A stretch of DNA of 64,000 nucleotides from Desulfurivibrio alkaliphilus AHT 2 (GTDB lineage Bacteria; Desulfobacterota; Desulfobulbia; Desulfobulbales; Desulfurivibrionaceae). Position numbers and translations under genes: made by a program. The notes below the pieces were generated by a model that searched no databases, was not told the DNA's origin, and worked only from the letters and a program-made list of their open reading frames with translations. Of the stretch, positions 1-64,000 are shown one piece after another. The stretch covers positions 930,001-994,000 of the forward strand of contig NC_014216.1 of assembly GCF_000092205.1 (NCBI RefSeq), read 5' to 3'. How positions within the stretch are numbered: the stretch's first letter is position 1; each line of letters opens with the position of its first letter.

Positions 1-209
1 GCACCGTCATGGGCCCGGAAAAACTCGCGGGTGGCTTCCGGGCGTAACTCCATTTCATTTCTGACATCCGCCATGGTAATCCTGGCGCCGTCTACGGTGG
101 CCACCGTCATACCCTCATCAGCTGCGGCGACGGGGGGCTCCTTGGGGTCGCCGGAACAGGCGGATAGAAGCAAACTCAGGGTGAGCAGAGGAACAATCAA
201 CAACTTCAT
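1..209 (-). CDS. PpiC/SurA-like peptidyl-prolyl isomerase lipoprotein, N-terminal part
   Basis: Only the first 69 codons lie in the window; the gene runs off the left edge. The ATG at 209 is preceded by AAGGAG at good spacing. The product begins with a lysine and a hydrophobic stretch ending in a lipobox (LSAC), so it should be a lipoprotein. After the Cys comes a short acidic linker, then VATVDGARITMADVRNEM, which resembles the start of the N-terminal domain of PpiC/SurA/PrsA-type foldases. It follows resB by 51 bp on the same strand, so it probably belongs to the cytochrome operon and could help fold exported cytochromes. The catalytic rotamase domain is outside the window, so the family call rests on a short match. 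Confidence 0.55.
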   Translation of the reverse strand, partial: MKLLIVPLLTLSLLLSACSGDPKEPPVAAADEGMTVATVDGARITMADVRNEMELRPEATREFFRAHDG

Positions 210-260
210 GGGCGGTCTCCTTGTACTTAATGTTAAAATAACGATTGATCACGCTTGCCC

Positions 261-1709
261 TTAGGGGCGTGCGGCGGCAGGCTGTTTGGCGACGGCCGCC
301 ATCTTTTCCAGCAGGCGGAGTAAACCCGGCGGGTTATTGTTGGTGGTTCCGCAGAACGTTACTTTAACCCGGCGGGAGCCGGCGGCCTGTACCCGGACCC
401 AGACCCGGATGTGGCTGACCCAGAAAGCCACACCCAAGCCGATGCACAGCATCATAAAACCGGTGTAAACAATCCAGATCCCGGGGTCTTTTTTGACCTG
501 TAGGCCGGTATATTGCATGCCCCAAAGATCGACGAATTCCACGGTGTGCCCGTCGCGCAAACGCCAAGAATCGGGGCGGCGCTGCATCAACCACTGGCTG
601 TCGTACCATTCCCCGTCCCGGGTAAAAAAGAGCAGCAGGACCGAAGGGTTGTTCATTTGCTGGGCGTACGTGACCAGATTGCCGTCCCGGTCCATCCCGA
701 GGGCGGGTGAAAAGTCATCAATAAGGGCGACCAGGTCGGTGCCGGGGATGGCAAAGTGGTCGCCGAAGCGGAACTGTTTTTCCACCGGCTGTCCATCCAC
801 GGGGGTGATGCGAAAAATGAAAACGCTGTGCTCAATGGCGTTGGGCACCAAGCCGTAGCTTGATTGGTAAAAAGTGATTCCCCGGTGCTTGAGGGGGGTG
901 TTGACGTCGATCACCCGCGAGGTGCCGGCGCCACCCTCTTCAATTACTGTCAGAGTGCTTTCATAGGCACGGGGAATATCGGTCTGATCATAAAAACTGA
1001 CCTGAAAGTTGTCGCAACGGACGGTGAATCCCAGAGGAATTTCCTCGCCGTACCTGGTGTAGACCACATCGGTGGCGGATCCTTCCGGGATGTCGACTCC
1101 GGCCCGAAAACCAAAGAGTTCGCCCACCAGTGCCCCGGCCAGAATGATCAGGATGCTCAGGTGGATCAGGTAACTGCCCAGGCGACTGTAACCGCCCCGC
1201 TGGGCCACCAACTGATATTCCCCGGCTTCCGGCCCCGGGGTTCGGGTGGGGAAAAAACCGGCCCGGCGCATGGTCGCGGCCACCTGCTCCACTGCCTGCT
1301 CCGGAGAACCGGCCAGCAGCAGCTCTTTTTTGCGGGGATCGGTGGCAAAACGCGATGCCGGCAACGGGGACGGCGAGGTGCGAATTATTTTCAACACCCT
1401 GGGCAAGCGATCCAGGGAACAGATCAGCAAATTGAGGGCGAAGAGCAGCAGCAGGGTGATAAACCACCAACTGCGGTACATGTTGTCCATGAACCCCATG
1501 GCGTCCAAGGCCTGGTACAGGTAAGGGGCGGCCCAGGCCCCGACCAGGGAACTGAGAATTCCGATGTTGTGTTCCGGCCGACCATGGGCCGGTTCAATGA
1601 CGGTGCCGACAATGGACACCGCAGCAATTACGGCGATGAGCACTATCGCCAATTTAATCGAGGTGAAAAAACGCCAGCAGTGCTTAAAGGGGGTGTGAAG
1701 GTAGCGCAC
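261..1709 (-). CDS. resB: ResB-like cytochrome c biogenesis protein
   Basis: ResB (Ccs1) works with ResC (CcsA) in system II cytochrome c maturation, moving haem across the inner membrane and attaching it to CXXCH motifs. The 482-aa product has the family layout: TM helices near residues 16-40, 80-98 and 180-202, a large periplasmic domain, and a last TM near 420-442 followed by a basic tail. The start is GTG with GGAG nine bases upstream. It lies downstream of the 12-haem cytochrome gene, separated by a strong hairpin, which suits a dedicated maturation role. No resC is in the window; it could lie to the left or elsewhere. Confidence 0.88.
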   Translation of the reverse strand: MRYLHTPFKHCWRFFTSIKLAIVLIAVIAAVSIVGTVIEPAHGRPEHNIGILSSLVGAWAAPYLYQALDAMGFMDNMYRSWWFITLLLLFALNLLICSLDRLPRVLKIIRTSPSPLPASRFATDPRKKELLLAGSPEQAVEQVAATMRRAGFFPTRTPGPEAGEYQLVAQRGGYSRLGSYLIHLSILIILAGALVGELFGFRAGVDIPEGSATDVVYTRYGEEIPLGFTVRCDNFQVSFYDQTDIPRAYESTLTVIEEGGAGTSRVIDVNTPLKHRGITFYQSSYGLVPNAIEHSVFIFRITPVDGQPVEKQFRFGDHFAIPGTDLVALIDDFSPALGMDRDGNLVTYAQQMNNPSVLLLFFTRDGEWYDSQWLMQRRPDSWRLRDGHTVEFVDLWGMQYTGLQVKKDPGIWIVYTGFMMLCIGLGVAFWVSHIRVWVRVQAAGSRRVKVTFCGTTNNNPPGLLRLLEKMAAVAKQPAAARP

Positions 1710-1780
1710 CGTATCAGTCTCCGGCTCGATGGTTCGCTTGGTTGCGGCACCCCAAAAGGGGTGGGTTTACATGCAGAGGC

Positions 1781-1818
1781 ACCGGTAACGAGAGGGGTGA
1801 GCCCCTCCCGTTACCGGT
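1781..1818 (-). terminator. Strong hairpin between cytochrome gene and resB
   Basis: A 17-bp inverted repeat (1781-1797 with 1802-1818, one G/T wobble) with a 4-base loop lies just after the stop codon of the multihaem cytochrome gene. There is no clear T-run on the minus strand, so it may act as a partial terminator or an mRNA 3'-end stabiliser that lowers resB expression relative to the cytochrome. The structure is seen directly; the role is inferred. Confidence 0.6.
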
Positions 1819-1847
1819 GGTTGTGGTTAAGGATTCATCGGGTCCGC

Positions 1848-4800
1848 TTACAGATCGGGCTCTCCCGACAGGGCCGCGGCCATGTCGTTATAGTCCGCGT
1901 CGCTGAAAGTGTCCGCAGGCCACTTCATCATGTGAGGTGCATCACCTTCCGCCCGCTCCTTGAGCTGGGAGGCCGCCCGCCCGGGGATGTTGCTGGCGTG
2001 GGCCGAGCCGTGGCACGATGAGCAGTTCGCATTGAACAACTCGGCGCCATTTACCGGGTCCACATCACCGGGGTCACCAGGGTCACCGGGGTCACCGGGG
2101 TCACCAGGGTCACCAGGATCACTGGGGGGGGAGGCCACCGGCAGGGTATGCAGCGGCCAGGGCCCGTCAAAGGTGCCACTGTGGACGATACCGTCGGCCG
2201 AATGGCAGTTACAGTTGTAACGGCTGCCGTTTTTGACCATGGCGAAGTTGTTGGCGAAGTGGGTAGCCGGCATGATGGCTTCCGGTACGCCGATGGACTT
2301 CATGATCCACGGGTTGTGCATGTAGTGGGTCACCGGATCCTGGCCCAGCCGGACGGTGTCGGCGTGGCAGTTGAAGCAGGCCTCGAAGCCTTCGCCGTCG
2401 GGATTGCGGGCGATGCTGTGACCGGCTTTCATGTACCACGAACCATCCGCCGCGGTGGTGGGATCGCTGACCGCGCCTACTTCGCCGTACAGCCCGGACT
2501 TGGTCAGAAAGCGACCGCCGTCGGTGTTCAGGGGTTGCGGGCTGCGGTTGGGGTTGTTCACCCCTGCCGGCGAACCGGGGCAGTGCACCACCGAACCCAC
2601 CTGACCGTAGTTGTTGCGGGCCAGGAAGCGGGCGTTCTTGTTGACCGTGTTGGGGCTGTCGGGGAAGGTGAGCAGCAGGCTCAGGGTGGCCACGTCATTC
2701 CGGCCGGGGATTTCCTGCAGGATGGCGTTTTCCTCGTCGGTCAGATGGGGCTCGCCTTCCGCTTCCCGGACATTGACAATGGGTCCCAGCACCGGGGTCG
2801 GCAGGGGGTTGTCAAAGCCCAGGTCGTAGGTGGGAATGTAGGGCAGACCAGAGACCTCTTCCGCCTTTTCCAGGTGGCAGTTCCAGCACTGCTGCTGGAA
2901 CTGGGTGTGGCAGGCCTCGCACTTCACGTTCTGATGATGCATCTCGGATTCTTTGCCGGGTACCGGCATGTACTCGAGACCGCGCACCAGCCGTGCCCGT
3001 TCCTGGTACTTGGGAGTAACCAGATCCCCGTAGTCCAAACCGCCGGTGGGACCCAGCTCTTTACCCGCCTTGGTATGGCAGAGCCCGCAGGTGGTCTTGG
3101 TGGGGTTGGGGGTGATGGGCCATTCCGGCACCCTGCCGATGGGGTTGCCGCCGGGGCGGGAGGGGTTGTCCTCCGCTTCCGTACTGCCCTGGAAGGAGAG
3201 CGAATCCCGGCTGCTGTGGCCCATGGCCTGCGCGCCCTTGTGACAGTCGGTGCAGGACATGCCGGCGTTGTAATGGGCCAGGTCTTTCTTGTCGGTATTG
3301 GGGTTGGGGACAATGTTGATCCAGGTGCCGGTGTATTCGGCCCCGGTCCGGAAGTGGCAGCGCCAGCAGAAGTTGATGGACTGATCCTGGCTCTGCGGGG
3401 CCCGGACATTGCCTTCCTCGCCCTTGGTGGGCAGCACCAGCTTGTGGTTGGTGATGTCCATGCCGGCCTCGTAGATGGTGTAAGGGATCCCCCGCGCCAC
3501 GCCGGGGATATAGCCCTTGCGGTACATCAGCATCGCCGTGCCGCCCCGCCGCAGGGCACCGATCTCGTAGGCCTTGACCCGCACCGCGGCCGCCGTATGC
3601 TGCCGGTCCACATTGACCATCTCCACCCCCTGGGCGTATTTGGCAATGTTGATGGAGCTGGCGATACCGATGGGGTCGTCACCGGGGCCGGTCATATGGC
3701 AATCGGAACAACCCTGGTGGCAGGTGGAGCAACTGGCCCGGGACTGGTAGTAACCGGCGTCGACGGGCCGCCCCTTGCGATCCAGCGGCAACCGGTCCAG
3801 ATCGGTACCGGCCTGCCAGGAGCCGGCGGGGTCGTAGATGAAGTTGGACTCGGTATTAGTGCCCTCGCAGAGGACGGCGTTATAGTTGAAGGAGCCCAGA
3901 TGGCCGCGATGGGTACCCATCATGCCATGGTTAAACGCATCGGCCTGCTCGTAGTGGCATTTGCCGCAGGAGCTGCTGACATCGTTGGTGGCCTTCCAGC
4001 CCCAGGCGTAATCCGGGCCGTCGTTGGGATTGGCATTCGGTACCCAGTTGTTGGAGGGGAAGGGGTTGAAGGTATCGCCGGAACCATGGCAGGTGACGCA
4101 ACCTTCCCAGAACGGGTGGTTGACCTTCAGCGACATGGCGCTGTCCGGCAGGCTGGTGTAGCCGGGATTGACGTAGAAATTGTCCACAAACGGCACATCC
4201 TGGGCCAGGCCCGGATATTTCATGTTGTAGACCGGGTCCAGCATGGCGGAGATCAGGGCGCCCCGGCTGTGGTGACAATCTTCACAGCGCCGCTGGGGAT
4301 CCAGGGGCATGGGGATCAGGGCCCGAACCTCGCCGCCGGTAATGGAGGTAACCCCGTCCATCAGGTTACCCTGAGTATCCGAAACGATACTGCTGGTCAT
4401 ATTCAGTACGGGGTTCAGCAGGGAGCCGCTCACCGAACCCAGTATCGGGGTCAGGGTGTGGCCCACTTCCGCGGCCAGGGGGACCACCGTGCCGCCGATC
4501 AGCGGCTTGGTGATGGGGTCCAGGGTCCTGAGAGTATTGCCGGCCAAGCCGATCAGCGGCGACGTAAAGCCGCCGATGTTGGTGTTTCCCAACAGGCCAA
4601 GAGTCTCCTGGTTGAGTATGATGTTGCCGGCCTGTACCGTGCTGAAGGTCAGGTCCAGCAGGGGATCCAGCGGGGTCAGCAGGCTGCCGCCGGTGCTTTG
4701 GAGCAGCGGTTGCTGCGCGGTGTCCGCAGTACCGGTTGTCGACCCGAGCAGACTAGATTCGCTTTCATTGGCACTTGAGCCGCCCAGCAACGAGCCCAGC

Positions 4801-4904
4801 AGGCTTGCCTGGGCGCCGCCGCCCAACGGCATGATCATGGCCGCCCCCAGTAACAAGGCGCCGGCAATCAGCGGTGACGCTTTGTTTAGTTTTGCTTTTA
4901 GCAT
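1848..4904 (-). CDS. Exported 12-haem cytochrome c with Leu/Gly-rich N-terminal region and C-terminal monohaem domain
   Basis: The 1018-aa product has a signal peptide (about residues 1-34, cleavage near AQA). Residues 35-200 are low-complexity, rich in Leu, Gly, Thr and Pro, with no haem sites. Twelve canonical CXXCH motifs begin at C207, 269, 313, 392, 399, 513, 551, 606, 662, 673, 843 and 961. A thirteenth site at 898-901 reads CNCH, one residue short. A (DPG)n linker near 928-946 joins the haem body to a C-terminal class-I-like domain holding the last CXXCH. The start has AAGGAGG upstream. Likely an outer-surface electron-transfer protein; the family beyond 'multihaem cytochrome' is not recognised. 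ResB and a PPIase-like lipoprotein lie downstream; a C39 peptidase and a beta-barrel protein lie upstream. Confidence 0.9.
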   Translation of the reverse strand: MLKAKLNKASPLIAGALLLGAAMIMPLGGGAQASLLGSLLGGSSANESESSLLGSTTGTADTAQQPLLQSTGGSLLTPLDPLLDLTFSTVQAGNIILNQETLGLLGNTNIGGFTSPLIGLAGNTLRTLDPITKPLIGGTVVPLAAEVGHTLTPILGSVSGSLLNPVLNMTSSIVSDTQGNLMDGVTSITGGEVRALIPMPLDPQRRCEDCHHSRGALISAMLDPVYNMKYPGLAQDVPFVDNFYVNPGYTSLPDSAMSLKVNHPFWEGCVTCHGSGDTFNPFPSNNWVPNANPNDGPDYAWGWKATNDVSSSCGKCHYEQADAFNHGMMGTHRGHLGSFNYNAVLCEGTNTESNFIYDPAGSWQAGTDLDRLPLDRKGRPVDAGYYQSRASCSTCHQGCSDCHMTGPGDDPIGIASSINIAKYAQGVEMVNVDRQHTAAAVRVKAYEIGALRRGGTAMLMYRKGYIPGVARGIPYTIYEAGMDITNHKLVLPTKGEEGNVRAPQSQDQSINFCWRCHFRTGAEYTGTWINIVPNPNTDKKDLAHYNAGMSCTDCHKGAQAMGHSSRDSLSFQGSTEAEDNPSRPGGNPIGRVPEWPITPNPTKTTCGLCHTKAGKELGPTGGLDYGDLVTPKYQERARLVRGLEYMPVPGKESEMHHQNVKCEACHTQFQQQCWNCHLEKAEEVSGLPYIPTYDLGFDNPLPTPVLGPIVNVREAEGEPHLTDEENAILQEIPGRNDVATLSLLLTFPDSPNTVNKNARFLARNNYGQVGSVVHCPGSPAGVNNPNRSPQPLNTDGGRFLTKSGLYGEVGAVSDPTTAADGSWYMKAGHSIARNPDGEGFEACFNCHADTVRLGQDPVTHYMHNPWIMKSIGVPEAIMPATHFANNFAMVKNGSRYNCNCHSADGIVHSGTFDGPWPLHTLPVASPPSDPGDPGDPGDPGDPGDPGDVDPVNGAELFNANCSSCHGSAHASNIPGRAASQLKERAEGDAPHMMKWPADTFSDADYNDMAAALSGEPDL
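2065..2127 (-). repeat. 9-bp tandem repeat encoding Asp-Pro-Gly linker
   Basis: Seven near-identical 9-bp units (TCACCGGGG / TCACCAGGG on the plus strand) lie in frame inside the cytochrome gene and encode the (GDP)n linker before the C-terminal haem domain. Such a tract can change length by slipped-strand replication in steps of three residues without breaking the frame. Confidence 0.9.
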
Positions 4905-5273
4905 CCTCTTTCCTCCTTAAAGGTAATGGTTGTCATCCCGGGGCCGTATTTGCCCCCGGCATCGTGGTCCTCCCGGAGTTCGCTATGGTTCATTCATCAT
5001 TCTTCCTCCTTAGGCTGTAAGTGGTGAGAGAGTTTTGGTTCAACCCGTCGTGCGTACCGGACATCGCCGGCACGACCCCAGGGCTGCCGATCGTAAATGC
5101 CCGACAATACCTGTCCTGGGGTTAAACCGCCTTCTGCAGTCAGTTGTTTGAGCAATAACTGTGCCACCGGAGAGAGAAACGGGACACCAATGGAACTGCC
5201 GGTAGTTACGTTTTTTTGTCCGGAGAAACGATGGCCATACCACGGGGCGGGGCGTTTGTTTCTGGCAACTTGG
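4905..5273. other. 369-bp spacer between C39 peptidase and cytochrome genes, with possible gene remnant
   Basis: No convincing gene is seen. On the minus strand an open frame runs on from the end of the C39 gene to a stop at 4997. Its last 60 codons read like protein (for example LKQLTAEGGLTPGQ and YDRQPWGRAGDVRYA) but no ATG with a ribosome site is present; GTG/TTG starts are possible. It could be a decayed gene, or a frameshifted tail of something once longer. A GC-rich hairpin (4938-4959) lies 33 bases before the cytochrome start, and AAGGAGG motifs occur before both the cytochrome start and a 5-codon frame at about 4994. Confidence 0.5.
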
Positions 5274-6050
5274 TCACCAGTTTCTGACCAGCGGGGTGGG
5301 CGCCCCCCACGCTCTGTGATAAAGGGTTTGATAGGCGGCGGGAAAAGGGGTGAGCTGCATAAAGTCCGCCCGGTGGGCCGGGTCCGGCGGGGCATCCTGT
5401 GGGGGTAACAAAACCAGGGCGCGACCGGGCAGCTTGGGGTCCGGGCGGGTATGAAACAGTTGCTGGAAACGTTCCACCTTGAGGCGTTGATTGCCGAAGG
5501 AGGGGTCCGCCAGGTGGACAAAGCGCTGATCCAGGCCCCGGTAAACCGTGAAGTGGCCGCGCCCGCGTACTTCCAGATAGAGGATGGCCGGCCGCCGCAA
5601 TTGGGCAAGCGAGTCCAGCGACAGGGCCAACCCCGCGGCCCGGTAACCCAGCGTGGCGGCGTATTGTTGCAGGTCGCTGAACGACATCATCGGCTCCGCC
5701 TCTCGTTGCTCCTGGGCCCGTTGCTGGAGCCAGAATTCGACAACATCTTTTTCCGCCACCGTTTCCCCGTAGTAGTGGTGCAAAATGGTGGCCAGGGAAG
5801 CGGCGCCGCAGGAATAGTCATAATGCTGGCGCACCACCTGCTGATCCCGGATCTCCACCCAACTCCGGGCCGTTTTCGGGTGCTCGGGGCCGGGGTAGGT
5901 CCGACCGCCGCCGCACGCCCCGAGGCAGCACAGAGCCGGCAGCAGCAGCAGCAGCGCCGTTAACAACAGCGGCAGGCGACCTTTAAAAGGTCCTGGACAA
6001 ACGCCAGGAAATTTGTGAGCCGGCATAATTGGCACCGAAGTTAAATTCAC
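5274..6050 (-). CDS. C39-family cysteine peptidase, predicted lipoprotein (FapD-like)
   Basis: C39 peptidases cut leader peptides after double-glycine motifs; stand-alone periplasmic members occur in Fap amyloid operons (FapD). The 258-aa product has a hydrophobic segment ending in the lipobox LGAC (Cys46), then the C39 core: Gln75 and catalytic Cys81 in QHYDYSCGAASLATI, His166 in GRGHFTVYRG, and Asp182 in HLADPSFGN, so the triad is complete. There is no ABC or TM domain, unlike bacteriocin exporters. The start is uncertain: the longest frame (GTG 6050) overlaps the upstream gene by 68 bp and lacks a clear ribosome site; ATG 6026 or a later TTG also fit the signal peptide. The probable substrate is the 116-aa protein encoded two genes upstream (inference). 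Confidence 0.85.
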   Translation of the reverse strand: MNLTSVPIMPAHKFPGVCPGPFKGRLPLLLTALLLLLPALCCLGACGGGRTYPGPEHPKTARSWVEIRDQQVVRQHYDYSCGAASLATILHHYYGETVAEKDVVEFWLQQRAQEQREAEPMMSFSDLQQYAATLGYRAAGLALSLDSLAQLRRPAILYLEVRGRGHFTVYRGLDQRFVHLADPSFGNQRLKVERFQQLFHTRPDPKLPGRALVLLPPQDAPPDPAHRADFMQLTPFPAAYQTLYHRAWGAPTPLVRNW

Positions 6051-6933
6051 AGTCCAGGAAAAAACTCAGGCGGTCGCTGATGGCATAGGAAATCCCCAGC
6101 AGGGGAGAAGTGGTACTGGTGGTGGGGTTGAGCCGGCGGCCGTTTAAGCGGTCACCGCCACGCAGGGTCCACTTGAAACCGCCGCTGATGGTGATATCGG
6201 GATTGGCGATGAAAAAAAGTTGCGGGGTCAGCGACAGCAGGGAGCCGGGCTCATAATGGTAGTCACCGGCCCGCCGGGAGCGCTGGTGCTGGTAAGTGGT
6301 TTGCAGGAAGAAAATCACCGGATCAAGGGTATAATAAGTGATCAGCCCGGGGGAGATGGTGCGCAGATAATTGCTGCCCCGCTCCGACCCCAAGCGGGTT
6401 TGCTCCACGCCGTTGAGGCTGGCCGTCAACAATAATGCCGGCCACCGATCTTCGCGGCGCCACTGGTACACCGCTCCCAGGCCGGCCATATTGAAACCGC
6501 TGCGGCTGGTGCTCTCTTGCCGGCCGCCGACGTAATCCCGTTGCTGCTCCCAGAAGCCGGAGCCGAAAACCGCCAGTTCCAGTTGGTCGCTAACACCGTA
6601 ACGCAGACGCAACTCTGCGACCAGGCTGTTTTCCCTGCTCTGCCCAATGCTCAGATGTGGCCCTTGCAGGGTGACGTGCTCCGCCTGCCGGTTGTTGTTG
6701 TTGTACTGCAGGGTGCCGTCCAGTTGCCAGCGACCGGACCGGGTCAGCAGCTCCTCCACTCGGACCGGCATTCTTTCCTCGGCCTCGGTGGAGGCGGCGG
6801 GGTCGGTTGCCGCCGGTGAAGCCGGCTGGGTGGTGGTGGCGGCCTTTGCAGGGAGGGGAGCCAGGGTCAGCCAACCCAGCAGCAAGAGGCCCAAAAAAAT
6901 GGTGGGGCAATGTGGCATGGATGATCCCGGCAC
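5983..6933 (-). CDS. Predicted outer-membrane beta-barrel protein (FapF/transporter-like)
   Basis: The product of up to 316 aa starts with a signal peptide (MPHCPTIFLGLLLLGWL, cleavage near AKA) and a short Ala/Thr/Pro/Glu segment. About 250 residues follow of alternating polar/aromatic strands (for example WQLDGTLQYNNN, LVAELRLRYGVSDQLELAVF, ISWRLSRTF), ending in a C-terminal Phe as expected of outer-membrane barrels. It has no TonB box or plug. Position directly before a C39 peptidase gene matches the order of Fap amyloid operons, where FapF is the outer-membrane exporter, but it is shorter and I see no coiled-coil plug. ATG 6918 fits the signal peptide better than GTG 6933; neither has a strong ribosome site. 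Export of the 116-aa protein or of the cytochrome is a hypothesis. Confidence 0.65.
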   Translation of the reverse strand: MPGSSMPHCPTIFLGLLLLGWLTLAPLPAKAATTTQPASPAATDPAASTEAEERMPVRVEELLTRSGRWQLDGTLQYNNNNRQAEHVTLQGPHLSIGQSRENSLVAELRLRYGVSDQLELAVFGSGFWEQQRDYVGGRQESTSRSGFNMAGLGAVYQWRREDRWPALLLTASLNGVEQTRLGSERGSNYLRTISPGLITYYTLDPVIFFLQTTYQHQRSRRAGDYHYEPGSLLSLTPQLFFIANPDITISGGFKWTLRGGDRLNGRRLNPTTSTTSPLLGISYAISDRLSFFLDCEFNFGANYAGSQISWRLSRTF

Positions 6934-7013
6934 CGGTAAAAGATTTGGCAGGAGCTGGGGGCGGGTGCCGACCGGCCTCCGCCCCCAGCTGGTTCATTTT
7001 ATAAGGATACGGG

Positions 7014-7364
7014 CTACAGCAGGCCGCCGCCGAGCAGGCCGTCAACCACGGGGAGACCGCCGCCGAGCAGGCCGTCAACCACAGGGAGACCGCCGCCGAG
7101 CAGGCCGCCCAACAGGGGTTCAGCCACCCCCAGTACCGGTCCGGTCAAGCCCAGGGCAGGGCTGACCAGGGCCAACGGCAGGGTCAGCAGCGCCCCTTCG
7201 GTGGCCTCCATTTCGCCGACGGTCAAGGCGGCGACCTCGACCTTGCCGTCGAACATGGCCTGCATCTCCGTGGCCGTAATACCGTTGCCGGCCATGGCCA
7301 GTGACGGGAACGTCAATGCCACGGCGACCAGGGCGGCCAGAATTAACGATCTGTGCTTCTTCAT
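7014..7364 (-). CDS. Secreted Leu/Gly-repeat protein with double-glycine-type leader
   Basis: No named family is recognised in this 116-aa product. Residues 1-25 form a Sec signal peptide (MKKHRSLILAALVAVAL...AMA). Residues 47-58 read LTVGEMEATEGA, which fits the double-glycine leader rule (L-12, S/T-11, E-8, L/M-7, G-2, G/A-1), so a C39 peptidase could cut after Ala58. The remaining 58 residues are hydrophobic, with GLLGGGLPVVD repeated at the C-terminus. The start has an AAGGAGG ribosome site. The same Leu/Gly-rich style occurs in residues 35-160 of the cytochrome encoded downstream. It could be a fibre-forming or surface-coating peptide. The C39 peptidase two genes downstream is the obvious processing enzyme. 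Confidence 0.8.
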   Translation of the reverse strand: MKKHRSLILAALVAVALTFPSLAMAGNGITATEMQAMFDGKVEVAALTVGEMEATEGALLTLPLALVSPALGLTGPVLGVAEPLLGGLLGGGLPVVDGLLGGGLPVVDGLLGGGLL

Positions 7365-7537
7365 CCTCTTCTACCTCCTTGTTGGTTTGTTGCTTTCATA
7401 TTGTTAACACCGTTGGTCTTACCGATTTTGCTTATGAGTTTTTCCCCTCAATCACCTCCTTTTTGGTTTGAACCGACCAATTACAGTAAAGGGCGCCGAA
7501 GCCGTAGACAGTCGTTCGCTGGCTGTGGCTGTTTTTT

Positions 7538-7672
7538 CTAGCGCCCGCCTTCATGGTTAGCTTCCTGGTAAACCTGCCTGAATTCGTTGATCAGAGCTTT
7601 CCGGGCTGCCGTGTTAAGCCGGTAGTAAAAGGGCGATAGAGAAAGTATCCGAATGGATTCTTTGATAGTCAT
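7538..7672 (-). CDS. 44-aa conserved-looking small protein
   Basis: The frame starts at ATG 7672 with an excellent AAGGAGG site eight bases upstream and ends at TAG 7538. The product is basic and amphipathic: MTIKESIRILSLSPFYYRL at the start, then ARKALINEFRQVYQEA. The pattern 'ILSxSPFYYRL...LINEF' resembles small unnamed proteins of Desulfobacterota (from memory, not checked). It is the first gene after the sigma-54 promoter and therefore heads the export/cytochrome cluster. It has no signal peptide or TM helix, so it is likely cytoplasmic. Function unknown. Confidence 0.65.
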   Translation of the reverse strand: MTIKESIRILSLSPFYYRLNTAARKALINEFRQVYQEANHEGGR

Positions 7673-7752
7673 GGCTTGTCCTCCTTGCATGCTTGAACCG
7701 AAAGCGATCGCAACTGGTTGTCAGCACTGACATCCTTTGTTCTGTTCTTAAA

Positions 7753-7769
7753 AGCAAAATGCGTGCCAG
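7753..7769 (-). promoter_or_regulatory. Sigma-54 (RpoN) promoter
   Basis: Read on the minus strand, CTGGCACGCATTTTGCT matches the sigma-54 consensus YTGGCACGN4TTGCW at every fixed position, with correct spacing between the -24 GG and -12 GC. Transcription should start near 7742, giving a leader of about 70 bases before the 44-aa gene. The nearest upstream gene on the same strand ends at 9123's neighbour 7949, so the promoter sits at a natural operon boundary. No activator gene or clear enhancer site was found in the 180 bases upstream. Confidence 0.75.
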
Positions 7770-7948
7770 TTACTCAAGAAGTCGGAGAACGGGGACAATG
7801 TATTGTAGTTACGGGAAAAAATCTTGGCACGTAGCAATCAAGCGAGAGCTGGGTGGTCAGTTTCTGGTGGGTTGGGTAGTGCGTTTTAGAAAGGTTGGTG
7901 GCAACATCATGCTATTCCTAACGTGGGGCAACGATGACTGGCAGGGGC

Positions 7949-9091
7949 CTATTGGGCGCAAGGCGCGGAGGGGGGATGGGTGCGGGCTTGGTTCCTGCCA
8001 CGCTGTTTGGCCTCGTAGAGGGCCTGGTCAGCCCGCTGAATCATGGCCCAGGGGGTCTGGTCCTGGCGGCTGAGACCGGAGATGCCGAAACTGACGGTAA
8101 CTTCGGTGCCGGCGGCCACAGCTTGCCGCAGTCGTCCGGCCACGATCTCGGCCTGGGCGATGGTGGTCCGACGCAACAAGAGCAGGAACTCTTCACCACC
8201 GTAACGTACGGCAAGATCACATTTGCGTACGCAGTCACGGGTTATCTCTCCGATCTGGCGCAACAACAAGTCGCCTTCCAGATGGCCATGGTTATCGTTG
8301 TAACGTTTGAAAAAATCTATATCGAACATAACCGCGCTCAGTGGGCTATCATCGCGCCGCGCTGCAGCCCAGTCGCGTTCCAGTTCCACTAGCAACAGTC
8401 GCCGGTTGGCCAGCCCGGTGAGCGCATCGTGGCTGGCTTCGGTGTCTTTTTCCTCAAAACGGCTGGCGTTGTCGATGGCCATACCCAACAGGGCGCCGAT
8501 GTTGCGCAGCAGGTTTTGCTTGCGCAGCGGGATCTGGCTCCCCCGCGGCAGGTGGTAATAAAAAACCCCAACCGTTCGCTTGTTGGCTTTTAGGGGTAAG
8601 ATTACGTGGCCGTGGGGTTGCATTCCCTCGTAACTGATGGTGTGCTGGGGGGTCATGGAACCATCTTCGTCGAAATGAACTTCGCCATGCTGGGCCACCT
8701 GACCGCAGAGGCAATCCCCGATGCGCATATCGGCATGGGCTTCCAGGAAAGCGGGAGAAGCACCACGGGTGGCGGCCAACACCATCTTGTCGCCCTGCAC
8801 CAGAAAGATGCCGCAGCAGACCGGATCGGCCACCAGGTCAAGCATCAGGCCCAGAATCCGGTCCATTAAATCGTTCAGGCCGCCGATTTCGCCCACGGCC
8901 CGGGCAACATTATGCAGTATGGCCAGTTCGCGGTTGCTTTCCGCCAGCTCCCGCCTGGTGCGTTGCAGAGTGCGAATTGCCGTCGACCATTGTTGCCGGA
9001 TACGATCCGCCTGGCGCAGAGCTTCTTTCAGCAGGTTGATCTCTCGTTCCTGGGCGGCAATGCGGGCTTGAAACTGGTGTTGTTCGTCCAT
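7949..9091 (-). CDS. GAF-GGDEF diguanylate cyclase
   Basis: The 380-aa product begins with a coiled coil (residues 3-50), then a GAF-type sensor domain (about 60-205) with several Cys (ADPVCCGIF, GDCLCGQ), then a GGDEF domain with DALTGLANRRLL, the metal-binding FDIDFFKRYND and an intact active-site loop RYGGEEF, so it should make cyclic di-GMP. No EAL domain. ATG 9091 is chosen because the coiled coil begins there; the frame is open 54 codons further upstream but that part overlaps the preceding gene. It lies 31 bp after the di-iron ODP-like gene, so the two probably form an oxygen or redox signalling pair. Confidence 0.88.
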   Translation of the reverse strand: MDEQHQFQARIAAQEREINLLKEALRQADRIRQQWSTAIRTLQRTRRELAESNRELAILHNVARAVGEIGGLNDLMDRILGLMLDLVADPVCCGIFLVQGDKMVLAATRGASPAFLEAHADMRIGDCLCGQVAQHGEVHFDEDGSMTPQHTISYEGMQPHGHVILPLKANKRTVGVFYYHLPRGSQIPLRKQNLLRNIGALLGMAIDNASRFEEKDTEASHDALTGLANRRLLLVELERDWAAARRDDSPLSAVMFDIDFFKRYNDNHGHLEGDLLLRQIGEITRDCVRKCDLAVRYGGEEFLLLLRRTTIAQAEIVAGRLRQAVAAGTEVTVSFGISGLSRQDQTPWAMIQRADQALYEAKQRGRNQARTHPPSAPCAQ

Positions 9092-9122
9092 GGCGGTTGG
9101 GCTTCCGGGGCAAGTTTCAGCT

Positions 9123-9926
9123 TCAGTAACCGGCGGCACTCTGCAGGTCTGGATAGTAGATGTCGGTGCCACAGTGCAGATTGCGCAGATAGGCCAAGGC
9201 CGCCGCCACATGCCGCGGTGGGATGATGGAGCCGTGTTGCGGCAGGATGGCATCGATGGTCAAGCCGTCCAGGCGACGGACAAAACCTTGGGTGGCGATA
9301 TTGGAAGCCATATAGTCGAGGTGAAACAGATCCATGCGCTGGCGGTGGGCGTGAAAGTCATCCACGACCAGTTGCCAGTCGACATCCAAGGCGGCCCAGA
9401 TATCGCCGGAAAAAAGGCAACGGGCCGTTTCATCATAGGTGACAAACGCCCCGGGGGAATGCAGGAAAGGTGCCTCAATGAAACGCAGGGCAGCTCCGGA
9501 AGGCAGCTCCAAGCGGGGTTGCGCAGTGATGTCCGAATACTCGTAACCGGACCGCCCGTAATGGGGCAGCAATACCTGGGTGCGGGGGCTGGTGTAGATC
9601 CTGGCCCGCGGCGCCAGCTCCAGCCAATCGAGAAACGAAGCCGCCACGTCCGGATCCTGGTGGCAGAGAATGATGCCGCTGATTTGCTCCGGCGGCAGCA
9701 ACTGTGCCACCTGCCGGCGCACGGTCGGGAAAAAACTGCGGCTGCCGGGGTCGACCAGCACGGCTTGGCGGCCATCGACGATCAGGTAAACATTACAGCG
9801 AAAGGCCGTTTCCTCATCGATCCCCAGCCAGTAAACGGCGTGCTCGGCCTGCTGGTAAAGCTTGGTGGGGTGGTGGGCGTTTACCTTGATGGTTGACAGG
9901 TGACTGAAAGTAAGGTCGGGATTCAT
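9123..9926 (-). CDS. Metallo-beta-lactamase-fold di-iron protein, ODP/flavodiiron-like
   Basis: The 267-aa product has the beta-lactamase fold of flavodiiron proteins without the flavodoxin domain. Candidate di-iron ligands are His89, Asp91 and Asp93 (CHQDPD), His156 (FLHSPGA), Asp175 (FSGDIW) and His231 (LPQHGS). This H-x-D/E-x-D...H...D...H set matches ODP oxygen sensors and flavodiiron proteins rather than hydrolytic lactamases (HxHxDH). The start ATG 9926 follows AAGGAG. It precedes the GAF-GGDEF gene by 31 bp, a linkage in which ODP proteins act as oxygen sensors. It could instead be an oxygen-reducing enzyme; a role close to cytochrome bd would fit either. Confidence 0.75.
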   Translation of the reverse strand: MNPDLTFSHLSTIKVNAHHPTKLYQQAEHAVYWLGIDEETAFRCNVYLIVDGRQAVLVDPGSRSFFPTVRRQVAQLLPPEQISGIILCHQDPDVAASFLDWLELAPRARIYTSPRTQVLLPHYGRSGYEYSDITAQPRLELPSGAALRFIEAPFLHSPGAFVTYDETARCLFSGDIWAALDVDWQLVVDDFHAHRQRMDLFHLDYMASNIATQGFVRRLDGLTIDAILPQHGSIIPPRHVAAALAYLRNLHCGTDIYYPDLQSAAGY

Positions 9927-10162
9927 TGAAGTCTTTCTCCTTCTCCTTAAGCTATGCTCGGCCGGTCTGGGATGCGACCTGCTATCCGGTGCCAGCGTTC
10001 CCCCGCTATATTAAAGCAATATAGGTTAATTTTGCCTGACATCGACCACCATATAGTAGCAGTCTGTTTAGCGGGTGGCAATTAAAGTTTGTCCGACAAA
10101 ACAGCCTGATCAACAAGTGCAACATTTAAACTCAAAATATAACATTCGATAGCGCTGGGCGG

Positions 10163-10180
10163 TTTTGAGCGGGCTCAAAA
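10163..10180. promoter_or_regulatory. 18-bp perfect palindrome, possible operator
   Basis: TTTTGAGC GG GCTCAAAA is a perfect inverted repeat of 8-bp arms with a 2-base centre, in the shared upstream region of the ODP/GGDEF pair and cydABDC. The symmetry suits a dimeric regulator. No specific regulator is recognised. Confidence 0.35.
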
Positions 10181-10751
10181 TGAGGAAGCCACACTTTCAG
10201 CCACGGGTCAATTGTGCAATGGTTCGGAAAATGGCCGCCTCTTCATCATGGGGCGGACAGGCCGCCAAACAGGTGTGGGAACATTTGGCCTATTCAAAGA
10301 CCGGCACTTTGCCGATGGACAGTACCAGCAACTGGCTTGCCGCAGAAAGTCCACGGATCGGTGCAAGACCGGAAAAGTCCAAAGAGGGCCGGGGGCAAGA
10401 TCGGCCGGCGGGGCCTGATCGCAGTTTTGTACCGTGCTGTTGCCGGCTTGCCGATATGACTAGACAGGTCACATGCAAAGACAATGCCATACATCTGCCA
10501 AGGGATTACCAGGCCAAGGTGTGCAGTCGCCACAGCGTGCAAAATAAAGGAAAAAGCAGCAAGAAAACCGTGGGCGAGACCATGGCGCTGGGGACACCAT
10601 GCTCCGCAACCAGCCACTTTCTGACCAAGACGGTAGCCAGAAACTGGTCAACCGCTTCAGAAGGGGTACCGTTAAAGCAAAACACCCTGGCAGTAACACA
10701 CCGTTAAAAAGCATTTTTTCGCAACCAACCAGGACGGTATAAAAATTGCTT

Positions 10752-10790
10752 GCAGCACATACAGGGCAAAAACGGTCCCGTATGTGCTGC
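10752..10790 (+). promoter_or_regulatory. Hairpin in the cydA leader
   Basis: GCAGCACATAC (10752-10762) pairs perfectly with GTATGTGCTGC (10780-10790); AGG/CCC nearly extends the stem, with a 17-base interval. It ends 45 bases before the cydA start and has no T-run, so it looks more like an operator or 5'-UTR structure than a terminator. Confidence 0.45.
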
Positions 10791-10835
10791 GGTTTCATAG
10801 TCTTATCTATTAATTTTTACAAGAGGGTAATCATT

Positions 10836-12164
10836 ATGGAATTTTTTGATGTATTACTATTGTCTCGGCTGCAATTTGCCTTGACCACCTTCGTACACTT
10901 TGTGTTCGTGCCCCTAACTCTGGGCCTGTCGCTGCTGGTGGCCTGGATGGAGTTCAGGTTTGTGCGTAGCGGCGAAGAGATTTACCGGCGCATGGCCAAG
11001 TTCTGGGGCAAGTTGTTTTTAATCAATTTTGCCGTGGGGGTGGTAACCGGGATTGCCCTGGAATTTCAGTTCGGCACCAACTGGTCGCGTTATTCCGCCT
11101 ATGTGGGAGACATCTTTGGTTCTCTGCTGGCCATTGAAGCCACTTTGGCCTTTTTCCTGGAGTCAACCTTCCTGGGGGTGTGGATTTTCGGCTGGCAACG
11201 CCTTTCCCCCCGCCTACATAACGCATGTATCTGGCTGGTGGCTTTAGCGGCCAACCTTTCCGCCTTCTGGATCATTATGGCCAACGGCTGGATGCAGAAT
11301 CCGGTGGGATACCTGCTGGCCGACGGCAGGGCCGAACTGGCCAGCTTCTGGGCTTTGGTCGTAAATGATTATGCCTGGCAGCAGTTTTTCCACGTCCTTA
11401 GTGCTTCTTATGTCTTGAGCGGCCTTTTTGTGTTGGGTGTTTCCGCCTACCACCTGGCGCGTCGGCGCGAGGTGGAATTTTTTCAGCGCTCTTTCCGCAT
11501 CGCCGCCCCTTTTACGTTGCTGTTCGCAATGGTTTTGCTGGTCCAGGGCCATTGGCACGGCTCCACGGTGGCGGCGCATCAACCGGAAAAACTGGCGGCC
11601 ATGGAGTCGCACTGGGAAACCACCAACCGGGCACCGCAATACCTGCTGGTGGTGCCAGACCCGGCTAACGAGCGCAATCGGCTGGAATGGTTGCCGATTA
11701 CCGGCGGTCTTTCTTGGCTGGCCTACCATGACACTGATGCCGAGGTGCGAGGCTTGCGGGATTTTGCCCCCCAAGATCGGCCGCCGGTGTGGCCCACCTT
11801 TCTTTCCTTCCGAGTGATGGTGCTGCTGGGCCTGGTCTTCTTGGGGGCAGCGGTATGGGCCTGGCGACATCGACGGGAGCCTCTGGCCGCCCCACGTTTG
11901 CTGGCCGTAATGCCTTGGTTGATCCCATTGCCCTTCATTGCCGTGCAACTGGGGTGGCTGGTGGCGGAACTGGGGCGGCAGCCCTGGATCGTGCACGGGG
12001 TGATGCGCACCGCCGATGCCGTATCACCCGGGGTAACGGCAGCCCAAGTGGCCGGCTCCCTGGCCGGATTCATGGCGGTTTACACTCTGCTGGTAGGGTT
12101 GTGGGTCTTCCTGCTGCTCCGGCATGGCCGGTTGGGGCCGGAGCCGGAACAGAGTGCCGCTTAA
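10836..12164 (+). CDS. cydA: Cytochrome bd ubiquinol oxidase subunit I
   Basis: CydA binds quinol and haems b558, b595 and d in the inner membrane and reduces oxygen to water. The 442-aa product has the N-terminal LQFALTTFVHFVFVPLTLG with the haem-ligand His, the family motif ELGRQPWIVHGVMRTADAVSP near residue 385 (in part), and about nine TM helices. The Q-loop is the short type. ATG 10836 is chosen because the conserved N-terminus starts there and AGAGGG lies 9 bases upstream; the frame is open 30 codons earlier, through the leader hairpin. First gene of cydABDC. In an anaerobe it gives oxygen protection. Confidence 0.96.
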   Translation: MEFFDVLLLSRLQFALTTFVHFVFVPLTLGLSLLVAWMEFRFVRSGEEIYRRMAKFWGKLFLINFAVGVVTGIALEFQFGTNWSRYSAYVGDIFGSLLAIEATLAFFLESTFLGVWIFGWQRLSPRLHNACIWLVALAANLSAFWIIMANGWMQNPVGYLLADGRAELASFWALVVNDYAWQQFFHVLSASYVLSGLFVLGVSAYHLARRREVEFFQRSFRIAAPFTLLFAMVLLVQGHWHGSTVAAHQPEKLAAMESHWETTNRAPQYLLVVPDPANERNRLEWLPITGGLSWLAYHDTDAEVRGLRDFAPQDRPPVWPTFLSFRVMVLLGLVFLGAAVWAWRHRREPLAAPRLLAVMPWLIPLPFIAVQLGWLVAELGRQPWIVHGVMRTADAVSPGVTAAQVAGSLAGFMAVYTLLVGLWVFLLLRHGRLGPEPEQSAA

Positions 12165-12229
12165 GACACCCTTAAAGTGTATATATTACTGACAATATTT
12201 TAATCAATTTATTTATTTTGGAGGCAGTC

Positions 12230-13258
12230 ATGGATGTAACCTTGTTGGGCAGCATCTGGTTTTTGCTGTGGGGTGTTTTGTGGGCCGTCTATTTTGCTCT
12301 GGACGGCTACGATTTGGGCTTGGGTATCAATATGCCCTTGCTGGCCGCCGGCGAAGGTGAACGGCGGGTAATATACAACGCCGCCGGCCCTTTCTGGGAT
12401 GGCAACCAGGTCTGGCTGATCACCGCCGGCGGGGTAACTTTCGCCGCTTTTCCCGCCACCTATGCCGCGCTGTTCAGCGGCCTGTACAGTGCCCTGATGC
12501 TCTTGCTCTTTGCCTTGATCTTCAGAGGGGTTTCCTTCGAATTCCGTCGCCTGGTCGACAGTGACGGCTGGCGGCGGTTTTGGGACCTCTGCAATGTGCT
12601 GGGCAGTTTTTTGCCCGCCCTGTTGTTCGGGGTGGCCTTTGCCAATATCTTCATGGGGATTCCACTCAACGCTCAGCAGATCAACGAAGGCGGCCTGCTT
12701 GCGCTGCTCAATCCTTACGGCCTGGCCGGAGGTGTGCTGTTCGTATTGCTTTTTGCCCTGCACGGCTGTTTGTGGCTGACGGTCAAGGCCGACGGGCGAC
12801 TGCAGAGGCAGGCCGCCGCTATGGCCGCCAAACAGTGGTTGCTGGTGCTGCTGGTGGTCCCGGTGTTTCTCCTGCTGACCCTGGTCTATACTGACCTGTT
12901 TGCCAATTACCTGCGCTATCCGGCCCTGCTGACGGTACTGCTGGTCCCGGTGGCCGGCTTGCTGGCAGCCGGTATCAGTTTGCGGCAAGGGGCTCACTGG
13001 CGCGCCTGGCTGGCATCCGGGGTTACCATTATCGGGATCACCATGTTTGGGGTAATCGGGCTTTACCCCCGCCTGTTGCCCTCATCGCTGGATCCTGACT
13101 TCAGCATGACCATTGCCAACTCTGCTTCCAGCCCGCTGACGCTGAAAATCATGCTCGGGGTGGCGCTGGTGTTCGTACCCATTGTGATTGCTTACCAGAC
13201 TTGGGTACATCTCAAATTTGGTCACAAACTCAGCAACTATGAGGACTTGAGGTACTGA
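12230..13258 (+). CDS. cydB: Cytochrome bd ubiquinol oxidase subunit II
   Basis: The 342-aa integral membrane partner of CydA has the typical start: TLLGSIWFLLWGVLWAVYFALDGYDLG with the conserved DGYDLG, then NAAGPFWDGNQVWLITAGG. About nine TM helices. ATG 12230 has TTGGAGG upstream; a TTG four codons earlier is less likely. A 65-bp AT-rich gap separates it from cydA. Its TGA overlaps the cydD ATG by one base, showing translational coupling to the assembly exporter. Confidence 0.96.
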   Translation: MDVTLLGSIWFLLWGVLWAVYFALDGYDLGLGINMPLLAAGEGERRVIYNAAGPFWDGNQVWLITAGGVTFAAFPATYAALFSGLYSALMLLLFALIFRGVSFEFRRLVDSDGWRRFWDLCNVLGSFLPALLFGVAFANIFMGIPLNAQQINEGGLLALLNPYGLAGGVLFVLLFALHGCLWLTVKADGRLQRQAAAMAAKQWLLVLLVVPVFLLLTLVYTDLFANYLRYPALLTVLLVPVAGLLAAGISLRQGAHWRAWLASGVTIIGITMFGVIGLYPRLLPSSLDPDFSMTIANSASSPLTLKIMLGVALVFVPIVIAYQTWVHLKFGHKLSNYEDLRY

Positions 13259-15000
13259 TGCCGGTAACGGAACCTGCCGTTACCACCGGCGCCCAGGATC
13301 GCCGCTGGCTCTTCAGCCAGGCCAGGAGTGCCGGCGGCTCCCTGGCGCTGGCTGTGGGACTCGGGCTGAGCGCGGGGCTACTGCTGATTTTGCAAGCCTC
13401 GCTGCTGGCTCGAGTGGTGGACGGAGTGGTGTTTGCCGGTGAGAGTTGGCTTCAGGTACAGCCGCTGGTGGCGGGAATCCTGCTGCTGGTGTTGAGCCGG
13501 GCTCTGCTGGTCGGCGGGGCCCGGTGGCAGGCGGGGCTGGCTGCCGCCAAGGTCAAATATGAGATCCGGCAGCGGCTGCTGGCGAACCAGGGGCGCTTGT
13601 CAGGGGGCCCGACCGACCGCCGTTCCACCGGTGCCACGGTCACGGCGGCGGTGGACGGAGTGGAGGCCCTGGACGGATATTACGCCGGCTACCTGCCGCA
13701 GTTGGCCATGGCGGCGCTGTTACCGGCGGCGATGCTGGTCTTTGTGTTCCCTTTGGACTGGCTTTCCGGGTTGATCCTGCTCCTCTCCGCCCCTTTTATT
13801 CCCCTGTTCATGGTCCTGATCGGCCGGAAAGCCGAGCAACTGAGCCGGGAACAGTGGCGGCAGATCAACCGCCTCAGCCACCGCTTCCTCGATGCAATCC
13901 AGGGCTTGACCACCATCCGGTTATTCAATGCCGGCCGGCGGGAAGCGCAGATGGTGACCGAGATTTCCGAGCAGTACCGGGAAAAGACCATGGCCGTACT
14001 CCGGGTGGCCTTTTTAAGTGCGCTGGTGCTGGAATTCATGGCCACGGTAAGTGTGGCGGTGGTGGCGGTGTTGCTTGGTTTTCGGTTGCTCTGGAACGAG
14101 TTGCCCTTTGCCAGCGCCTTTTTCATTCTGCTGCTGGCCCCGGAGTTCTATTTGCCGTTACGCAATCTTGGCACCCACTTTCATGCCCGCCAGGCCGCCA
14201 CCGCTACTGCCGGGCTGCTCCAGGAGGAGCCGCCGATGGCCGGAGAGCCGGTGTGCCAGCGGGCCGGGCCGGTGCCGTTGCCAGCCTCGGCCACCGTCTC
14301 AAACACACCATTTCCATTGACCATGCCGCCCCCATCTCGGGCGGATTTGCCGATGATTATTCACTGCCGGGGAGTGAGCTTTGCCTATGAACCGGGGCAG
14401 CCGGTGTTGCACGACTTCAATCTGACCGTTACCGGGCCGGGATTGATCTGCCTGGCGGGCAAAAGTGGCTGCGGCAAGAGCACGTTGTTAAAATTGTTGG
14501 CCGGTCTGCTACACCCCACCGCGGGCCAGATCACCGCCAACGGCACCCCCCTGCAAGCGGCGACCACGCCATGGTGGTGGCAGCAACTGGCCTACCTACC
14601 CCAAACTCCTTACCTGTTGCCGGCCTCGGTAGCGGCCAACATCGCCCTGGGGCGGCCCGGCTCCGGGCGGACGGCGGTGGCAGAGGCGGCGCGGCAGGTT
14701 GGTTTCGACCGGGAGGTACAGCAGTTGCCGGCCGGTTATCGGACCCGGCTGGCGGAAGAGGGCAGGCAACTTTCCGGTGGCCAGCGGCAGTTGCTGGCTC
14801 TGGCACGTGCCTGGCTGCGCAATTGCCCCCTAGTCTTGCTGGATGAACCCGGAGCCGGTCTTGATCCGGCAGCCCGCCGCCGGATCAGGCAGGGCATCGT
14901 GGCCCTGACGTCGACGCGGACGGTGGTCATATCCAGCCACGACCCTGCCATGGTCACCCTGGCCGCGCAAGTGGTAAATCTCGATGCGCACCAACGGTAA
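13258..15000 (+). CDS. cydD: ABC exporter subunit CydD (thiol export for cytochrome bd assembly)
   Basis: CydDC exports glutathione/cysteine and is needed for cytochrome bd assembly. The 580-aa product has six TM helices (about residues 25-300), a Pro-rich linker near 330-360 and an ATPase domain with Walker A AGKSGCGKSTLL, signature LSGGQRQ, Walker B LVLLDEPGAGLD and the H-loop SSHDP. Start overlaps the cydB stop; the 3' end overlaps cydC by 17 bp. The linker is a little longer than usual. Confidence 0.94.
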   Translation: MPVTEPAVTTGAQDRRWLFSQARSAGGSLALAVGLGLSAGLLLILQASLLARVVDGVVFAGESWLQVQPLVAGILLLVLSRALLVGGARWQAGLAAAKVKYEIRQRLLANQGRLSGGPTDRRSTGATVTAAVDGVEALDGYYAGYLPQLAMAALLPAAMLVFVFPLDWLSGLILLLSAPFIPLFMVLIGRKAEQLSREQWRQINRLSHRFLDAIQGLTTIRLFNAGRREAQMVTEISEQYREKTMAVLRVAFLSALVLEFMATVSVAVVAVLLGFRLLWNELPFASAFFILLLAPEFYLPLRNLGTHFHARQAATATAGLLQEEPPMAGEPVCQRAGPVPLPASATVSNTPFPLTMPPPSRADLPMIIHCRGVSFAYEPGQPVLHDFNLTVTGPGLICLAGKSGCGKSTLLKLLAGLLHPTAGQITANGTPLQAATTPWWWQQLAYLPQTPYLLPASVAANIALGRPGSGRTAVAEAARQVGFDREVQQLPAGYRTRLAEEGRQLSGGQRQLLALARAWLRNCPLVLLDEPGAGLDPAARRRIRQGIVALTSTRTVVISSHDPAMVTLAAQVVNLDAHQR

Positions 15001-16675
15001 CTTTTCAGTCTTCCTGCGCTTATTGTCCCTGTCCGCCCCGGAATGGCCTCGCTTGCTAGCCGGGGTGGCAGCGGCGGTGCTTACTTTGCTTAGCAACGCC
15101 GCCCTGCTGGCCGTGGCGGCCTGGTTTCTGGCCAGCATGGCCCTGGCCGGGGTGAGCGGAGTGCCGTTCAATTACCATTTACCGGCCGGCGCCATCCGTA
15201 CCCTGGCTCTGCTTCGAGTAGCCGGCCGCTACGGGGAGCGACTGCTCAGCCATGCCGGGACCCTGCGCCTGCTGACCCGATTGCGGACCTACTTTTTTCA
15301 GCGTCTGGAACCTTTGGCTCCAGCCGGCCTGGCGGACTGGCACAGCGCTGATCTTTTCAGCCGCCTGAAGGTGGATATAGACCAACTGGATCGCTTTTAT
15401 CTCCATTTTTTATTACCGGTGGCGGCGGCCGGTCTGGTGTTGTCCGCGCTGGGGCTGTTTTTTTATTGTTTTTCTCCCTTGCTGGCCGCCGGCCTCCTGC
15501 TGCTCTGGCTGTTTGCCGGCGCGGTTTTGCCGACGGCAACCCTGTACCTGGGCCGGCGGCCCAGCCGGCGAAAGGAACAACTTGCGACTGAGTTGCGGGT
15601 CGGGGTGGTGGAGTTGGTTCGGGGGTTGGAAGAACTGTTGGTGCTGGGCCGCAGCCAAGAGATGGTGGCCCGCCTGCAAAGGACCAATCGGCTTCTCTGG
15701 CGCGAGCAACGCCGGTCGGCCGCCCTGTCCGCCCTGACGGAAGGCGGGCTGGCGCTGCTGGCGGGGCTGGCGCTGCCGTTGGTACTGACCGTGACGGTGC
15801 CACTGGTGGCGGCGGGAGAGGTGGCCGGCCCTTACCTGCCCTTACTGGCCGTACTGGCCCTGGTCAGTTTTGAAAGCGTGGGGCAGGTGCCGGCGGCCAT
15901 GCAGGCCTGGGGAGGGATTGAACGGGCGGCGCGGCGGTTATGGGCCGTGAGCGAACAACCGGCACCGGTACCGGAACCGCCGGTCCCCGCCCCGCCGCCA
16001 ACCACCTGGTCGCTGGAGTTCAAAGAGGTGTGGTTCACTTATCCCGCCGGCCGTCAGCCCGTTCTGCGGGGAGCCGATTTCCGGATACAGGCCGGCGAGA
16101 AAATAGCCCTGGTGGGTGAAGTTGGCGCCGGTAAAAGCAGCGTGCTCAATTTGCTGCTCCGGTTTTACCCGTACCAGCAAGGTGCAATCAGGTTGGGAGA
16201 CAAGGGGCTGGAAACCTATCAATCCAAGCAGTTACGCTCATGGTTTGCCGTGGTTCCTCAGCACCCCTACCTCTTCAATGCGACCATCCATGAGAATCTC
16301 CTGCTGGCCAGGCCGGACGCCGATGACGCTGAACTGCACCGGGCGTTGGCCGCGGCCTGCCTGGGGCCGTGGCTGGAAAGTTTGCCGGCTGGCCTGGAAA
16401 CGGTGGTCGGCTCGGCGGGGTGCCGACTCTCCGGCGGTCAACTGCGGCGCCTGGCGATGGCGCGAGCGATTGTAAAAAACGCTCCTGTCTGGCTGCTGGA
16501 CGAACCAACCGAAGGGCTGGACCAGGAAACCGAAGCCCTGCTGCAAACTTCCCTGGCCACAATACTGGCCACTAAAACCGTGTTGCTGATCACCCACCGA
16601 TCATCCGGCCTGGCCTTCATGGACCGGGTTTTACACCTGTCGGAAGGCAGGATCAATACCATGACCACAGCCTAA
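14984..16675 (+). CDS. cydC: ABC exporter subunit CydC
   Basis: Partner of CydD in the heterodimeric thiol exporter. The 563-aa product has a TM domain with the conserved ALAGVSGVPFNYHLPAGAIR region near residue 50, and an ATPase domain with Walker A VGEVGAGKSSVL, signature LSGGQLRRLAMARA, Walker B VWLLDEPTEGLD and the H-loop ITHRS. Overlaps cydD by 17 bp. It ends 35 bp from the convergent cobT; no clear terminator is seen in that gap. Confidence 0.94.
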   Translation: MRTNGNFSVFLRLLSLSAPEWPRLLAGVAAAVLTLLSNAALLAVAAWFLASMALAGVSGVPFNYHLPAGAIRTLALLRVAGRYGERLLSHAGTLRLLTRLRTYFFQRLEPLAPAGLADWHSADLFSRLKVDIDQLDRFYLHFLLPVAAAGLVLSALGLFFYCFSPLLAAGLLLLWLFAGAVLPTATLYLGRRPSRRKEQLATELRVGVVELVRGLEELLVLGRSQEMVARLQRTNRLLWREQRRSAALSALTEGGLALLAGLALPLVLTVTVPLVAAGEVAGPYLPLLAVLALVSFESVGQVPAAMQAWGGIERAARRLWAVSEQPAPVPEPPVPAPPPTTWSLEFKEVWFTYPAGRQPVLRGADFRIQAGEKIALVGEVGAGKSSVLNLLLRFYPYQQGAIRLGDKGLETYQSKQLRSWFAVVPQHPYLFNATIHENLLLARPDADDAELHRALAAACLGPWLESLPAGLETVVGSAGCRLSGGQLRRLAMARAIVKNAPVWLLDEPTEGLDQETEALLQTSLATILATKTVLLITHRSSGLAFMDRVLHLSEGRINTMTTA

Positions 16676-16710
16676 ACCGTGAACCTACTACCCTCCGTTT
16701 ACAGCGGCTT

Positions 16711-17811
16711 TTACCCTTGGCTCACCCCAGCCTCGCCGAAGGTGGCCATTTCGTGCATGATTTTCAGGCCGGCGTCCACCAGGCCCATGGCCAGGGCGGC
16801 GCCGGTGCCTTCACCCAGGCGCAGGTCCAGGTGCAGCAGGGGTTCCAGTTCCATCTCCTGGAAGAAAATCTTGTGGCCCTGCTCGGCGGACATGTGGCTG
16901 AAAAAGCAATAATCCCGCACCAGGGGCGCCAGCCTCATAGCCACCAGGGCGGCGGCGCTGGAGATAAAGCCGTCCACCACCACCGGCACCCGGCTTTTGG
17001 CCGCCTGCAAAATTACCCCGCAGATGGCCGCAATTTCCAAACCGCCCACCGCCGCCAGGGCCGGCAAAGGCTGGGTCAGTTGGGCATGGTTAACCTTAAG
17101 CGCCTGTTCGATGACCTCGACCTTGCGTTGCCGGGCCTGCTGGTCAATGCCGGTGCCCAGGCCGGTGACCAGGTTTACCGGTACCGGCAGCAGGGCGGCA
17201 AAGAGGGCCGCCGAGGGGGTGGTGTTGCCGATCCCCATTTCGCCGGTGCCGAGAATTTCCGCCCCGTCGGCAATGGCCTCCCGGGCCGTGTCGAGGCCCA
17301 CCTTGATGGCGGCCAGGGCTTCCTCCTGGCTCATGGCCGGGCCCTTGGCGATGTTGGCCGTACCCGGCCGGACCTTGCGGCTGATCAGCCCGTCGGCCGC
17401 CACCTCGCCGGCCGCGCCCACATCGATCACCCGCACCTCGGCCCCCACGTGGCGGGCCAGCACGTTGACCCCGGCGCCGCCGCCGAGGAAATTATGGATC
17501 ATCTGGATGGTGACCTCGGGGGGAAACTTGCTGATGCCTTCCTCGGTCACCCCGTGATCGGCAGCAAAGGTAAGGATGATCTTGCGCTGCAGGCGGCAGT
17601 CCAGGCGGCCGGTGATGGCGCAGGTCCGGGCCGCCAGCATCTCCAGCTTGCCCAAGCTGCCCTGGGGTTTGGTGAGGTTGTCCAGCCTGGCCTGGGCCCG
17701 GTTCAAGACGGCGGCATCGGCCGGGGTTATGGCCTGGCACAAGGAGGACAGATCGGCAGCGGTGAAGTCTGCCGGCTTGACCTCAGTTTGGTTGTCGGGG
17801 GTAGTGCTCAT
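16711..17811 (-). CDS. cobT: Nicotinate-nucleotide:dimethylbenzimidazole phosphoribosyltransferase
   Basis: CobT makes alpha-ribazole phosphate for the lower ligand of cobalamin. The 366-aa product has the family's DNLTKPQGSLGKLE near the N-terminus, GGGAGVNVLARHVGAE, GTGEMGIGNTTPSAAL and the C-terminal LRLGEGTGAALAM with the catalytic Glu. ATG 17811 is preferred because GAGGA lies 8 bases upstream; a GTG five codons earlier overlaps the rlmN stop. Cobalamin is needed by the corrinoid protein of the CODH/ACS operon in this window. No cobalamin riboswitch is seen nearby. Confidence 0.94.
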   Translation of the reverse strand: MSTTPDNQTEVKPADFTAADLSSLCQAITPADAAVLNRAQARLDNLTKPQGSLGKLEMLAARTCAITGRLDCRLQRKIILTFAADHGVTEEGISKFPPEVTIQMIHNFLGGGAGVNVLARHVGAEVRVIDVGAAGEVAADGLISRKVRPGTANIAKGPAMSQEEALAAIKVGLDTAREAIADGAEILGTGEMGIGNTTPSAALFAALLPVPVNLVTGLGTGIDQQARQRKVEVIEQALKVNHAQLTQPLPALAAVGGLEIAAICGVILQAAKSRVPVVVDGFISSAAALVAMRLAPLVRDYCFFSHMSAEQGHKIFFQEMELEPLLHLDLRLGEGTGAALAMGLVDAGLKIMHEMATFGEAGVSQG

Positions 17812-17825
17812 GGTAGCAATCCTCA

Positions 17826-18926
17826 CTATTCAAGATTGTTGTCCCCGACCGCCAACTGGCCGCAGGCGGCGGAGATGTCGGCCCCCCGGCTCTGGCGCAG
17901 CAGGGTGGTGTGGCCGGCCCGGCGCAGGATTTGGCGGAAATTCTCCACCGTTTCTTCATCGGGGGCCTGGTAGGGGGAGTCGGGATTTTCGTTGTAAGGC
18001 AGGATGTTGATCTTGCAGCGGATTCCGTGCAGCTTTTTGACCAGCAACCTGGCCTGGGCGACGGAGTCGTTGAGGTCTTTGATCATTACATATTCGATCA
18101 TGATCCGCCGCCGCGGCGGCAGGGGGTATTCCCGGCAGGCCCGCAGCAGTTGTTCCAGGGGATATTTTTTGTTGATCGGCATCAACTGATCGCGGATGTC
18201 GTTGTCGGCGGCATGCAGGGAAACCGCCAGGTTGACCGGCACCTGTTCGCCCAGTTCCTTCATTTTTGGCACGATACCGCAAGTTGAAACGGTGATCCGG
18301 CGACCGGAAAAATCGTGCCCCCGCTGTTCCATCAGGATTTTGATGGCCCGGAGCAGGTGGTCGAAATTCAACAGCGGCTCTCCCATGCCCATGAACACCA
18401 GGTTGTTGATTCGTGTTTTCTCCCCTGTCGCCCCCGGCCGGGCCAACAGCCAGCGCAGGGCGGCGTCCACCTGGCCGACGATCTCCGCCGCTTCCAGGTT
18501 GCGCTTGAAACCCATGGTGGCCGTGAGGCAAAAGCGGCACCCCATGGCGCAGCCCACCTGCGAGGAAACACACAAGGTGTAGCGGTCATCTTCCGGGATC
18601 AGCACGCTTTCAATGAGCTGTCCATCTGCCAGGCGGAAGGCGAATTTGACCGTGCCGTCTTGGGAAGACTCCACCTTGTCCGGCTCCAGGCGGCTGAGAA
18701 AGGCCTTTTCGGCCAAGAGACTCCGCACATGCTTGGCGATGTCGGTCATTTGGCTGAAATCGGTGAAATCCGGCCGATGAATCCAGGCAAAGATCTGCCG
18801 GGCCCGGAAGGGCTTGAGGTCAAGGGACTCAACCCAGGCGGTGAGTTCCGGCAGGGTCATGTTTTTCAGATCAACTTTTTCGGTGTCCACTGCTTTCCTT
18901 AACCCGGAAAATTTCACCATTACCAT
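17826..18926 (-). CDS. rlmN: Dual-specificity 23S rRNA/tRNA adenine-C2 methyltransferase
   Basis: RlmN methylates A2503 of 23S rRNA and A37 of some tRNAs by radical SAM chemistry. The 366-aa product has the cluster motif CAMGCRFC, the MGMGEPLLNFD motif, and the mechanistic Cys in SAACGQL near the C-terminus. The ATG at 18926 directly follows the stop of the upstream gene, but the GTG at 18890 has a better ribosome site (AAGGAAAG) and matches where the homologous region begins; the true start is unsettled. Followed by cobT with near overlap. Confidence 0.95.
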   Translation of the reverse strand: MVMVKFSGLRKAVDTEKVDLKNMTLPELTAWVESLDLKPFRARQIFAWIHRPDFTDFSQMTDIAKHVRSLLAEKAFLSRLEPDKVESSQDGTVKFAFRLADGQLIESVLIPEDDRYTLCVSSQVGCAMGCRFCLTATMGFKRNLEAAEIVGQVDAALRWLLARPGATGEKTRINNLVFMGMGEPLLNFDHLLRAIKILMEQRGHDFSGRRITVSTCGIVPKMKELGEQVPVNLAVSLHAADNDIRDQLMPINKKYPLEQLLRACREYPLPPRRRIMIEYVMIKDLNDSVAQARLLVKKLHGIRCKINILPYNENPDSPYQAPDEETVENFRQILRRAGHTTLLRQSRGADISAACGQLAVGDNNLE

Positions 18927-19799
18927 TTACAAGGCGCGCAGCGCTTCCGGGCGCAGGCCGACCTCGCCGGCCAGGGCCCGGTCTATGGCGTTGAGCACCG
19001 CTTCCCGGTCTCTGGGCAGCCTGGCGTTAATGGCTAGATAGTTGGAAGGATGGTTGCTGTGTAACTGGCAGCGCAGCTCCCCCATGGCGGTTACCATCAG
19101 GCGCAGTTCCCGCAACAGGCCGGCCTGGTCGGGCAGGATGAAATCACCTCGCCCGGCCGCCTGGTAAAGCGGGGTGCCGGGCAGCAGCATCAGGGTCAAA
19201 ACTCCCACCTGGTTGGGCTCCATGGCCGCCAGTACCCGGCCGGTGGCCTCGGCGTGGGCCTCCGAGTTTTCCCAACCGGCAACGCCGAGCAGGGCGGTGA
19301 CCGAGAGAAAGAGCCCGGCTGCGCGCACCGCCTGGCCGGCGTCGATCATCTGCGCGGCGGTACTGCCTTTTTCAATGGCCGTCAGGGTGGGGTCGTGACC
19401 GCTTTCAAGGCCCAGATAGACCCGGTCCAACCCCAGCTCGGCCAGTTCTTTTAGCTCCTGCACGCTTTTGTGGCGCACCGCCTTGGCATTGGCGTACAGG
19501 CGCACCCGCTTGACCCATGGTGCCTGCTGCCTGATATCCTGCAACAGCCGGCGCAAGCGCTCTTGCGGCAGGATCAGGACATCGCCGTCGGCCAGGAAAA
19601 TGCGGCTCTGGCGGCGGCAATGGCGGGCGACAAAGGCCAGATCGGCGGCGATGGTCGCCTCGTCTTTAAGGCGGAATTTTTCCGCCCGGTAAGTGCCGCA
19701 GAAGGTGCAACGGTTATGGGAGCAGCCCACCGTTACCTGCAGGATGATGCTGTCCGCCTCGCTGGGCGGGCGGATCAGATGTTCCCCCTGATAGTCCAC
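18927..19799 (-). CDS. Radical SAM protein of unknown substrate
   Basis: The 290-aa product has an Elp3/MiaB-like radical SAM core with the cluster motif GCSHNRCTFC (C-x4-C-x2-C) near residue 27, YLGLESGHD for SAM binding, and the later LMLLPGTPLY. Such short proteins without HemN C-terminal domains are common in Desulfobacterota and poorly characterised. It starts 4 bp after serC ends on the same strand and abuts rlmN, so serC, this gene, rlmN and cobT may be co-transcribed. The substrate cannot be told from sequence. Confidence 0.85.
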   Translation of the reverse strand: MDYQGEHLIRPPSEADSIILQVTVGCSHNRCTFCGTYRAEKFRLKDEATIAADLAFVARHCRRQSRIFLADGDVLILPQERLRRLLQDIRQQAPWVKRVRLYANAKAVRHKSVQELKELAELGLDRVYLGLESGHDPTLTAIEKGSTAAQMIDAGQAVRAAGLFLSVTALLGVAGWENSEAHAEATGRVLAAMEPNQVGVLTLMLLPGTPLYQAAGRGDFILPDQAGLLRELRLMVTAMGELRCQLHSNHPSNYLAINARLPRDREAVLNAIDRALAGEVGLRPEALRAL

Positions 19800-19803
19800 C
19801 AGC

Positions 19804-20889
19804 TTAGTTGTTTTTGGCGAATTCCGCCATGAACTCCACCAGTTGCTCCACCCCTTCGCGGGGGAAGGCGTTGTAGATGGAGGCCCGGCAACCGCCCACC
19901 GAACGGTGCCCCTTGAGGCCGCTCATTCCCCGGGCGGCGGCTTCCTGGATGAACTTGGCTTCCAGCTCCGGGGTGGGCAAATTGAAGGTGACGTTCATCA
20001 AGGAGCGGGAATCCCGGCGGGCATGGCCGCGGTAAAAGTCCAACCGGTCGATGGTGTCGTACAACAGCGCCGCCTTTTCCTTGTTGATCCGCTCAATGGC
20101 CGCCAGGCCGCCCAGGTTTTTCAACCATTCCAACACCAGCCCCACCACGTAAATGGCGAAACAGGGCGGGGTGTTGAACATGGAGCCCTGGTCGGCGTGG
20201 GTGCGGTATTTGAACATGGTGGGCAGGTTTTCCGGGGCCCGGTCGAGCAGGTCCTCGCGGATGATCACCGTGGTGACCCCGGCCGGGCCCATGTTTTTCT
20301 GGGCCCCGGCAAAAACCAGGCCAAACGGGCGGATATCGAAGGGCCGGGAGAGGATATCGGAGGACATATCGCAGACCAGGGGCACATGGGTGGCGGGAAA
20401 GCTCTGGAATTGCGTGCCGTAAATGGTATTATTGGACACGAAATAAAGGTATTCGGCCTTATCGTCCACCTGGTAGTCGCCGTCGGCGGGGACGTGGTTG
20501 TAAACCTCGGCCTCGCTGGAGTAGGCCACATCGATCTCACCGAAGAGCTTGGCCTCCTTGATGGCCTTCTTGGCCCAGACCCCGGTATTGAGATAACAGG
20601 CTTTTTTGTCTTTGCCGGCCCCCAGCAGGTTCATGGGGATCATGGCAAACTGGGTGGAAGCGCCGCCCTGAAGAAAAAGCACCTGGTAATTGGCGGGGAT
20701 ATCCAGCAGTTCCCGGAGCAGTTGTTCGGCTTGCTCGGTAACCGCGATAAAATCCTTGGATCGGTGGCTCATTTCAATGATGCTCATCCCCAGATCGCGG
20801 TAGTTGACGAGATCACGGGAGGCCTGGGCCAGCACCTCCGGCGGCAGGGTGGCCGGCCCGGCACTGAAATTAAAAATACGCTCCGGCAT
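19804..20889 (-). CDS. serC: Phosphoserine aminotransferase
   Basis: SerC converts 3-phosphohydroxypyruvate and glutamate to phosphoserine for serine synthesis and also acts in pyridoxal phosphate synthesis. The 361-aa product opens with RIFNFSAGPATLPPEVL and carries FLQGGASTQFAMIPMNL, DMSSDILSRP and FAGAQKNMGPAG with the PLP-binding Lys. ATG 20889 has AAGGAG upstream and the canonical N-terminus, so the 32-codon upstream extension is not used. Divergent from miaA across a 41-bp gap. Confidence 0.96.
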   Translation of the reverse strand: MPERIFNFSAGPATLPPEVLAQASRDLVNYRDLGMSIIEMSHRSKDFIAVTEQAEQLLRELLDIPANYQVLFLQGGASTQFAMIPMNLLGAGKDKKACYLNTGVWAKKAIKEAKLFGEIDVAYSSEAEVYNHVPADGDYQVDDKAEYLYFVSNNTIYGTQFQSFPATHVPLVCDMSSDILSRPFDIRPFGLVFAGAQKNMGPAGVTTVIIREDLLDRAPENLPTMFKYRTHADQGSMFNTPPCFAIYVVGLVLEWLKNLGGLAAIERINKEKAALLYDTIDRLDFYRGHARRDSRSLMNVTFNLPTPELEAKFIQEAAARGMSGLKGHRSVGGCRASIYNAFPREGVEQLVEFMAEFAKNN

Positions 20890-20930
20890 TTTTTGCTCCT
20901 TGGCTGTACTTTGATGAATAGCGAAAAACC

Positions 20931-21887
20931 ATGAAAAATTTTGGGCAAGATTTGGGAATTTACAGAAAAAACGACCGGTCAACAACCGTTTTCTGCCTGG
21001 TGGGCCCCACCGCGGTGGGCAAGACCGCTCTGGCGCTGGAATTGGCCCGGGCTTATGATGCCGAAATCATCAGTGTCGACTCCATGCAGGTGTACCGTTA
21101 CCTGGATATCGGCACCGCCAAGGCCACCCCGGAAGAACGGCGCCTGGTTCCCCATCATTTAATTGATATCGTCGATCCCGATGAAGATTACAGCCTGGCC
21201 CGTTTTCTGGCCGACGCCGCCAAGGCATTGGCCGACATCGGCCGGCGGGGCAAGGCGGCGCTGCTCACCGGCGGCACCGGCCTTTATCTGCGGGGGCTGA
21301 GGGAGGGGATTTTTGATCTGGGCCCGGTTGATGAGCAATTGCGGGCCGAGCTGGCCCGCCGGCTGGCTGAAGAGGGCGGGGCGGCCCTGCATACCGAGCT
21401 GCAGCGGCTGGACCCGGAATCGGCCGGGCGCATTCACCCCAACGACCGGCAACGGCTGCTGCGGGCCCTGGAAATTTTTTACCACAGCGGCATTCCCTGG
21501 TCGGAACATTTGCGCCAAAGCCGGCAACACGCCTTGCTGCCGCCGGAGGTGCCGGTGATCGGGCTTGCCTGCCAGCGGGATATTTTGTATGAACGGATTA
21601 ACCGCCGGGTGGAGAGTATGCTGGCGGCCGGCTTGATCGACGAAGTTCAAGGGCTGCTGGACCGGGGTTACGGCCCGGAACTGCCCCCCATGCAGGCCAT
21701 CGGCTACCGCCACATGGTACAGTACCTCAACGGTTCCTGGACCCTGGAACAGGCTAGGGAACTGCTGGCCCGGGATACCCGCCGCTATGCCAAACGCCAG
21801 CTCACCTGGTTTCGGCAAACCGCGGGTATTAAGTGGTGCAAACCAGAAGATTTAACGACAATTAAAGGGGTTATAGAGCAAAGCTAA
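20931..21887 (+). CDS. miaA: tRNA dimethylallyltransferase
   Basis: MiaA adds the isopentenyl group to A37 of tRNAs, the substrate later methylthiolated by MiaB (encoded at 26634). The 318-aa product has the P-loop VGPTAVGKTALALEL, SVDSMQVYRYLDIGTAK, LTGGTGLYLRGL and the C-terminal QAIGYRHMVQYL. The start has no strong ribosome site and the first 18 residues precede the conserved core. Its TAA overlaps the pgsA ATG by one base. Confidence 0.95.
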   Translation: MKNFGQDLGIYRKNDRSTTVFCLVGPTAVGKTALALELARAYDAEIISVDSMQVYRYLDIGTAKATPEERRLVPHHLIDIVDPDEDYSLARFLADAAKALADIGRRGKAALLTGGTGLYLRGLREGIFDLGPVDEQLRAELARRLAEEGGAALHTELQRLDPESAGRIHPNDRQRLLRALEIFYHSGIPWSEHLRQSRQHALLPPEVPVIGLACQRDILYERINRRVESMLAAGLIDEVQGLLDRGYGPELPPMQAIGYRHMVQYLNGSWTLEQARELLARDTRRYAKRQLTWFRQTAGIKWCKPEDLTTIKGVIEQS

Positions 21888-22462
21888 TGAATATCCCCAA
21901 CCTAATCACCATCATCAGAATCCTGCTCGTACCCCTGCTGGCGATCTTTCTGCTGGAAGAAAAATACAACTTGGCCCTGCTGGTGTTCATTATCGCCGGC
22001 ATCAGCGATGGCCTGGACGGCTTCCTGGCCCGGTTGCTCAAGCAAAAAACCCGCCTGGGAGCCATTCTGGACCCCATTGCCGACAAGGCCCTGTTGATCA
22101 CCACCTTTATCATCCTGGCGGTGCTGGGGGTCATTCCCCAGTGGCTGACGGTCCTGGTGGTCAGCCGCGATCTGCTGATCATCATCGGTTTCGGCATCCT
22201 GGTCCTCACCGGTCGCCGTTTCCAGATCGCACCAACCTACAGCAGCAAACTGACCACCGTTTTTCAGCTGGTCACCGTGATCTACTTTTTAGGGCTGGAA
22301 TACCTCTTGTGGCTGCTCTTTTTGCAGGACTACCTGATCATTGCCACCGCCCTGGTGACCCTGGTGTCAAGCGCCCATTACCTGATCCTGTTCTTCCGCT
22401 TCATGGGCGCTGACGATGGCGACAAAAACGCCTTAATTCAAAGTAATAACAATCAAACATGA
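21887..22462 (+). CDS. pgsA: CDP-alcohol phosphatidyltransferase, probable phosphatidylglycerophosphate synthase
   Basis: The enzyme joins CDP-diacylglycerol to glycerol-3-phosphate in the inner membrane. The 191-aa product starts NIPNLITIIRILLVP and carries the full catalytic motif as DGLDGFLAR...G...D...D (residues 41-67), with about five TM helices. A phosphatidylserine or cardiolipin synthase role is possible, but length and N-terminus suit PgsA. Overlaps miaA by one base and recJ by four (ATGA). Confidence 0.9.
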   Translation: MNIPNLITIIRILLVPLLAIFLLEEKYNLALLVFIIAGISDGLDGFLARLLKQKTRLGAILDPIADKALLITTFIILAVLGVIPQWLTVLVVSRDLLIIIGFGILVLTGRRFQIAPTYSSKLTTVFQLVTVIYFLGLEYLLWLLFLQDYLIIATALVTLVSSAHYLILFFRFMGADDGDKNALIQSNNNQT

Positions 22463-24237
22463 AGTACCAGTCCGCCGGCGGCGAAAGAAAAGGGGAGAGG
22501 GGGCAGGTTGATCTGTCCTGCTGTAAAAGCCTGGCGCTTGACCTGGGCTTGCCGGAAGCACTGGTGGCCGTGTTGCTGCGCCGGGGGCACCGCGACCGGG
22601 CAGGTATCGAAAGCTTTTTGCGCCCCAATCTGGCCGATCTGCCGGATCCCGATCTGATGCTGGGGATGTCCCGGGCGGTGGAGTTGATCGCCAATTCCAT
22701 GGGCAGCCGACAACCCATCGTGGTGTATGCCGATTACGATGTTGACGGCCTCAGCGCCGGGGCGGTGCTCTATAAATTCCTGGAAAATTTAAACTGCCGG
22801 GACCTGTACTATCTGCTGCCGCACCGCGGTGAAGATGGCTACGGGGTACATGCCCATTTGCTGGCCGAACTGCGCGCCAAACTGGGTGGCAACGCCAGGC
22901 CGCTGCTGATCACCGTCGATTGCGGTATCGGCGACCACCAGGCTCTGATCGAGGCCCGGGAGTTGGGGTACACGGTGATTGTCACCGATCATCACCGGCC
23001 TGAAGACACCCTGCCGCCGGCGGCCGCCATCCTTAACCCCCACCAGGCCGGTTGCCCGTTTCCCTGCAAAAATCTGGCCGGGGTGGGGGTGGCGTTTTAC
23101 CTGATGATGGGGCTGCGGCGCCATCTGGCGGGCCAAGGTTTCTTTGCCGATCAACCACCGGTCAATTTAAAGGAATATATGGACCTGGTGGCCCTAGGAA
23201 CGGTGGCCGATATGGTCGCCTTGCGCGGCGCCAACCGCATTTTGGTACGAGCCGGCCTGGAGGTAATGCAGGAAAGCCGCCGCCCCGGCCTGGTGGCACT
23301 GGCGGTCGCCGCCGGGATCAAGCCGCCGAAAGGGGAAGGCAGCGAAAAAAGGGCGATTTACCCGGAAGATATATCATTTTCCTTAGCCCCCAGGTTAAAT
23401 GCCGCCGGCCGGGTGGCTACCCCGGAAACAGCTTTTCGTTTGCTGATCACCGACAATCCCGCCGAAGCGCAAGCCTTGGCGGCGGAACTGGAAGAGCTGA
23501 ACCGCTGGCGGCGCCAGTTGAGTGACCAGGTTTACCGGCAGGCCAAAGAACGGGCGGCAGCCAGCGAGCAGCAGAAGATGCAGGTGCTGGTACTGGCCGA
23601 CGAAAACTGGCATACCGGCGTACTGGGAATTGCCGCCACCCGATTACAACAGGATTTTAACCGGCCGGTAATCCTGTTTGGCTACGAAAGCCCGAATATC
23701 CTGAGGGGCTCGGGGCGCAGCTTCGAAGGGCTTGATCTGCTGGCCATGGTGGACGCCTGCAGCGAGCTGCTGCTGGGATACGGCGGCCACGCGGCGGCTT
23801 TAGGGGTCACCCTTGATCCTGGTCGGCTGGCTGAATTTCAAGCCCAACTCAATGAAGCGGCCGGCCGGATAATGGCAGAACGGCAACCTGAGCCAACCAT
23901 CACCGTGGACTGGCATTTTGCCGATGGTCGCATTGATGCCGGCTTGACCACTAATTATCATCTGCTGGAGCCTTTTGGGCCGGGCAATCCCGAGCCGTTG
24001 TTCCAGGTTAAAGGGCCGCTGGCCCAGGCCGGCGTAGTGGGCCGGGAGCAAAACCACCTGCGTTTTCGCTGGCAGCAAAAAGATTTCAATTTGCCGGGGA
24101 TTGCTTTTAACTACGGCAACTCTCTCAAGCCATCAAACCCGGGGCCGGTGGAGTTGATTTTTGCTCTCCGGCGCAACATCTACCAGGGCCGAGTGGCCTG
24201 GCAACTGCAAGCCAAATCCATCAAACCAACAAGCTGA
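22459..24237 (+). CDS. recJ: Single-stranded-DNA-specific exonuclease
   Basis: RecJ degrades single strands 5' to 3' in recombination and mismatch repair. The 592-aa product has the DHH-family motifs YADYDVDGLSAGAVL, TVDCGIGDHQ, VTDHHRPEDT, ALGTVADMVAL and APRLNAAGR, and the DHHA1 motif GYGGHAAALG, followed by an OB-like C-terminal part. Length is normal. ATG overlaps the pgsA stop; last gene of miaA-pgsA-recJ, followed by a hairpin with a T-run. Confidence 0.96.
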   Translation: MKYQSAGGERKGERGQVDLSCCKSLALDLGLPEALVAVLLRRGHRDRAGIESFLRPNLADLPDPDLMLGMSRAVELIANSMGSRQPIVVYADYDVDGLSAGAVLYKFLENLNCRDLYYLLPHRGEDGYGVHAHLLAELRAKLGGNARPLLITVDCGIGDHQALIEARELGYTVIVTDHHRPEDTLPPAAAILNPHQAGCPFPCKNLAGVGVAFYLMMGLRRHLAGQGFFADQPPVNLKEYMDLVALGTVADMVALRGANRILVRAGLEVMQESRRPGLVALAVAAGIKPPKGEGSEKRAIYPEDISFSLAPRLNAAGRVATPETAFRLLITDNPAEAQALAAELEELNRWRRQLSDQVYRQAKERAAASEQQKMQVLVLADENWHTGVLGIAATRLQQDFNRPVILFGYESPNILRGSGRSFEGLDLLAMVDACSELLLGYGGHAAALGVTLDPGRLAEFQAQLNEAAGRIMAERQPEPTITVDWHFADGRIDAGLTTNYHLLEPFGPGNPEPLFQVKGPLAQAGVVGREQNHLRFRWQQKDFNLPGIAFNYGNSLKPSNPGPVELIFALRRNIYQGRVAWQLQAKSIKPTS

Positions 24238-24258
24238 ACGGCAAACCATAATTGGCAG

Positions 24259-24305
24259 GGCAGTGGCGAGTTTTTAAAACCAGCCATCACGCAACTGCCT
24301 TTTTT
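24259..24305 (+). terminator. Rho-independent-like terminator after recJ
   Basis: GGCAGT (24259-24264) pairs with ACTGCC (24294-24299), followed at once by TTTTTT (24300-24305). The stem is short and the loop long, so termination may be weak, but position 22 bp after recJ and the T-run support it. Confidence 0.5.
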
Positions 24306-24430
24306 ATCGTGGTTGTGCAAACTATACATAATATACATTATGCGACACTAAGAAATAATGTGGTATCTGCTGGAAAATCTTTGGGGGAATTATGTGGTAG
24401 CACATACTTGCAGGGCCAACTGTAAAGTTG

Positions 24431-24675
24431 TTGGTTGTTGCCATGGTGAGTGTCCGTGAATATTGGTGTGGCCATGGTGTGGGTGCCTTGAAAATTGGTT
24501 GTGGCAACGGTGTGGGTGCCGCGAAAACCGGTAGCGGCTCATTGTCGGCAGTTCTGCCGACAAAAACAGACTAAGCTCGGCGGGCATCCTGCCCGCCTCC
24601 GAGGTGGCGGCAGCCTCCTGCACGTCCATGTGCCCGGCCGCCGCCAAACCCGCCGCTACCGGTTTTCACGGCACC
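24431..24675. repeat. Structured non-coding repeat element upstream of purB
   Basis: Three tandem units of 32-33 bp (24431-24462, 24463-24494, 24495-24527) each begin TTGGT and contain GGTG(T/A)G followed by a G/T-rich stretch and GAAAA or GAATA. They lead into a 23-bp inverted repeat with one mismatch (24515-24537 and 24653-24675, arms starting GGTGCCGCGAAAACC). Inside lie two perfect hairpins: GTCGGCAG/CTGCCGAC (24544-24561) and GGCGGGCA/TGCCCGCC (24579-24597). Both strands are partly open but encode only repetitive Arg/His-rich peptides, so it is read as non-coding. It may be a mobile or REP-like element. The rest of the recJ-purB gap (24238-24912) shows nothing else definite. Confidence 0.6.
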
Positions 24676-24912
24676 CGTCCAGGCTGCAAGCTGCTTGCTT
24701 CTTGCTCTGCCTTTTCTTGCCTTGCCCCTTGCCAACCTCCTTTGAAACCCTAAACCTCGGCCGGTGGAGATTAGTTTGCTGCGTTTTGGTTAAAATTCTG
24801 GTAAGAATACTGCTCTTAAACCCTGGCCTTAGCCATATTCGTTCAATCGCCTGGGACTATTGTGATATGTTCGTTGTTCCAGCTAGATAATTACAAAAAC
24901 CGGAGAAGTTGT

Positions 24913-26358
24913 ATGAACCGTGAAGTTTACCAGGAGCCGTTGGTCAGCCGATACACCAGCCCCGAGATGCAGGCCCTTTTTTCCGAGCGCAGCAAGTTTT
25001 CCACCTGGCGGCGCTGCTGGATCGCCCTGGCCGAGGCCCAGCACGAACTGGGTCTGGATAATCTGGTAACCGCGGAGATGCTGGAAGAGTTGCGTTCAAA
25101 TGCCGAAAATATCGACTTTGACACGGCGGCGGCCAAGGAAAAGGAGATTCGCCACGATGTCATGGCCCACGTCTATGCTTACGGCAAGCAGTGTCCCACC
25201 GCCGAACCCATCATCCACTTGGGCGCCACCTCGCAGTTTGTCGGCTGCAATACCGATCTGCTGCTGCAAAAACAGGCCCTGCAACTGGTTAAAAAGGCCC
25301 TGCTGCAGGTGGTGGTCAACCTGAACAAATTCTGCCGCCAGCATAAAGCCTTGGCCACCCTGGGCTACACCCATTACCAGCCGGCCCAGCCCACCACGGT
25401 GGGCAAGCGCCACACCCTTTATCTCCAGGATCTGCTCATGGACCTGGAGGCCGTTGAATGGCTGGAGGGCCAGATCAAGGCCCGGGGTGCCAAAGGTACT
25501 GTGGGCACCCAGGCTACCTTTTTGGAGCTGTTCGACGGAGACCATAAAAAGGTGCGGGAACTGGATCAACTTGTGGCTAAAAAGCTTGGTTTTTCCGAGG
25601 TTTTTCCCGTTACCGGGCAAACCTACAGCCGCAAGCTGGATGTCAAGATCGCCGAGGTACTGGCCGGTGTTGCCGCTTCGGCCCACAAATTTGCCGTTGA
25701 CCTGCGCCTGCTTTCCAACCTTAAGGTCCAGGAAGAGCCCTTTGCCAAAAATCAGGTGGGCAGTTCGGCCATGGCTTACAAGCGCAACCCCATGCGCTCC
25801 GAGCGGATGACCGGCCTGGCCCGCAAGCTGATGGGTTTGGTGCCGGACTTTTACGCCACCTACGCCAACCAGTGGTTCGAGCGCACCCTGGACGACTCGG
25901 CCATCCGCCGGATGGATATTCCCCAAGCCTTTTTGCTGGCCGATGCCATCTTGCGGCTGTATATGAACATTACCTCGGATATGGTTGTTTACCCGAAACA
26001 AATCGAGAGGTACCTACGCCAGGAGTTGCCCTTTATGGCCACCGAAAAGATTCTCATGGCGGCGGTTCGCAAGGGCGCCAGCCGCCAGGAGATGCATGAG
26101 GTGATCAAGAAACATTCGGTGGCGGCGGGCAAAAGGGTCAAGGAGGAAGGTGGCGACAATGACCTGTTGGCCAGGTTGGCCGCCGATCCGGCCATGCCCT
26201 TCACCCTGGCCGAACTGGAAGGAATGCTGGCCAATCCTGCCGAATTTACCGGCCGGGCCGAGGCCCAGACCGAGGAGTTCCTGGCCGAAGAAGTGGAACC
26301 GCGGCTGGCCCGTTACCATGAGCTGCTGGGAGACATGGACAGCAGCCTGCGGGTGTGA
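24913..26358 (+). CDS. purB: Adenylosuccinate lyase
   Basis: PurB acts twice in purine synthesis, releasing fumarate from SAICAR and adenylosuccinate. The 481-aa product has HLGATSQFVGCNTD near residue 95, TLGYTHYQPAQPTTVGKR, and the fumarate-lyase signature GSSAMAYKRNPMRSE. The C-terminal region is the longer eukaryote-like type. ATG 24913 with GGAG upstream and the conserved N-terminus is preferred over a start 17 codons earlier. It is followed 7 bp later by a DUF4911 gene. Confidence 0.95.
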   Translation: MNREVYQEPLVSRYTSPEMQALFSERSKFSTWRRCWIALAEAQHELGLDNLVTAEMLEELRSNAENIDFDTAAAKEKEIRHDVMAHVYAYGKQCPTAEPIIHLGATSQFVGCNTDLLLQKQALQLVKKALLQVVVNLNKFCRQHKALATLGYTHYQPAQPTTVGKRHTLYLQDLLMDLEAVEWLEGQIKARGAKGTVGTQATFLELFDGDHKKVRELDQLVAKKLGFSEVFPVTGQTYSRKLDVKIAEVLAGVAASAHKFAVDLRLLSNLKVQEEPFAKNQVGSSAMAYKRNPMRSERMTGLARKLMGLVPDFYATYANQWFERTLDDSAIRRMDIPQAFLLADAILRLYMNITSDMVVYPKQIERYLRQELPFMATEKILMAAVRKGASRQEMHEVIKKHSVAAGKRVKEEGGDNDLLARLAADPAMPFTLAELEGMLANPAEFTGRAEAQTEEFLAEEVEPRLARYHELLGDMDSSLRV

Positions 26359-26365
26359 GGTTTTC

Positions 26366-26608
26366 GTGAACAGCTGTAGCGAATCTTTGGTTTTAACCGT
26401 AACCCCTGAAAAAATCGGTTTATTTCGGTTTATTCTGGAGTCTTACGACAACCTGGCCATACTCACCACCCTGGACCGCCATCAGGGGGTGGTGATGCTG
26501 CGTTACCCCGCCGGCAACCAGGCGGAAATCGAGGAATTGCTAACCGCCCTTCCCTTGCAGCTTGGACAAGCGCACCCAAATTTTGAAGTCGAAAAAACCG
26601 TAAACTGA
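26366..26608 (+). CDS. DUF4911 domain small protein
   Basis: An 80-aa frame starts at GTG 26366 (GAGG seven bases upstream), eight bases after the purB stop, and ends 25 bases before miaB. The product reads VTPEKIGLFRFILESYDNLA, then TTLDRHQGVVMLRYP and an acidic helix, matching DUF4911 as I know it: a small domain often placed next to miaB in Desulfobacterota. Function unknown; the beta-alpha-beta look resembles an ACT-like or ferredoxin-like fold. Confidence 0.75.
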   Translation: MNSCSESLVLTVTPEKIGLFRFILESYDNLAILTTLDRHQGVVMLRYPAGNQAEIEELLTALPLQLGQAHPNFEVEKTVN

Positions 26609-26633
26609 ACATTGAAGTCTGCAACCATTAAAG

Positions 26634-27992
26634 ATGACCGAGACCAGAAACCTCTATATTGAAACTTTCGGCTGCCAGATGAACGAGCGCGACTCGGAGA
26701 TCATGACCCAGCTGATGAGCCAGGCCGCTTACCTTGAAACCTCTCGCCCCGAAGAGGCCGATTGTATTGTGGTTAATACCTGCAGTATTCGAGGAAAAGC
26801 GGCTCAAAAGGCATACAGCCTGCTGGGAGGCTACCGGAGACTGAAAAAACGGCGCCCCGAGCTGGTAATTGCCGTGGCGGGTTGTGTGGCCCAGCAGGAC
26901 GGTGAAAACCTGCTGAAAAAAATGCCCCATTTGGATCTGGTGATCGGTCCCCAGAACATTTACCGTTTACCCGAACTGGTGGAAAGCGCCCGCCGGCAAG
27001 CAACCCGCACCACCGCCACGGAGCTGAGCAAAGACTTTGTCATCCCTCCTTTCCTGCCCCAGGTCAACGGCACGGCAACCAACCACAAGCGGTTTGTGAC
27101 CATCATGCAGGGGTGTAACAATTTTTGCACCTATTGCGTGGTGCCCCACACCCGGGGCCGGGAGGTCAGCCGCAAACCGGAAGATATCATCAATGAGGTG
27201 CGCCACCTGGCGGACCATGGCGTGCGGGAGGTCACCCTGCTGGGGCAGAATGTCAACTCCTACGGCCAGGATCGCGGCCCGGCCGGGACCACCGGGCAGA
27301 TTGACGATTTCCCTGCTTTGCTGCAGGCCGTGGTGGCGGTGGAGGGTATTTACCGGGTGCGCTTCACCACCTCGCACCCCAAAGATCTCTCCCCGGAGTT
27401 GATCGACTGTTTTGCCCAACTAAATAAACTCTGCCCCCATTTTCACCTGCCGGTACAATCCGGTTCCGACCGCATTCTGGCACGGATGAACCGCAAATAC
27501 AGTCGGGCCGACTACCTGGCCCGGGTGGCCCAACTGCGCCGGGTAAGACCGGATATCGCCATCACCACCGACCTGATCGTCGGCTTTCCCGGTGAAACCG
27601 AGGCCGACTTCGAAGCGACCATGGAACTTGTCAACTTTGTGCGCTATGACTCTGCGTTTTCGTTTAAATATTCAGACAGGCCCAATGCCGCTGCCGCTGC
27701 TTTCGACGACAAAGTGCCGGAAGAGGTCAAGAGCCGCCGTTTAAGCCTGTTGCAGCAAAGACAGGAAGAAATAAGCCGGGAAATCGGCCGCTCCATGGTG
27801 GGGAGCACGGTGGAAGTCATGGTGGAAGGCCGGAGCAAAAACAGTGACGGGCAGTGGAGCGGCCGCACCCCCACCAACCGGATTGTCAACTTCACCGGCC
27901 CGGACTCCTTGCGCCCCGGAGAACTGGTCGATGTTTATCTTGAAGAGGCCTGCCGGCACAGCCTGCGCGGCCGGATGAGGAGAGCTAAATGA
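26634..27992 (+). CDS. miaB: tRNA-2-methylthio-N6-dimethylallyladenosine synthase
   Basis: MiaB adds the 2-methylthio group to i6A37, the MiaA product. The 452-aa protein has an N-terminal UPF0004 domain with three cluster Cys (ETFGCQMNERD, VVNTCSIR, VAGCVAQQ), the radical SAM motif GCNNFCTYC, FTTSHPKDLSPEL and a C-terminal TRAM domain. Length is normal. It overlaps the PHP gene by four bases. Confidence 0.96.
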   Translation: MTETRNLYIETFGCQMNERDSEIMTQLMSQAAYLETSRPEEADCIVVNTCSIRGKAAQKAYSLLGGYRRLKKRRPELVIAVAGCVAQQDGENLLKKMPHLDLVIGPQNIYRLPELVESARRQATRTTATELSKDFVIPPFLPQVNGTATNHKRFVTIMQGCNNFCTYCVVPHTRGREVSRKPEDIINEVRHLADHGVREVTLLGQNVNSYGQDRGPAGTTGQIDDFPALLQAVVAVEGIYRVRFTTSHPKDLSPELIDCFAQLNKLCPHFHLPVQSGSDRILARMNRKYSRADYLARVAQLRRVRPDIAITTDLIVGFPGETEADFEATMELVNFVRYDSAFSFKYSDRPNAAAAAFDDKVPEEVKSRRLSLLQQRQEEISREIGRSMVGSTVEVMVEGRSKNSDGQWSGRTPTNRIVNFTGPDSLRPGELVDVYLEEACRHSLRGRMRRAK

Positions 27993-28660
27993 TTGATCTG
28001 CATACCCATTGCCTGTTCAGCGACGGTGAACTGGTACCGGCGGAACATTTGCGCCGGGTGGCGGTGTTGGGTTACCAGGCGGTGGCCATTACCGACCATG
28101 CCGATTCTTCCAACCTGGATTTTATTATCCCCCGCCTGGTTCAGGCGGCTGAGCGGCTCAACCCCCACTCCTCGGCCCAACTGATCCCCGGCATTGAACT
28201 GACCCATGTGCCGCCGGCCCTGTTTGCACAACTGACCGCCCAAGCCCGCAAGCTGGGAGCGCGAATCGTGGTCGGACACGGCGAAACGGTAATGGAGCCG
28301 GTTGAGCCCGGTACCAACCGGGCCGCCATTGAGGCCGAAGTCGATATCCTGGCCCATCCCGGTCGGCTTAGCCTGGAAGATGCCGAGCTGGCGGCGGAAA
28401 GAGGGGTTTTTCTGGAACTCTCCGGACGCAAGGGCCACAGCCTGACCAACGGCCATGTGGCGGCCCTGGCCCGCAAGGTGGGCGCCCGCCTGGTAATCAA
28501 CGCCGACGCCCATGGCCCCGGTGATTTTCTCACCGCAGCCATGGCGGAAATCGTCGGTCGGGGCGCCGGGCTCAGCGCGAAAGAATACGACCAGGTCCGG
28601 CGCAACATGGAAGAGCTGGCAAAAAGGGCTGGCGCTGGCGGCATAGATATAGCCCGTTAG
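27989..28660 (+). CDS. PHP-domain phosphoesterase
   Basis: The 223-aa product has the PHP metal motifs IDLHTHCLFSDGE, ITDHAD, PGIELTH, DILAHPG and INADAHGPGD. The family includes histidinol phosphatases and nucleotide or sugar phosphatases; these short stand-alone versions are often annotated 'histidinol phosphate phosphatase domain-containing' without proof. It is coupled to miaB by an ATGA overlap. The substrate is unknown. Confidence 0.88.
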   Translation: MIDLHTHCLFSDGELVPAEHLRRVAVLGYQAVAITDHADSSNLDFIIPRLVQAAERLNPHSSAQLIPGIELTHVPPALFAQLTAQARKLGARIVVGHGETVMEPVEPGTNRAAIEAEVDILAHPGRLSLEDAELAAERGVFLELSGRKGHSLTNGHVAALARKVGARLVINADAHGPGDFLTAAMAEIVGRGAGLSAKEYDQVRRNMEELAKRAGAGGIDIAR

Positions 28661-28705
28661 CCGTACTTTTTGCCAGATACTGTTAGGAGAGGCCGGGCTG
28701 CCGGG

Positions 28706-29110
28706 CTATTCCACCCGGAAATCGGCCGCCCACAGCACCCTGCCCTGCTCGTCGTGCAACTCAACCCGCCAATCGCCGCTGCGATCCTGGATGGTGACAG
28801 AAGAAAAAGTGCGCCAGCGCGGGCTTTTGCGCAACGGCAACGGTACCGTGGCCACTTCCTGTTCATTGCGATACCAAATAAAATTAACCGTGGTATCCGC
28901 CTGCACCTCACGGGCCTCAATAAAGGCATACACCCTTTCCTGGTCGGCGCTGAAGGTGTCCGCCACCCCCACCGGTTCCCGCTCCACCACCTCAGCGGCA
29001 AGCTTCACCCTTTCCAGCCGAAAAAGCTGATCATCGGCCAGGGCCGGCAGGGAAAAAAACAGCAAGGCCGCCAGGGCCACAACCAGCGCCACAATTCTCT
29101 TGCCTGTCAT
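28706..29110 (-). CDS. Exported DUF2914 protein
   Basis: The 134-aa product starts at ATG 29110 (AAGGAGG upstream) and has a signal peptide (TGKRIVALVVALAALLFF, cleavage near ALA). The mature part is a single small beta-rich domain with VYAFIEAREVQADTTVNFIW and DRSGDWRVELHDEQGRVLW, the pattern of DUF2914. Function unknown, periplasmic. It is a single-gene unit, convergent with the PHP gene. The frame open upstream of 29110 lacks a signal-peptide fit. Confidence 0.8.
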   Translation of the reverse strand: MTGKRIVALVVALAALLFFSLPALADDQLFRLERVKLAAEVVEREPVGVADTFSADQERVYAFIEAREVQADTTVNFIWYRNEQEVATVPLPLRKSPRWRTFSSVTIQDRSGDWRVELHDEQGRVLWAADFRVE

Positions 29111-29181
29111 GAACTCGCCTCCTTGTAACTGACAATTTACAACTAAACAGCAAAACGGTGCCATTGCTCGCCAAACTTTAC

Positions 29182-29232
29182 TTTAATAGCCCGTTGAAAA
29201 AACCATCCTCGTTCTTTCAGCGGACTATTAAA
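29182..29232. repeat. Hairpin element, copy 1 (possible terminator of cimA-comEA unit)
   Basis: An 18-bp inverted repeat with two wobble/mismatch positions (29182-29199 and 29215-29232), containing AATAGCCCGTTGAAAAAACC. It resembles the hairpin after fdhD at 48083-48128 in stem core (AGCCCGYTG) and loop (GAAAAACCAT), so the two are a repeated element. It lies 24 bp after the stop of the comEA-like gene. Confidence 0.5.
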
Positions 29233-29255
29233 TGATGATATAGCAAGAAACATGG

Positions 29256-29720
29256 TTAATCAATGGTAATTAAAGGGCGGATGGCCGCAAGGGTTTTGGG
29301 CCCGATACCTTGAACCTGCAGCAGTTCTTCGGGACTTTGAAATGAGCCGTGCGAGGTGCGGTACTCCACGATCCGCCCGGCCAGGGTGGGGCCGATGCCC
29401 GGCAGCAGCCTCAAGGTACGGGCATCGGCTCGATTCACGGCCAGGGGTTGAAAGGTAAAGAGGGCCAAGTGTGGCGGGGTGTTGGCCCCCAGCTTTATCC
29501 GGGAGTTGAAGGTGCCCCCGGTAACACTTGCCTCATCGGCAGCGGCGGCCGCCGCCGGCAGGCGGTAAATGCCGGCCGGTCGCTGGGAGTCGGCCAGCCA
29601 ACGGTATTGCGCAAGTTCCCCGGCTGCCGGTGATGACGAGCCCAGCGCCGACCAGCCGGCCAGCCACAGGCCCAGCCCCAGAAGCAGCAACAACAGCCGG
29701 CTGAGGTTTTCCCGCTCCAA
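29256..29720 (-). CDS. ComEA-like helix-hairpin-helix protein
   Basis: The 154-aa product has an N-terminal TM helix (residues 8-26), a low-complexity Ala-rich region (about 50-65) and a C-terminal double helix-hairpin-helix: VNRADARTLRLLPGIGPTLA and LLQVQGIGPKTLAAIR. This is the ComEA DNA-binding module used in DNA uptake, though membrane-anchored HhH proteins without uptake genes nearby are common. The start is TTG 29720 with AAGGG upstream, 7 bp past the cimA stop, so it is probably co-transcribed with cimA. Confidence 0.75.
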   Translation of the reverse strand: MERENLSRLLLLLLGLGLWLAGWSALGSSSPAAGELAQYRWLADSQRPAGIYRLPAAAAAADEASVTGGTFNSRIKLGANTPPHLALFTFQPLAVNRADARTLRLLPGIGPTLAGRIVEYRTSHGSFQSPEELLQVQGIGPKTLAAIRPLITID

Positions 29721-29727
29721 CTCTACC

Positions 29728-31395
29728 CTACCCTTCAGCCTGCCGTTGTCGCTCGTCTTTCATTAATTTGTAGGTAATGCTGTCCACCAGGGCCTGCCAA
29801 CTGGCCTCGATGATATCGTGGGAAACCCCCACCGTGCCCCAGGTGGAATCATCATCGCTGGACTCTATGAGTACCCGCACCCGGGCCCCGGTCCCATGTT
29901 CGCTGGCCAGCACCCGGACCTTATAATCCTGCAACTCCACCTGTTCCAACTGGGGATAAAAGCCATACAACGCTTTACGCAGGGCATTGTCCAGGGCATT
30001 GACCGGGCCGTGACCAAGGGCTGCAGTATGCACCAGTTCCCCTCCCACCTCCAGGCGGATGGTGGCCTCTTCCACCACCTCTTCTTCGGGCCCCAGGGCG
30101 CAGGGGTCTTTCTGGCTGATCACCTTGTAGCCCAGCAGGTGGAAGTACTCTTTGCAGGTTCCCAGGGCCTTACGCATCAACAACTCGAAAGAGGCCTCCG
30201 CCCCTTCATACTGGAACCCCTGGGTCTCCAGCTCCTTCAACTTTTTAAGAATGGAGCTGACCAGCGGATCCTTACTGTCCAGGTCGATGCCGAATTTCTT
30301 GGCCTTGTGCAGCACGTTGCTGCGCCCGGCCTGGTCGGAGATCAGGATCCGGCGGATGTTGCCCACCCGTTCCGGGTCGATATGTTCGTAGGTCAGGGGG
30401 TTGCGCTTGACCGCACTGACATGGATCCCGCCCTTGTGGGCAAAAGCCGCCTGCCCCACGTAGGGCTGGTACTTGTGGTGCGCCAGATTGCCCAGTTCAG
30501 AAACAAAGCGGGAGGTTTCGGTGAGTTTATGCAGGTTCTCAGCGGCCGGGAAATAGTGCTTCATCTTCAGGGCCAGGCCGGGCATGATCGAAGTCAGGTT
30601 GGCGTTGCCGCAACGCTCGCCAATGCCGTTGATGGTACCCTGCACCTGGCGGACCCCCAGGGACACGGCCACCAGGGAGTTGGCCACCGCGCACTCGGAG
30701 TCATTGTGGGCGTGAATGCCCAACTCCACCGGTAATTCAGCCCCCCCCTCCCCTTCCGCAGGCCTTGGGGCCACGGAGGTTTTAACGGTGAGGCTGTTAA
30801 GGTGCCGGCTTACCTCGCCGATGATGGTGGCCACCTCACCGGGCAGGGTGCCGCCGTTGGTGTCGCACAGCACCAGGCACTGAGCCCCGCCGGCCACCGC
30901 CCGCTCCAGGGTTTGCAGGGCGTACTGGGGGTTGGCCTTATAACCATCGAAAAAGTGTTCTGCATCGTAAAACAGAAACTCCACCTGGGGGCGCAGGTAA
31001 GCCAGTGAATCTTCAATGATTTGCAGGTTGTCCTCAAGCTCGATGCGCAGCGCATCCCGGACATGGATATCCCAGCTTTTGCCGAAGATGGTGATGGCCC
31101 GAGTCTTGGCGGCCAGCAGGGCGGCCAGGTTGGGATCTTCCTCCGGCGGCTTGCTGAAGTTGCGGGTGCTGCCGAAGGCGGTTACCACCGCATGTTTAAG
31201 CTCATAATTGCGGATCTCTTCAAAATAGCGGGTGGAGGCCGGGCTGGCGCCGGGCCAGCCGCCTTCGATGAAATCGATCCCCAACTCATCGAGCTTCAAG
31301 GTAATGCGCACCTTGTCTTCCACCGACAGGTTGAAGTTTTCCGCCTGGGTGCCGTCCCTTAAGGTTGTATCGTATATGGTCAGTTTTTCGTTCAT
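29728..31395 (-). CDS. cimA: (R)-citramalate synthase
   Basis: CimA condenses pyruvate and acetyl-CoA to citramalate, opening a threonine-independent isoleucine route used by many anaerobes. The 555-aa product opens with IYDTTLRDGTQAENFNLSVE, has the IEGGWPGASP motif that separates this clade from LeuA, the CDTNGGTLPGEV and HAHNDSECAVANS motifs, and a C-terminal LeuA-type regulatory domain. It uses acetyl-CoA, the CODH/ACS product. It starts 9 bp after lysC ends; lysC-cimA-comEA-like looks like one unit. Confidence 0.93.
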   Translation of the reverse strand: MNEKLTIYDTTLRDGTQAENFNLSVEDKVRITLKLDELGIDFIEGGWPGASPASTRYFEEIRNYELKHAVVTAFGSTRNFSKPPEEDPNLAALLAAKTRAITIFGKSWDIHVRDALRIELEDNLQIIEDSLAYLRPQVEFLFYDAEHFFDGYKANPQYALQTLERAVAGGAQCLVLCDTNGGTLPGEVATIIGEVSRHLNSLTVKTSVAPRPAEGEGGAELPVELGIHAHNDSECAVANSLVAVSLGVRQVQGTINGIGERCGNANLTSIMPGLALKMKHYFPAAENLHKLTETSRFVSELGNLAHHKYQPYVGQAAFAHKGGIHVSAVKRNPLTYEHIDPERVGNIRRILISDQAGRSNVLHKAKKFGIDLDSKDPLVSSILKKLKELETQGFQYEGAEASFELLMRKALGTCKEYFHLLGYKVISQKDPCALGPEEEVVEEATIRLEVGGELVHTAALGHGPVNALDNALRKALYGFYPQLEQVELQDYKVRVLASEHGTGARVRVLIESSDDDSTWGTVGVSHDIIEASWQALVDSITYKLMKDERQRQAEG

Positions 31396-31404
31396 ATCGT
31401 GGTC

Positions 31405-32619
31405 TCATTCGGCCAGCTTAAAAGCGTCGTGCAGGGCGCGTACCGCCAGTTCCGTATACTTTTCGTCGATTACGCAGGAGATCTTGATCTCGGAAGTGCT
31501 GATCATGTGAATATTGATCCCCTCGTTGGCCAGCACCTCGAACATGGTGGTGGCAATCCCGGTATGATTGCGCATACCTACCCCGACAATGGAAACCTTG
31601 CAGATGTTCTCCGAGCCGGTCACCCCTTCCGCTCCGGTTTCCGCCGCCGCCTGTTTGAGCACCTCCATGGCCCTTTTGTAATCGGTTCTGGGCACGGTGA
31701 AGGTCAGGTCGGTTAAATTGCCGTCCCGGGTATTTTGAATAATCATGTCCACCACAATCCCTTCCCGGGAAATGGGACTGAAGAGCCGGGAGGCGGTGCC
31801 GGGGGTGTCCGGCACTTTGCTTACGGTGATACGGGCCTCGTTACGATTATAAGTAACCCCGGAGACCGGATTGGATTCCATGCTTTTGTCCTCCTCGACA
31901 ACCCAAGTGCCTTCATTATTGGTAAAAGTTGACCGGACCTGCACCGGCACTTTGTGCCGCTTGGCGATGGTAACCGAACGAATATCCAGAACCTTGGCCC
32001 CGAGACTGGCCAGCTCCAGCATCTCATCATAAGAGATGCGGTCGATTTTGCGGGCCGAGGCACAGATGTTGGGATCGGTGGTATAAACCCCTTCAACGTC
32101 GGTGAAGATGTCACACTGGTCGGCCTTAAGGGCCGCCGCCAGGGCCACCGCCGTGGTGTCCGACCCCCCGCGTCCCAGGGTGGTGATCTCGCCGTCGGCG
32201 GTAACCCCTTGAAAACCGGCCACCACCACCACCTTGCCGGCGTCCAGGTGGCGATTGATCACCTCCTGGTCGATATCCAGGATCCGAGCCTTGGTATGTC
32301 GGTCGTCGGTGTGAATTTTAACCTGATCTCCCAGCAGGGAAACGGCATCGGAGCCCATGGCCTTGACGGCCATGGCCAACAGGGAAACCGTTACCTGTTC
32401 ACCGGAAGCCAGCAGTACGTCCATCTCCCGGGGGTCGGGACTATCCTGCATCTGGCCGGCCAGATCGACAAAACGGTTGGTTTCCCCGGCCATGGCCGAC
32501 AATACCACCACCATCCGGTGCCCCTCACGCTGTTTACTCAACACCCGCCGGGCCACGGCCTTGATTTTGTCGGGATCGGCCACCGAGGTGCCGCCGAACT
32601 TTTGAACAATTAGCGCCAT
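31405..32619 (-). CDS. lysC: Aspartate kinase
   Basis: LysC phosphorylates aspartate, the first step to lysine, threonine and methionine. The 404-aa product starts ALIVQKFGGTSVADPDKI, has GRGGSDTTAVALAAAL, FTDVEGVYTTDPN, and two C-terminal ACT domains (about 265-404) for feedback control by lysine and/or threonine. Single-function type without a homoserine dehydrogenase domain. Divergent from the M23 peptidase gene. Confidence 0.96.
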   Translation of the reverse strand: MALIVQKFGGTSVADPDKIKAVARRVLSKQREGHRMVVVLSAMAGETNRFVDLAGQMQDSPDPREMDVLLASGEQVTVSLLAMAVKAMGSDAVSLLGDQVKIHTDDRHTKARILDIDQEVINRHLDAGKVVVVAGFQGVTADGEITTLGRGGSDTTAVALAAALKADQCDIFTDVEGVYTTDPNICASARKIDRISYDEMLELASLGAKVLDIRSVTIAKRHKVPVQVRSTFTNNEGTWVVEEDKSMESNPVSGVTYNRNEARITVSKVPDTPGTASRLFSPISREGIVVDMIIQNTRDGNLTDLTFTVPRTDYKRAMEVLKQAAAETGAEGVTGSENICKVSIVGVGMRNHTGIATTMFEVLANEGINIHMISTSEIKISCVIDEKYTELAVRALHDAFKLAE

Positions 32620-32930
32620 TTGATTATTGCCTTACTTGGTTTCAGTTACCATTGCATGATTAAGCACAGAACGAATCAAAATAACTCCTGGCCAGGAAAA
32701 ATCAAGAGAAGGTTATTATCCAGTAAAGTTTTTTTGCTTGAGTTAAAGTATGAATTTTGCTAAAAAAAAGAAGTGCGATGAACCGCTATCCCGCGCCGCA
32801 CAAGGGTTTGCGAAAAACACGCAAAAACAACAATAAGTCGCGAGCAAGTAAAGGGTTTCGTGAAACAATAAGGCCCGTGGGGTTCACTATCCGGGCATTA
32901 AGATATTGCCGAAAAAGAGAGTCGAAAAAC
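32620..32930. other. Divergent upstream region of lysC and M23 peptidase gene
   Basis: AT-richer than the surroundings. The plus-strand frame of the peptidase is open back to 32757 but that part is Arg/Lys/Asn-rich with no homology-like pattern, so it is treated as leader. No riboswitch fold for lysine was recognised upstream of lysC. Confidence 0.5.
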
Positions 32931-34352
32931 ATGAAAAAAACCCTCAAAGATATCATTCAAAGCTTTGTTTACTCAGGGAAAAACTTCCTTAATAGCACCC
33001 ACTTTGCCACTCTGGCGATAACCTTCACGGTTGCGGGGGCGGTACTTTTTTTTGCCAACATCACCCCGGCTTCACTGCCGACCCCGCCTGAACTGCCCGA
33101 ACTTGAGGAATCCGTGGCCAAGCAACTGGCGACGGCCGAGTTGGCGGAAATCGTGGAAACCCAGGCCCTGAACCGTCCCTCGGAGCCGCTCTGGCCGGAA
33201 AGTTACACCCACATCGAGGGTGAACTGCGCTCCGGCGATACCCTTAATGATGCCCTGCGACGGGCCCAGATCAACGGCAGTGACCGTAGCCGAATCATCA
33301 ACGCCCTGGACGGCCTGCTGGATTTTCGCTCCCTGCGCCCCCGGGACCGTTTTACGGCCGTACTCGATGATGACAACGCCGTGGTTGAATACCGCTATCA
33401 ATCCGGCCCCTTGAATGTCTACCTGGTACGGCGAATCGACGATCACCGCTTTCAGGCGGAAAAAATGAGCGTCACCCTCGAGCGGCAAACCAAAAAAATA
33501 AGCGGCCGGATTGAGTCCTCCCTTTTTGCCGCCTTCCAGATCCACGGCGAGCAGGCCCGGCTAATCTACAGCTTTGCCGAAATTTTTGCCTCCCGCATGG
33601 ACTTCAATGTGGAAATCAGAAAGGGCGACCACTTTCAACTGGTTTTTGAAAAGTATTACCGGGACGACGAGTTTGTCGGCTACGGGCCCATCCTCTACGC
33701 CCGCTATGAACAAAGCCGGGGGGAAGTGCTGGAGGCCATCCGCTATACCCCCGAAGATGGCAAGGCCTCTTATTTCGACCCTGACGGCCGGGAACTGGGG
33801 GCTTCTTTTCTGCGTTCACCGGTCCCCATGGCCCGGGTAACTTCCGGCTTTAACCGCCGCCGGATGCACCCCATTCTCAACGAAGTGCGGCCGCACCTGG
33901 CCGTTGATCTGGCCGCCCCCACCGGCACCCCGGTAATGGCCACCGCCGACGGCCGGGTGGTCTTCCGCTCCCGGGACGGCGGGAATGGCAACATGGTGAT
34001 CCTGGAACACAGCAACGGCTACCGCTCTTACTACGCCCATCTTTCCGGGTTCAAAAGAGGAATGAAGGTCGGCGACCGGGTGCGCCAGCGCGACATCATC
34101 GGCTATGTGGGCGCCACCGGCCTGGCCACCGGCCCCCATGTCTGCTACCGGATTCGCCACAACGGCGAGTTCATCAACCCCATGGCCATGCGCTTCACCC
34201 CCCGTTCGGAGCTTGCAGGAGAGGCCCTGGCCCGCTTCCAGGCCCACCTCGGTGATCTTGTGCAACTGGCTGATAACCTGGGAAAAAAAGAACAAGCGGT
34301 GCGAGTCAGCCGGATCACCGTGGACCCTGATCAGGGTCTGACCCTGCTGTAG
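32931..34352 (+). CDS. M23-family (LytM) cell-wall endopeptidase, membrane-anchored
   Basis: The 473-aa product has a TM anchor (residues about 24-44), a LysM-like/OapA-type middle region (ELRSGDTLNDALRRA near 97) and a C-terminal M23 domain with the zinc motif HLAVD (in RPHLAVDLAAPTGTPV) and GPHVCYRIRHNG. The usual HxH appears as HVC, so the third zinc ligand may be Cys; this variant occurs in MepM/Csd3-like relatives. Probably cuts peptidoglycan cross-links during growth. ATG 32931 is chosen by domain fit; its ribosome site is weak. Confidence 0.88.
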   Translation: MKKTLKDIIQSFVYSGKNFLNSTHFATLAITFTVAGAVLFFANITPASLPTPPELPELEESVAKQLATAELAEIVETQALNRPSEPLWPESYTHIEGELRSGDTLNDALRRAQINGSDRSRIINALDGLLDFRSLRPRDRFTAVLDDDNAVVEYRYQSGPLNVYLVRRIDDHRFQAEKMSVTLERQTKKISGRIESSLFAAFQIHGEQARLIYSFAEIFASRMDFNVEIRKGDHFQLVFEKYYRDDEFVGYGPILYARYEQSRGEVLEAIRYTPEDGKASYFDPDGRELGASFLRSPVPMARVTSGFNRRRMHPILNEVRPHLAVDLAAPTGTPVMATADGRVVFRSRDGGNGNMVILEHSNGYRSYYAHLSGFKRGMKVGDRVRQRDIIGYVGATGLATGPHVCYRIRHNGEFINPMAMRFTPRSELAGEALARFQAHLGDLVQLADNLGKKEQAVRVSRITVDPDQGLTLL

Positions 34353-34359
34353 ACCGCCC

Positions 34360-34854
34360 ATGTCGACAGCCAAGGGTCGCCATGACCGCTTATTACTGCC
34401 GGTCCCGTTTAACGTGGTGCTGGTGGAACCGGAAATCCCGCCCAACACCGGCAGTATCGCCCGCCTCTGCGGGGCCACCGATACCATTCTGCATCTGGTG
34501 CACCCCTTGGGGTTTAAAATCGACGACAAGCATCTCAAGCGGGCCGGGCTGGATTACTGGGACCAGATAAAAATCGTCAACTGGTCCGACCTGGATGCCT
34601 TTCTCACCGCCCAGGACGAACAGCGCCTGCACTTTCTCAGCAAAAAAGCCGATCGGTTGTACACCGAAGTACGTTTTCAACCCGGGGATTTTCTGGTTTT
34701 CGGCAAAGAGACCAAAGGGCTGCCCGAGGAGACGCTTGCCCTCTATGCCGATCGCTGCTGCGCAATTCCCATGAGCAATCCGGCCATCCGCAGTATCAAC
34801 CTGGCCCAGGCGGCGGCGGTGGTGCTGTACGAAGCGATCCGCCAACAAACGTAA
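34360..34854 (+). CDS. trmL: tRNA (cytidine/uridine-34-2'-O)-methyltransferase
   Basis: A SPOUT methyltransferase acting at the tRNA wobble base. The 164-aa product has VLVEPEIPPNTGSIARLCGA, LHLVHPLGFKIDDKHLKRAG, the SAM-binding knot FGKETKGLPEE and IPMSNPAIRSINLAQAAAV. Length fits TrmL. It starts 7 bp after the M23 gene and converges on lpxB. Confidence 0.93.
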   Translation: MSTAKGRHDRLLLPVPFNVVLVEPEIPPNTGSIARLCGATDTILHLVHPLGFKIDDKHLKRAGLDYWDQIKIVNWSDLDAFLTAQDEQRLHFLSKKADRLYTEVRFQPGDFLVFGKETKGLPEETLALYADRCCAIPMSNPAIRSINLAQAAAVVLYEAIRQQT

Positions 34855-34863
34855 ACGTATTAT

Positions 34864-36060
34864 TTAATTAAGTAGAGAGAGAGCCAGTTCGGCGGCTTTT
34901 TGGGAGGCGCCGCCGCCGCCGAGTTTTTGCCGAACCTCGGCCAGGTCCTGGAGCATGGCCCGGCGGCGAGATTGGTTGGTCAGCAGTTCGACGATTTCCC
35001 GGCTGATGGTCGCCGGTTCGGCCTGGTGCTGGATCAGTTCGGGGATCACCTCCCGTTTTGCCACCAGGTTGACCAGGGTGACGTAAGGCACCTTTACCAG
35101 CAGTCGGCCGACCAGATAGGTGAAAGTGGAAACCCGGTAGGCCGCCACCGTGGGTACTCCCAGGATGGCCAGTTCCAGGGTGACCGTGCCCGATGCGGCC
35201 ATGGCCGCATCGCAGGCGGCCATGGTGCGGTGGCGATCCTGCCGGCTGACCCGGATATCAAGCTCCGGGTAACGCTCCAGGCCATGCTCTTGCAGGGTGG
35301 CATGGCGCAGCCCGGGTGCCATGGGCAACAGGAAAATCGGCGGTTGTTCAAGCTTTTTGGCCAGCCGGTCGGCGGCGGCCAAAAAAACCGGCAACAAAGC
35401 GGCAACCTCCCGGCGGCGGCTGCCCGGCACCAGACCGATCACCGGGCGCCCCTCATCTTCAACCCCCAAACCGGCTGCCGCCTTTAAAGAGGCCTGCCCG
35501 TTACCACCCTGCTGTTCATCAACCGGCAAAACGGTTCGCTGGGCCACCAGTGGGGCCAACTCATCCACCAGGGGATGGCCGACAAAATCCACCGCCAGCC
35601 CCTGACGCCGGTAAAATTCCTGCTCAAAGGGCAAAATCACCGCCATGCGGTCGACCAGCCGCTTGATCTTAGCCACCCTGCCCCGCCGCCAGGCCCAAAC
35701 CTGCGGGCTGATGTAATAGAGCACCCGGATCCCCAGCTTTTTGGCCTGGGCGGCCAACAGCAGATTGAAATCGGGATAGTCGATCAGGATCAACAGATCC
35801 GGCCGCTGTTCCTTAAGGAAGTCAATCAGCCGCCGCCGGGCGGCCAGAATTCCCCCCAAATGCCCCAACACCTCCACCAGGCCCACCACCGCCAGGCGGC
35901 TGGAGTCATAGATCAACTCACACTCCGCCGCCAGGGCGCTGCCGCCCATGGCGCTGATCTTGATTCCCGGGCGTTGTGAGCGCAAGGCCCGCACCAGGTT
36001 GGCGCCATGCATATCGCCGGAGGCCTCACCGGCGACAATCAGGACGTGGGAAGAAGACAT
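34864..36060 (-). CDS. lpxB: Lipid-A-disaccharide synthase
   Basis: LpxB joins UDP-diacylglucosamine and lipid X to form the lipid A disaccharide at the inner membrane. The 398-aa product has VAGEASGDMHGANLVRAL, ILIDYPDFNLLLAAQAKK, YYISPQVWAWRRGRV, FVGHPLVDE and LVPGSRRREV, with a C-terminal ASGTVTLELAI motif. It follows the Gfo/Idh gene by 11 bp. It shows a Gram-negative envelope with lipid A. Other raetz-pathway genes are not in the window. Confidence 0.95.
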   Translation of the reverse strand: MSSSHVLIVAGEASGDMHGANLVRALRSQRPGIKISAMGGSALAAECELIYDSSRLAVVGLVEVLGHLGGILAARRRLIDFLKEQRPDLLILIDYPDFNLLLAAQAKKLGIRVLYYISPQVWAWRRGRVAKIKRLVDRMAVILPFEQEFYRRQGLAVDFVGHPLVDELAPLVAQRTVLPVDEQQGGNGQASLKAAAGLGVEDEGRPVIGLVPGSRRREVAALLPVFLAAADRLAKKLEQPPIFLLPMAPGLRHATLQEHGLERYPELDIRVSRQDRHRTMAACDAAMAASGTVTLELAILGVPTVAAYRVSTFTYLVGRLLVKVPYVTLVNLVAKREVIPELIQHQAEPATISREIVELLTNQSRRRAMLQDLAEVRQKLGGGGASQKAAELALSLLN

Positions 36061-36071
36061 GGCAGGCTCGT

Positions 36072-37055
36072 TCAGCTGCGCTGCAACACGTCGCTGTAGC
36101 GACGAAAGTTTTCGGCAATCTGGACCATGATCTCCTGGGCCACCTGCAGGGCCTGGCGGCCCTGCTTGCCGTCCACTTTGGGGGTGGTACGATGGCGGAC
36201 ATTGCTCACAAAATCCCGCAACTCCTCTTCCAGGGCATCCTGTTCCGGCAGCTTATGGTGGGTGATCTCCTCCTGGGGCAGCCCCTGATCGTTAAGCTGA
36301 TCCTTGAGGCGAATGAGCATCAGCGACTTTGCCGCGTAATCCACTGAAATGTAACATTGCGGCTGGAAGATGCGGAGCCGGCGCACGTTTTCCTTGGAAA
36401 CCCGGCTGACGGTAATATTGGCCGTACAGCCGTTTTCAAAGATGATCCGGGCATTGGCGATATCGGTGCTGGGAGTCACCACCGGTACGCCCACGGTATG
36501 GATTGAACTGATGGGGGAATCCACAATGCTGAGAATAATGTCGATGTCATGGATCATCAGGTCCAGCACCACGTCAACATCCAGCCCCCGGGGTTTGAAA
36601 ACGTGAATGCGGTGAGATTCAATAAACAGCGGCCGGGTCAGGAACTGTTCCAGCGCCGTAACCGCCGGGTTATAGCGCTCGATATGCCCCACCTGCAGGA
36701 TTCGCCGGCCCGCCGCGGCTTGGGTGATCAGTTCATCGGCCTCGGCCAGGGTGGTGGTCATCGGTTTCTCCACCATTACATCGATTCCCTGCCCCAGGCA
36801 ATCCATGGCCACTCGGTGATGGTGAACGGTGGGCACCACCACACTGACCGCGTCAACCTGGGGCAGCAGTTGCCGGTAATCCTGGTAAGGGGTAGTGCCG
36901 GTCTCGGCGGCCACATTCTGGGCCAGCTCCGGATTGACATCGGCAACCCCCACCAGTTCGGCCTCTTCCATGGCGGCGTATTTGGCGGCATGAAACTTAC
37001 CCAGGTGGCCCACCCCGATGACGCCGACGCGAATTTTTTTCATAACATCTACCAT
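36072..37055 (-). CDS. Gfo/Idh/MocA-family oxidoreductase, possibly GnnA-like
   Basis: The 327-aa product has an N-terminal Rossmann fold (RVGVIGVGHLGKFHAAKY), the family motif MVEKPMTTTLAEA (EKP), and the C-terminal Gfo/Idh alpha/beta domain. It uses NAD(P) on a sugar or related substrate. Position just upstream of lpxB suggests lipid A work: GnnA of Acidithiobacillus oxidises UDP-GlcNAc before amination to UDP-GlcNAc3N, but the partner aminotransferase gnnB is not here. Start may be ATG 37055 or 37043 (the latter fits the family N-terminus). The GnnA assignment is inference. Confidence 0.8.
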   Translation of the reverse strand: MVDVMKKIRVGVIGVGHLGKFHAAKYAAMEEAELVGVADVNPELAQNVAAETGTTPYQDYRQLLPQVDAVSVVVPTVHHHRVAMDCLGQGIDVMVEKPMTTTLAEADELITQAAAGRRILQVGHIERYNPAVTALEQFLTRPLFIESHRIHVFKPRGLDVDVVLDLMIHDIDIILSIVDSPISSIHTVGVPVVTPSTDIANARIIFENGCTANITVSRVSKENVRRLRIFQPQCYISVDYAAKSLMLIRLKDQLNDQGLPQEEITHHKLPEQDALEEELRDFVSNVRHRTTPKVDGKQGRQALQVAQEIMVQIAENFRRYSDVLQRS

Positions 37056-37207
37056 TTAAAAAATATTTTTGTTTTTTTAATTGCACGTTGCGCGCTGGCA
37101 GGTATTACCATGAAGATCGCGCACAATCAACTTGTTATTTCAATGTGTTATGCTATTATGGCAGCGCTATGATTTACCATTATCAGTGGAATGCCAAGGA
37201 ATAAACC

Positions 37208-38764
37208 ATGCACAAATCACGCAGCCTCTGGCAGAGCAACCTGGGTTTTTTGATGGCCGCCATCGGCTCGGCCATCGGCCTGGGCAATATCTGGCGCTTC
37301 AGTTACATGGCCCATGAGCACGGTGGCGGGGCCTTTCTGGTACCATATCTGGTCGCCCTGGCGGTGGCGGGTATTCCCATCATTTTGCTGGAATACGGCC
37401 TTGGTCACCGGGAAAAGGGCTCCTCACCCATGGTTTTTGCCCGCCTCAGTCCCCGCTTCGAATTGCTGGGCTGGTGGATGCCGGTGGTGGCCATGTTTGG
37501 CATCATGCTCTATTACTCGGTGGTGATCGGTTGGTGCGTCAACTATTTCTTTCACTCCTTCACCCTGGCCTGGGGCAGTGATCCCCAAACTTTCTTTTTC
37601 AACGATTTCCTGCAGCTCTCCTCTTCCCCCGCCGAATTCGGCGGCTTTCGTCTGCCTATTCTGCTGGCCACCGCCCTGGTCTGGTTCAGTTGCTGGTTCA
37701 TCTGTTACCGCGACATCCGCCACGGTATTGAAGTGGCGGCCAAAATCTTCATGCCCCTGCTGTTGTTGCTCACCGCCGTTATCGTCTTCTGGACCCTGCA
37801 ACTGGATGGCGCCTGGGAAGGAATTCGCGACAACTACCTCTCCGCCGACTGGCATAAAATTAATTTTCTGGCCGCCGACCCCGAAGCCCGGGCCGCCGCC
37901 GCCCGGGTCTGGGTGGCCGCTTTCGGGCAGATATTTTTCACCCTCTCGTTGGGTTTTGGGATCATGATCGCCTATGCCAGTTACTTGCCGGCCAAAACCA
38001 ACCTGGCCAGAAACGCCCTGATCACCGCGGCGGTTAACTGCGGTTATTCGGTTTTTGCCGGCCTGGCGGTCTTCGGCATCGTCGGTTTCATGGCTTTCAG
38101 CCAAGGGGTAACCTTCGATGAGGCCATCGTCGGCGGCCCGCAGCTGGCCTTTGTTGTTTACCCCCAGGCCATTTCGCTGCTGCCGGATTTCAACTCCCTC
38201 TTCGGCGCCCTGTTTTTTCTGGTGCTGATCATCGCCGGCCTCACTTCCGGGGTCTCGCTGGTCGAGGCCTTTACCTGCGCCCTGACCGACAAGTTCAACT
38301 GGCGCCGCAAAAAGGTGGTCACCGCCCTGTGCTTGCTGGGGATCACCGGCAGCCTGATCTTTACCTCCCGGGCCGGGCTTTACCTGCTTGATATAACCGA
38401 TCATTTTATCACCAACTACGGCCTGGTGCTGGGTGGGCTGCTGCAGTGTCTGATCATCGGCTGGTACGTCGGGCCGGAAAAACTGCGGCAGCATATCAAC
38501 AAACTGGGCAGCAAGGTGCCGCAGATCTGGAACTTTTTTATCCGCTACCTGACCCCGCTGGTGCTGCTGATCCTGCTGCTGGTGGCCATCCGCGGCGATC
38601 TGGCCGACAATTACGAGGGTTATGCCACCATTCACCTGCTGCTGTACGGGGTGGGTTGGCTGATTTTCTGCCTGTTGATCGCCTATTTTTTCACCCGCCA
38701 ACCCTGGCTGGCCGCCCGGCTCAAGCACAAACACCGTTATGGAGATGACGATCTGCTGGTTTAA
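37208..38764 (+). CDS. Sodium-dependent NSS/SLC6-family transporter
   Basis: The 518-aa product opens with WQSNLGFLMAAIGSAIGLGNIWRFSY, the signature of neurotransmitter:sodium symporters (TM1 with sodium and substrate sites), then HEHGGGAFLVPYLVALAVAGIP. About 12 TM helices are visible. Bacterial members take up amino acids, often Trp, Leu, Ala or Met, with sodium. AAGGAA precedes ATG 37208. Single-gene unit. The substrate cannot be told from sequence. Confidence 0.92.
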   Translation: MHKSRSLWQSNLGFLMAAIGSAIGLGNIWRFSYMAHEHGGGAFLVPYLVALAVAGIPIILLEYGLGHREKGSSPMVFARLSPRFELLGWWMPVVAMFGIMLYYSVVIGWCVNYFFHSFTLAWGSDPQTFFFNDFLQLSSSPAEFGGFRLPILLATALVWFSCWFICYRDIRHGIEVAAKIFMPLLLLLTAVIVFWTLQLDGAWEGIRDNYLSADWHKINFLAADPEARAAAARVWVAAFGQIFFTLSLGFGIMIAYASYLPAKTNLARNALITAAVNCGYSVFAGLAVFGIVGFMAFSQGVTFDEAIVGGPQLAFVVYPQAISLLPDFNSLFGALFFLVLIIAGLTSGVSLVEAFTCALTDKFNWRRKKVVTALCLLGITGSLIFTSRAGLYLLDITDHFITNYGLVLGGLLQCLIIGWYVGPEKLRQHINKLGSKVPQIWNFFIRYLTPLVLLILLLVAIRGDLADNYEGYATIHLLLYGVGWLIFCLLIAYFFTRQPWLAARLKHKHRYGDDDLLV

Positions 38765-38769
38765 AGCTA

Positions 38770-38808
38770 AACGTACAGCCGCACCGCATCTTCGGGCGAT
38801 CAGCCCGA
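38770..38808. repeat. Half copy of the 110-bp palindromic repeat
   Basis: This stretch (core GCACCGCATCTTCGGGCGAT) matches one arm of the palindromes at 48153-48261 and 62718-62827, including TTCGGGCGATCAGCCCG. The other arm is missing. It lies just after the NSS transporter stop and before the AsmA-like gene. Confidence 0.7.
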
Positions 38809-38844
38809 CCCTAATCAGTTCAACTTTGCCCTTGGCGTTTATTT

Positions 38845-41800
38845 ATGGCCCGTAAAATAAGGCTAATCGTGCTGGGGGTGCTGCTGCTGGCAGCCCTGTC
38901 GGCCCTGGTGCTGCCCCTGATCCTCCGGTCGGAAACGGTCAGGAGCGACCTGGCCGACCGCCTGGGCTATCACCTGCGCAGCGAGATCAGCCTGGACAGC
39001 ATTGAGCTGGCCTGGCTGCCGACCCCCCACCTGCTGGTTCGCGGGGTTGATGTGCAGCGGCCGGAACTTAGCCTTATCATGCCGGAAACTCATGTTTATC
39101 CAAGCTTCATCGCCCTCCTGCAGATGCGCTTGGAACCACGACGGGTGGTGTTGAATGACCCGGAACTGCAACTTGACCTCCAGGCCCGGCTGGCCGGCAC
39201 AGAGGTCGCTTCCCCGGCGGTCTTTCCCCGCAAATTTAAAGGAGAGGTGGAAATTTCCCGGGGCAACTTAAGTCTCACCTCCACCGAACTACCCGGGAAT
39301 CTCCGGCTGGAAGCCTTGGAATTCCGCGACATCGAGGCGGCCATCAAACTCTCCCCCACCCGTTTTGACCTGGAACTCTCCCTGCGGCCCTCCTTTGGCC
39401 GCCATCTGGCTCTGAGCGGTACTTATCTGGTTGACGGCAACTACCAACTGCAGACCCATGGGCGCCAACTGCACCTGCATGAACTGATCACCACCCCGTT
39501 GCTGGGCGTTGCCCCCCTGGAAACGGCGGCCGATTTACAGCTGCAGGCCACCGGCAAGGGCCTGGCAAAACTTGACGCCGCCCTCACCGGCAATCTGCCC
39601 TGTTTTCTTCTAAAGCCTCAGGATATTGCCCCGCAAGCCGGGGCGGTGCGCCTGGACTGCGGGGCCATTGACCTGGCGCTGCACCAGCGGGAAGATTTCT
39701 GGCAGCTGACCATCAACGATTTTGAAGTAAGCCAACCACAGTTTCGGCTGGGCGGGGTGATTACCCGCGACAGCCGAGCAACGGACTCCCCCCACTGGGA
39801 AGTTGACCTGCATGGCCGGGAGCTTAATGCCGATGAAATAATGCCGGCGGTGGTGGAGTTGTTCGGCGAATTCAAGCCGGCCCAGATGGTCGGTGAAATT
39901 GTTCTGGGGGGGTGGGCCTCGCAGGCCGCATTCCATCTGGCCGGCGAGGAAAATGTCTTACAAGACCCCAGGGCTCTGGCCGACCGGATGGTGCTGGAGG
40001 TTGAGGTTGAGCGGGCCGAGATCATGGTGCCGGGAATCGATCTTTATCTGCCCAAGGCCTGGGGGGAACTGCAGATCAAAAACAGCATCCTGGAGCTGCG
40101 CCGGGCGGAAGCCCTGCTGGAGCACAGCCATGGCTATGACGGCTCCCTGCGGGTGGGGTTGCACCAGGAACTGCCCCTGCTGGAACTCGACCTGCAACTG
40201 GATGCCGACCTGGAAGAGTTGCGACAGTTACTGCCGGAACTGGTGCCGAACCCGGTCTTTCAAGAAGAAATGAAGCTCTTTCCCCGGGCCCGGGGCAGGG
40301 CCGCCGGCCGGCTGGTGGTCAGCGACAACTGGCATGACTTTACCGTCGATGTCACCATTGAACAGAGCCGGGGCGAAGTTGCCTACGATCGCCTGCCCTG
40401 GCCTTTAACCGTCGAACGCGGCCGCCTGCTGATCGACCGGGAGCAGGTCCGCTGGCGGGATTTGCAGGGAACGGCGGGACCGCACCGCCTGCTGAGCAGT
40501 AGCGGCCAGATCGGCCTGACCCCCCAGGCGCCCTTTGCCCTGCACCAGGCCCGAGCGGAGCTGGACAGCCAAGCATTTTACGAGCACCTGCTGAGCTATC
40601 CGGTGCTTAAACAGGCGCTGCTGCCGGTACTGCAAGAGATCGACGGGCCGGTGGCGATCACCCATGGCCGGGCCGAAGGGGAACTGTTCCAACCGGAACA
40701 GTGGCGTTATACGACCATCGTCGACCTGGACCGCGGCTCCGGGCTGAACTGGTACTCGCCGCTGCTGGCGGCGGAGATTACCGGTTCCCGGGGGCTGCTG
40801 CGGGTGGATGACGACCAGGTCGACTTCCGGCAACTAAGGCTAAAATTGCAGGACAGCGAGCTGAAACTGGCCGGCAGCCTGCAGCATCAAAAGCTGCAGC
40901 ACTGGCGGGGTAAGCTGCAAATCAGCGGCCTGCTGACCGCCGGCAATCGCACCTGGCTTAAAAACCGCCAGTGGCTGCCGGAGATATTTTTGCCCCAGGC
41001 ACCTATTACCGCGCTTCCCCTGCGGATCAACTGGGACGAGAACTTCCTGGAATTGGCCGGCACCCTTTTGAGCAAAGAAGAAGAGTCGAAAGAGCAGCGG
41101 GAACCTGCCTTGCGTCGCCTGGACTTTGAGTTTCACCGCTTTAACAACCAGGCCACGGAAGTGGTTGCCCGGGTGCTGGAAGGCGCCGACCAGGCCTATT
41201 TCCGCCTGCACCTGCCCCCACCCCCCGACATTTCACCCCAAGATTCCAGGGCCGGAGATGCCCCGGGCGAAGCGGAACGTATTATAAGCGGCAGTTTTAA
41301 CGGCCAGTTGCACAAGGGGACAATGGGGCACTTTTTCACCTTTTTTGACCGGCAACTGGAGACGGGCACCTGGCACGGCGAGGCCGCCTGGCAATGGCCG
41401 CAGACCCTGCCTGAGGAAGCAAAAAAGGCGCAAGGACCTAAGGCGGAGTTCACTCCCCCCCATTTTACCGGCCACTTGCAGCTTGCCGGCCTCTCCTGGG
41501 CCCCAGAACCCGATGATGAGCGGCGGCTCACCGTAAACCGTTTGTCTTTGAGCGGTCAAGAACAGGCCTGGCAGTTGCAGCAACTGGATCTGAACCTGAA
41601 CAGTGAACAACGGCTGCAACTGGGGGGTCGGATCGACGCGGATAAAACCGGCTTTGCTCTTGACCTGGCGCTCTTTTCGCCCTATTTGCAACGGGAGACC
41701 CTGGTTGCCTGGTACAACGAGCTTGGCAAGCGGCAACCGCGTCTGGCCATCGATTCCAAACCGCGAACCTGGCCGCTGACCGGCCGGCTTGCCTTCCAAC

Positions 41801-42645
41801 TGGAGGAATTTGATTCCGGCCCCTGGCCCGATGAGGAATCGGAAACCTCCCTGCACTGGCAACCCTTTACCGGCATCCTGTCGTTGACCGAGGAGCAGGG
41901 GCTGGTGACCGAGCTGCACTCGGCGGTGCTCTGCTGCCTGGAGATCACCGGTACCTGGTATCTGGACCCGAACCTGGGCACCAGTTCCTTTGCCCTGGCT
42001 CCGACCTGCCCGGATACCCCCCGCTTTGAAAAATTATTGCCGTGCCTGGGGATTGAACAGGATATAATCTCCGGCGACTGCCTGCTGACCGCGGAACTGG
42101 AGGGGGAATTCAGCCACTGGCAACAAGGCAGAATCAGCATCTCCTCCCCGCAGGGAGGCCGTATCATGCGCATGGGGCTGCTGGCCCGAATCTTCAGCCT
42201 GGTCAACCTTACCGACATTTTTACCGGTGAAATCGCCGGTTTTGACGAACGCGGGTTTGCTTACCGGGAACTGGAGTTCGAGGCGGTGATAAAGGACCAT
42301 GTCCTGACCATTGAAAAAGCGGTGGTACGGGGGGTGGGTCTGAATCTGATCGCCCGCGGCAGTTTGAACCTGGACGATATGCAGGCCGATATGGTGGTCC
42401 TGGTGGCCCCTTTTAAAACCATCGACACCCTGGTGAGTTGGGTTCCTTTCGTGGGGCGGATCATCGGCGGCAAGGACGCCACCGTGGTGACCATTCCCGT
42501 TGGGGTCAAGGGGGATATCCGCAACCCCCGGCTCACGGTTCTGGCCCCGGATGCGGTGGGACAAGGGCTGATCAATCTTATCAGGAGCACCCTGATGCTG
42601 CCCTTTAATATTTTGAGCCCGTTGCTGCCTACCCCAGCTGAATAA
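38845..42645 (+). CDS. AsmA-like (YhdP/TamB-type) envelope protein
   Basis: The 1266-aa product has an N-terminal TM helix (residues 5-27) and a long periplasmic body of repeating beta-strands, with AsmA-like N-terminal region (SISLDSIELAWLP-type pattern) and a C-terminal AsmA domain around 1120-1240 (IARGSLNLDDMQADMVVL, PVGVKGDIRNPRLTV). Such proteins are thought to form hydrophobic grooves carrying phospholipids between membranes. Large but within the YhdP size range. It follows the half repeat; the convergent PilZ gene ends 15 bp away. Confidence 0.85.
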   Translation: MARKIRLIVLGVLLLAALSALVLPLILRSETVRSDLADRLGYHLRSEISLDSIELAWLPTPHLLVRGVDVQRPELSLIMPETHVYPSFIALLQMRLEPRRVVLNDPELQLDLQARLAGTEVASPAVFPRKFKGEVEISRGNLSLTSTELPGNLRLEALEFRDIEAAIKLSPTRFDLELSLRPSFGRHLALSGTYLVDGNYQLQTHGRQLHLHELITTPLLGVAPLETAADLQLQATGKGLAKLDAALTGNLPCFLLKPQDIAPQAGAVRLDCGAIDLALHQREDFWQLTINDFEVSQPQFRLGGVITRDSRATDSPHWEVDLHGRELNADEIMPAVVELFGEFKPAQMVGEIVLGGWASQAAFHLAGEENVLQDPRALADRMVLEVEVERAEIMVPGIDLYLPKAWGELQIKNSILELRRAEALLEHSHGYDGSLRVGLHQELPLLELDLQLDADLEELRQLLPELVPNPVFQEEMKLFPRARGRAAGRLVVSDNWHDFTVDVTIEQSRGEVAYDRLPWPLTVERGRLLIDREQVRWRDLQGTAGPHRLLSSSGQIGLTPQAPFALHQARAELDSQAFYEHLLSYPVLKQALLPVLQEIDGPVAITHGRAEGELFQPEQWRYTTIVDLDRGSGLNWYSPLLAAEITGSRGLLRVDDDQVDFRQLRLKLQDSELKLAGSLQHQKLQHWRGKLQISGLLTAGNRTWLKNRQWLPEIFLPQAPITALPLRINWDENFLELAGTLLSKEEESKEQREPALRRLDFEFHRFNNQATEVVARVLEGADQAYFRLHLPPPPDISPQDSRAGDAPGEAERIISGSFNGQLHKGTMGHFFTFFDRQLETGTWHGEAAWQWPQTLPEEAKKAQGPKAEFTPPHFTGHLQLAGLSWAPEPDDERRLTVNRLSLSGQEQAWQLQQLDLNLNSEQRLQLGGRIDADKTGFALDLALFSPYLQRETLVAWYNELGKRQPRLAIDSKPRTWPLTGRLAFQLEEFDSGPWPDEESETSLHWQPFTGILSLTEEQGLVTELHSAVLCCLEITGTWYLDPNLGTSSFALAPTCPDTPRFEKLLPCLGIEQDIISGDCLLTAELEGEFSHWQQGRISISSPQGGRIMRMGLLARIFSLVNLTDIFTGEIAGFDERGFAYRELEFEAVIKDHVLTIEKAVVRGVGLNLIARGSLNLDDMQADMVVLVAPFKTIDTLVSWVPFVGRIIGGKDATVVTIPVGVKGDIRNPRLTVLAPDAVGQGLINLIRSTLMLPFNILSPLLPTPAE

Positions 42646-42660
42646 GGTGAAATCGGCGGG

Positions 42661-43107
42661 TCAGCGACCGCCGAACAAGTTTGACCACCAGCTTACTTTA
42701 TGCCGCTGGCGGAGGCTGTTGAACTTTTCATTGAGCCAGGCCAGTGCTGCCGGGGGCGGAGGCGCAAGAAATTCCATGCCCAACTGGAAAGGCTTGTCGG
42801 GCAAAGACAACAGGCGGTCAAACCAGACCGGTTTTACCGGCAGTTCAAAGTCCGGCGCCTGTTCATCATCCTGCCGGGCCAGAACTTCCAACAGCAACAT
42901 CTGCTGCTCGTTTTCCTGAAAATTATAAAAAATATGCCACTGCTCGATCTTGCTTTGCGGCACCACCAGCCTTAAGCCGTGCCGGGAGATGTCGCTGATC
43001 CTGCCGACACCCTCGGCGATGGTCTGCGCACCGGCCCGGTCGCGGATAATAATCCGCACCGGCAGGCTAACCTCAAGTCGTGGCGAACGCCGCTGTTCAC
43101 GTGCCAT
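42661..43107 (-). CDS. PilZ-domain cyclic-di-GMP receptor
   Basis: The 148-aa product starts at ATG 43107 with AAGGA upstream. It has the PilZ c-di-GMP site: RRSPRLEVSLPVRI (RxxxR) at the N-terminus and DISRHGLRL (D/NxSxxG) near residue 45. A C-terminal helix-rich tail follows. A likely output for the c-di-GMP made by the GGDEF protein at 7949-9091, though not linked to it. The target process is unknown. Confidence 0.88.
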   Translation of the reverse strand: MAREQRRSPRLEVSLPVRIIIRDRAGAQTIAEGVGRISDISRHGLRLVVPQSKIEQWHIFYNFQENEQQMLLLEVLARQDDEQAPDFELPVKPVWFDRLLSLPDKPFQLGMEFLAPPPPAALAWLNEKFNSLRQRHKVSWWSNLFGGR

Positions 43108-43339
43108 GTTGCCGTCCTTTCGGGGTTGCGGGTTGCTGCAATGCTGGTTGATTGTGGCCTGTAGAAGCGTGAGCCTCCCAGGTAAATATACTACCACTGA
43201 AAACTCATGAAATCTCGCAAACAATTTAATCCGCTCCGGTGTTCACTTGGCGAATCTTATTTTGGCCGCAGGAGAGTTGGGCAGGCAGTGGCTTTCATCT
43301 CTGGTCCATGAACGATCAGGATTTTAGTGTCCGTCTTTT

Positions 43340-45214
43340 TCAAACCAACCTCGGCAGGACAATATGGAAGGTGGTCCCCTCCCCTGGCTTGCTGCTGGCG
43401 GTCAATTCTCCCTGGTGACTCTCCACAATCTTCTTACAGATCGCCAGCCCCATGCCGGTGCCCTGGTATTGTCCCCTTACATGCAGGCGCTGGAATGGGC
43501 GGAAAATGCGATCCAAATATTTTACATCAAAGCCGATACCGTTGTCGCTGACCATGATCTCCAATTGTTGAGCATCGCTTTTGCCCACGCTTACCTTTAC
43601 CACCGGCAGGCTATCCTGAGCTTGAAATTTCAGGGCATTGCCGATGAGATTCAAAAAAAGCCGGTGGATCTGGCCGCGATCGGCCTTTATGGTCGGCAGG
43701 TCTGCCACTTCCACCCTCCCGTCGTGCTCCCGGATCCTTTGCCCCAGGTCGCTCAGCACCTCGGTTAAAACCTCGTTGAGATCCACCGGAATCATTGTTT
43801 GCTCCCGGGTAGTCACCCGGGAGTAGTTGAGGAGGTCCTCAATGAGCTGGCGCATGCGAATGGCCGCCCCCTGGATTCGTTCCAGGTAATCGCGACCCCG
43901 CTGGTCAAGCTGGTCGGCATGCTTGAGCAATAAACGATCACCGAAGGAGACGATGGTGCGCAGGGGTTCTTGCAGGTCATGGGAGGCAATGTGGGCAAAA
44001 TCCTGCAGTTCTTTGTTGCTGCGTTCCAGTTTAAGGGCATAGGCCGCCGCCGACTGCCGAATTTCCAGCAATTCGGTGATGTCGGTAATGAAGGCAAAAG
44101 AGCCGATCAGGCGATTATGCTCATCCAGCAGCGAGGTGGCATGGAAACGGGCATGCACCTCGTGGCCGTCCTTGGCGTTCAGAGTTACGTGATAGGCCCG
44201 GTTCGTGGTAGCTTCGCGACGGTTGAACTGTTCTCTAAAAATCTCGACGTTCTTGCCCCGGGCAAACTCATGGGGGTAGCGGCCCAGCATATCCTGGTGG
44301 CTATAACCCAGCATGTTCTGAAGGGCTTCGTTGACCATCACCGTCCGCCCTTCGGCATCAAGCTCCCAGTAGCCTTCGGCGGCGGTGTTGATGATGGTGT
44401 GATAGCGCTGCATCTGTCGGCTGAGATTGGCGGTGCGCTGGGCAATTATATTGTCCTGTTCTTCGACCAGCTCTTGCCTGGTCCGCCACAGCCCCTGCAA
44501 ACGGGTCAGCAGGCTGTAGACCACCCCGCTGACCAGCAGTAAAGCCAGGGCATGAATGGCCAGCATCCAGTTGATCTGGGAGGAGATCATGGCCAGATGG
44601 GGGGAGGCGGGAAAAGTCAGGCTGATCCCCCCACGCAGGTCTCCTTCGGCATAACCGTAGGCGGCATGACAGCGCAGGCAGGCCGGTTCGACGTAAAGCG
44701 GCGACAAGTAGCGATAAACCTCGCCTTCGGGGATGTCCAACAAGGCAAAACGGCTGCTTTCGTCTCCCAGGAGCAGGTCGCCCAGCACTTTTTGCTCCCA
44801 TTCATCAGGGGAGTTGACCGGATTGACCGGGTTGGAGCTGGTCAGGTGCAGCACCAAACCTTTCTGGCGTTTGGTGATCTCGGCAATCTGCCGGGTCATG
44901 TAAGCTGGATTTATTTTGGTCAGTTCAAGACCGTCGAGGGTTACCAGGTCGCGGTTTGCCACTTCCAGGTAGGGGTTGGGCGGGGTGGTCTCACTAACCA
45001 GCACGTAAACGCCGCCGTGTTCGGCGTTCCAGAGTCTGGCATCGTTTATAAGTCGCACCATGCCCTGGGCGTAGTAGGCAGCCATCTCATGGGCATTGTT
45101 GCGCAGGTTCCAGTAGTTAGCGACAATGGAAATTATGGTCAGACAAAGCAGAAACAAAAGGGGCAGTAAACGGAAGTGTTTACTGCCCAGAAATTTTTCA
45201 AAGGTATCGGCCAT
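43340..45214 (-). CDS. Membrane sensor histidine kinase with periplasmic c-haem (DUF3365/Tll0287-like) domain
   Basis: The 624-aa product has TM1 (about 16-34), a periplasmic domain with one haem-attachment motif CLRCH (C179-H183), TM2 (about 216-236), a PAS domain (about 268-380), a HisKA domain with His412 in HIASHDLQEPLRTI, and an HATPase domain with N and G boxes (LIGNALKFQ, DNGIGFD, GTGMGLAI). The DUF3365-like domain with c-haem suggests redox, gas or haem-state sensing. No response regulator is adjacent, so it is an orphan kinase. Its N-terminal ribosome site is weak. Confidence 0.9.
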   Translation of the reverse strand: MADTFEKFLGSKHFRLLPLLFLLCLTIISIVANYWNLRNNAHEMAAYYAQGMVRLINDARLWNAEHGGVYVLVSETTPPNPYLEVANRDLVTLDGLELTKINPAYMTRQIAEITKRQKGLVLHLTSSNPVNPVNSPDEWEQKVLGDLLLGDESSRFALLDIPEGEVYRYLSPLYVEPACLRCHAAYGYAEGDLRGGISLTFPASPHLAMISSQINWMLAIHALALLLVSGVVYSLLTRLQGLWRTRQELVEEQDNIIAQRTANLSRQMQRYHTIINTAAEGYWELDAEGRTVMVNEALQNMLGYSHQDMLGRYPHEFARGKNVEIFREQFNRREATTNRAYHVTLNAKDGHEVHARFHATSLLDEHNRLIGSFAFITDITELLEIRQSAAAYALKLERSNKELQDFAHIASHDLQEPLRTIVSFGDRLLLKHADQLDQRGRDYLERIQGAAIRMRQLIEDLLNYSRVTTREQTMIPVDLNEVLTEVLSDLGQRIREHDGRVEVADLPTIKADRGQIHRLFLNLIGNALKFQAQDSLPVVKVSVGKSDAQQLEIMVSDNGIGFDVKYLDRIFRPFQRLHVRGQYQGTGMGLAICKKIVESHQGELTASSKPGEGTTFHIVLPRLV

Positions 45215-45298
45215 GCAGGACCCGAAGCTCCCCTCTCCAGTGAAAAAACAAAGCTTCTAAAAAGTTCATTTTACTCTAGAAAAGAGAGTTGGGCAAGA

Positions 45299-45892
45299 TC
45301 AGGGGGTATTTTGCAAATCTGCGATCATTTCCGCCACCAGGCGACCATTGGGAGCGTAGGCCACTGGGTTGAGTTCAACAAGTTCCGACCAAATTTCTTT
45401 GGCCCCGGCCTGGTCGTCAAAATCATGCAGCAGCACCACCCCCAAGTTAAAGCGGGCCGTTTCATGCCGCGGGTCGATCTCAATGGCCTGTCGGAATGAG
45501 GTAACGGCCAACTCCGGTTGCCCGTTACGGCGATACATCACCCCAAGGTCCGTTACCACGTCGGCATCATCCGGTCGCAACTCCAGAGAGCGGCTGTAAG
45601 CTTCAATGGCCTGTTCATAACGGTCGGTGTCGAAGTAGAGGTGCCCCAACTGGGTCCAGGCCTGCACATTTTCAGGGTTTTCCGCCACCGCCTGCTCCAG
45701 GCTGGACAACACCCGTTGTTGCTCTGGACTCAAACCTTGCGGGTGATGGGCCAGGGAGGGAGCCATGGCCGGCATTTTATAAATACTGAAGCCGATCCCG
45801 CCCAAAAAACCGATAACCAGGCAGGCAAAAGCGGTGAAGAACATTTTGTCCCGTCTGACCATTTTAGCGGTGGGTTTCTCCGGTTCGAACAT
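45299..45892 (-). CDS. Membrane-anchored TPR protein (NrfG/CcmI-like)
   Basis: The 197-aa product has an N-terminal TM helix (residues 19-37) and four tetratricopeptide repeats (about 62-180), for example AWTQLGHLYFDTDRYEQAIE and ARFNLGVVLLHDFDDQA. The layout resembles the TPR domain of CcmI/NrfG cytochrome c assembly factors, but general scaffold roles are possible. AAGGAG precedes ATG 45892. Transcribed before the sensor kinase with 84 bp between. Confidence 0.8.
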   Translation of the reverse strand: MFEPEKPTAKMVRRDKMFFTAFACLVIGFLGGIGFSIYKMPAMAPSLAHHPQGLSPEQQRVLSSLEQAVAENPENVQAWTQLGHLYFDTDRYEQAIEAYSRSLELRPDDADVVTDLGVMYRRNGQPELAVTSFRQAIEIDPRHETARFNLGVVLLHDFDDQAGAKEIWSELVELNPVAYAPNGRLVAEMIADLQNTP

Positions 45893-46058
45893 CTTGCATT
45901 ATCTCCTTGTTCTTGGTGTCGCTCCAGTTATAATCCTGGTAATCGTGCGAACGATTACAGCCCATTAAAGCAACAAGGTTACTGTCTTGGAGCACGCTTG
46001 CAAATCCAGATGGCCAGCCCCGAGCAGCCCTTACTTCGACCACAGAGGCCTTACTATA

Positions 46059-46937
46059 ATGGAAAGAGACAGCCAAGACCACGGTTTGTTCAAAAATCCC
46101 GACCTGCACCGTAGCCTGCGCAGCTTTCTTGATGAAGACCTGGGCCGGGGAGACATCACCGGTGAGGCTATTTTCGACCGCAAATCAAGCGGTACAGCCG
46201 TTTTTATCGCCAAGGAGGCAATGGTGCTGGCCGGGGTGGAGCAGCTGGCGCCCCTGATCTTTCAAATGGTCAACCGGGAAACCTCCTGCCACCCCACCGC
46301 CGATGGCCGCCGGGTTGAGGCGGGCGAGGTCATTTTTAAAGTAAGCGGGCCCATGCGGGATCTGCTGGCGGCCGAGCGGCTGGCCTTGAATCTTTGCCAG
46401 CGGCTGAGCGGCATTGCCACTTATACCGCCGATTTTGTCGCCGCCGTGGCGGGTTATCCGGCAAAGATCATGGATACCCGCAAAACCACCCCCGGCCTGC
46501 GGCTGCTGGAGCGCTACGCCGTACGGGCAGGCGGCGGGGTCAATCACCGCTTCAACCTTAACGACGGAATTTTGATTAAGGACAACCATATCGCCGCCGC
46601 CGGTTCCATTGCCCGGGCAGTGGCCCGGGTACGGGAATATAACGGCCCGGACCTGGCGGTGGAAGTGGAGTGCGAGACCCTGGCCCAGGTGGAAGAGGCC
46701 ATGGCGGTGGGAGTGGAGATCATCATGCTGGACAACATGAGCCCGGCCCTGATGACCCGGGCGGTCAGCATGATCGGCAAGCAGGCGATCACGGAAGCCT
46801 CGGGCGGGGTAAGCCTGGCCAACGTCCGGGAAATTGCCGCCTGCGGGGTGGACCGGATCTCCATCGGGGCCCTGACCCACTCCGCCCCGGCCAAAGACAT
46901 CAGCATGGAAATGGTAAACACCGGAAATCCTGCTTGA
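46059..46937 (+). CDS. nadC: Nicotinate-nucleotide pyrophosphorylase (carboxylating)
   Basis: NadC converts quinolinate and PRPP to nicotinate mononucleotide in NAD synthesis. The 292-aa product has LDEDLGRGDITGEAIF, AERLALNLCQRLSGIAT, DTRKTTPGLRLLERYAV, GGGVNHRFNLNDGILIKDNH and VEVECETLAQ. The C-terminus ITEASGGVSLANVREIAACGVD...IGALTHS is complete. ATG 46059 is preferred over a start 24 codons earlier. NaMN is also the CobT substrate. Confidence 0.96.
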   Translation: MERDSQDHGLFKNPDLHRSLRSFLDEDLGRGDITGEAIFDRKSSGTAVFIAKEAMVLAGVEQLAPLIFQMVNRETSCHPTADGRRVEAGEVIFKVSGPMRDLLAAERLALNLCQRLSGIATYTADFVAAVAGYPAKIMDTRKTTPGLRLLERYAVRAGGGVNHRFNLNDGILIKDNHIAAAGSIARAVARVREYNGPDLAVEVECETLAQVEEAMAVGVEIIMLDNMSPALMTRAVSMIGKQAITEASGGVSLANVREIAACGVDRISIGALTHSAPAKDISMEMVNTGNPA

Positions 46938-47028
46938 CGATCAGCCGCTGCACCTGTACATAACGGTCACGAAAAGGCCCCGGAGCAACAAAGGTAACGA
47001 CTTACAAACAAGATATGAAGCGTTGATT

Positions 47029-47259
47029 ATGAAAAAACATTGTGCCGACCTCTGTGGCAACTGCCAGCCGCCCAACCTGCCGGCGGAACTTTGTCAACAG
47101 CTCGAGCTTCGCCTGAAGCAGCAAAGCCGCGACAACCGCATCCTGTGCGCCGACGCTTTGGCCATTGCCAACGAGTTGCAGGTAACCGGCCGGGAGGTCG
47201 GCGCCATGGCCAATCATCTCAATATTCGCATCAGTCAGTGCCAGCTGGGCTGCTTTTAG
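47029..47259 (+). CDS. Cys-rich small protein upstream of fdhD
   Basis: The 76-aa product is not assigned to a named family. It has an N-terminal CADLCGNC (C-x3-C-x2-C), a middle helix-turn-helix-like part (ADALAIANELQVTGREVGAM) and a C-terminal CQLGCF. The six-Cys layout suggests metal or Fe-S binding and the middle suggests a small winged-helix. It ends 14 bp before fdhD on the same strand, so it may serve formate dehydrogenase maturation or control. TTG 47023 is an alternative start. Confidence 0.65.
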   Translation: MKKHCADLCGNCQPPNLPAELCQQLELRLKQQSRDNRILCADALAIANELQVTGREVGAMANHLNIRISQCQLGCF

Positions 47260-47273
47260 GCGGTAATGTGTAA

Positions 47274-48083
47274 ATGAACACCCATTACCAAACCCCGGTT
47301 ATCCGCATTACTGACGGTGTCGAAGAGGAGATTCTCGACACCATCGCCACCGAAGTGGCCTTCACCCTGCTGGTCAACGACCAGGTGCTGGTTTCCCTGC
47401 TCTGTTCGCCGGCGGAACTGGACGCCATGGCCGTGGGTTTTTTGCTCTCGGAAGGGATGATTCCCGACCGGGAGAGCCTGCTGGAGGTGGCGGTGGATGA
47501 GGATCTGGCCACGGTGCGGGTGCGGCTGAAAAACCTGCCCGCCGACTGGGACCAGCTTTTCCATCGCAAAACCATTACCTCCGGCTGCGGCCAGGGGGTA
47601 ACCTTCAGCGACTCCGCCACTCTGAGCCCCCTCAATCACCGCCGGGGGCCGATCCGCTTGAGCTGTGAGAAAATTTTTGAACTGCTGCGCCAGTTCGGCC
47701 GCAGCTCCGAGCTTTATCAACAAACCGGCGGGGTGCATAGCGCCGCCCTGGCCGATAACCGGCAACTGCTGCTCTTTGCCGAGGATATCGGCCGCCATAA
47801 CGCGGTGGACAAGCTGATCGGCAAGGCCTTCCTGGCGGGCATCGACCTCAGCGACAAACTGCTGCTCTCAAGCGGCCGGATCTCCGGCGAGATCATGACC
47901 AAGGTGATCCGCAACCAAATTCCGGTGCTGATCACCCGCACCGCCCCCACCTGCATGTCCATCACCCACGCGGAAAACCACGGCGTAACCATGATCGGCT
48001 TCGCCCGCGGCCGCCGCTTCAACATCTACACCCACCCCCTGGGCATCTTCCTGGACGACGTAAAAAGCCCCCCTGAAAGTTAA
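47274..48083 (+). CDS. fdhD: Formate dehydrogenase accessory sulfurtransferase
   Basis: FdhD passes sulfur from a cysteine desulfurase to the bis-MGD cofactor, which formate dehydrogenases need for activity. The 269-aa product has the family motifs PAELDAMAVGFLLSEGMI, FAEDIGRHNAVDKLIGKA, SSGRISGEIMTKV, TRTAPTCMSITHA and GFARGRRFNIY. The E. coli CxxC motif (CGVCG) appears as SGCGQG, with a single Cys, a version seen in short anaerobe homologues. It converges on the mvhD-hdrA-fdhA operon, whose FdhA is the likely client. Confidence 0.93.
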   Translation: MNTHYQTPVIRITDGVEEEILDTIATEVAFTLLVNDQVLVSLLCSPAELDAMAVGFLLSEGMIPDRESLLEVAVDEDLATVRVRLKNLPADWDQLFHRKTITSGCGQGVTFSDSATLSPLNHRRGPIRLSCEKIFELLRQFGRSSELYQQTGGVHSAALADNRQLLLFAEDIGRHNAVDKLIGKAFLAGIDLSDKLLLSSGRISGEIMTKVIRNQIPVLITRTAPTCMSITHAENHGVTMIGFARGRRFNIYTHPLGIFLDDVKSPPES

Positions 48084-48128
48084 ACAGCCCGCTGGAAAAA
48101 CCATTTCCGGCTTCCCCAACGGGCTGTT
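48083..48128. repeat. Hairpin element, copy 2, after fdhD
   Basis: AACAGCCCG (48083-48091) pairs with CGGGCTGTT (48120-48128), extended by three more pairs after a mismatch; the loop holds GGAAAAACCATTTCCGG. It begins at the fdhD stop and may stop its transcription. The stem and loop resemble the hairpin at 29182-29232. Confidence 0.55.
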
Positions 48129-48152
48129 CAAGTAATATAAGGATAAAAAGGC

Positions 48153-48261
48153 CGTAAGCGTTCAGCAGTGCCGCAGGTTCGGGCAAGCAGTCCGGCGCCG
48201 CGTACATCAGTACGCAAGCCGGGCTGATCGCCCGAAGATGCGGTGCTGCTGGACGCTTACG
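48153..48261. repeat. 109-bp palindromic repeat, copy 1
   Basis: The arms CGTAAGCG...CGCTTACG enclose a nearly continuous imperfect palindrome with a central GCGTAC-ATCA-GTACGC hairpin. The core GTTCGGGCAAGC/GATCGCCCGAAG matches the element at 62718-62827 and the half copy at 38770. It lies between convergent fdhD and mvhD, overlapping the last codons of mvhD by five bases, and may act as a two-way terminator. Confidence 0.8.
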
Positions 48262-48856
48262 AAGAGATGGTCAGTGATTTGGCCATCTTGTCGGCAAAGA
48301 TGCCGTCGATGTGTTCCTTGGTGAACACCCCCTCCTTGCGCACCGCCTTGGTGGCGTTGCCCAGGGCCATGCGCACCTTGCGGTCTTCCACCATTTTTTG
48401 TGCGGTGGCCAGCCGTTGCTGCACCTCTTCCCGGCTCAAGCCTTCCGCCTGGCCCATGGGGCCAAGCTCCCGCGTGTCGGCGGTGAAATCGGTGATCAGG
48501 CGGACAAAGCGGGGCGCTTCCGCCGCCGAGGCCCACTGCAGGTCGAACCGTTCAGGCTTGATCCCCACCTCGCTCAAGATTTTCTTGATCACAAAACTGA
48601 TCCCCATGGCGTCGTAATTACCAACCTGGTAATGACATTCACCGAGTTGTCAGCCGCCGGTGAAGATGCCGTCGGCACCCTCGGCAAAACCCCGGAAGAC
48701 AAAGGCCGGGTCCAGGCGGCCGGTACACATGATCCGGATGGTCCGCAGGTTGGGGGGATACTGGTAACGGGAAACCCCGGCACTGTCGGCCGCCGCGTAG
48801 CAGCACCAGTTACAGAGAAACCCTAAGATCCGCGGGTTGAATTGGTCGTTGGCCAT
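48257..48856 (-). CDS. mvhD: MvhD/VhuD-type iron-sulfur electron-transfer subunit, selenoprotein
   Basis: MvhD carries a [2Fe-2S] cluster linking hydrogenase or formate dehydrogenase to HdrA. Reading through the in-frame TGA at 48652-48650 as selenocysteine gives 199 aa: N-terminal LGFLCNWCCYAAADSAG, then RIMCTGRLDPAFVFRGF, then FTGG-U69-QLGECHY, the place of a conserved Cys in the family. Sec at this site is known in VhuD of methanogens. A bSECIS-like hairpin follows 16 bases after the TGA. The two halves would otherwise be a truncated gene and an orphan frame. Last gene of the operon, 13 bp after hdrA. Confidence 0.9.
48617..48633 (-). promoter_or_regulatory. bSECIS-like hairpin of mvhD
   Basis: Sixteen bases after the TGA, ATTACC pairs with GGTAAT across the loop AGGTT on the minus strand. 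The apical GGU fits the SelB-binding loop of bacterial SECIS elements. A lower stem may extend it. Confidence 0.7.
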
Positions 48857-48869
48857 GGCTCTTTACTCC

Positions 48870-51800
48870 TTAGTTGTCGCCGAAGGCTTTGATCTGGGCG
48901 CTGATCTGCTCGTCGGTGAAGCCGCCCATGGAGATGGCGAACACCGGGCAGTGGGATGCGCAGATGCCGCAGCCTTTGCAGGAGGCGGTAATGGTTTCCG
49001 CCTTGCGCTTGTTGTTGTCATCCTTGTAAATCCTGATGGCCTGGTAGGGGCAAAGCGACTCGCAGAGCCCGCAGCCGATGCAGCCATCTTTGTCCACCGT
49101 GGAGACGGTGGGTTCCACGGTGACCAGTCCTTTATACAGGGGAATAGCCGCCTTGGCCGCCGCCGCCTGGGCCTGGGCCACGATTTCATCGTAAGGCTTG
49201 GGGGCGTGGGCCAGGCCGCAGACGTAAACCCCGGAAACCGGCAGTTCCACCGGCCGCAGCTTGACGTGGGCCTCGAGGAAGAACTGATCCTCGTTGACCG
49301 GCACCTTGAGCAACCGGCTCAACTCGATACTGCCCTCGGCCACGATCCCGGTGCTCAGCACCAGCAGGTCGGGGCTGAGGCTGACCTCATCGCGGAGGAT
49401 GGGGTCGTAAAAGGTGACCTTGGGGGCACCCCGGCCGCCGGCGGTGATTTTGGGCTTGTCGCCGGCCAGGCTGTAGGGAATAAACAGCACTCCCAGCTCC
49501 CGGGCCCGGCGGTAGGCGTCCTCGGCGTAACCGTAGGTCCGCAGATCGCGGTAGAGCACCACCACCTGGGACTCCGGGTTAAGCTCCTTGATTTTCAGGG
49601 CATTTTTTACTGCTTCATTACAGCAGTTCTTGCTGCAGTAGCCCAGGTCGTCGCCCCGGCTGCCGGCGCATTGGATCATCACCACCGAGTCCGGCGCCCG
49701 GTTCTTGGCCTTGCCGGCCAGCCGCCGCTCCAACTCGCTCTGGGTGACCACCTTGGCCGAGTATTTAACCGGGCTGTCCAGCACCTTCTCCGGCCGGTGC
49801 TCACGGCCGCCGGTGGCCAGCACGATCACCCCGTGGTCGATGGTGGATTCCTTGGCGCTCTTGCCGCCGCCGCTTTTGACCACCGAGGAGTAGTTGCCCA
49901 CGTAACCGCCCACCTGGGCCAGTTCGCTGTTGGTCAACACCTCGATGTTTTTTTCCTTCTTGATCCGGCCGACCAGATCGGCCAGTACCTTGGCCGGCTC
50001 ATCGCCCTGCAGGGTATAAAAACTGTCGCGCAGGTGGCCACCCAGTTCCTTTTCCTTTTCCACCAGGGTGGTGGGAAAACCCTGCTCGGCCAGGTTCAGG
50101 GCGGCGGTCATCCCGGCCAGGCCGCCGCCCAGCACCAGGGCCTTCTTGGTAACCGGCACCGTCTGCTCGGGCAGGGGCTTGATGTGGCGGGCCTTGGCAA
50201 TCCCCATCCGCACCAGATCGCGGGATTTGTCGGTGGCCGCCTCGGGCTCGTTGGCATGGACCCAGGAACACTGGTCGCGGATATTAACCATTTCGATCAG
50301 GCAGCGGTTAAGGCCGGCGTCCTTCAAGGTCTCCTGGAAAAGCGGCTCGTGGGTCCGGGGCGAACAGGCGGCGATTACCACCCGGTTGAGGTCGTGCTCC
50401 TTGATTTTCTGCTTCAGCACTTCCTGGGCGTCCTGGGAACAGGCATAGAGGCTCTGGGCGTGATAGACCACACCATCCATCCCCTCCACGTACTGGTCGA
50501 CGTTGTTCACATCCACCACGCTGGAGATGTTGACCCCGCAATGGCAGACGAACACCCCGATTCTCACCTCGCCGTCGTCGGCCAGCTGCTGCTCTTCGGG
50601 GTAGGTCTTGACCACAAAACCCTTGCCCCGCTGAGCCTTGGTCAGGGCCGAAACAATGCCGGCGGCGGCGCTGGCCTGGGTAACACTCTCGGGGATATCC
50701 TTGGGCCCCTGGAAGGCGCCGGCCACCACCACCCCTTCCCTGCTGGTCAGCAGCGGGGTGAAGGTGTCGGTTTGGCAGAACTTGTAATCGTTGAGCTTGA
50801 GGTCGGCGATGTCGGCCAGCTTTTCGGCATCGGCCGGTGAATCCAGGCCCACCGACAGCACCACCATGTCGTAGGCTTCAAAGAAGTGGCTGCCGTCCAT
50901 GGTGGCGTAGGTCAGTTTCAACTGCCGCTCCCAGGGCATCACATCGGCCACCCTGGCCCTGACGAACTTGATCCCCATGCTCTCGGCCCGGGCCCGGGCG
51001 GCATCAAAGCCCTTGCCCTGGGTCCGCAGATCCATGTAGTAGATGGTGATCTCCAGCTCGGGCTCGTGCTCCTTGGCCACCATTGCTTCTTTAATGGCAT
51101 ACATGCAGCAGACCGACGAGCAGTAACCGTTGTCGCAGCCCAGGTCACGGGAGCCCACGCACTGGATAAAGGCCAGTTTTTTGGGATGCTTACGGTCTGA
51201 AAGCCGCAGCAGTTCGCCCTCGAAGGGGCCCGAGGCGCAGAGCAGCCGTTCAAACTCCAGGCTGGTGACCACGTCGGGGTGCTTGCCGTAACTGTACTTT
51301 TCCAGCACACTGTCGGGCACCCGGCCGAAACCGGGGGCCATCACCACCGCCCCCACCTGCAGCGAAAGCTCTTCCGGCTGCTGGTCGAAATCAATGGCCT
51401 TGGTCTGGCAGACCGGCACGCAAATCTTGCAGGTACCGTGCTGCAGGTGCAGACAGGCCTTGGGGTCGATGAAGTAAGTGGCCGGCACCGCCTGGGGATA
51501 GTCGATGTGGATGGGCCGGGTTACCGCCAGGCCCTCGTTGTAGCCATCCACCAGGTGGCGGGGGCAGTACTGGGTACACATCCCGCAGGCCGTGCACTTA
51601 TCGGCATCGATATAGCGCGGGCGCACTTGCAACTTGGCGGTAAAGGCGCCCGGTTTGCCGGAAAGGGCCAGAAAATCAGTATTGCTCAGAATCTCGATAT
51701 TGGGAGACCGACCGGCCTCCACCAGCTTTGGCGCGAGTATTCAGATGGAGCAATCGTTGGTGGGAAAGGTCTTGTCCAGCTGGGCCATGGCCCCACCGAT

Positions 51801-51929
51801 GGCCGCACCCTTTTCCACCAGGTAAACGTAATAACCCAGTTCGGTCAGGTCCAGGGCCGCCTGCACCCCGGCCACCCCGCCGCCTACCACCAGCACGGCT
51901 CCGGATTTTTTCTCTTTTGCTTTACCCAT
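48870..51929 (-). CDS. hdrA: Tandem HdrA-type flavoprotein with C-terminal ferredoxin domain, selenoprotein
   Basis: HdrA is the FAD subunit that bifurcates or confurcates electrons in Hdr complexes. Reading the TGA at 51743-51741 as Sec gives 1019 aa. Module 1 has FAD site [14 protein letters not shown], then FPTNDCSI-U63[10 protein letters not shown], two [4Fe-4S] motifs ([19 protein letters not shown]) and QCVGSRDL...YCSSVCC. A linker with FVCHCGVNI follows. Module 2 has [17 protein letters not shown] and QCAGSRGDD...YCSKNCC but lacks the internal ferredoxin. Two [4Fe-4S] motifs end the chain ([22 protein letters not shown]). ATG 51929 has GGAG upstream; 13 bp from mvhD, 48 bp from fdhA. 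Electron acceptor unknown: no HdrBC in the window. Confidence 0.9.
51703..51720 (-). promoter_or_regulatory. bSECIS-like hairpin of hdrA
   Basis: Twenty bases after the TGA, GGAGGCC pairs with GGTCTCC (one G-U) around a GGTC loop. The loop keeps the apical GGU of bacterial SECIS elements; the spacing is longer than in fdhA. Confidence 0.6.
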
Positions 51930-51977
51930 TTCTATCTCCACTGGTTAAGAAAATCATCAAACTCCCCGCAAGGGGGA

Positions 51978-54900
51978 TCAAGCATCAATCTTTTCAATTC
52001 TTATCGCACAGACCTTGGCCTCGGGGATCTTGCAGACCGGGTCCAGGGCGTCGTTGGTCAACAGGTTGGCCGCCGCTTCCTGGTAATGGAAGGGGATAAA
52101 GACCACCCCCTGCTCCACCCGCTCGGTGACCAAGACCGGCAGGGTAATTTCCCCACGCCGGGAAACCGCTTTCACCGTTTCGCCGTCGACCAGTCCCAGG
52201 GTCTGGGCATCGGCGGGGTGGAGTTCGACGAAGGGGGCCGGGGCCGATTCCTCCAGTTCCCGGGAGCGCCTGGTCATGGTGCCGGTATGGTACTGATAGA
52301 GCAGGCGGCCGGTGGTCAACAGCAGCGGATAGTCGGCGTCGGCGCACTCCCTGGGGCCACTCCAGCCCACGGCGCTGAACTTGGCCTTGCCGATGGGAAA
52401 AGCGCCCTCAAAAAGGTACGGGGTGCCGGGGTGCTCCGGGTCGGGGCAGGGCCACTGCAAGCCGCCCTCATTATCCAACCGCTGGTGTGAAACCCCGGCC
52501 AGGTGCGGCCAGGAACGGCTCATCTCGGCAAAGACCTCCTGGGGCTCGGGGGCGAAAACCTTGTAGCGGCCGCCATTGGGCAGGGTAAATTCCCGGTCCG
52601 GGCGACCGGCCGTTTCCGACTTGGTCCCGATCATCCGGGCCGAGACCATATTGATGATGGAAAGATCATCCATGGCCCGGCCCGGCGGGGCGACGGCGCG
52701 CCGCACCCGTTGCACCCGCCGCTCGGTGTTGGTGAAGGTACCATCCTTTTCGGCAAAGCAGGCGGCGGGTAGGACCACGTCGGCCAACTCGGCGGTGGCG
52801 GTCATGAAAATATCCTGGACCACCAGGAAATCGAGCTTTTTCAAAGCCTCTTCCACATGGCCGCTGTTGGGGTCGCTGATCACCGGGTTTTCGCCCATGA
52901 TCCACATGCCGCTGACCCGGCCCTCCAGGATGGCGGGCATGGTCTCGGTGGCGGTCATCCCCGGCGCGTCCGGCACCGGCGTGCCCCAGATTTCTTCAAA
53001 ATGCCGCCGGGCATCTAGATCGGCCACCGAGCGGTAACCGGGCAGGAGGCTCGGTACACAGCCGGCGTCGCAGGAACCCTGGACGTTGTTCTGGCCCCGC
53101 AGGGGGTTGAGGCCGGCGCCGGGTTTACCCAGGTTGCCGGTCAGCAGGGCCAGGTTGGCCAAAGCGCGGACGTTGTCGGTGCCGGAGGTGTGCTGGGTGA
53201 TCCCCATACAGTAAAAAATCCCGGCCCGCTCGGCGCGGGCAAAAATCCGGGCCGCTTCTTCGATATCCGCCGCCGGGATCCCGGTGATCTTCTCCCCCCA
53301 CTGGGGGGTGCAGTTAGCAACGGCCTGGCGCAGCTGCTCGAAGTTTTCCGTGCGCTCGGCGATAAATTGCTTATCGTGCAGATCATCACGGATGATGACA
53401 TGGCACATGGCGTTAAGCAGCGCCGCGTCGGTGCCGGGCCGCTGCCGCAGCCAGACCCGGGCGCTTTTGGTCAATTCAATGGCCCGGGGATCGGCCACCA
53501 GCAGCTTGGCCCCCTTCTTCACCGCCCGCATCATCCGCAAGGCGATCACCGGATGGGCCTCGCTGGTGTTGGAGCCGATCACCAGCAGCGCTTCATTATC
53601 TTCAATCCCGGCAATGTCGTTACTCATTGCCCCGGAACCCAGCGTGGCTGCAAGACCTGCAACCGTAGGGCTGTGTCAGTAGCGGGCGCAGTGATCGACG
53701 TTGTTGGTGCCGATCACCGCGCGAAAGAATTTTTGAAAGGCGTAATTTTCCTCCACCGTACAACGGGCTGAGGAGAGACCGGCCAGGGAATCGGCCCCCT
53801 TTTCCGCCCTGATCCGGGCAAAGTTAACGGCCACCAGATCCAGGGCTTCATCCCAACTGGCCGGCTCCAGGGGGCCGCCGGGCCGGCGACGAACCAGCGG
53901 CCGTTTGAGGCGGTCGGGATGATGGATGAAGTTGTGGCCAAAGCGGCCCTTGACGCAGAGATCACCGTAGTTGGGGGCGGTTTCCGGGTCGGCGGTGGCC
54001 TCCATCACGGTCTGGCCCTTGACCTTGAGGATCAACTGGCAGCCGGTGCCGCAGTAGGGGCAGGTGGTTTTCACCTCCTGGACCGGCTCATTCTGGATCG
54101 GCACCAGGCGCTGTTTCTTGTTCAAGGCCCCGGTTGAGCAGTTATCGACACACTTGCCACAGGAGACACAATTATCCTTGAAGCGCAGCACCAGCCCTTC
54201 CGGGCGGCCTTCCTCATCCAGCGAGGTTGCGCTCAACTCCAGGGCATCGTACTCGCAGGAATTGATACAGCGCTGGCAGTAGATGCACTTGTTGGGGTCG
54301 ATATCGATGGCCCGATGGGAGGTATCGATGGGGTAGACCGGCACGGTGCCCATACCGGTCTTGCTGAGGTTAACATTGTAATCGATGTCGAGTTCCTTGA
54401 GCCGGCAGCGGTCAAAGGCGGTACAACCACAGGAGAGGCAGCGGTCCGCCTCGCGGCGGGCCATTTTATCGGTGAAACCGAGCTTGACCTCATCAAAATC
54501 CTGCCGGCAGACCTCATGCGGCCGCTGGGGCATCTTTTCCCGCAACCGGGTTTCAAGCCCTTCGAAATTTTTCGAGCTGACATCGTCAAAACCCCGGCCG
54601 CGGGTGAAGTTGAAGCGGCTGTCTGCGGCCTCTTTCTCCACCCCCATGATCTGGGCATGGATGTTCGCCGCCGCCCGCCGTCCGCCGACCACCGCCTGGA
54701 TCACCGATTTGACCCCGCTGATGGCATCGCCGCCGGCAAAGACCCCGTCGATATTGGTCTGGAAATTACGGGGACTGGAGACGATCATCCCCTTGGCGTT
54801 AACTTCCAGGGAGGCTTCCAGCTCACCGCCCGGCATCGAGCCAGCCACCGCAAACTGGTCCAGGGAACCCACCACCGTGTCCACCGATAAGGTGGTGGTG

Positions 54901-56201
54901 GCCTCGGGAATCGGAATTACTTCCCGGCGACCGCGACTGTCCGCCTCGCCAAGCTTCATCCTGATCAGGTTCAGCTTGAGCCGGGCGTCGGCGTCGGGGG
55001 GAGAGCAAAGATCAAGGGGCGAAGCCATGAGCAAAAACTGGACCCCCTCCTGCTCCGCCTCCTGGATGTTGCGCTGGTGGGCCGGCATTTCGATCTGGGC
55101 CCGGGGATACACCACCGTCACCTCTTCCACTCCCAGCCGCAACAGGGAACGGGCCACTTCCATGGCGATGTTGTTGCCGCCGATTACCGCCGCCCGTCGA
55201 CCAAGATCGAGCTTTTTACCCTCGTTGACCAGGCGGAGAAACTGCAGCGCAGTGTAGACATGCTCGAACCCCTCGCAGGGAATATCAAGGGGCTGATCCA
55301 CAGTGGCACCGATGCCGATGAAGGTGGCGTCAAAGCCCTGGTCGCGCAGATCCTGCAGGGTGAAATCCTTGCCCCAGCGCTGGTTAAGGCGAATGGACAT
55401 GCCCATCTTGAGGATGGAATCAAGCTCGTAATCAAGGACGTCTTTGGGAATCTTGTATTCGGGAAAACCATAGCGCAGGGCGCCGCCCAGGCGGGGAGCG
55501 GCTTCAAAAACGGTAACCTCATGCCCCTTCCGGGTCAAATAATAAGCGGTGGTCAGACCGGCGGGACCGCCGCCGATTACCGCCACCCGCTTGCCGGTTG
55601 GCGGCTCCTTGGGGATATTGAGTTCAATCTCGTGGGCTCGGCACCAGTCGGCGACAAACCGTTTGAGATGGTTGATGGACAAAGATTCATCGACCAAGAT
55701 GCGACGGCAACGGGTTTCACAGAAGCGGGGGCAGACCCGGCCCACGGAGAAGGGCAGCGGGTTGCGCTCCATGATCACCCGCAAGGCCTCCTCATACTCG
55801 CCTTTGGCGATGTGGGCGATGTAACCCTGAACGTTGATCTGGCCCGGGCAGGTGAGATTGCAGGGGGCCTTGCAATCGCCGAAATGGGTCTGGGAAAGCA
55901 CGGCCAGGCGACTCTGGCGATGGCCGGTCACCGCTTTGGACTCGCTCTGAATCTCCATCCCCTCTTGGGCCACGGTGACGCAGGCGGGAAAAAGCTCGCT
56001 GCCAGCCAGAGTTTGCAGCTTGAAGCGCTCAGGCTCGGCAATTTCCACCGCGCAGATACCGCACGGCTGATCGGCGGTATGATCCGCAACGTGACAGAGG
56101 GTGGGAATGGTGACCCCGGCGCGGCGAGCCACCTCCAGTACGGTCAAGCCGGACTCGGCCACCACCTCCATCCCGTTGAGCTTCAGGGTTATATTTGACA
56201 T
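51978..56201 (-). CDS. fdhA: Multidomain selenocysteine formate dehydrogenase fused to GltD-like NAD(P)H/FAD module
   Basis: Reading the TGA at 53678-53676 as Sec joins two frames into 1407 aa. Order: [2Fe-2S] domain (about 1-90; TLCHVADHTADQPCGIC); GltD-like Fe-S and FAD/NAD(P) region (about 105-480; CKAPCNLTCPG, AVIGGGPAGLTTAYYL, AVIGGNNIAMEVARSL); Cys-rich segment (CLSCGCTAFDRC); two [4Fe-4S] (CIYCQRCINSC, CVSCGKCVDNC); molybdopterin domain with CPYCGTGCQL, then NNVDHCARY-U842-HSPTVAGL, the classic FdhA active site; C-terminal pterin-binding domain. Predicted to interconvert formate and CO2 with NAD(P)H, HdrA and MvhD as partners. Start ATG 56201 (or 56222) is uncertain. Confidence 0.92.
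53646..53664 (-). promoter_or_regulatory. bSECIS hairpin of fdhA
   Basis: Eleven bases after the TGA, GGTTGC pairs with GCAGCC around AGGTCTT. The spacing, the stem GGUUGC and the loop AGGUCU are the same as I recall for E. coli fdhF, a very strong match. Confidence 0.85.
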
Positions 56202-56286
56202 CACATTTGGTCTCTCGATCATGAATCTGGGCTAAATCTGCCTGGACAACCGGTTATCTGCCGGTAAGCAACGGTTGTGTCAGAGC

Positions 56287-57642
56287 TTATGCCGACGGCT
56301 TCCACTCCTTAAGGAAGGCCGGCAGATGCCCGGCTTCCCGCGGACCAATGGTGATCTTCCACTCGGGCAGTTCTTCCTCCAACTCGCCCTTCATCGAGGC
56401 GAGATAACCGGGGATAATCAGTTCCCGGTGCTTGACCTTGTCCATGATGCCGGATTTTTTCATAAACTGGGCGATCATGTCGGCCCCGAACTTGCCGGCG
56501 GCCCAGGCGGTGAGCACACTTAAGCCCTCGGTGTCCTTGATCAGCAGCCAGGAAGGCACCTTGCTGCCCTCGATCTCGCCGGAAACGATGAAGTAGGTCA
56601 GCGAGAAGTTGCAGGTGATCAGCACCGGGGCATCCTCGCCCGGGCCGTTGACCGGGTAGATGTCTTCCTGCACCACCATGGGGCGCTGCGGGTCGGTGAA
56701 GATGTTAAGCCGTTCTAACAGCAGCGGGAACAGGGTGTCGCCCTGGAGATCGGAGAGCACCACGATGCCGGCGTATTTGGCGATCATCACCGAGGCCACC
56801 ATGGCCTCCAGCATGGAATCGTCGGTGATTTCGCAGGGAAAGGTGATGGTGGGAAAGCCCAGCGGCTTGTACTTGGCCTTGATCGCCGAGCGGCGGGCCA
56901 CCACGTTGTCCTCGAAGGCGGCCTTGACGGTACGGGCGCCGGTGTCCAGCACCAGGTCCTTGAGGCCGGCGGCCTGCAGCTTCTCGCTGATCTCCACGGT
57001 CTCATCAAGGTTGGCGCCCTTAACCCCCACCGGGCAAACGCACTCCTGGCCGACCTTGGCCAAGGCATCGGCGTTGGCCAAGGTGGCGCCGAAGAGCAGG
57101 GGCTTGCGCTCACCGCACTCTTTGGCGGCGGCGGCCAGGGTGTCGGCGTTGTCGCTGATTAAAATCAGCACCGCGTCCTCGCAGGTCTCCAGCACCTTCT
57201 TGGTCAGGGCGGTGAAGGCGGCGCCATCGCCGGTGGCATCTTTAACCGCCACCATGTCGGCCTTGAGCATCACCCCTACCCGCTCGTAGCGCAGGGATTT
57301 GAAGCGCTCCAGGCGACCGGCAACCTCATCCTCAGCCTGGTTGGTGGTGACCAGCACGGCAATGCCGGTGGGGTTTTCAAAGCGCTTTTCATGGCGGAAC
57401 AGACAGGTCTCACCACCGATGGTGTAGACATGTTCGCCACCGCCCAGCTTGATGGTGCGAATCGGCGGGGCCGATGCTTCCCCGATCTGCTCCTTGACCT
57501 CGTCACTGACGTAGGGGCATTCACCGATTTCGGTCTGCCCGGCGGCCACCTTCATGGCAAAGGCCAGACAGGTGGGAATACCACATTCCCCGCAGTTTTT
57601 CTTGGGGAGCATCTTGAGAATCTGAATTCCCGTTAAAGCCAT
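56287..57642 (-). CDS. acsC: Corrinoid iron-sulfur protein large (gamma) subunit
   Basis: AcsC/CdhE holds a [4Fe-4S] cluster and, with AcsD, the cobamide that carries the methyl group to acetyl-CoA synthase. The 451-aa product has the N-terminal cluster motif with C17, C20, C25 and C42 (KNCGECGIPTCLAFAM...GECPY), a TIM-barrel middle, and a C-terminal cobamide-binding region. Length matches Moorella AcsC. It starts 16 bp after acsB, and fdhA follows. Needs cobalamin, linking to cobT in this window. Confidence 0.95.
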   Translation of the reverse strand: MALTGIQILKMLPKKNCGECGIPTCLAFAMKVAAGQTEIGECPYVSDEVKEQIGEASAPPIRTIKLGGGEHVYTIGGETCLFRHEKRFENPTGIAVLVTTNQAEDEVAGRLERFKSLRYERVGVMLKADMVAVKDATGDGAAFTALTKKVLETCEDAVLILISDNADTLAAAAKECGERKPLLFGATLANADALAKVGQECVCPVGVKGANLDETVEISEKLQAAGLKDLVLDTGARTVKAAFEDNVVARRSAIKAKYKPLGFPTITFPCEITDDSMLEAMVASVMIAKYAGIVVLSDLQGDTLFPLLLERLNIFTDPQRPMVVQEDIYPVNGPGEDAPVLITCNFSLTYFIVSGEIEGSKVPSWLLIKDTEGLSVLTAWAAGKFGADMIAQFMKKSGIMDKVKHRELIIPGYLASMKGELEEELPEWKITIGPREAGHLPAFLKEWKPSA

Positions 57643-57658
57643 TGTCCGTTCCTCCTTG

Positions 57659-59863
57659 TTATACCACCGACTCCATTTCCAGGGCCGGGTGATTTACTTT
57701 TTTCAAGAACTCGAGAATCTCTTCCTCGGTGGTGCCTTCTTCCTCGGTGGCGATCTTGTCGTAAAAGCCGGGCAGGCCAGCCGCTTCGGCCCGCTCGATG
57801 AGCTTGTCCTTGATCTCCTCCTTGAGCATCTTGGGCAGCCAGACCAGCCGGGCCAGACCACCTTCGGCCAAAAAGAGCTTAGGGCTGGTCAGGTAATGCT
57901 TGGAAACCCCCATGAAACCGGGAGTCTGGGCGCCACCGCCGGCCATGCCGGCCAAGGTGGTGAACTTCATGCCGGAGGGAGTCATCCCCATGTAATCGCG
58001 GTTGACCACCATGATCCCGTTGCACTGGGGCAGCATGGCGGCGATGGCCTCGAAACAACCGCAGGCGGTCATGGGACTGTTCATCAAAGAATAGCAGGCC
58101 AGATCGGTTACCGCCCCCCGGGAGGCCTGATCGACAAACTCGTTGATCCCCTGGAAGATGCCCAGGGCGGGATCCAGGCACTCCCCTTTGGGAATGGGCT
58201 GGTTGGGGCCGGTGGGGTTGATCTGGTAACTGGCCTTGCCGTCCAGCCAGTTGTAGGCGCCGCACATCCCGATCCGTTCCGGGGTGATGATGCAGACGTG
58301 GCTGGGGGCAAAGGACTGGCACAGGGTGCAGGAGTAAAAGACCTCCTCGGTCTCGTCGGTCATGCTGCCCAGGCGCTCGTCCCGGCCTTCGTAAACGCTC
58401 TTGGCCAGTTCCATGACCTCATCCACCTTCTCTTGGGTGGTGTAGATCTTGACCTGGATCTTGTCGACGATGGCCCCGAACTCCTGGTGCAGCTTGCCAT
58501 GGAGCACTTTGCCGATGTGAGAGAGGGAAAAACCCTTCTCCACCGCGGCCTTGCCGATGCGCAGCCACATGATATCCCGCTGGCCCATGTGCATCAGGCC
58601 CTGGATGTAGTTGATCAGGTGATGGAACTGGCGCTCTAAAATGGGCTCGTAGTCGGACTGCATCTCGCGGCCGGCCACTTCCACCAGGATGCCCAACGGC
58701 AGGTTCTGGCCCTGCTCGATTTCCTGGATATCCGGCCCTTCCACGGTGATCTTGCCGTCTTCCACCTCGTCCATTTCCTTGGAGACCAGCACCTCCACCC
58801 CGGTGGTCCGGCCGCCGCCGCATTCCATGAACAGGTCGTCCTTGCGGATCCGTTCACCCTCGAAGGCCGGGCCGAAGGACATGGGGATGTCGATCTTGGT
58901 GACACTGACCTTCAGGCCGCGCACCTCGATGGCTTTCTGGACGATCTCTTCATGGGGTACCTGGCTGACCACGTGCTCGTAGGTACAGATGCCGGTGGGC
59001 AGCACCTGGGGAATATCGTAGTCGGAGATGGTGGGGAAACCCCAGTTGATGGCGCCGGCGGCGTTGGCGTACCACTCGTCGGAAACCGGGCCGAAGGCCA
59101 TGACAAAGGCAAAGGTCCGGTCCTTGTTGTAGATCAGGTTGCCCTTGTAGTCGCCGGGCTTGATGCCGCCGAAGGCCATGGCCACCCGGCAGGCAAAGCC
59201 GATGGCAAAGACCGCGGTGCTGTAGCTCTTGCCGAATGGTACCAGGCGGGTGTTCCAGCCGATCTGCACATCCTGCTTGACCAACTGCTCGGGCATGCTG
59301 ATGCCGCCGGTCTGGTCATGCATGAAGATGTAGAGGTTTTTTTCCTGCAGCTCAAGGGCGATTTTACTGGCCATCTCGGGGTCGGCGGGCGAGCCCATGA
59401 TGGCGGCAAACCCCGGGGCGGTGCCGTCGACGAACTCCACCCCGCGCTTACGGAAGATCACGTCGTCGGCCGCTCCCAGCCAGATGTTGTCGGCCAGGGG
59501 GTCTTCGGTCTTGGTGTAAAAGTTGGGCTCTTCCAGGTAACGCACCGCCTCGAACATCTCTTCGGCAAAGAAGGTGGCCATGCCGGCATCGAGCGCCGGG
59601 GCCAGGTAGGGCAGCCAAAGATTTTCGCTGACCTGCTCCGGCAGCAGCTTGCGGCATTCGGTGAAAATATCACCCATGTCGCCCAGCTTTTCCACCTTGG
59701 CTCCCAGCATACTGTAGATGATGGGCAGAAAGTAGGCGGTGTTGGGAAAGGCCACTTCCTGCTCAGGGCCGTATTTTTTGAGGGCCGCCTGGTAACGTTC
59801 CTCGGCCATGTCGACGATCTTGTGGGCGCCCCGGATGGCGGCGGAACAGATGATCTTGGACAT
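57659..59863 (-). CDS. acsB: Acetyl-CoA synthase catalytic subunit
   Basis: AcsB condenses CO, a methyl group and CoA at the nickel A-cluster. The 734-aa product has all A-cluster Cys: C512 and C515 (SCTLCQSF), C524 (SHVCIIT), C534 (GMCGAYNW) and C601/C603 (ACGCFEA). All are shifted by exactly six from the Moorella numbering (506, 509, 518, 528, 595, 597). It has the full bacterial length with the N-terminal CODH-contacting domain, unlike the short archaeal CdhC. AAGGAG precedes the ATG. The metF::acsD gene lies 60 bp upstream. Confidence 0.97.
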   Translation of the reverse strand: MSKIICSAAIRGAHKIVDMAEERYQAALKKYGPEQEVAFPNTAYFLPIIYSMLGAKVEKLGDMGDIFTECRKLLPEQVSENLWLPYLAPALDAGMATFFAEEMFEAVRYLEEPNFYTKTEDPLADNIWLGAADDVIFRKRGVEFVDGTAPGFAAIMGSPADPEMASKIALELQEKNLYIFMHDQTGGISMPEQLVKQDVQIGWNTRLVPFGKSYSTAVFAIGFACRVAMAFGGIKPGDYKGNLIYNKDRTFAFVMAFGPVSDEWYANAAGAINWGFPTISDYDIPQVLPTGICTYEHVVSQVPHEEIVQKAIEVRGLKVSVTKIDIPMSFGPAFEGERIRKDDLFMECGGGRTTGVEVLVSKEMDEVEDGKITVEGPDIQEIEQGQNLPLGILVEVAGREMQSDYEPILERQFHHLINYIQGLMHMGQRDIMWLRIGKAAVEKGFSLSHIGKVLHGKLHQEFGAIVDKIQVKIYTTQEKVDEVMELAKSVYEGRDERLGSMTDETEEVFYSCTLCQSFAPSHVCIITPERIGMCGAYNWLDGKASYQINPTGPNQPIPKGECLDPALGIFQGINEFVDQASRGAVTDLACYSLMNSPMTACGCFEAIAAMLPQCNGIMVVNRDYMGMTPSGMKFTTLAGMAGGGAQTPGFMGVSKHYLTSPKLFLAEGGLARLVWLPKMLKEEIKDKLIERAEAAGLPGFYDKIATEEEGTTEEEILEFLKKVNHPALEMESVV

Positions 59864-59923
59864 TGATCTTCTCCTTAAGTTAGATAAACTCGCAAAAACC
59901 GGTCAAGCATGCTGGCCGGTAAA

Positions 59924-62617
59924 TTATCCCATCAGGCCCTTGATCAGCGACTTGGTCAGGGCAATGGCCCTGGGATGCCGCATGATCAGGGTTTCACCGC
60001 CGGCCATGAGCATACAGGAGGCGGTGATGGCCTCCATCAGCACGCCGCGGTTCTCCGCATCACCCAGCATCTCATCGCTGGGCAGGCGGCACTCCTTGGC
60101 CTTCCAGACCTCACGGCCCAGGTTGCAGATAAAGGGCAGCTGCAGTTTTTCATCTTTCTGGGTCAGGGCGGCCAGGCGGATCCGCTCCATTACCGAGTAG
60201 GTGTATTCAATGCCGTAGCCCAGAGCGCCGATGGAGGGATCGATGAGCACACTGTTCAGCGATACCCCGAGGTTCTCCAGCAGGATGTTGAGCTGTTTGG
60301 CCAGGTTGACGTCGATGGGCGAGGAGGCCACCATGGGATGGCCGAAGGCCATGGCGGTGGCGCCCAGCGAGCGGTAGTTGCTGTCATCCAGCGGCGCCAG
60401 GCAGACTTTCTTGTCGCCGATGATGGAGGTCACCTCCCGCAGGGTTTCGGTGTCTTTCTCGGCGTTGCCGCAACCCCAGACGATGATGGGTACATCAACC
60501 GCATCCACCACTTGGGCGGCGATCTTGGCCGCTTCCGAAGCCGGGCGGTTCATGCCGTTGGGATCGGTGCCCACCAGAGAGATACAAATGGCCTCGGCCT
60601 GGTAATCGTTGACGCATTTTTGCGCCCAGGCCACCGGGTTGTCCATGACATCGGCAAAGTGACGGCTCAGGCTGGCCGGCCACTCTTCGGGCTTGATATC
60701 CAGGATGTCCATGGCGATCAGCGGCGGATGCTCCAGCTTGCCTTCAAAGAGGTGGAAAGGCAGGGAGTTGGTGCCGCCCACGGTAACAATCTTATCGCCG
60801 TTGCCCAAGGCCACTTCCCTGATGGCACCGCTGTAATCTTGGGTGTAGTTGGCGGCGGGCACCTTGCCGCCGCGCTGGGCCAGGGTGCTCTCCTCGACGG
60901 CCAGTTCACCCACCGCCAGGTCGGCGGGGGCAGCACTTTTGGCGGGGGCGGCGGGAGCCTCGGCCGGGGCGGGGGCCGGTTTGCTGGCGGCCTTGGCCGC
61001 TTCAGCTTTCTTGGCCTCCTCGGCGGCTTTGGCTTCGGCCTGGGCCTTGGCTTCGGCAGCCTTCTTGGCCTCCTCTGCGGCCTTGGCCTCGGCCTGAGCC
61101 TTGGCTTCGGCGGCCTTCTTGGCCTCTTCCGCCGCCTTGGCCTCGGCTGCTTTCTTGGCCTCTTCCGCCTTCCGCGCTTCCTCGGCTTTCTTGGCCTCGG
61201 CGGCCTGGTCAGCTGCAGGGGCGGCTGAGGCTGCTGGAGCTGCCGGAGCGGCGGCGGCCGGCGCGGCTGGAACTGGCGGGGCCGCGGCCGGTTCCCGTTT
61301 CAGGATCGCCTCGGCACCGGCAAACTGGGCCAGGGCGTCGAACTGATCGTCGGACAGGTTGAAGGCCTTTTTCAGGGCCGCCAGCCCGTGGCGCACGGAC
61401 TCCAGGGCCATTTGACGTTCTCTTTCATTCATTTCATCTTCTCCCGCTTCCGCTGATTGAGCATGGATCTGGTCACTGGTATCGGTGGCCACCGCAGCCG
61501 GGGCCTGGGCCCGTAGCCGGGACGCCTCTTCCCGGGCGGCGGCGACAATCTTTTCGGCTTCAAGACGGGCGGCGGCCAGTTCGGCCTCACCGGCCCCGGC
61601 GGGGGCTGCTTCGGCGGCCACCGTCACGGTTTCCGGCACAGCTTTCGGTTGAGCAGCGATGGTCGAAGCCACCTCCGCTTCGGGTACTTCGGGCCGCTGT
61701 TCCAAACCGGCGCGCTGAACAATCTCCGCCACCGCTTCTTCCCATTCGATGGCCATCACATGAACCCCGGCCACCCCCTTGATCTCGCGGCACTGCTGGA
61801 TGATATCAACGCAGATGTTGATCCCTTCTTCTTCCTTGTCCTTGGCGCCCTGCAACCGCTTGATCACCTCGTCGGGGACATCCAGGCCGGGGACGAAGTT
61901 TTTCATGTAGCGGGCCATGCCCACGGAACGGGGCGGGGTCACGCCGGCCAGAATATAAACCTTCTCGTCCAGACCCAAGTCGCGCACCGCCGCCATAAAA
62001 GCGGCAAAACGTTCCATGTTGTAGATGATCTGGGTTTGAACAAAATCGGCCCCGTTGCTCACCTTCTTGCCCAACCGGGCGGCCCGGGCCGCTTCACTGG
62101 GGCCGGCGAAGGGATTGGCGGCGCACCCCAGGAACAGACGGGGTTCATGGGCCTTGATCGCCTCACCGCACTGGAATTTTTGCTCATCCCGCATATCCCG
62201 CATCATGCCAAGCAGTTGAATGGAGTCCATATCGAAGACCCCTTTGGCGCCGGGATGGTTGCCGAATTTCTGGTGATCGCCGGTGAGGCAGAGCAGGTTT
62301 TTCAGCCCCAGGGCCGAGGCCCCGAGGATGTCGCTCTGCATGGCCAGACGGTTGCGGTCCCGGCAGGTCATCTGGATAACCGGTTCCACCCCCTCGGCCT
62401 GCACCAGCAGCCCGGCCCCGATGCTGGACATGCGGACAATGGCGGTCTGGCAATCGGTGATATTGACCGCGTCCACCCGGCCCTTGAGCAGCCGCGCCTT
62501 CTTGCGCACCACCTCGGGGTCGGCGCTCTTGGGCGGCCCCAGTTCCCCGGTCACCGCAAAGGCCCCGGACTTGAGCACCCGCTCCAGCCGACTACCGGCT
62601 TTCATCGCTGTTTCCAT
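59924..62617 (-). CDS. Fusion of methylene-THF reductase (MetF) and corrinoid protein small subunit (AcsD)
   Basis: One open frame of 897 codons. Residues 1-300 are a MetF-type barrel (TGELGPPKSADPEVVRKKA, NITDCQTAIVRMSS, CLTGDHQ, QTQIIYNMERF, LAGVTPPRS). Residues 300-585 are low-complexity: a charged helix near 390-440, a Pro/Ala stretch, then Ala-Glu-Lys repeats near 465-560 that should form a long single helix. Residues 585-897 are AcsD/CdhD (VTVGGTNSLPFHLFEGK, SLVGTDPNGMNRPA, VPIIVWGCGN, DPSIGALGYG). An internal ATG at 61432 has GGGAGAAG upstream and could start a separate AcsD with its own N-terminal extension. ATG 62617 has GGAAGGA. The fusion would join two successive methyl-branch steps, with AcsE between them missing here. 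Confidence 0.88.
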   Translation of the reverse strand: METAMKAGSRLERVLKSGAFAVTGELGPPKSADPEVVRKKARLLKGRVDAVNITDCQTAIVRMSSIGAGLLVQAEGVEPVIQMTCRDRNRLAMQSDILGASALGLKNLLCLTGDHQKFGNHPGAKGVFDMDSIQLLGMMRDMRDEQKFQCGEAIKAHEPRLFLGCAANPFAGPSEAARAARLGKKVSNGADFVQTQIIYNMERFAAFMAAVRDLGLDEKVYILAGVTPPRSVGMARYMKNFVPGLDVPDEVIKRLQGAKDKEEEGINICVDIIQQCREIKGVAGVHVMAIEWEEAVAEIVQRAGLEQRPEVPEAEVASTIAAQPKAVPETVTVAAEAAPAGAGEAELAAARLEAEKIVAAAREEASRLRAQAPAAVATDTSDQIHAQSAEAGEDEMNERERQMALESVRHGLAALKKAFNLSDDQFDALAQFAGAEAILKREPAAAPPVPAAPAAAAPAAPAASAAPAADQAAEAKKAEEARKAEEAKKAAEAKAAEEAKKAAEAKAQAEAKAAEEAKKAAEAKAQAEAKAAEEAKKAEAAKAASKPAPAPAEAPAAPAKSAAPADLAVGELAVEESTLAQRGGKVPAANYTQDYSGAIREVALGNGDKIVTVGGTNSLPFHLFEGKLEHPPLIAMDILDIKPEEWPASLSRHFADVMDNPVAWAQKCVNDYQAEAICISLVGTDPNGMNRPASEAAKIAAQVVDAVDVPIIVWGCGNAEKDTETLREVTSIIGDKKVCLAPLDDSNYRSLGATAMAFGHPMVASSPIDVNLAKQLNILLENLGVSLNSVLIDPSIGALGYGIEYTYSVMERIRLAALTQKDEKLQLPFICNLGREVWKAKECRLPSDEMLGDAENRGVLMEAITASCMLMAGGETLIMRHPRAIALTKSLIKGLMG
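60920..61250 (-). repeat. Imperfect tandem repeat encoding Ala-Glu-Lys helix
   Basis: The DNA repeats GGCCTTGGCTTCGGC-like blocks with units of roughly 30-36 bp on the plus strand, encoding AEEAKKAAEAKAQAEAK-type repeats, TolA-like. Such repeats can vary in length between strains while keeping frame. Confidence 0.8.
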
Positions 62618-62717
62618 ATCAATCCTTCCGTAGTTTTTGAAGGTTTAAATTTACACCAAACCAAGCGGTCACCTTACCAGGCATTACCAAAAGCCTGACC
62701 ATCAACCAGCCAAGGAG

Positions 62718-62827
62718 CATAAACGTGCGACAGTGCCGCAGATTCGGGCAAGCGGTCAGGCGCCGCGTACCCCAGGTACGCAAGCCAGACCGATCGCCCG
62801 AAGATGTGGTGCTGTCGTGCGTTTATG
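62718..62827. repeat. 110-bp palindromic repeat, copy 2
   Basis: The arms CATAAACG...CGTTTATG enclose an imperfect palindrome with a central GCGTACC/GGTACGC hairpin. The core (CAGTGCCGCAGATTCGGGC / GATCGCCCGAAGATG) matches the element at 48153-48261. It lies between cooS and metF::acsD, overlapping the cooS stop, and may tune expression inside the operon. The 100 bases between it and the metF start hold nothing else definite. Confidence 0.8.
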
Positions 62828-64000
62828 CAGGACCATGGCAGCCGGCGCCCGGCACTCCTCCGGTGAGATCTCGGCGCATGGCCATGTCGAAGAGCACCCG
62901 CTCGCTCTTCTTATTGATCCCCAGCGCCTCGCGCTTGGCATCGATTTTAGCCACCATCAGCTCGGCCAGCTTCTGCGGATCGCTCTCCACGTTCCAATGA
63001 GCCCCCAGGGGACCCATCAAGCCTTCCAGCAGGTACTTGTTGAACTTTTTGGCCCCGGAAACCGGCAGATCCTGGAACACCACCTGGGCGCCGCTGGCGA
63101 CAAAATACTGGCCGATTGCCACCGCCTTCTCGCTCATCCACAGCGGCGCGGTGCCGATGGCCGGCAGATCGGTGATGTCCTCGCCCAAGCCACCTTCCTT
63201 GACTATCTGGGTGGCGGCTACCAGGATCCGCGAGTTATCGACGCAACTGCCCATGTGCAGCACCGGCGGCATCCCCACCGTTTCACAGATCTCTGCCAAG
63301 GAGTCGCCGCAGAAGCGGGCCGCCTCGGGATTAACCAGACCGGCCCGCCCCAAAGAGGTGGCGGCGCAACCGGTGGCCAGCACCAGGACGTTATTCTTGA
63401 TGAGATGCCGGGCGATCAATTCGTGGGTGTCATCGGCCAGCCGGAAGTTGTCACAGCCCACCATCACCCCGATCCCGCGAATGCGGCCGTTGATAATGTT
63501 GTCGTTGAGCGGCCGGTAGCTGGCCCGGAAACGGCCGCCCAGCATGTAGTTGATGGTTTCATGGCTGAAGCCCACCACCACGTCGAGCTTCTTCTCTTCG
63601 GGGATAAAACATTCGCCCCGCTTTTTGAAGTTTTTGATGGCGTGGGTGAGGATCTGCTTGGCGGAGTTGAGGGCCTCGTGCTCGTCGAACTGGATATGCA
63701 CCCCGCCGGGCATTTTGGCCCGGTAGTTGGTGGTGATGATATCGGTGTGGAAACCATTGGCCACCTGGGCCAGTGACTCCATGGTGCACTGGACGTCCAC
63801 AACCATGGCCTCGAGAGCGCCGGTGGCGATGGCGATCTCCTGCTGGACAAAGCCGGCGGCCACCGGGATGCCGCGACGCATCAAAATTTCGTTGCCGGTA
63901 CAGCAGACCCCGGCCAGGTTGATCCCCTTGGCCCCCTGCTTCTTGGCCAGTTCCACCATCTCCGGGTCCTGGGCGGCAATACACAGGGATTCGGCCAACA
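62823..64000 (-). CDS. cooS: Carbon monoxide dehydrogenase catalytic subunit, C-terminal part
   Basis: CooS/AcsA reduces CO2 to CO at the Ni-Fe-S C-cluster and feeds CO to AcsB. The last 392 codons are present; the start lies past the right edge. Visible C-cluster region motifs are AGVCCTGNE, ATGCAATSLGRAGL, LHMGSCVDNSRI and the C-terminal GAGCHGP. Also GVMVGCDNFR and the HETINYML region. The gene continues leftwards into metF::acsD after a palindromic repeat, completing a cooS-metF::acsD-acsB-acsC-fdhA-hdrA-mvhD order. Confidence 0.95.
   Translation of the reverse strand, partial: LAESLCIAAQDPEMVELAKKQGAKGINLAGVCCTGNEILMRRGIPVAAGFVQQEIAIATGALEAMVVDVQCTMESLAQVANGFHTDIITTNYRAKMPGGVHIQFDEHEALNSAKQILTHAIKNFKKRGECFIPEEKKLDVVVGFSHETINYMLGGRFRASYRPLNDNIINGRIRGIGVMVGCDNFRLADDTHELIARHLIKNNVLVLATGCAATSLGRAGLVNPEAARFCGDSLAEICETVGMPPVLHMGSCVDNSRILVAATQIVKEGGLGEDITDLPAIGTAPLWMSEKAVAIGQYFVASGAQVVFQDLPVSGAKKFNKYLLEGLMGPLGAHWNVESDPQKLAELMVAKIDAKREALGINKKSERVLFDMAMRRDLTGGVPGAGCHGPA

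Follow-up and report, generated by a model that had tools for sequence, protein, structure and literature searches.

Two probable neighbouring transcription units behind sigma-54-type motifs in Desulfurivibrio alkaliphilus: a candidate FapD/FapF-type peptide exporter and an orphan 12-haem cytochrome

The window analysed here, 64,000 nucleotides in length, comprises bases 930001-994000 of the complete 3,097,763-bp genome of Desulfurivibrio alkaliphilus AHT2, and carries at its beginning seven genes, all on the - strand and in the order that an earlier note made from the letters alone had given. Read in their direction of transcription, they encode a 44-aa protein (P0006, 7538-7672), a secreted Leu/Gly peptide precursor of 116 aa (P0005, 7014-7364), an outer-membrane barrel of FapF fold (P0004, 5983-6918), a C39 peptidase lipoprotein of 250 aa (P0003, 5274-6026) whose gene overlaps that of the barrel by 44 bp, a 12-haem c-type cytochrome of 1018 aa (P0002, 1848-4904), a ResB cytochrome c biogenesis protein (P0001, 261-1709; Pfam 6.9e-91) and a PpiC-type foldase lipoprotein identified with Pfam, whose 5' part lies in the window (1-209) and which runs on to -681. 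A second PpiC gene, likewise a Pfam match, lies beyond the window edge in the orientation of the first (-1683 to -766). Downstream of the cytochrome and its accessory genes, 252 bp past the second PpiC gene and again on the same strand, there is a Tad pilus cluster (-1936 to -9422) with genes for Flp pilin, TadE, RcpC, a secretin, TadZ, a T2SSE-type ATPase and a T2SSF-type protein, beyond which a CcsA-type cytochrome assembly gene follows on that strand. Tad genes were reported to be induced in D. alkaliphilus during iron reduction (PMC12545173). A search of the first 14 kb of the window with Rfam gave no match, and searches of Pfam, NCBIfam and PHROGs revealed no significant family for P0006, the barrel P0004 or the peptide P0005.

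The peptide precursor P0005 begins with a Sec signal, which is followed by a double-glycine-type (GA) leader, LTVGEMEATEGA, at residues 47-58 (7191-7226, - strand), with cleavage predicted after GA. This leader fits the type LSxxE-M/L-xx-I/T/V-x-G-G/A, which is also seen in peptides beside related C39 genes; when the pattern was back-translated and searched in the D. alkaliphilus genome for a further substrate, its other four matches all lay inside unrelated genes. The mature part of P0005 is almost a pure Leu/Gly repeat, very hydrophobic and devoid of Asn and Gln. P0003 contains a C39 domain (Pfam 3.9e-17) as its only domain, not fused to an ABC transporter, and reading by eye assigned it as a lipoprotein by an LGAC lipobox. 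Its residues Q67, C73, H158 and D174, corresponding to the catalytic residues, were invariant in a ten-sequence alignment, and its best NCBIfam model was FapD (3.6e-27), yet at 95.1 bits against a cut-off of 330. An AlphaFold2 model of P0004, computed together with six relatives (pLDDT 79.5), showed a 12-stranded-type barrel whose first 18 PDB matches were all FapF chains (best E 4e-14); a short low-confidence linker precedes the barrel, and the N-terminal coiled coil of FapF is absent. The fold match, the best peptidase model, the catalytic residues and the leader together bear out the earlier description of a Fap-like combination of C39 peptidase, barrel and double-glycine peptide.

The cytochrome P0002 contains exactly 12 CXXCH motifs, as had been counted before, plus one CXCH at residue 898. 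PGD tripeptide repeats (2067-2125) join its multihaem part to a C-terminal mono-haem cytochrome domain. Residues 33-205 (4290-4808, - strand) form a Leu/Gly-rich stretch of about 170 residues resembling the peptide P0005, the model of this N-terminal region reaching a pLDDT of 39.8. No relative of P0002 was found in the family or the order; among 395 genomes of the phylum there were only partial haem-motif matches and no full-length relative, nor was a full-length relative detected across about 570 phylum genomes. A profile search of genome contigs, which detects close relatives only, likewise gave no match, and comparison with the PDB returned mono-haem segments only, with no similarity to OmcS-type or any other solved multihaem cytochrome. 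The N-terminal region searched by itself against the phylum gave a single marginal match (E 0.009), at a locus without related neighbours (L221). P0002 is thus an orphan cytochrome of interest, and also the sole multihaem gene in the window, the nearest others found lying more than 20 kb away. Two very haem-rich open frames, with 16 and 26 CXXCH, are located about 32 kb from P0002 in the same genome (896515-899738, L108).

The seven genes had been placed behind one sigma-54 promoter. The site concerned (TGGCACGCATTTTGCT, 7753-7768, - strand), located before the gene for the 44-aa protein, is indeed a perfect consensus match, but a second perfect match to TGGCAC-N5-TTGCW (TGGCACAGTTATTGCT, 5151-5166, - strand) precedes the cytochrome, inside the 369-bp gap that separates it from the C39 gene. 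Between this second site and the cytochrome there is also a 31-aa open reading frame with a good ribosome-binding site (4898-4993, - strand), whose stop overlaps the cytochrome start. Although a sigma-54 motif match by itself is not proof of a promoter, only 18 perfect sites were counted in the whole genome, against 4 for a reversed control pattern, and by simple proportion from the genome count a chance site in that gap and on that strand is expected at about 2 in 10,000. Because the second site occupies the gap and perfect sites are rare genome-wide, a model of two transcription units is the better one, and the single operon was set aside owing to the site at 5151-5166. Unit 1 would then consist of the genes for the 44-aa protein, the Leu/Gly peptide, the barrel and the C39 lipoprotein, and unit 2 of those for the 12-haem cytochrome, ResB and the two PpiC foldases, with the cytochrome most likely starting its own transcript, though transcription of unit 1 may continue into unit 2. 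From the motifs, the two units would be co-regulated, the same conditions probably activating both. One paper presents sigma-54, in its title, as controlling the exterior of bacteria (PMC3162934).

The reading that we favour, at a probability of about 0.68, is that of two units behind their own sigma-54-type promoters, one a FapD/FapF-type peptide exporter and the other an exported 12-haem cytochrome with its ResB and PpiC accessory proteins. P0005 would cross the inner membrane via Sec, and the periplasm-facing lipoprotein peptidase P0003 would cut it after the GA of its leader; the freed Leu/Gly peptide would leave through the barrel P0004 and then assemble or act at the cell surface. In parallel, ResB would attach haem to the exported P0002, which the two PpiC foldases would help to mature. 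Nothing marks P0002 as a cargo of the C39/barrel pair, and the products of both units may meet at the cell surface.

In a search of genome contigs with a profile built from the C39 alignment, from which the best 80 loci were taken, further copies of this arrangement were found. In a tree of 118 C39 sequences, P0003 fell into a clade of nine members, supported at 99/97, together with sequences from Hydrogenothermaceae/Aquificota, Helicobacter, Thiovulum, an unclassified bacterium and Cupriavidus necator; the clade thus spans four named phyla and one unclassified bacterium, and P0003 is its sole member from the Desulfobacterota. A barrel of the P0004 type adjoins or overlaps the C39 gene in seven of the nine members, the two genes being spaced by -44 to +12 bp, and of the remaining two loci one starts at a contig end (L115) and the other has no barrel (L112). 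Small secreted peptides whose leaders follow the pattern of P0005 were observed near the C39/barrel pair in Helicobacter cinaedi (L117:7059-7322), Cupriavidus necator (L118:11457-11888) and an unclassified marine bacterium (L113:10800-11207), and in looser form in L114. The neighbour gene lists, obtained by greedy picking of open reading frames, are rough since some spurious antisense frames were picked (e.g. 468311-469693). The clade, the paired barrels and the leader-bearing peptides nearby indicate a coherent module that spreads from phylum to phylum. Those members of the genus and of the family that were sampled carried neither the C39 gene nor the cytochrome.

As the module is present in bacteria without such cytochromes, unit 1 might export a bacteriocin-like or signalling peptide unrelated to electron transfer, the cytochrome being a chance neighbour. 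A double-glycine-type leader would suit such a product, as would the cognate peptides of Helicobacter cinaedi, Cupriavidus and others, which are short, hydrophobic and in places rich in Gly. However, no immunity gene was recognised, the mature part of P0005 is of almost pure Leu/Gly composition, and the promoter type is one shared with cytochrome genes, so that we regard this explanation as unlikely.

The sequence of P0002 itself bears on a second alternative, in which the exported Leu/Gly peptide would form a fibre or coat on which P0002 docks through its Leu/Gly N-terminus, giving a conductive or mineral-contacting surface. When mature P0005 was compared with 2009 open reading frames from all fetched loci, P0002 was the top match: it scored 64 in an ungapped alignment of 49 residues, and the next unrelated frame scored 55. 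Shuffled controls reached the score of 64 in 6-13 of 1000 cases, and the two units are adjacent with the same promoter type. Given the low complexity of the two sequences, which inflates similarity, the Leu/Gly resemblance is suggestive only as a pointer to a local link. The N-terminal model, at the low confidence given above, is uninformative, and the lack of conservation of the pair elsewhere speaks against docking. None of 120 C39 loci, comprising the phylum stretches and the best 80 loci of the contig search, a few of them seen twice (median length 16.7 kb, some cut by contig ends), had a gene with at least three CXXCH near the C39 gene. We consider a peptide-scaffolded cytochrome improbable, and equally so the extended proposal that scaffold and P0002 would both be switched on by sigma-54 together with an OmcS-like cytochrome. 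A partnership of exporter and cytochrome specific to D. alkaliphilus is possible from their adjacency, the common promoter type and the weak Leu/Gly similarity.

The same survey does not sustain the dedicated route proposed in the earlier note, in which a peptide would be exported together with, or as a scaffold for, a cytochrome: as none of the 120 C39 loci held a gene with at least three CXXCH and no full-length relative of P0002 was found in the phylum genomes, a conserved cytochrome-export system is unsupported, and the co-occurrence of C39 peptidase, barrel and multihaem cytochrome on which that proposal had been staked did not emerge as a conserved pairing. It is very improbable that the cytochrome itself is a substrate which C39 peptidase and barrel process or export, for although the genes are neighbours on one strand and both parts are probably exported, P0002 has a candidate promoter of its own, carries no leader motif and has no multihaem counterpart at the 120 loci, and the channel is of the FapF 12-stranded type, through which unfolded chains travel in the Fap system (PMC5557850), while a cytochrome receives its haems and folds before it is exported.

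For the favoured two-unit reading, the Fap system of Pseudomonas (PMC5557850) offers a close comparison in terms of parts, as it too has a periplasmic C39 peptidase that stands alone and keeps its catalytic residues, a 12-stranded barrel of FapF fold and a Sec-exported substrate. The substrate at the present locus, however, is a short peptide of Leu and Gly that carries a distinct leader, whereas that of Fap is an amyloid with Asn/Gln repeats (FapB/FapC); no FapA, FapB, FapC or FapE was recognised at the locus, P0004 is without the coiled coil of FapF, and P0003 is a lipoprotein that scores below the FapD cut-off. Which substrate the characterised FapD cuts is itself an unsettled matter in the literature (PMC5557850). 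Since the cut site of P0005 can be read in its sequence, what FapD-type peptidases cut becomes directly testable, and a Fap-like export module common to Desulfurivibrio, Helicobacter, Aquificota and Cupriavidus is outlined. The putative Fil pilus system also uses a C39 protein, FilB (NCBIfam NF050078), whose model matches P0003 at 4.4e-24, but at 85.3 bits against a cut-off of 475, and none of the other Fil genes was recognised. Bacteriocin-type processing is similar in the double-glycine-type leader and differs in that its C39 domain is fused to an ABC transporter. Porin-cytochrome (Pcc) clusters have been reported in D. alkaliphilus (PMC4245776) and likewise combine an outer-membrane barrel with a cytochrome, here of 12 haems, in one locus; here, however, the barrel is of the FapF type, no periplasmic partner cytochrome lies beside it, and P0004 and P0002 probably belong to separate transcription units.

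D. alkaliphilus, a soda-lake bacterium, can grow by coupling the oxidation of sulfide to the reduction of iron oxide, and 13 of its 46 multihaem cytochrome genes were induced in iron-oxide-reducing cells (PMC12545173). The RT-qPCR primers published for one of its cytochromes, the OmcS-like DA_402 (PMC12545173), matched exactly inside the gene at 468410-469705 (L097), upstream of which there is a perfect sigma-54 site (469872-469887). A 6-haem neighbour of DA_402 (470176-471483) also has a perfect site upstream (471608-471623), and relatives of PpiC and ResB are encoded within about 10 kb of DA_402. Unit 2 resembles this and other OmcS-type nanowire clusters (PMC12545173) in that a sigma-54 site precedes a multihaem cytochrome gene and that PpiC foldases and ResB are encoded close by. 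P0002 differs from the nanowire cytochromes in having no sequence homology to OmcS, OmcE or OmcZ, and in its 12 haems, Leu/Gly N-terminus, PGD-repeat linker and C-terminal mono-haem domain; the search with P0002 did not match DA_402. The 12-haem cytochrome, the candidate peptide exporter and DA_402 are thus all found behind the same promoter type in a sulfide-oxidizing, iron-oxide-respiring organism.

The 44-aa protein P0006, taken earlier as a component of the system, is present at the locus as described but is not specific to it, as it belongs to a tiny-protein family common across the order, where 128 of 194 genomes carry relatives, at one to three copies each. The consensus of this family is about MTxREAIKILMLSPFYFKLDLAAR, and several members adjoin an adenylate-kinase-like gene. 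In D. alkaliphilus the other family copies are located at 430113-430211 (+ strand) and 1772498-1772596 (- strand), and two of the three copies in this genome lie directly behind perfect sigma-54 sites.
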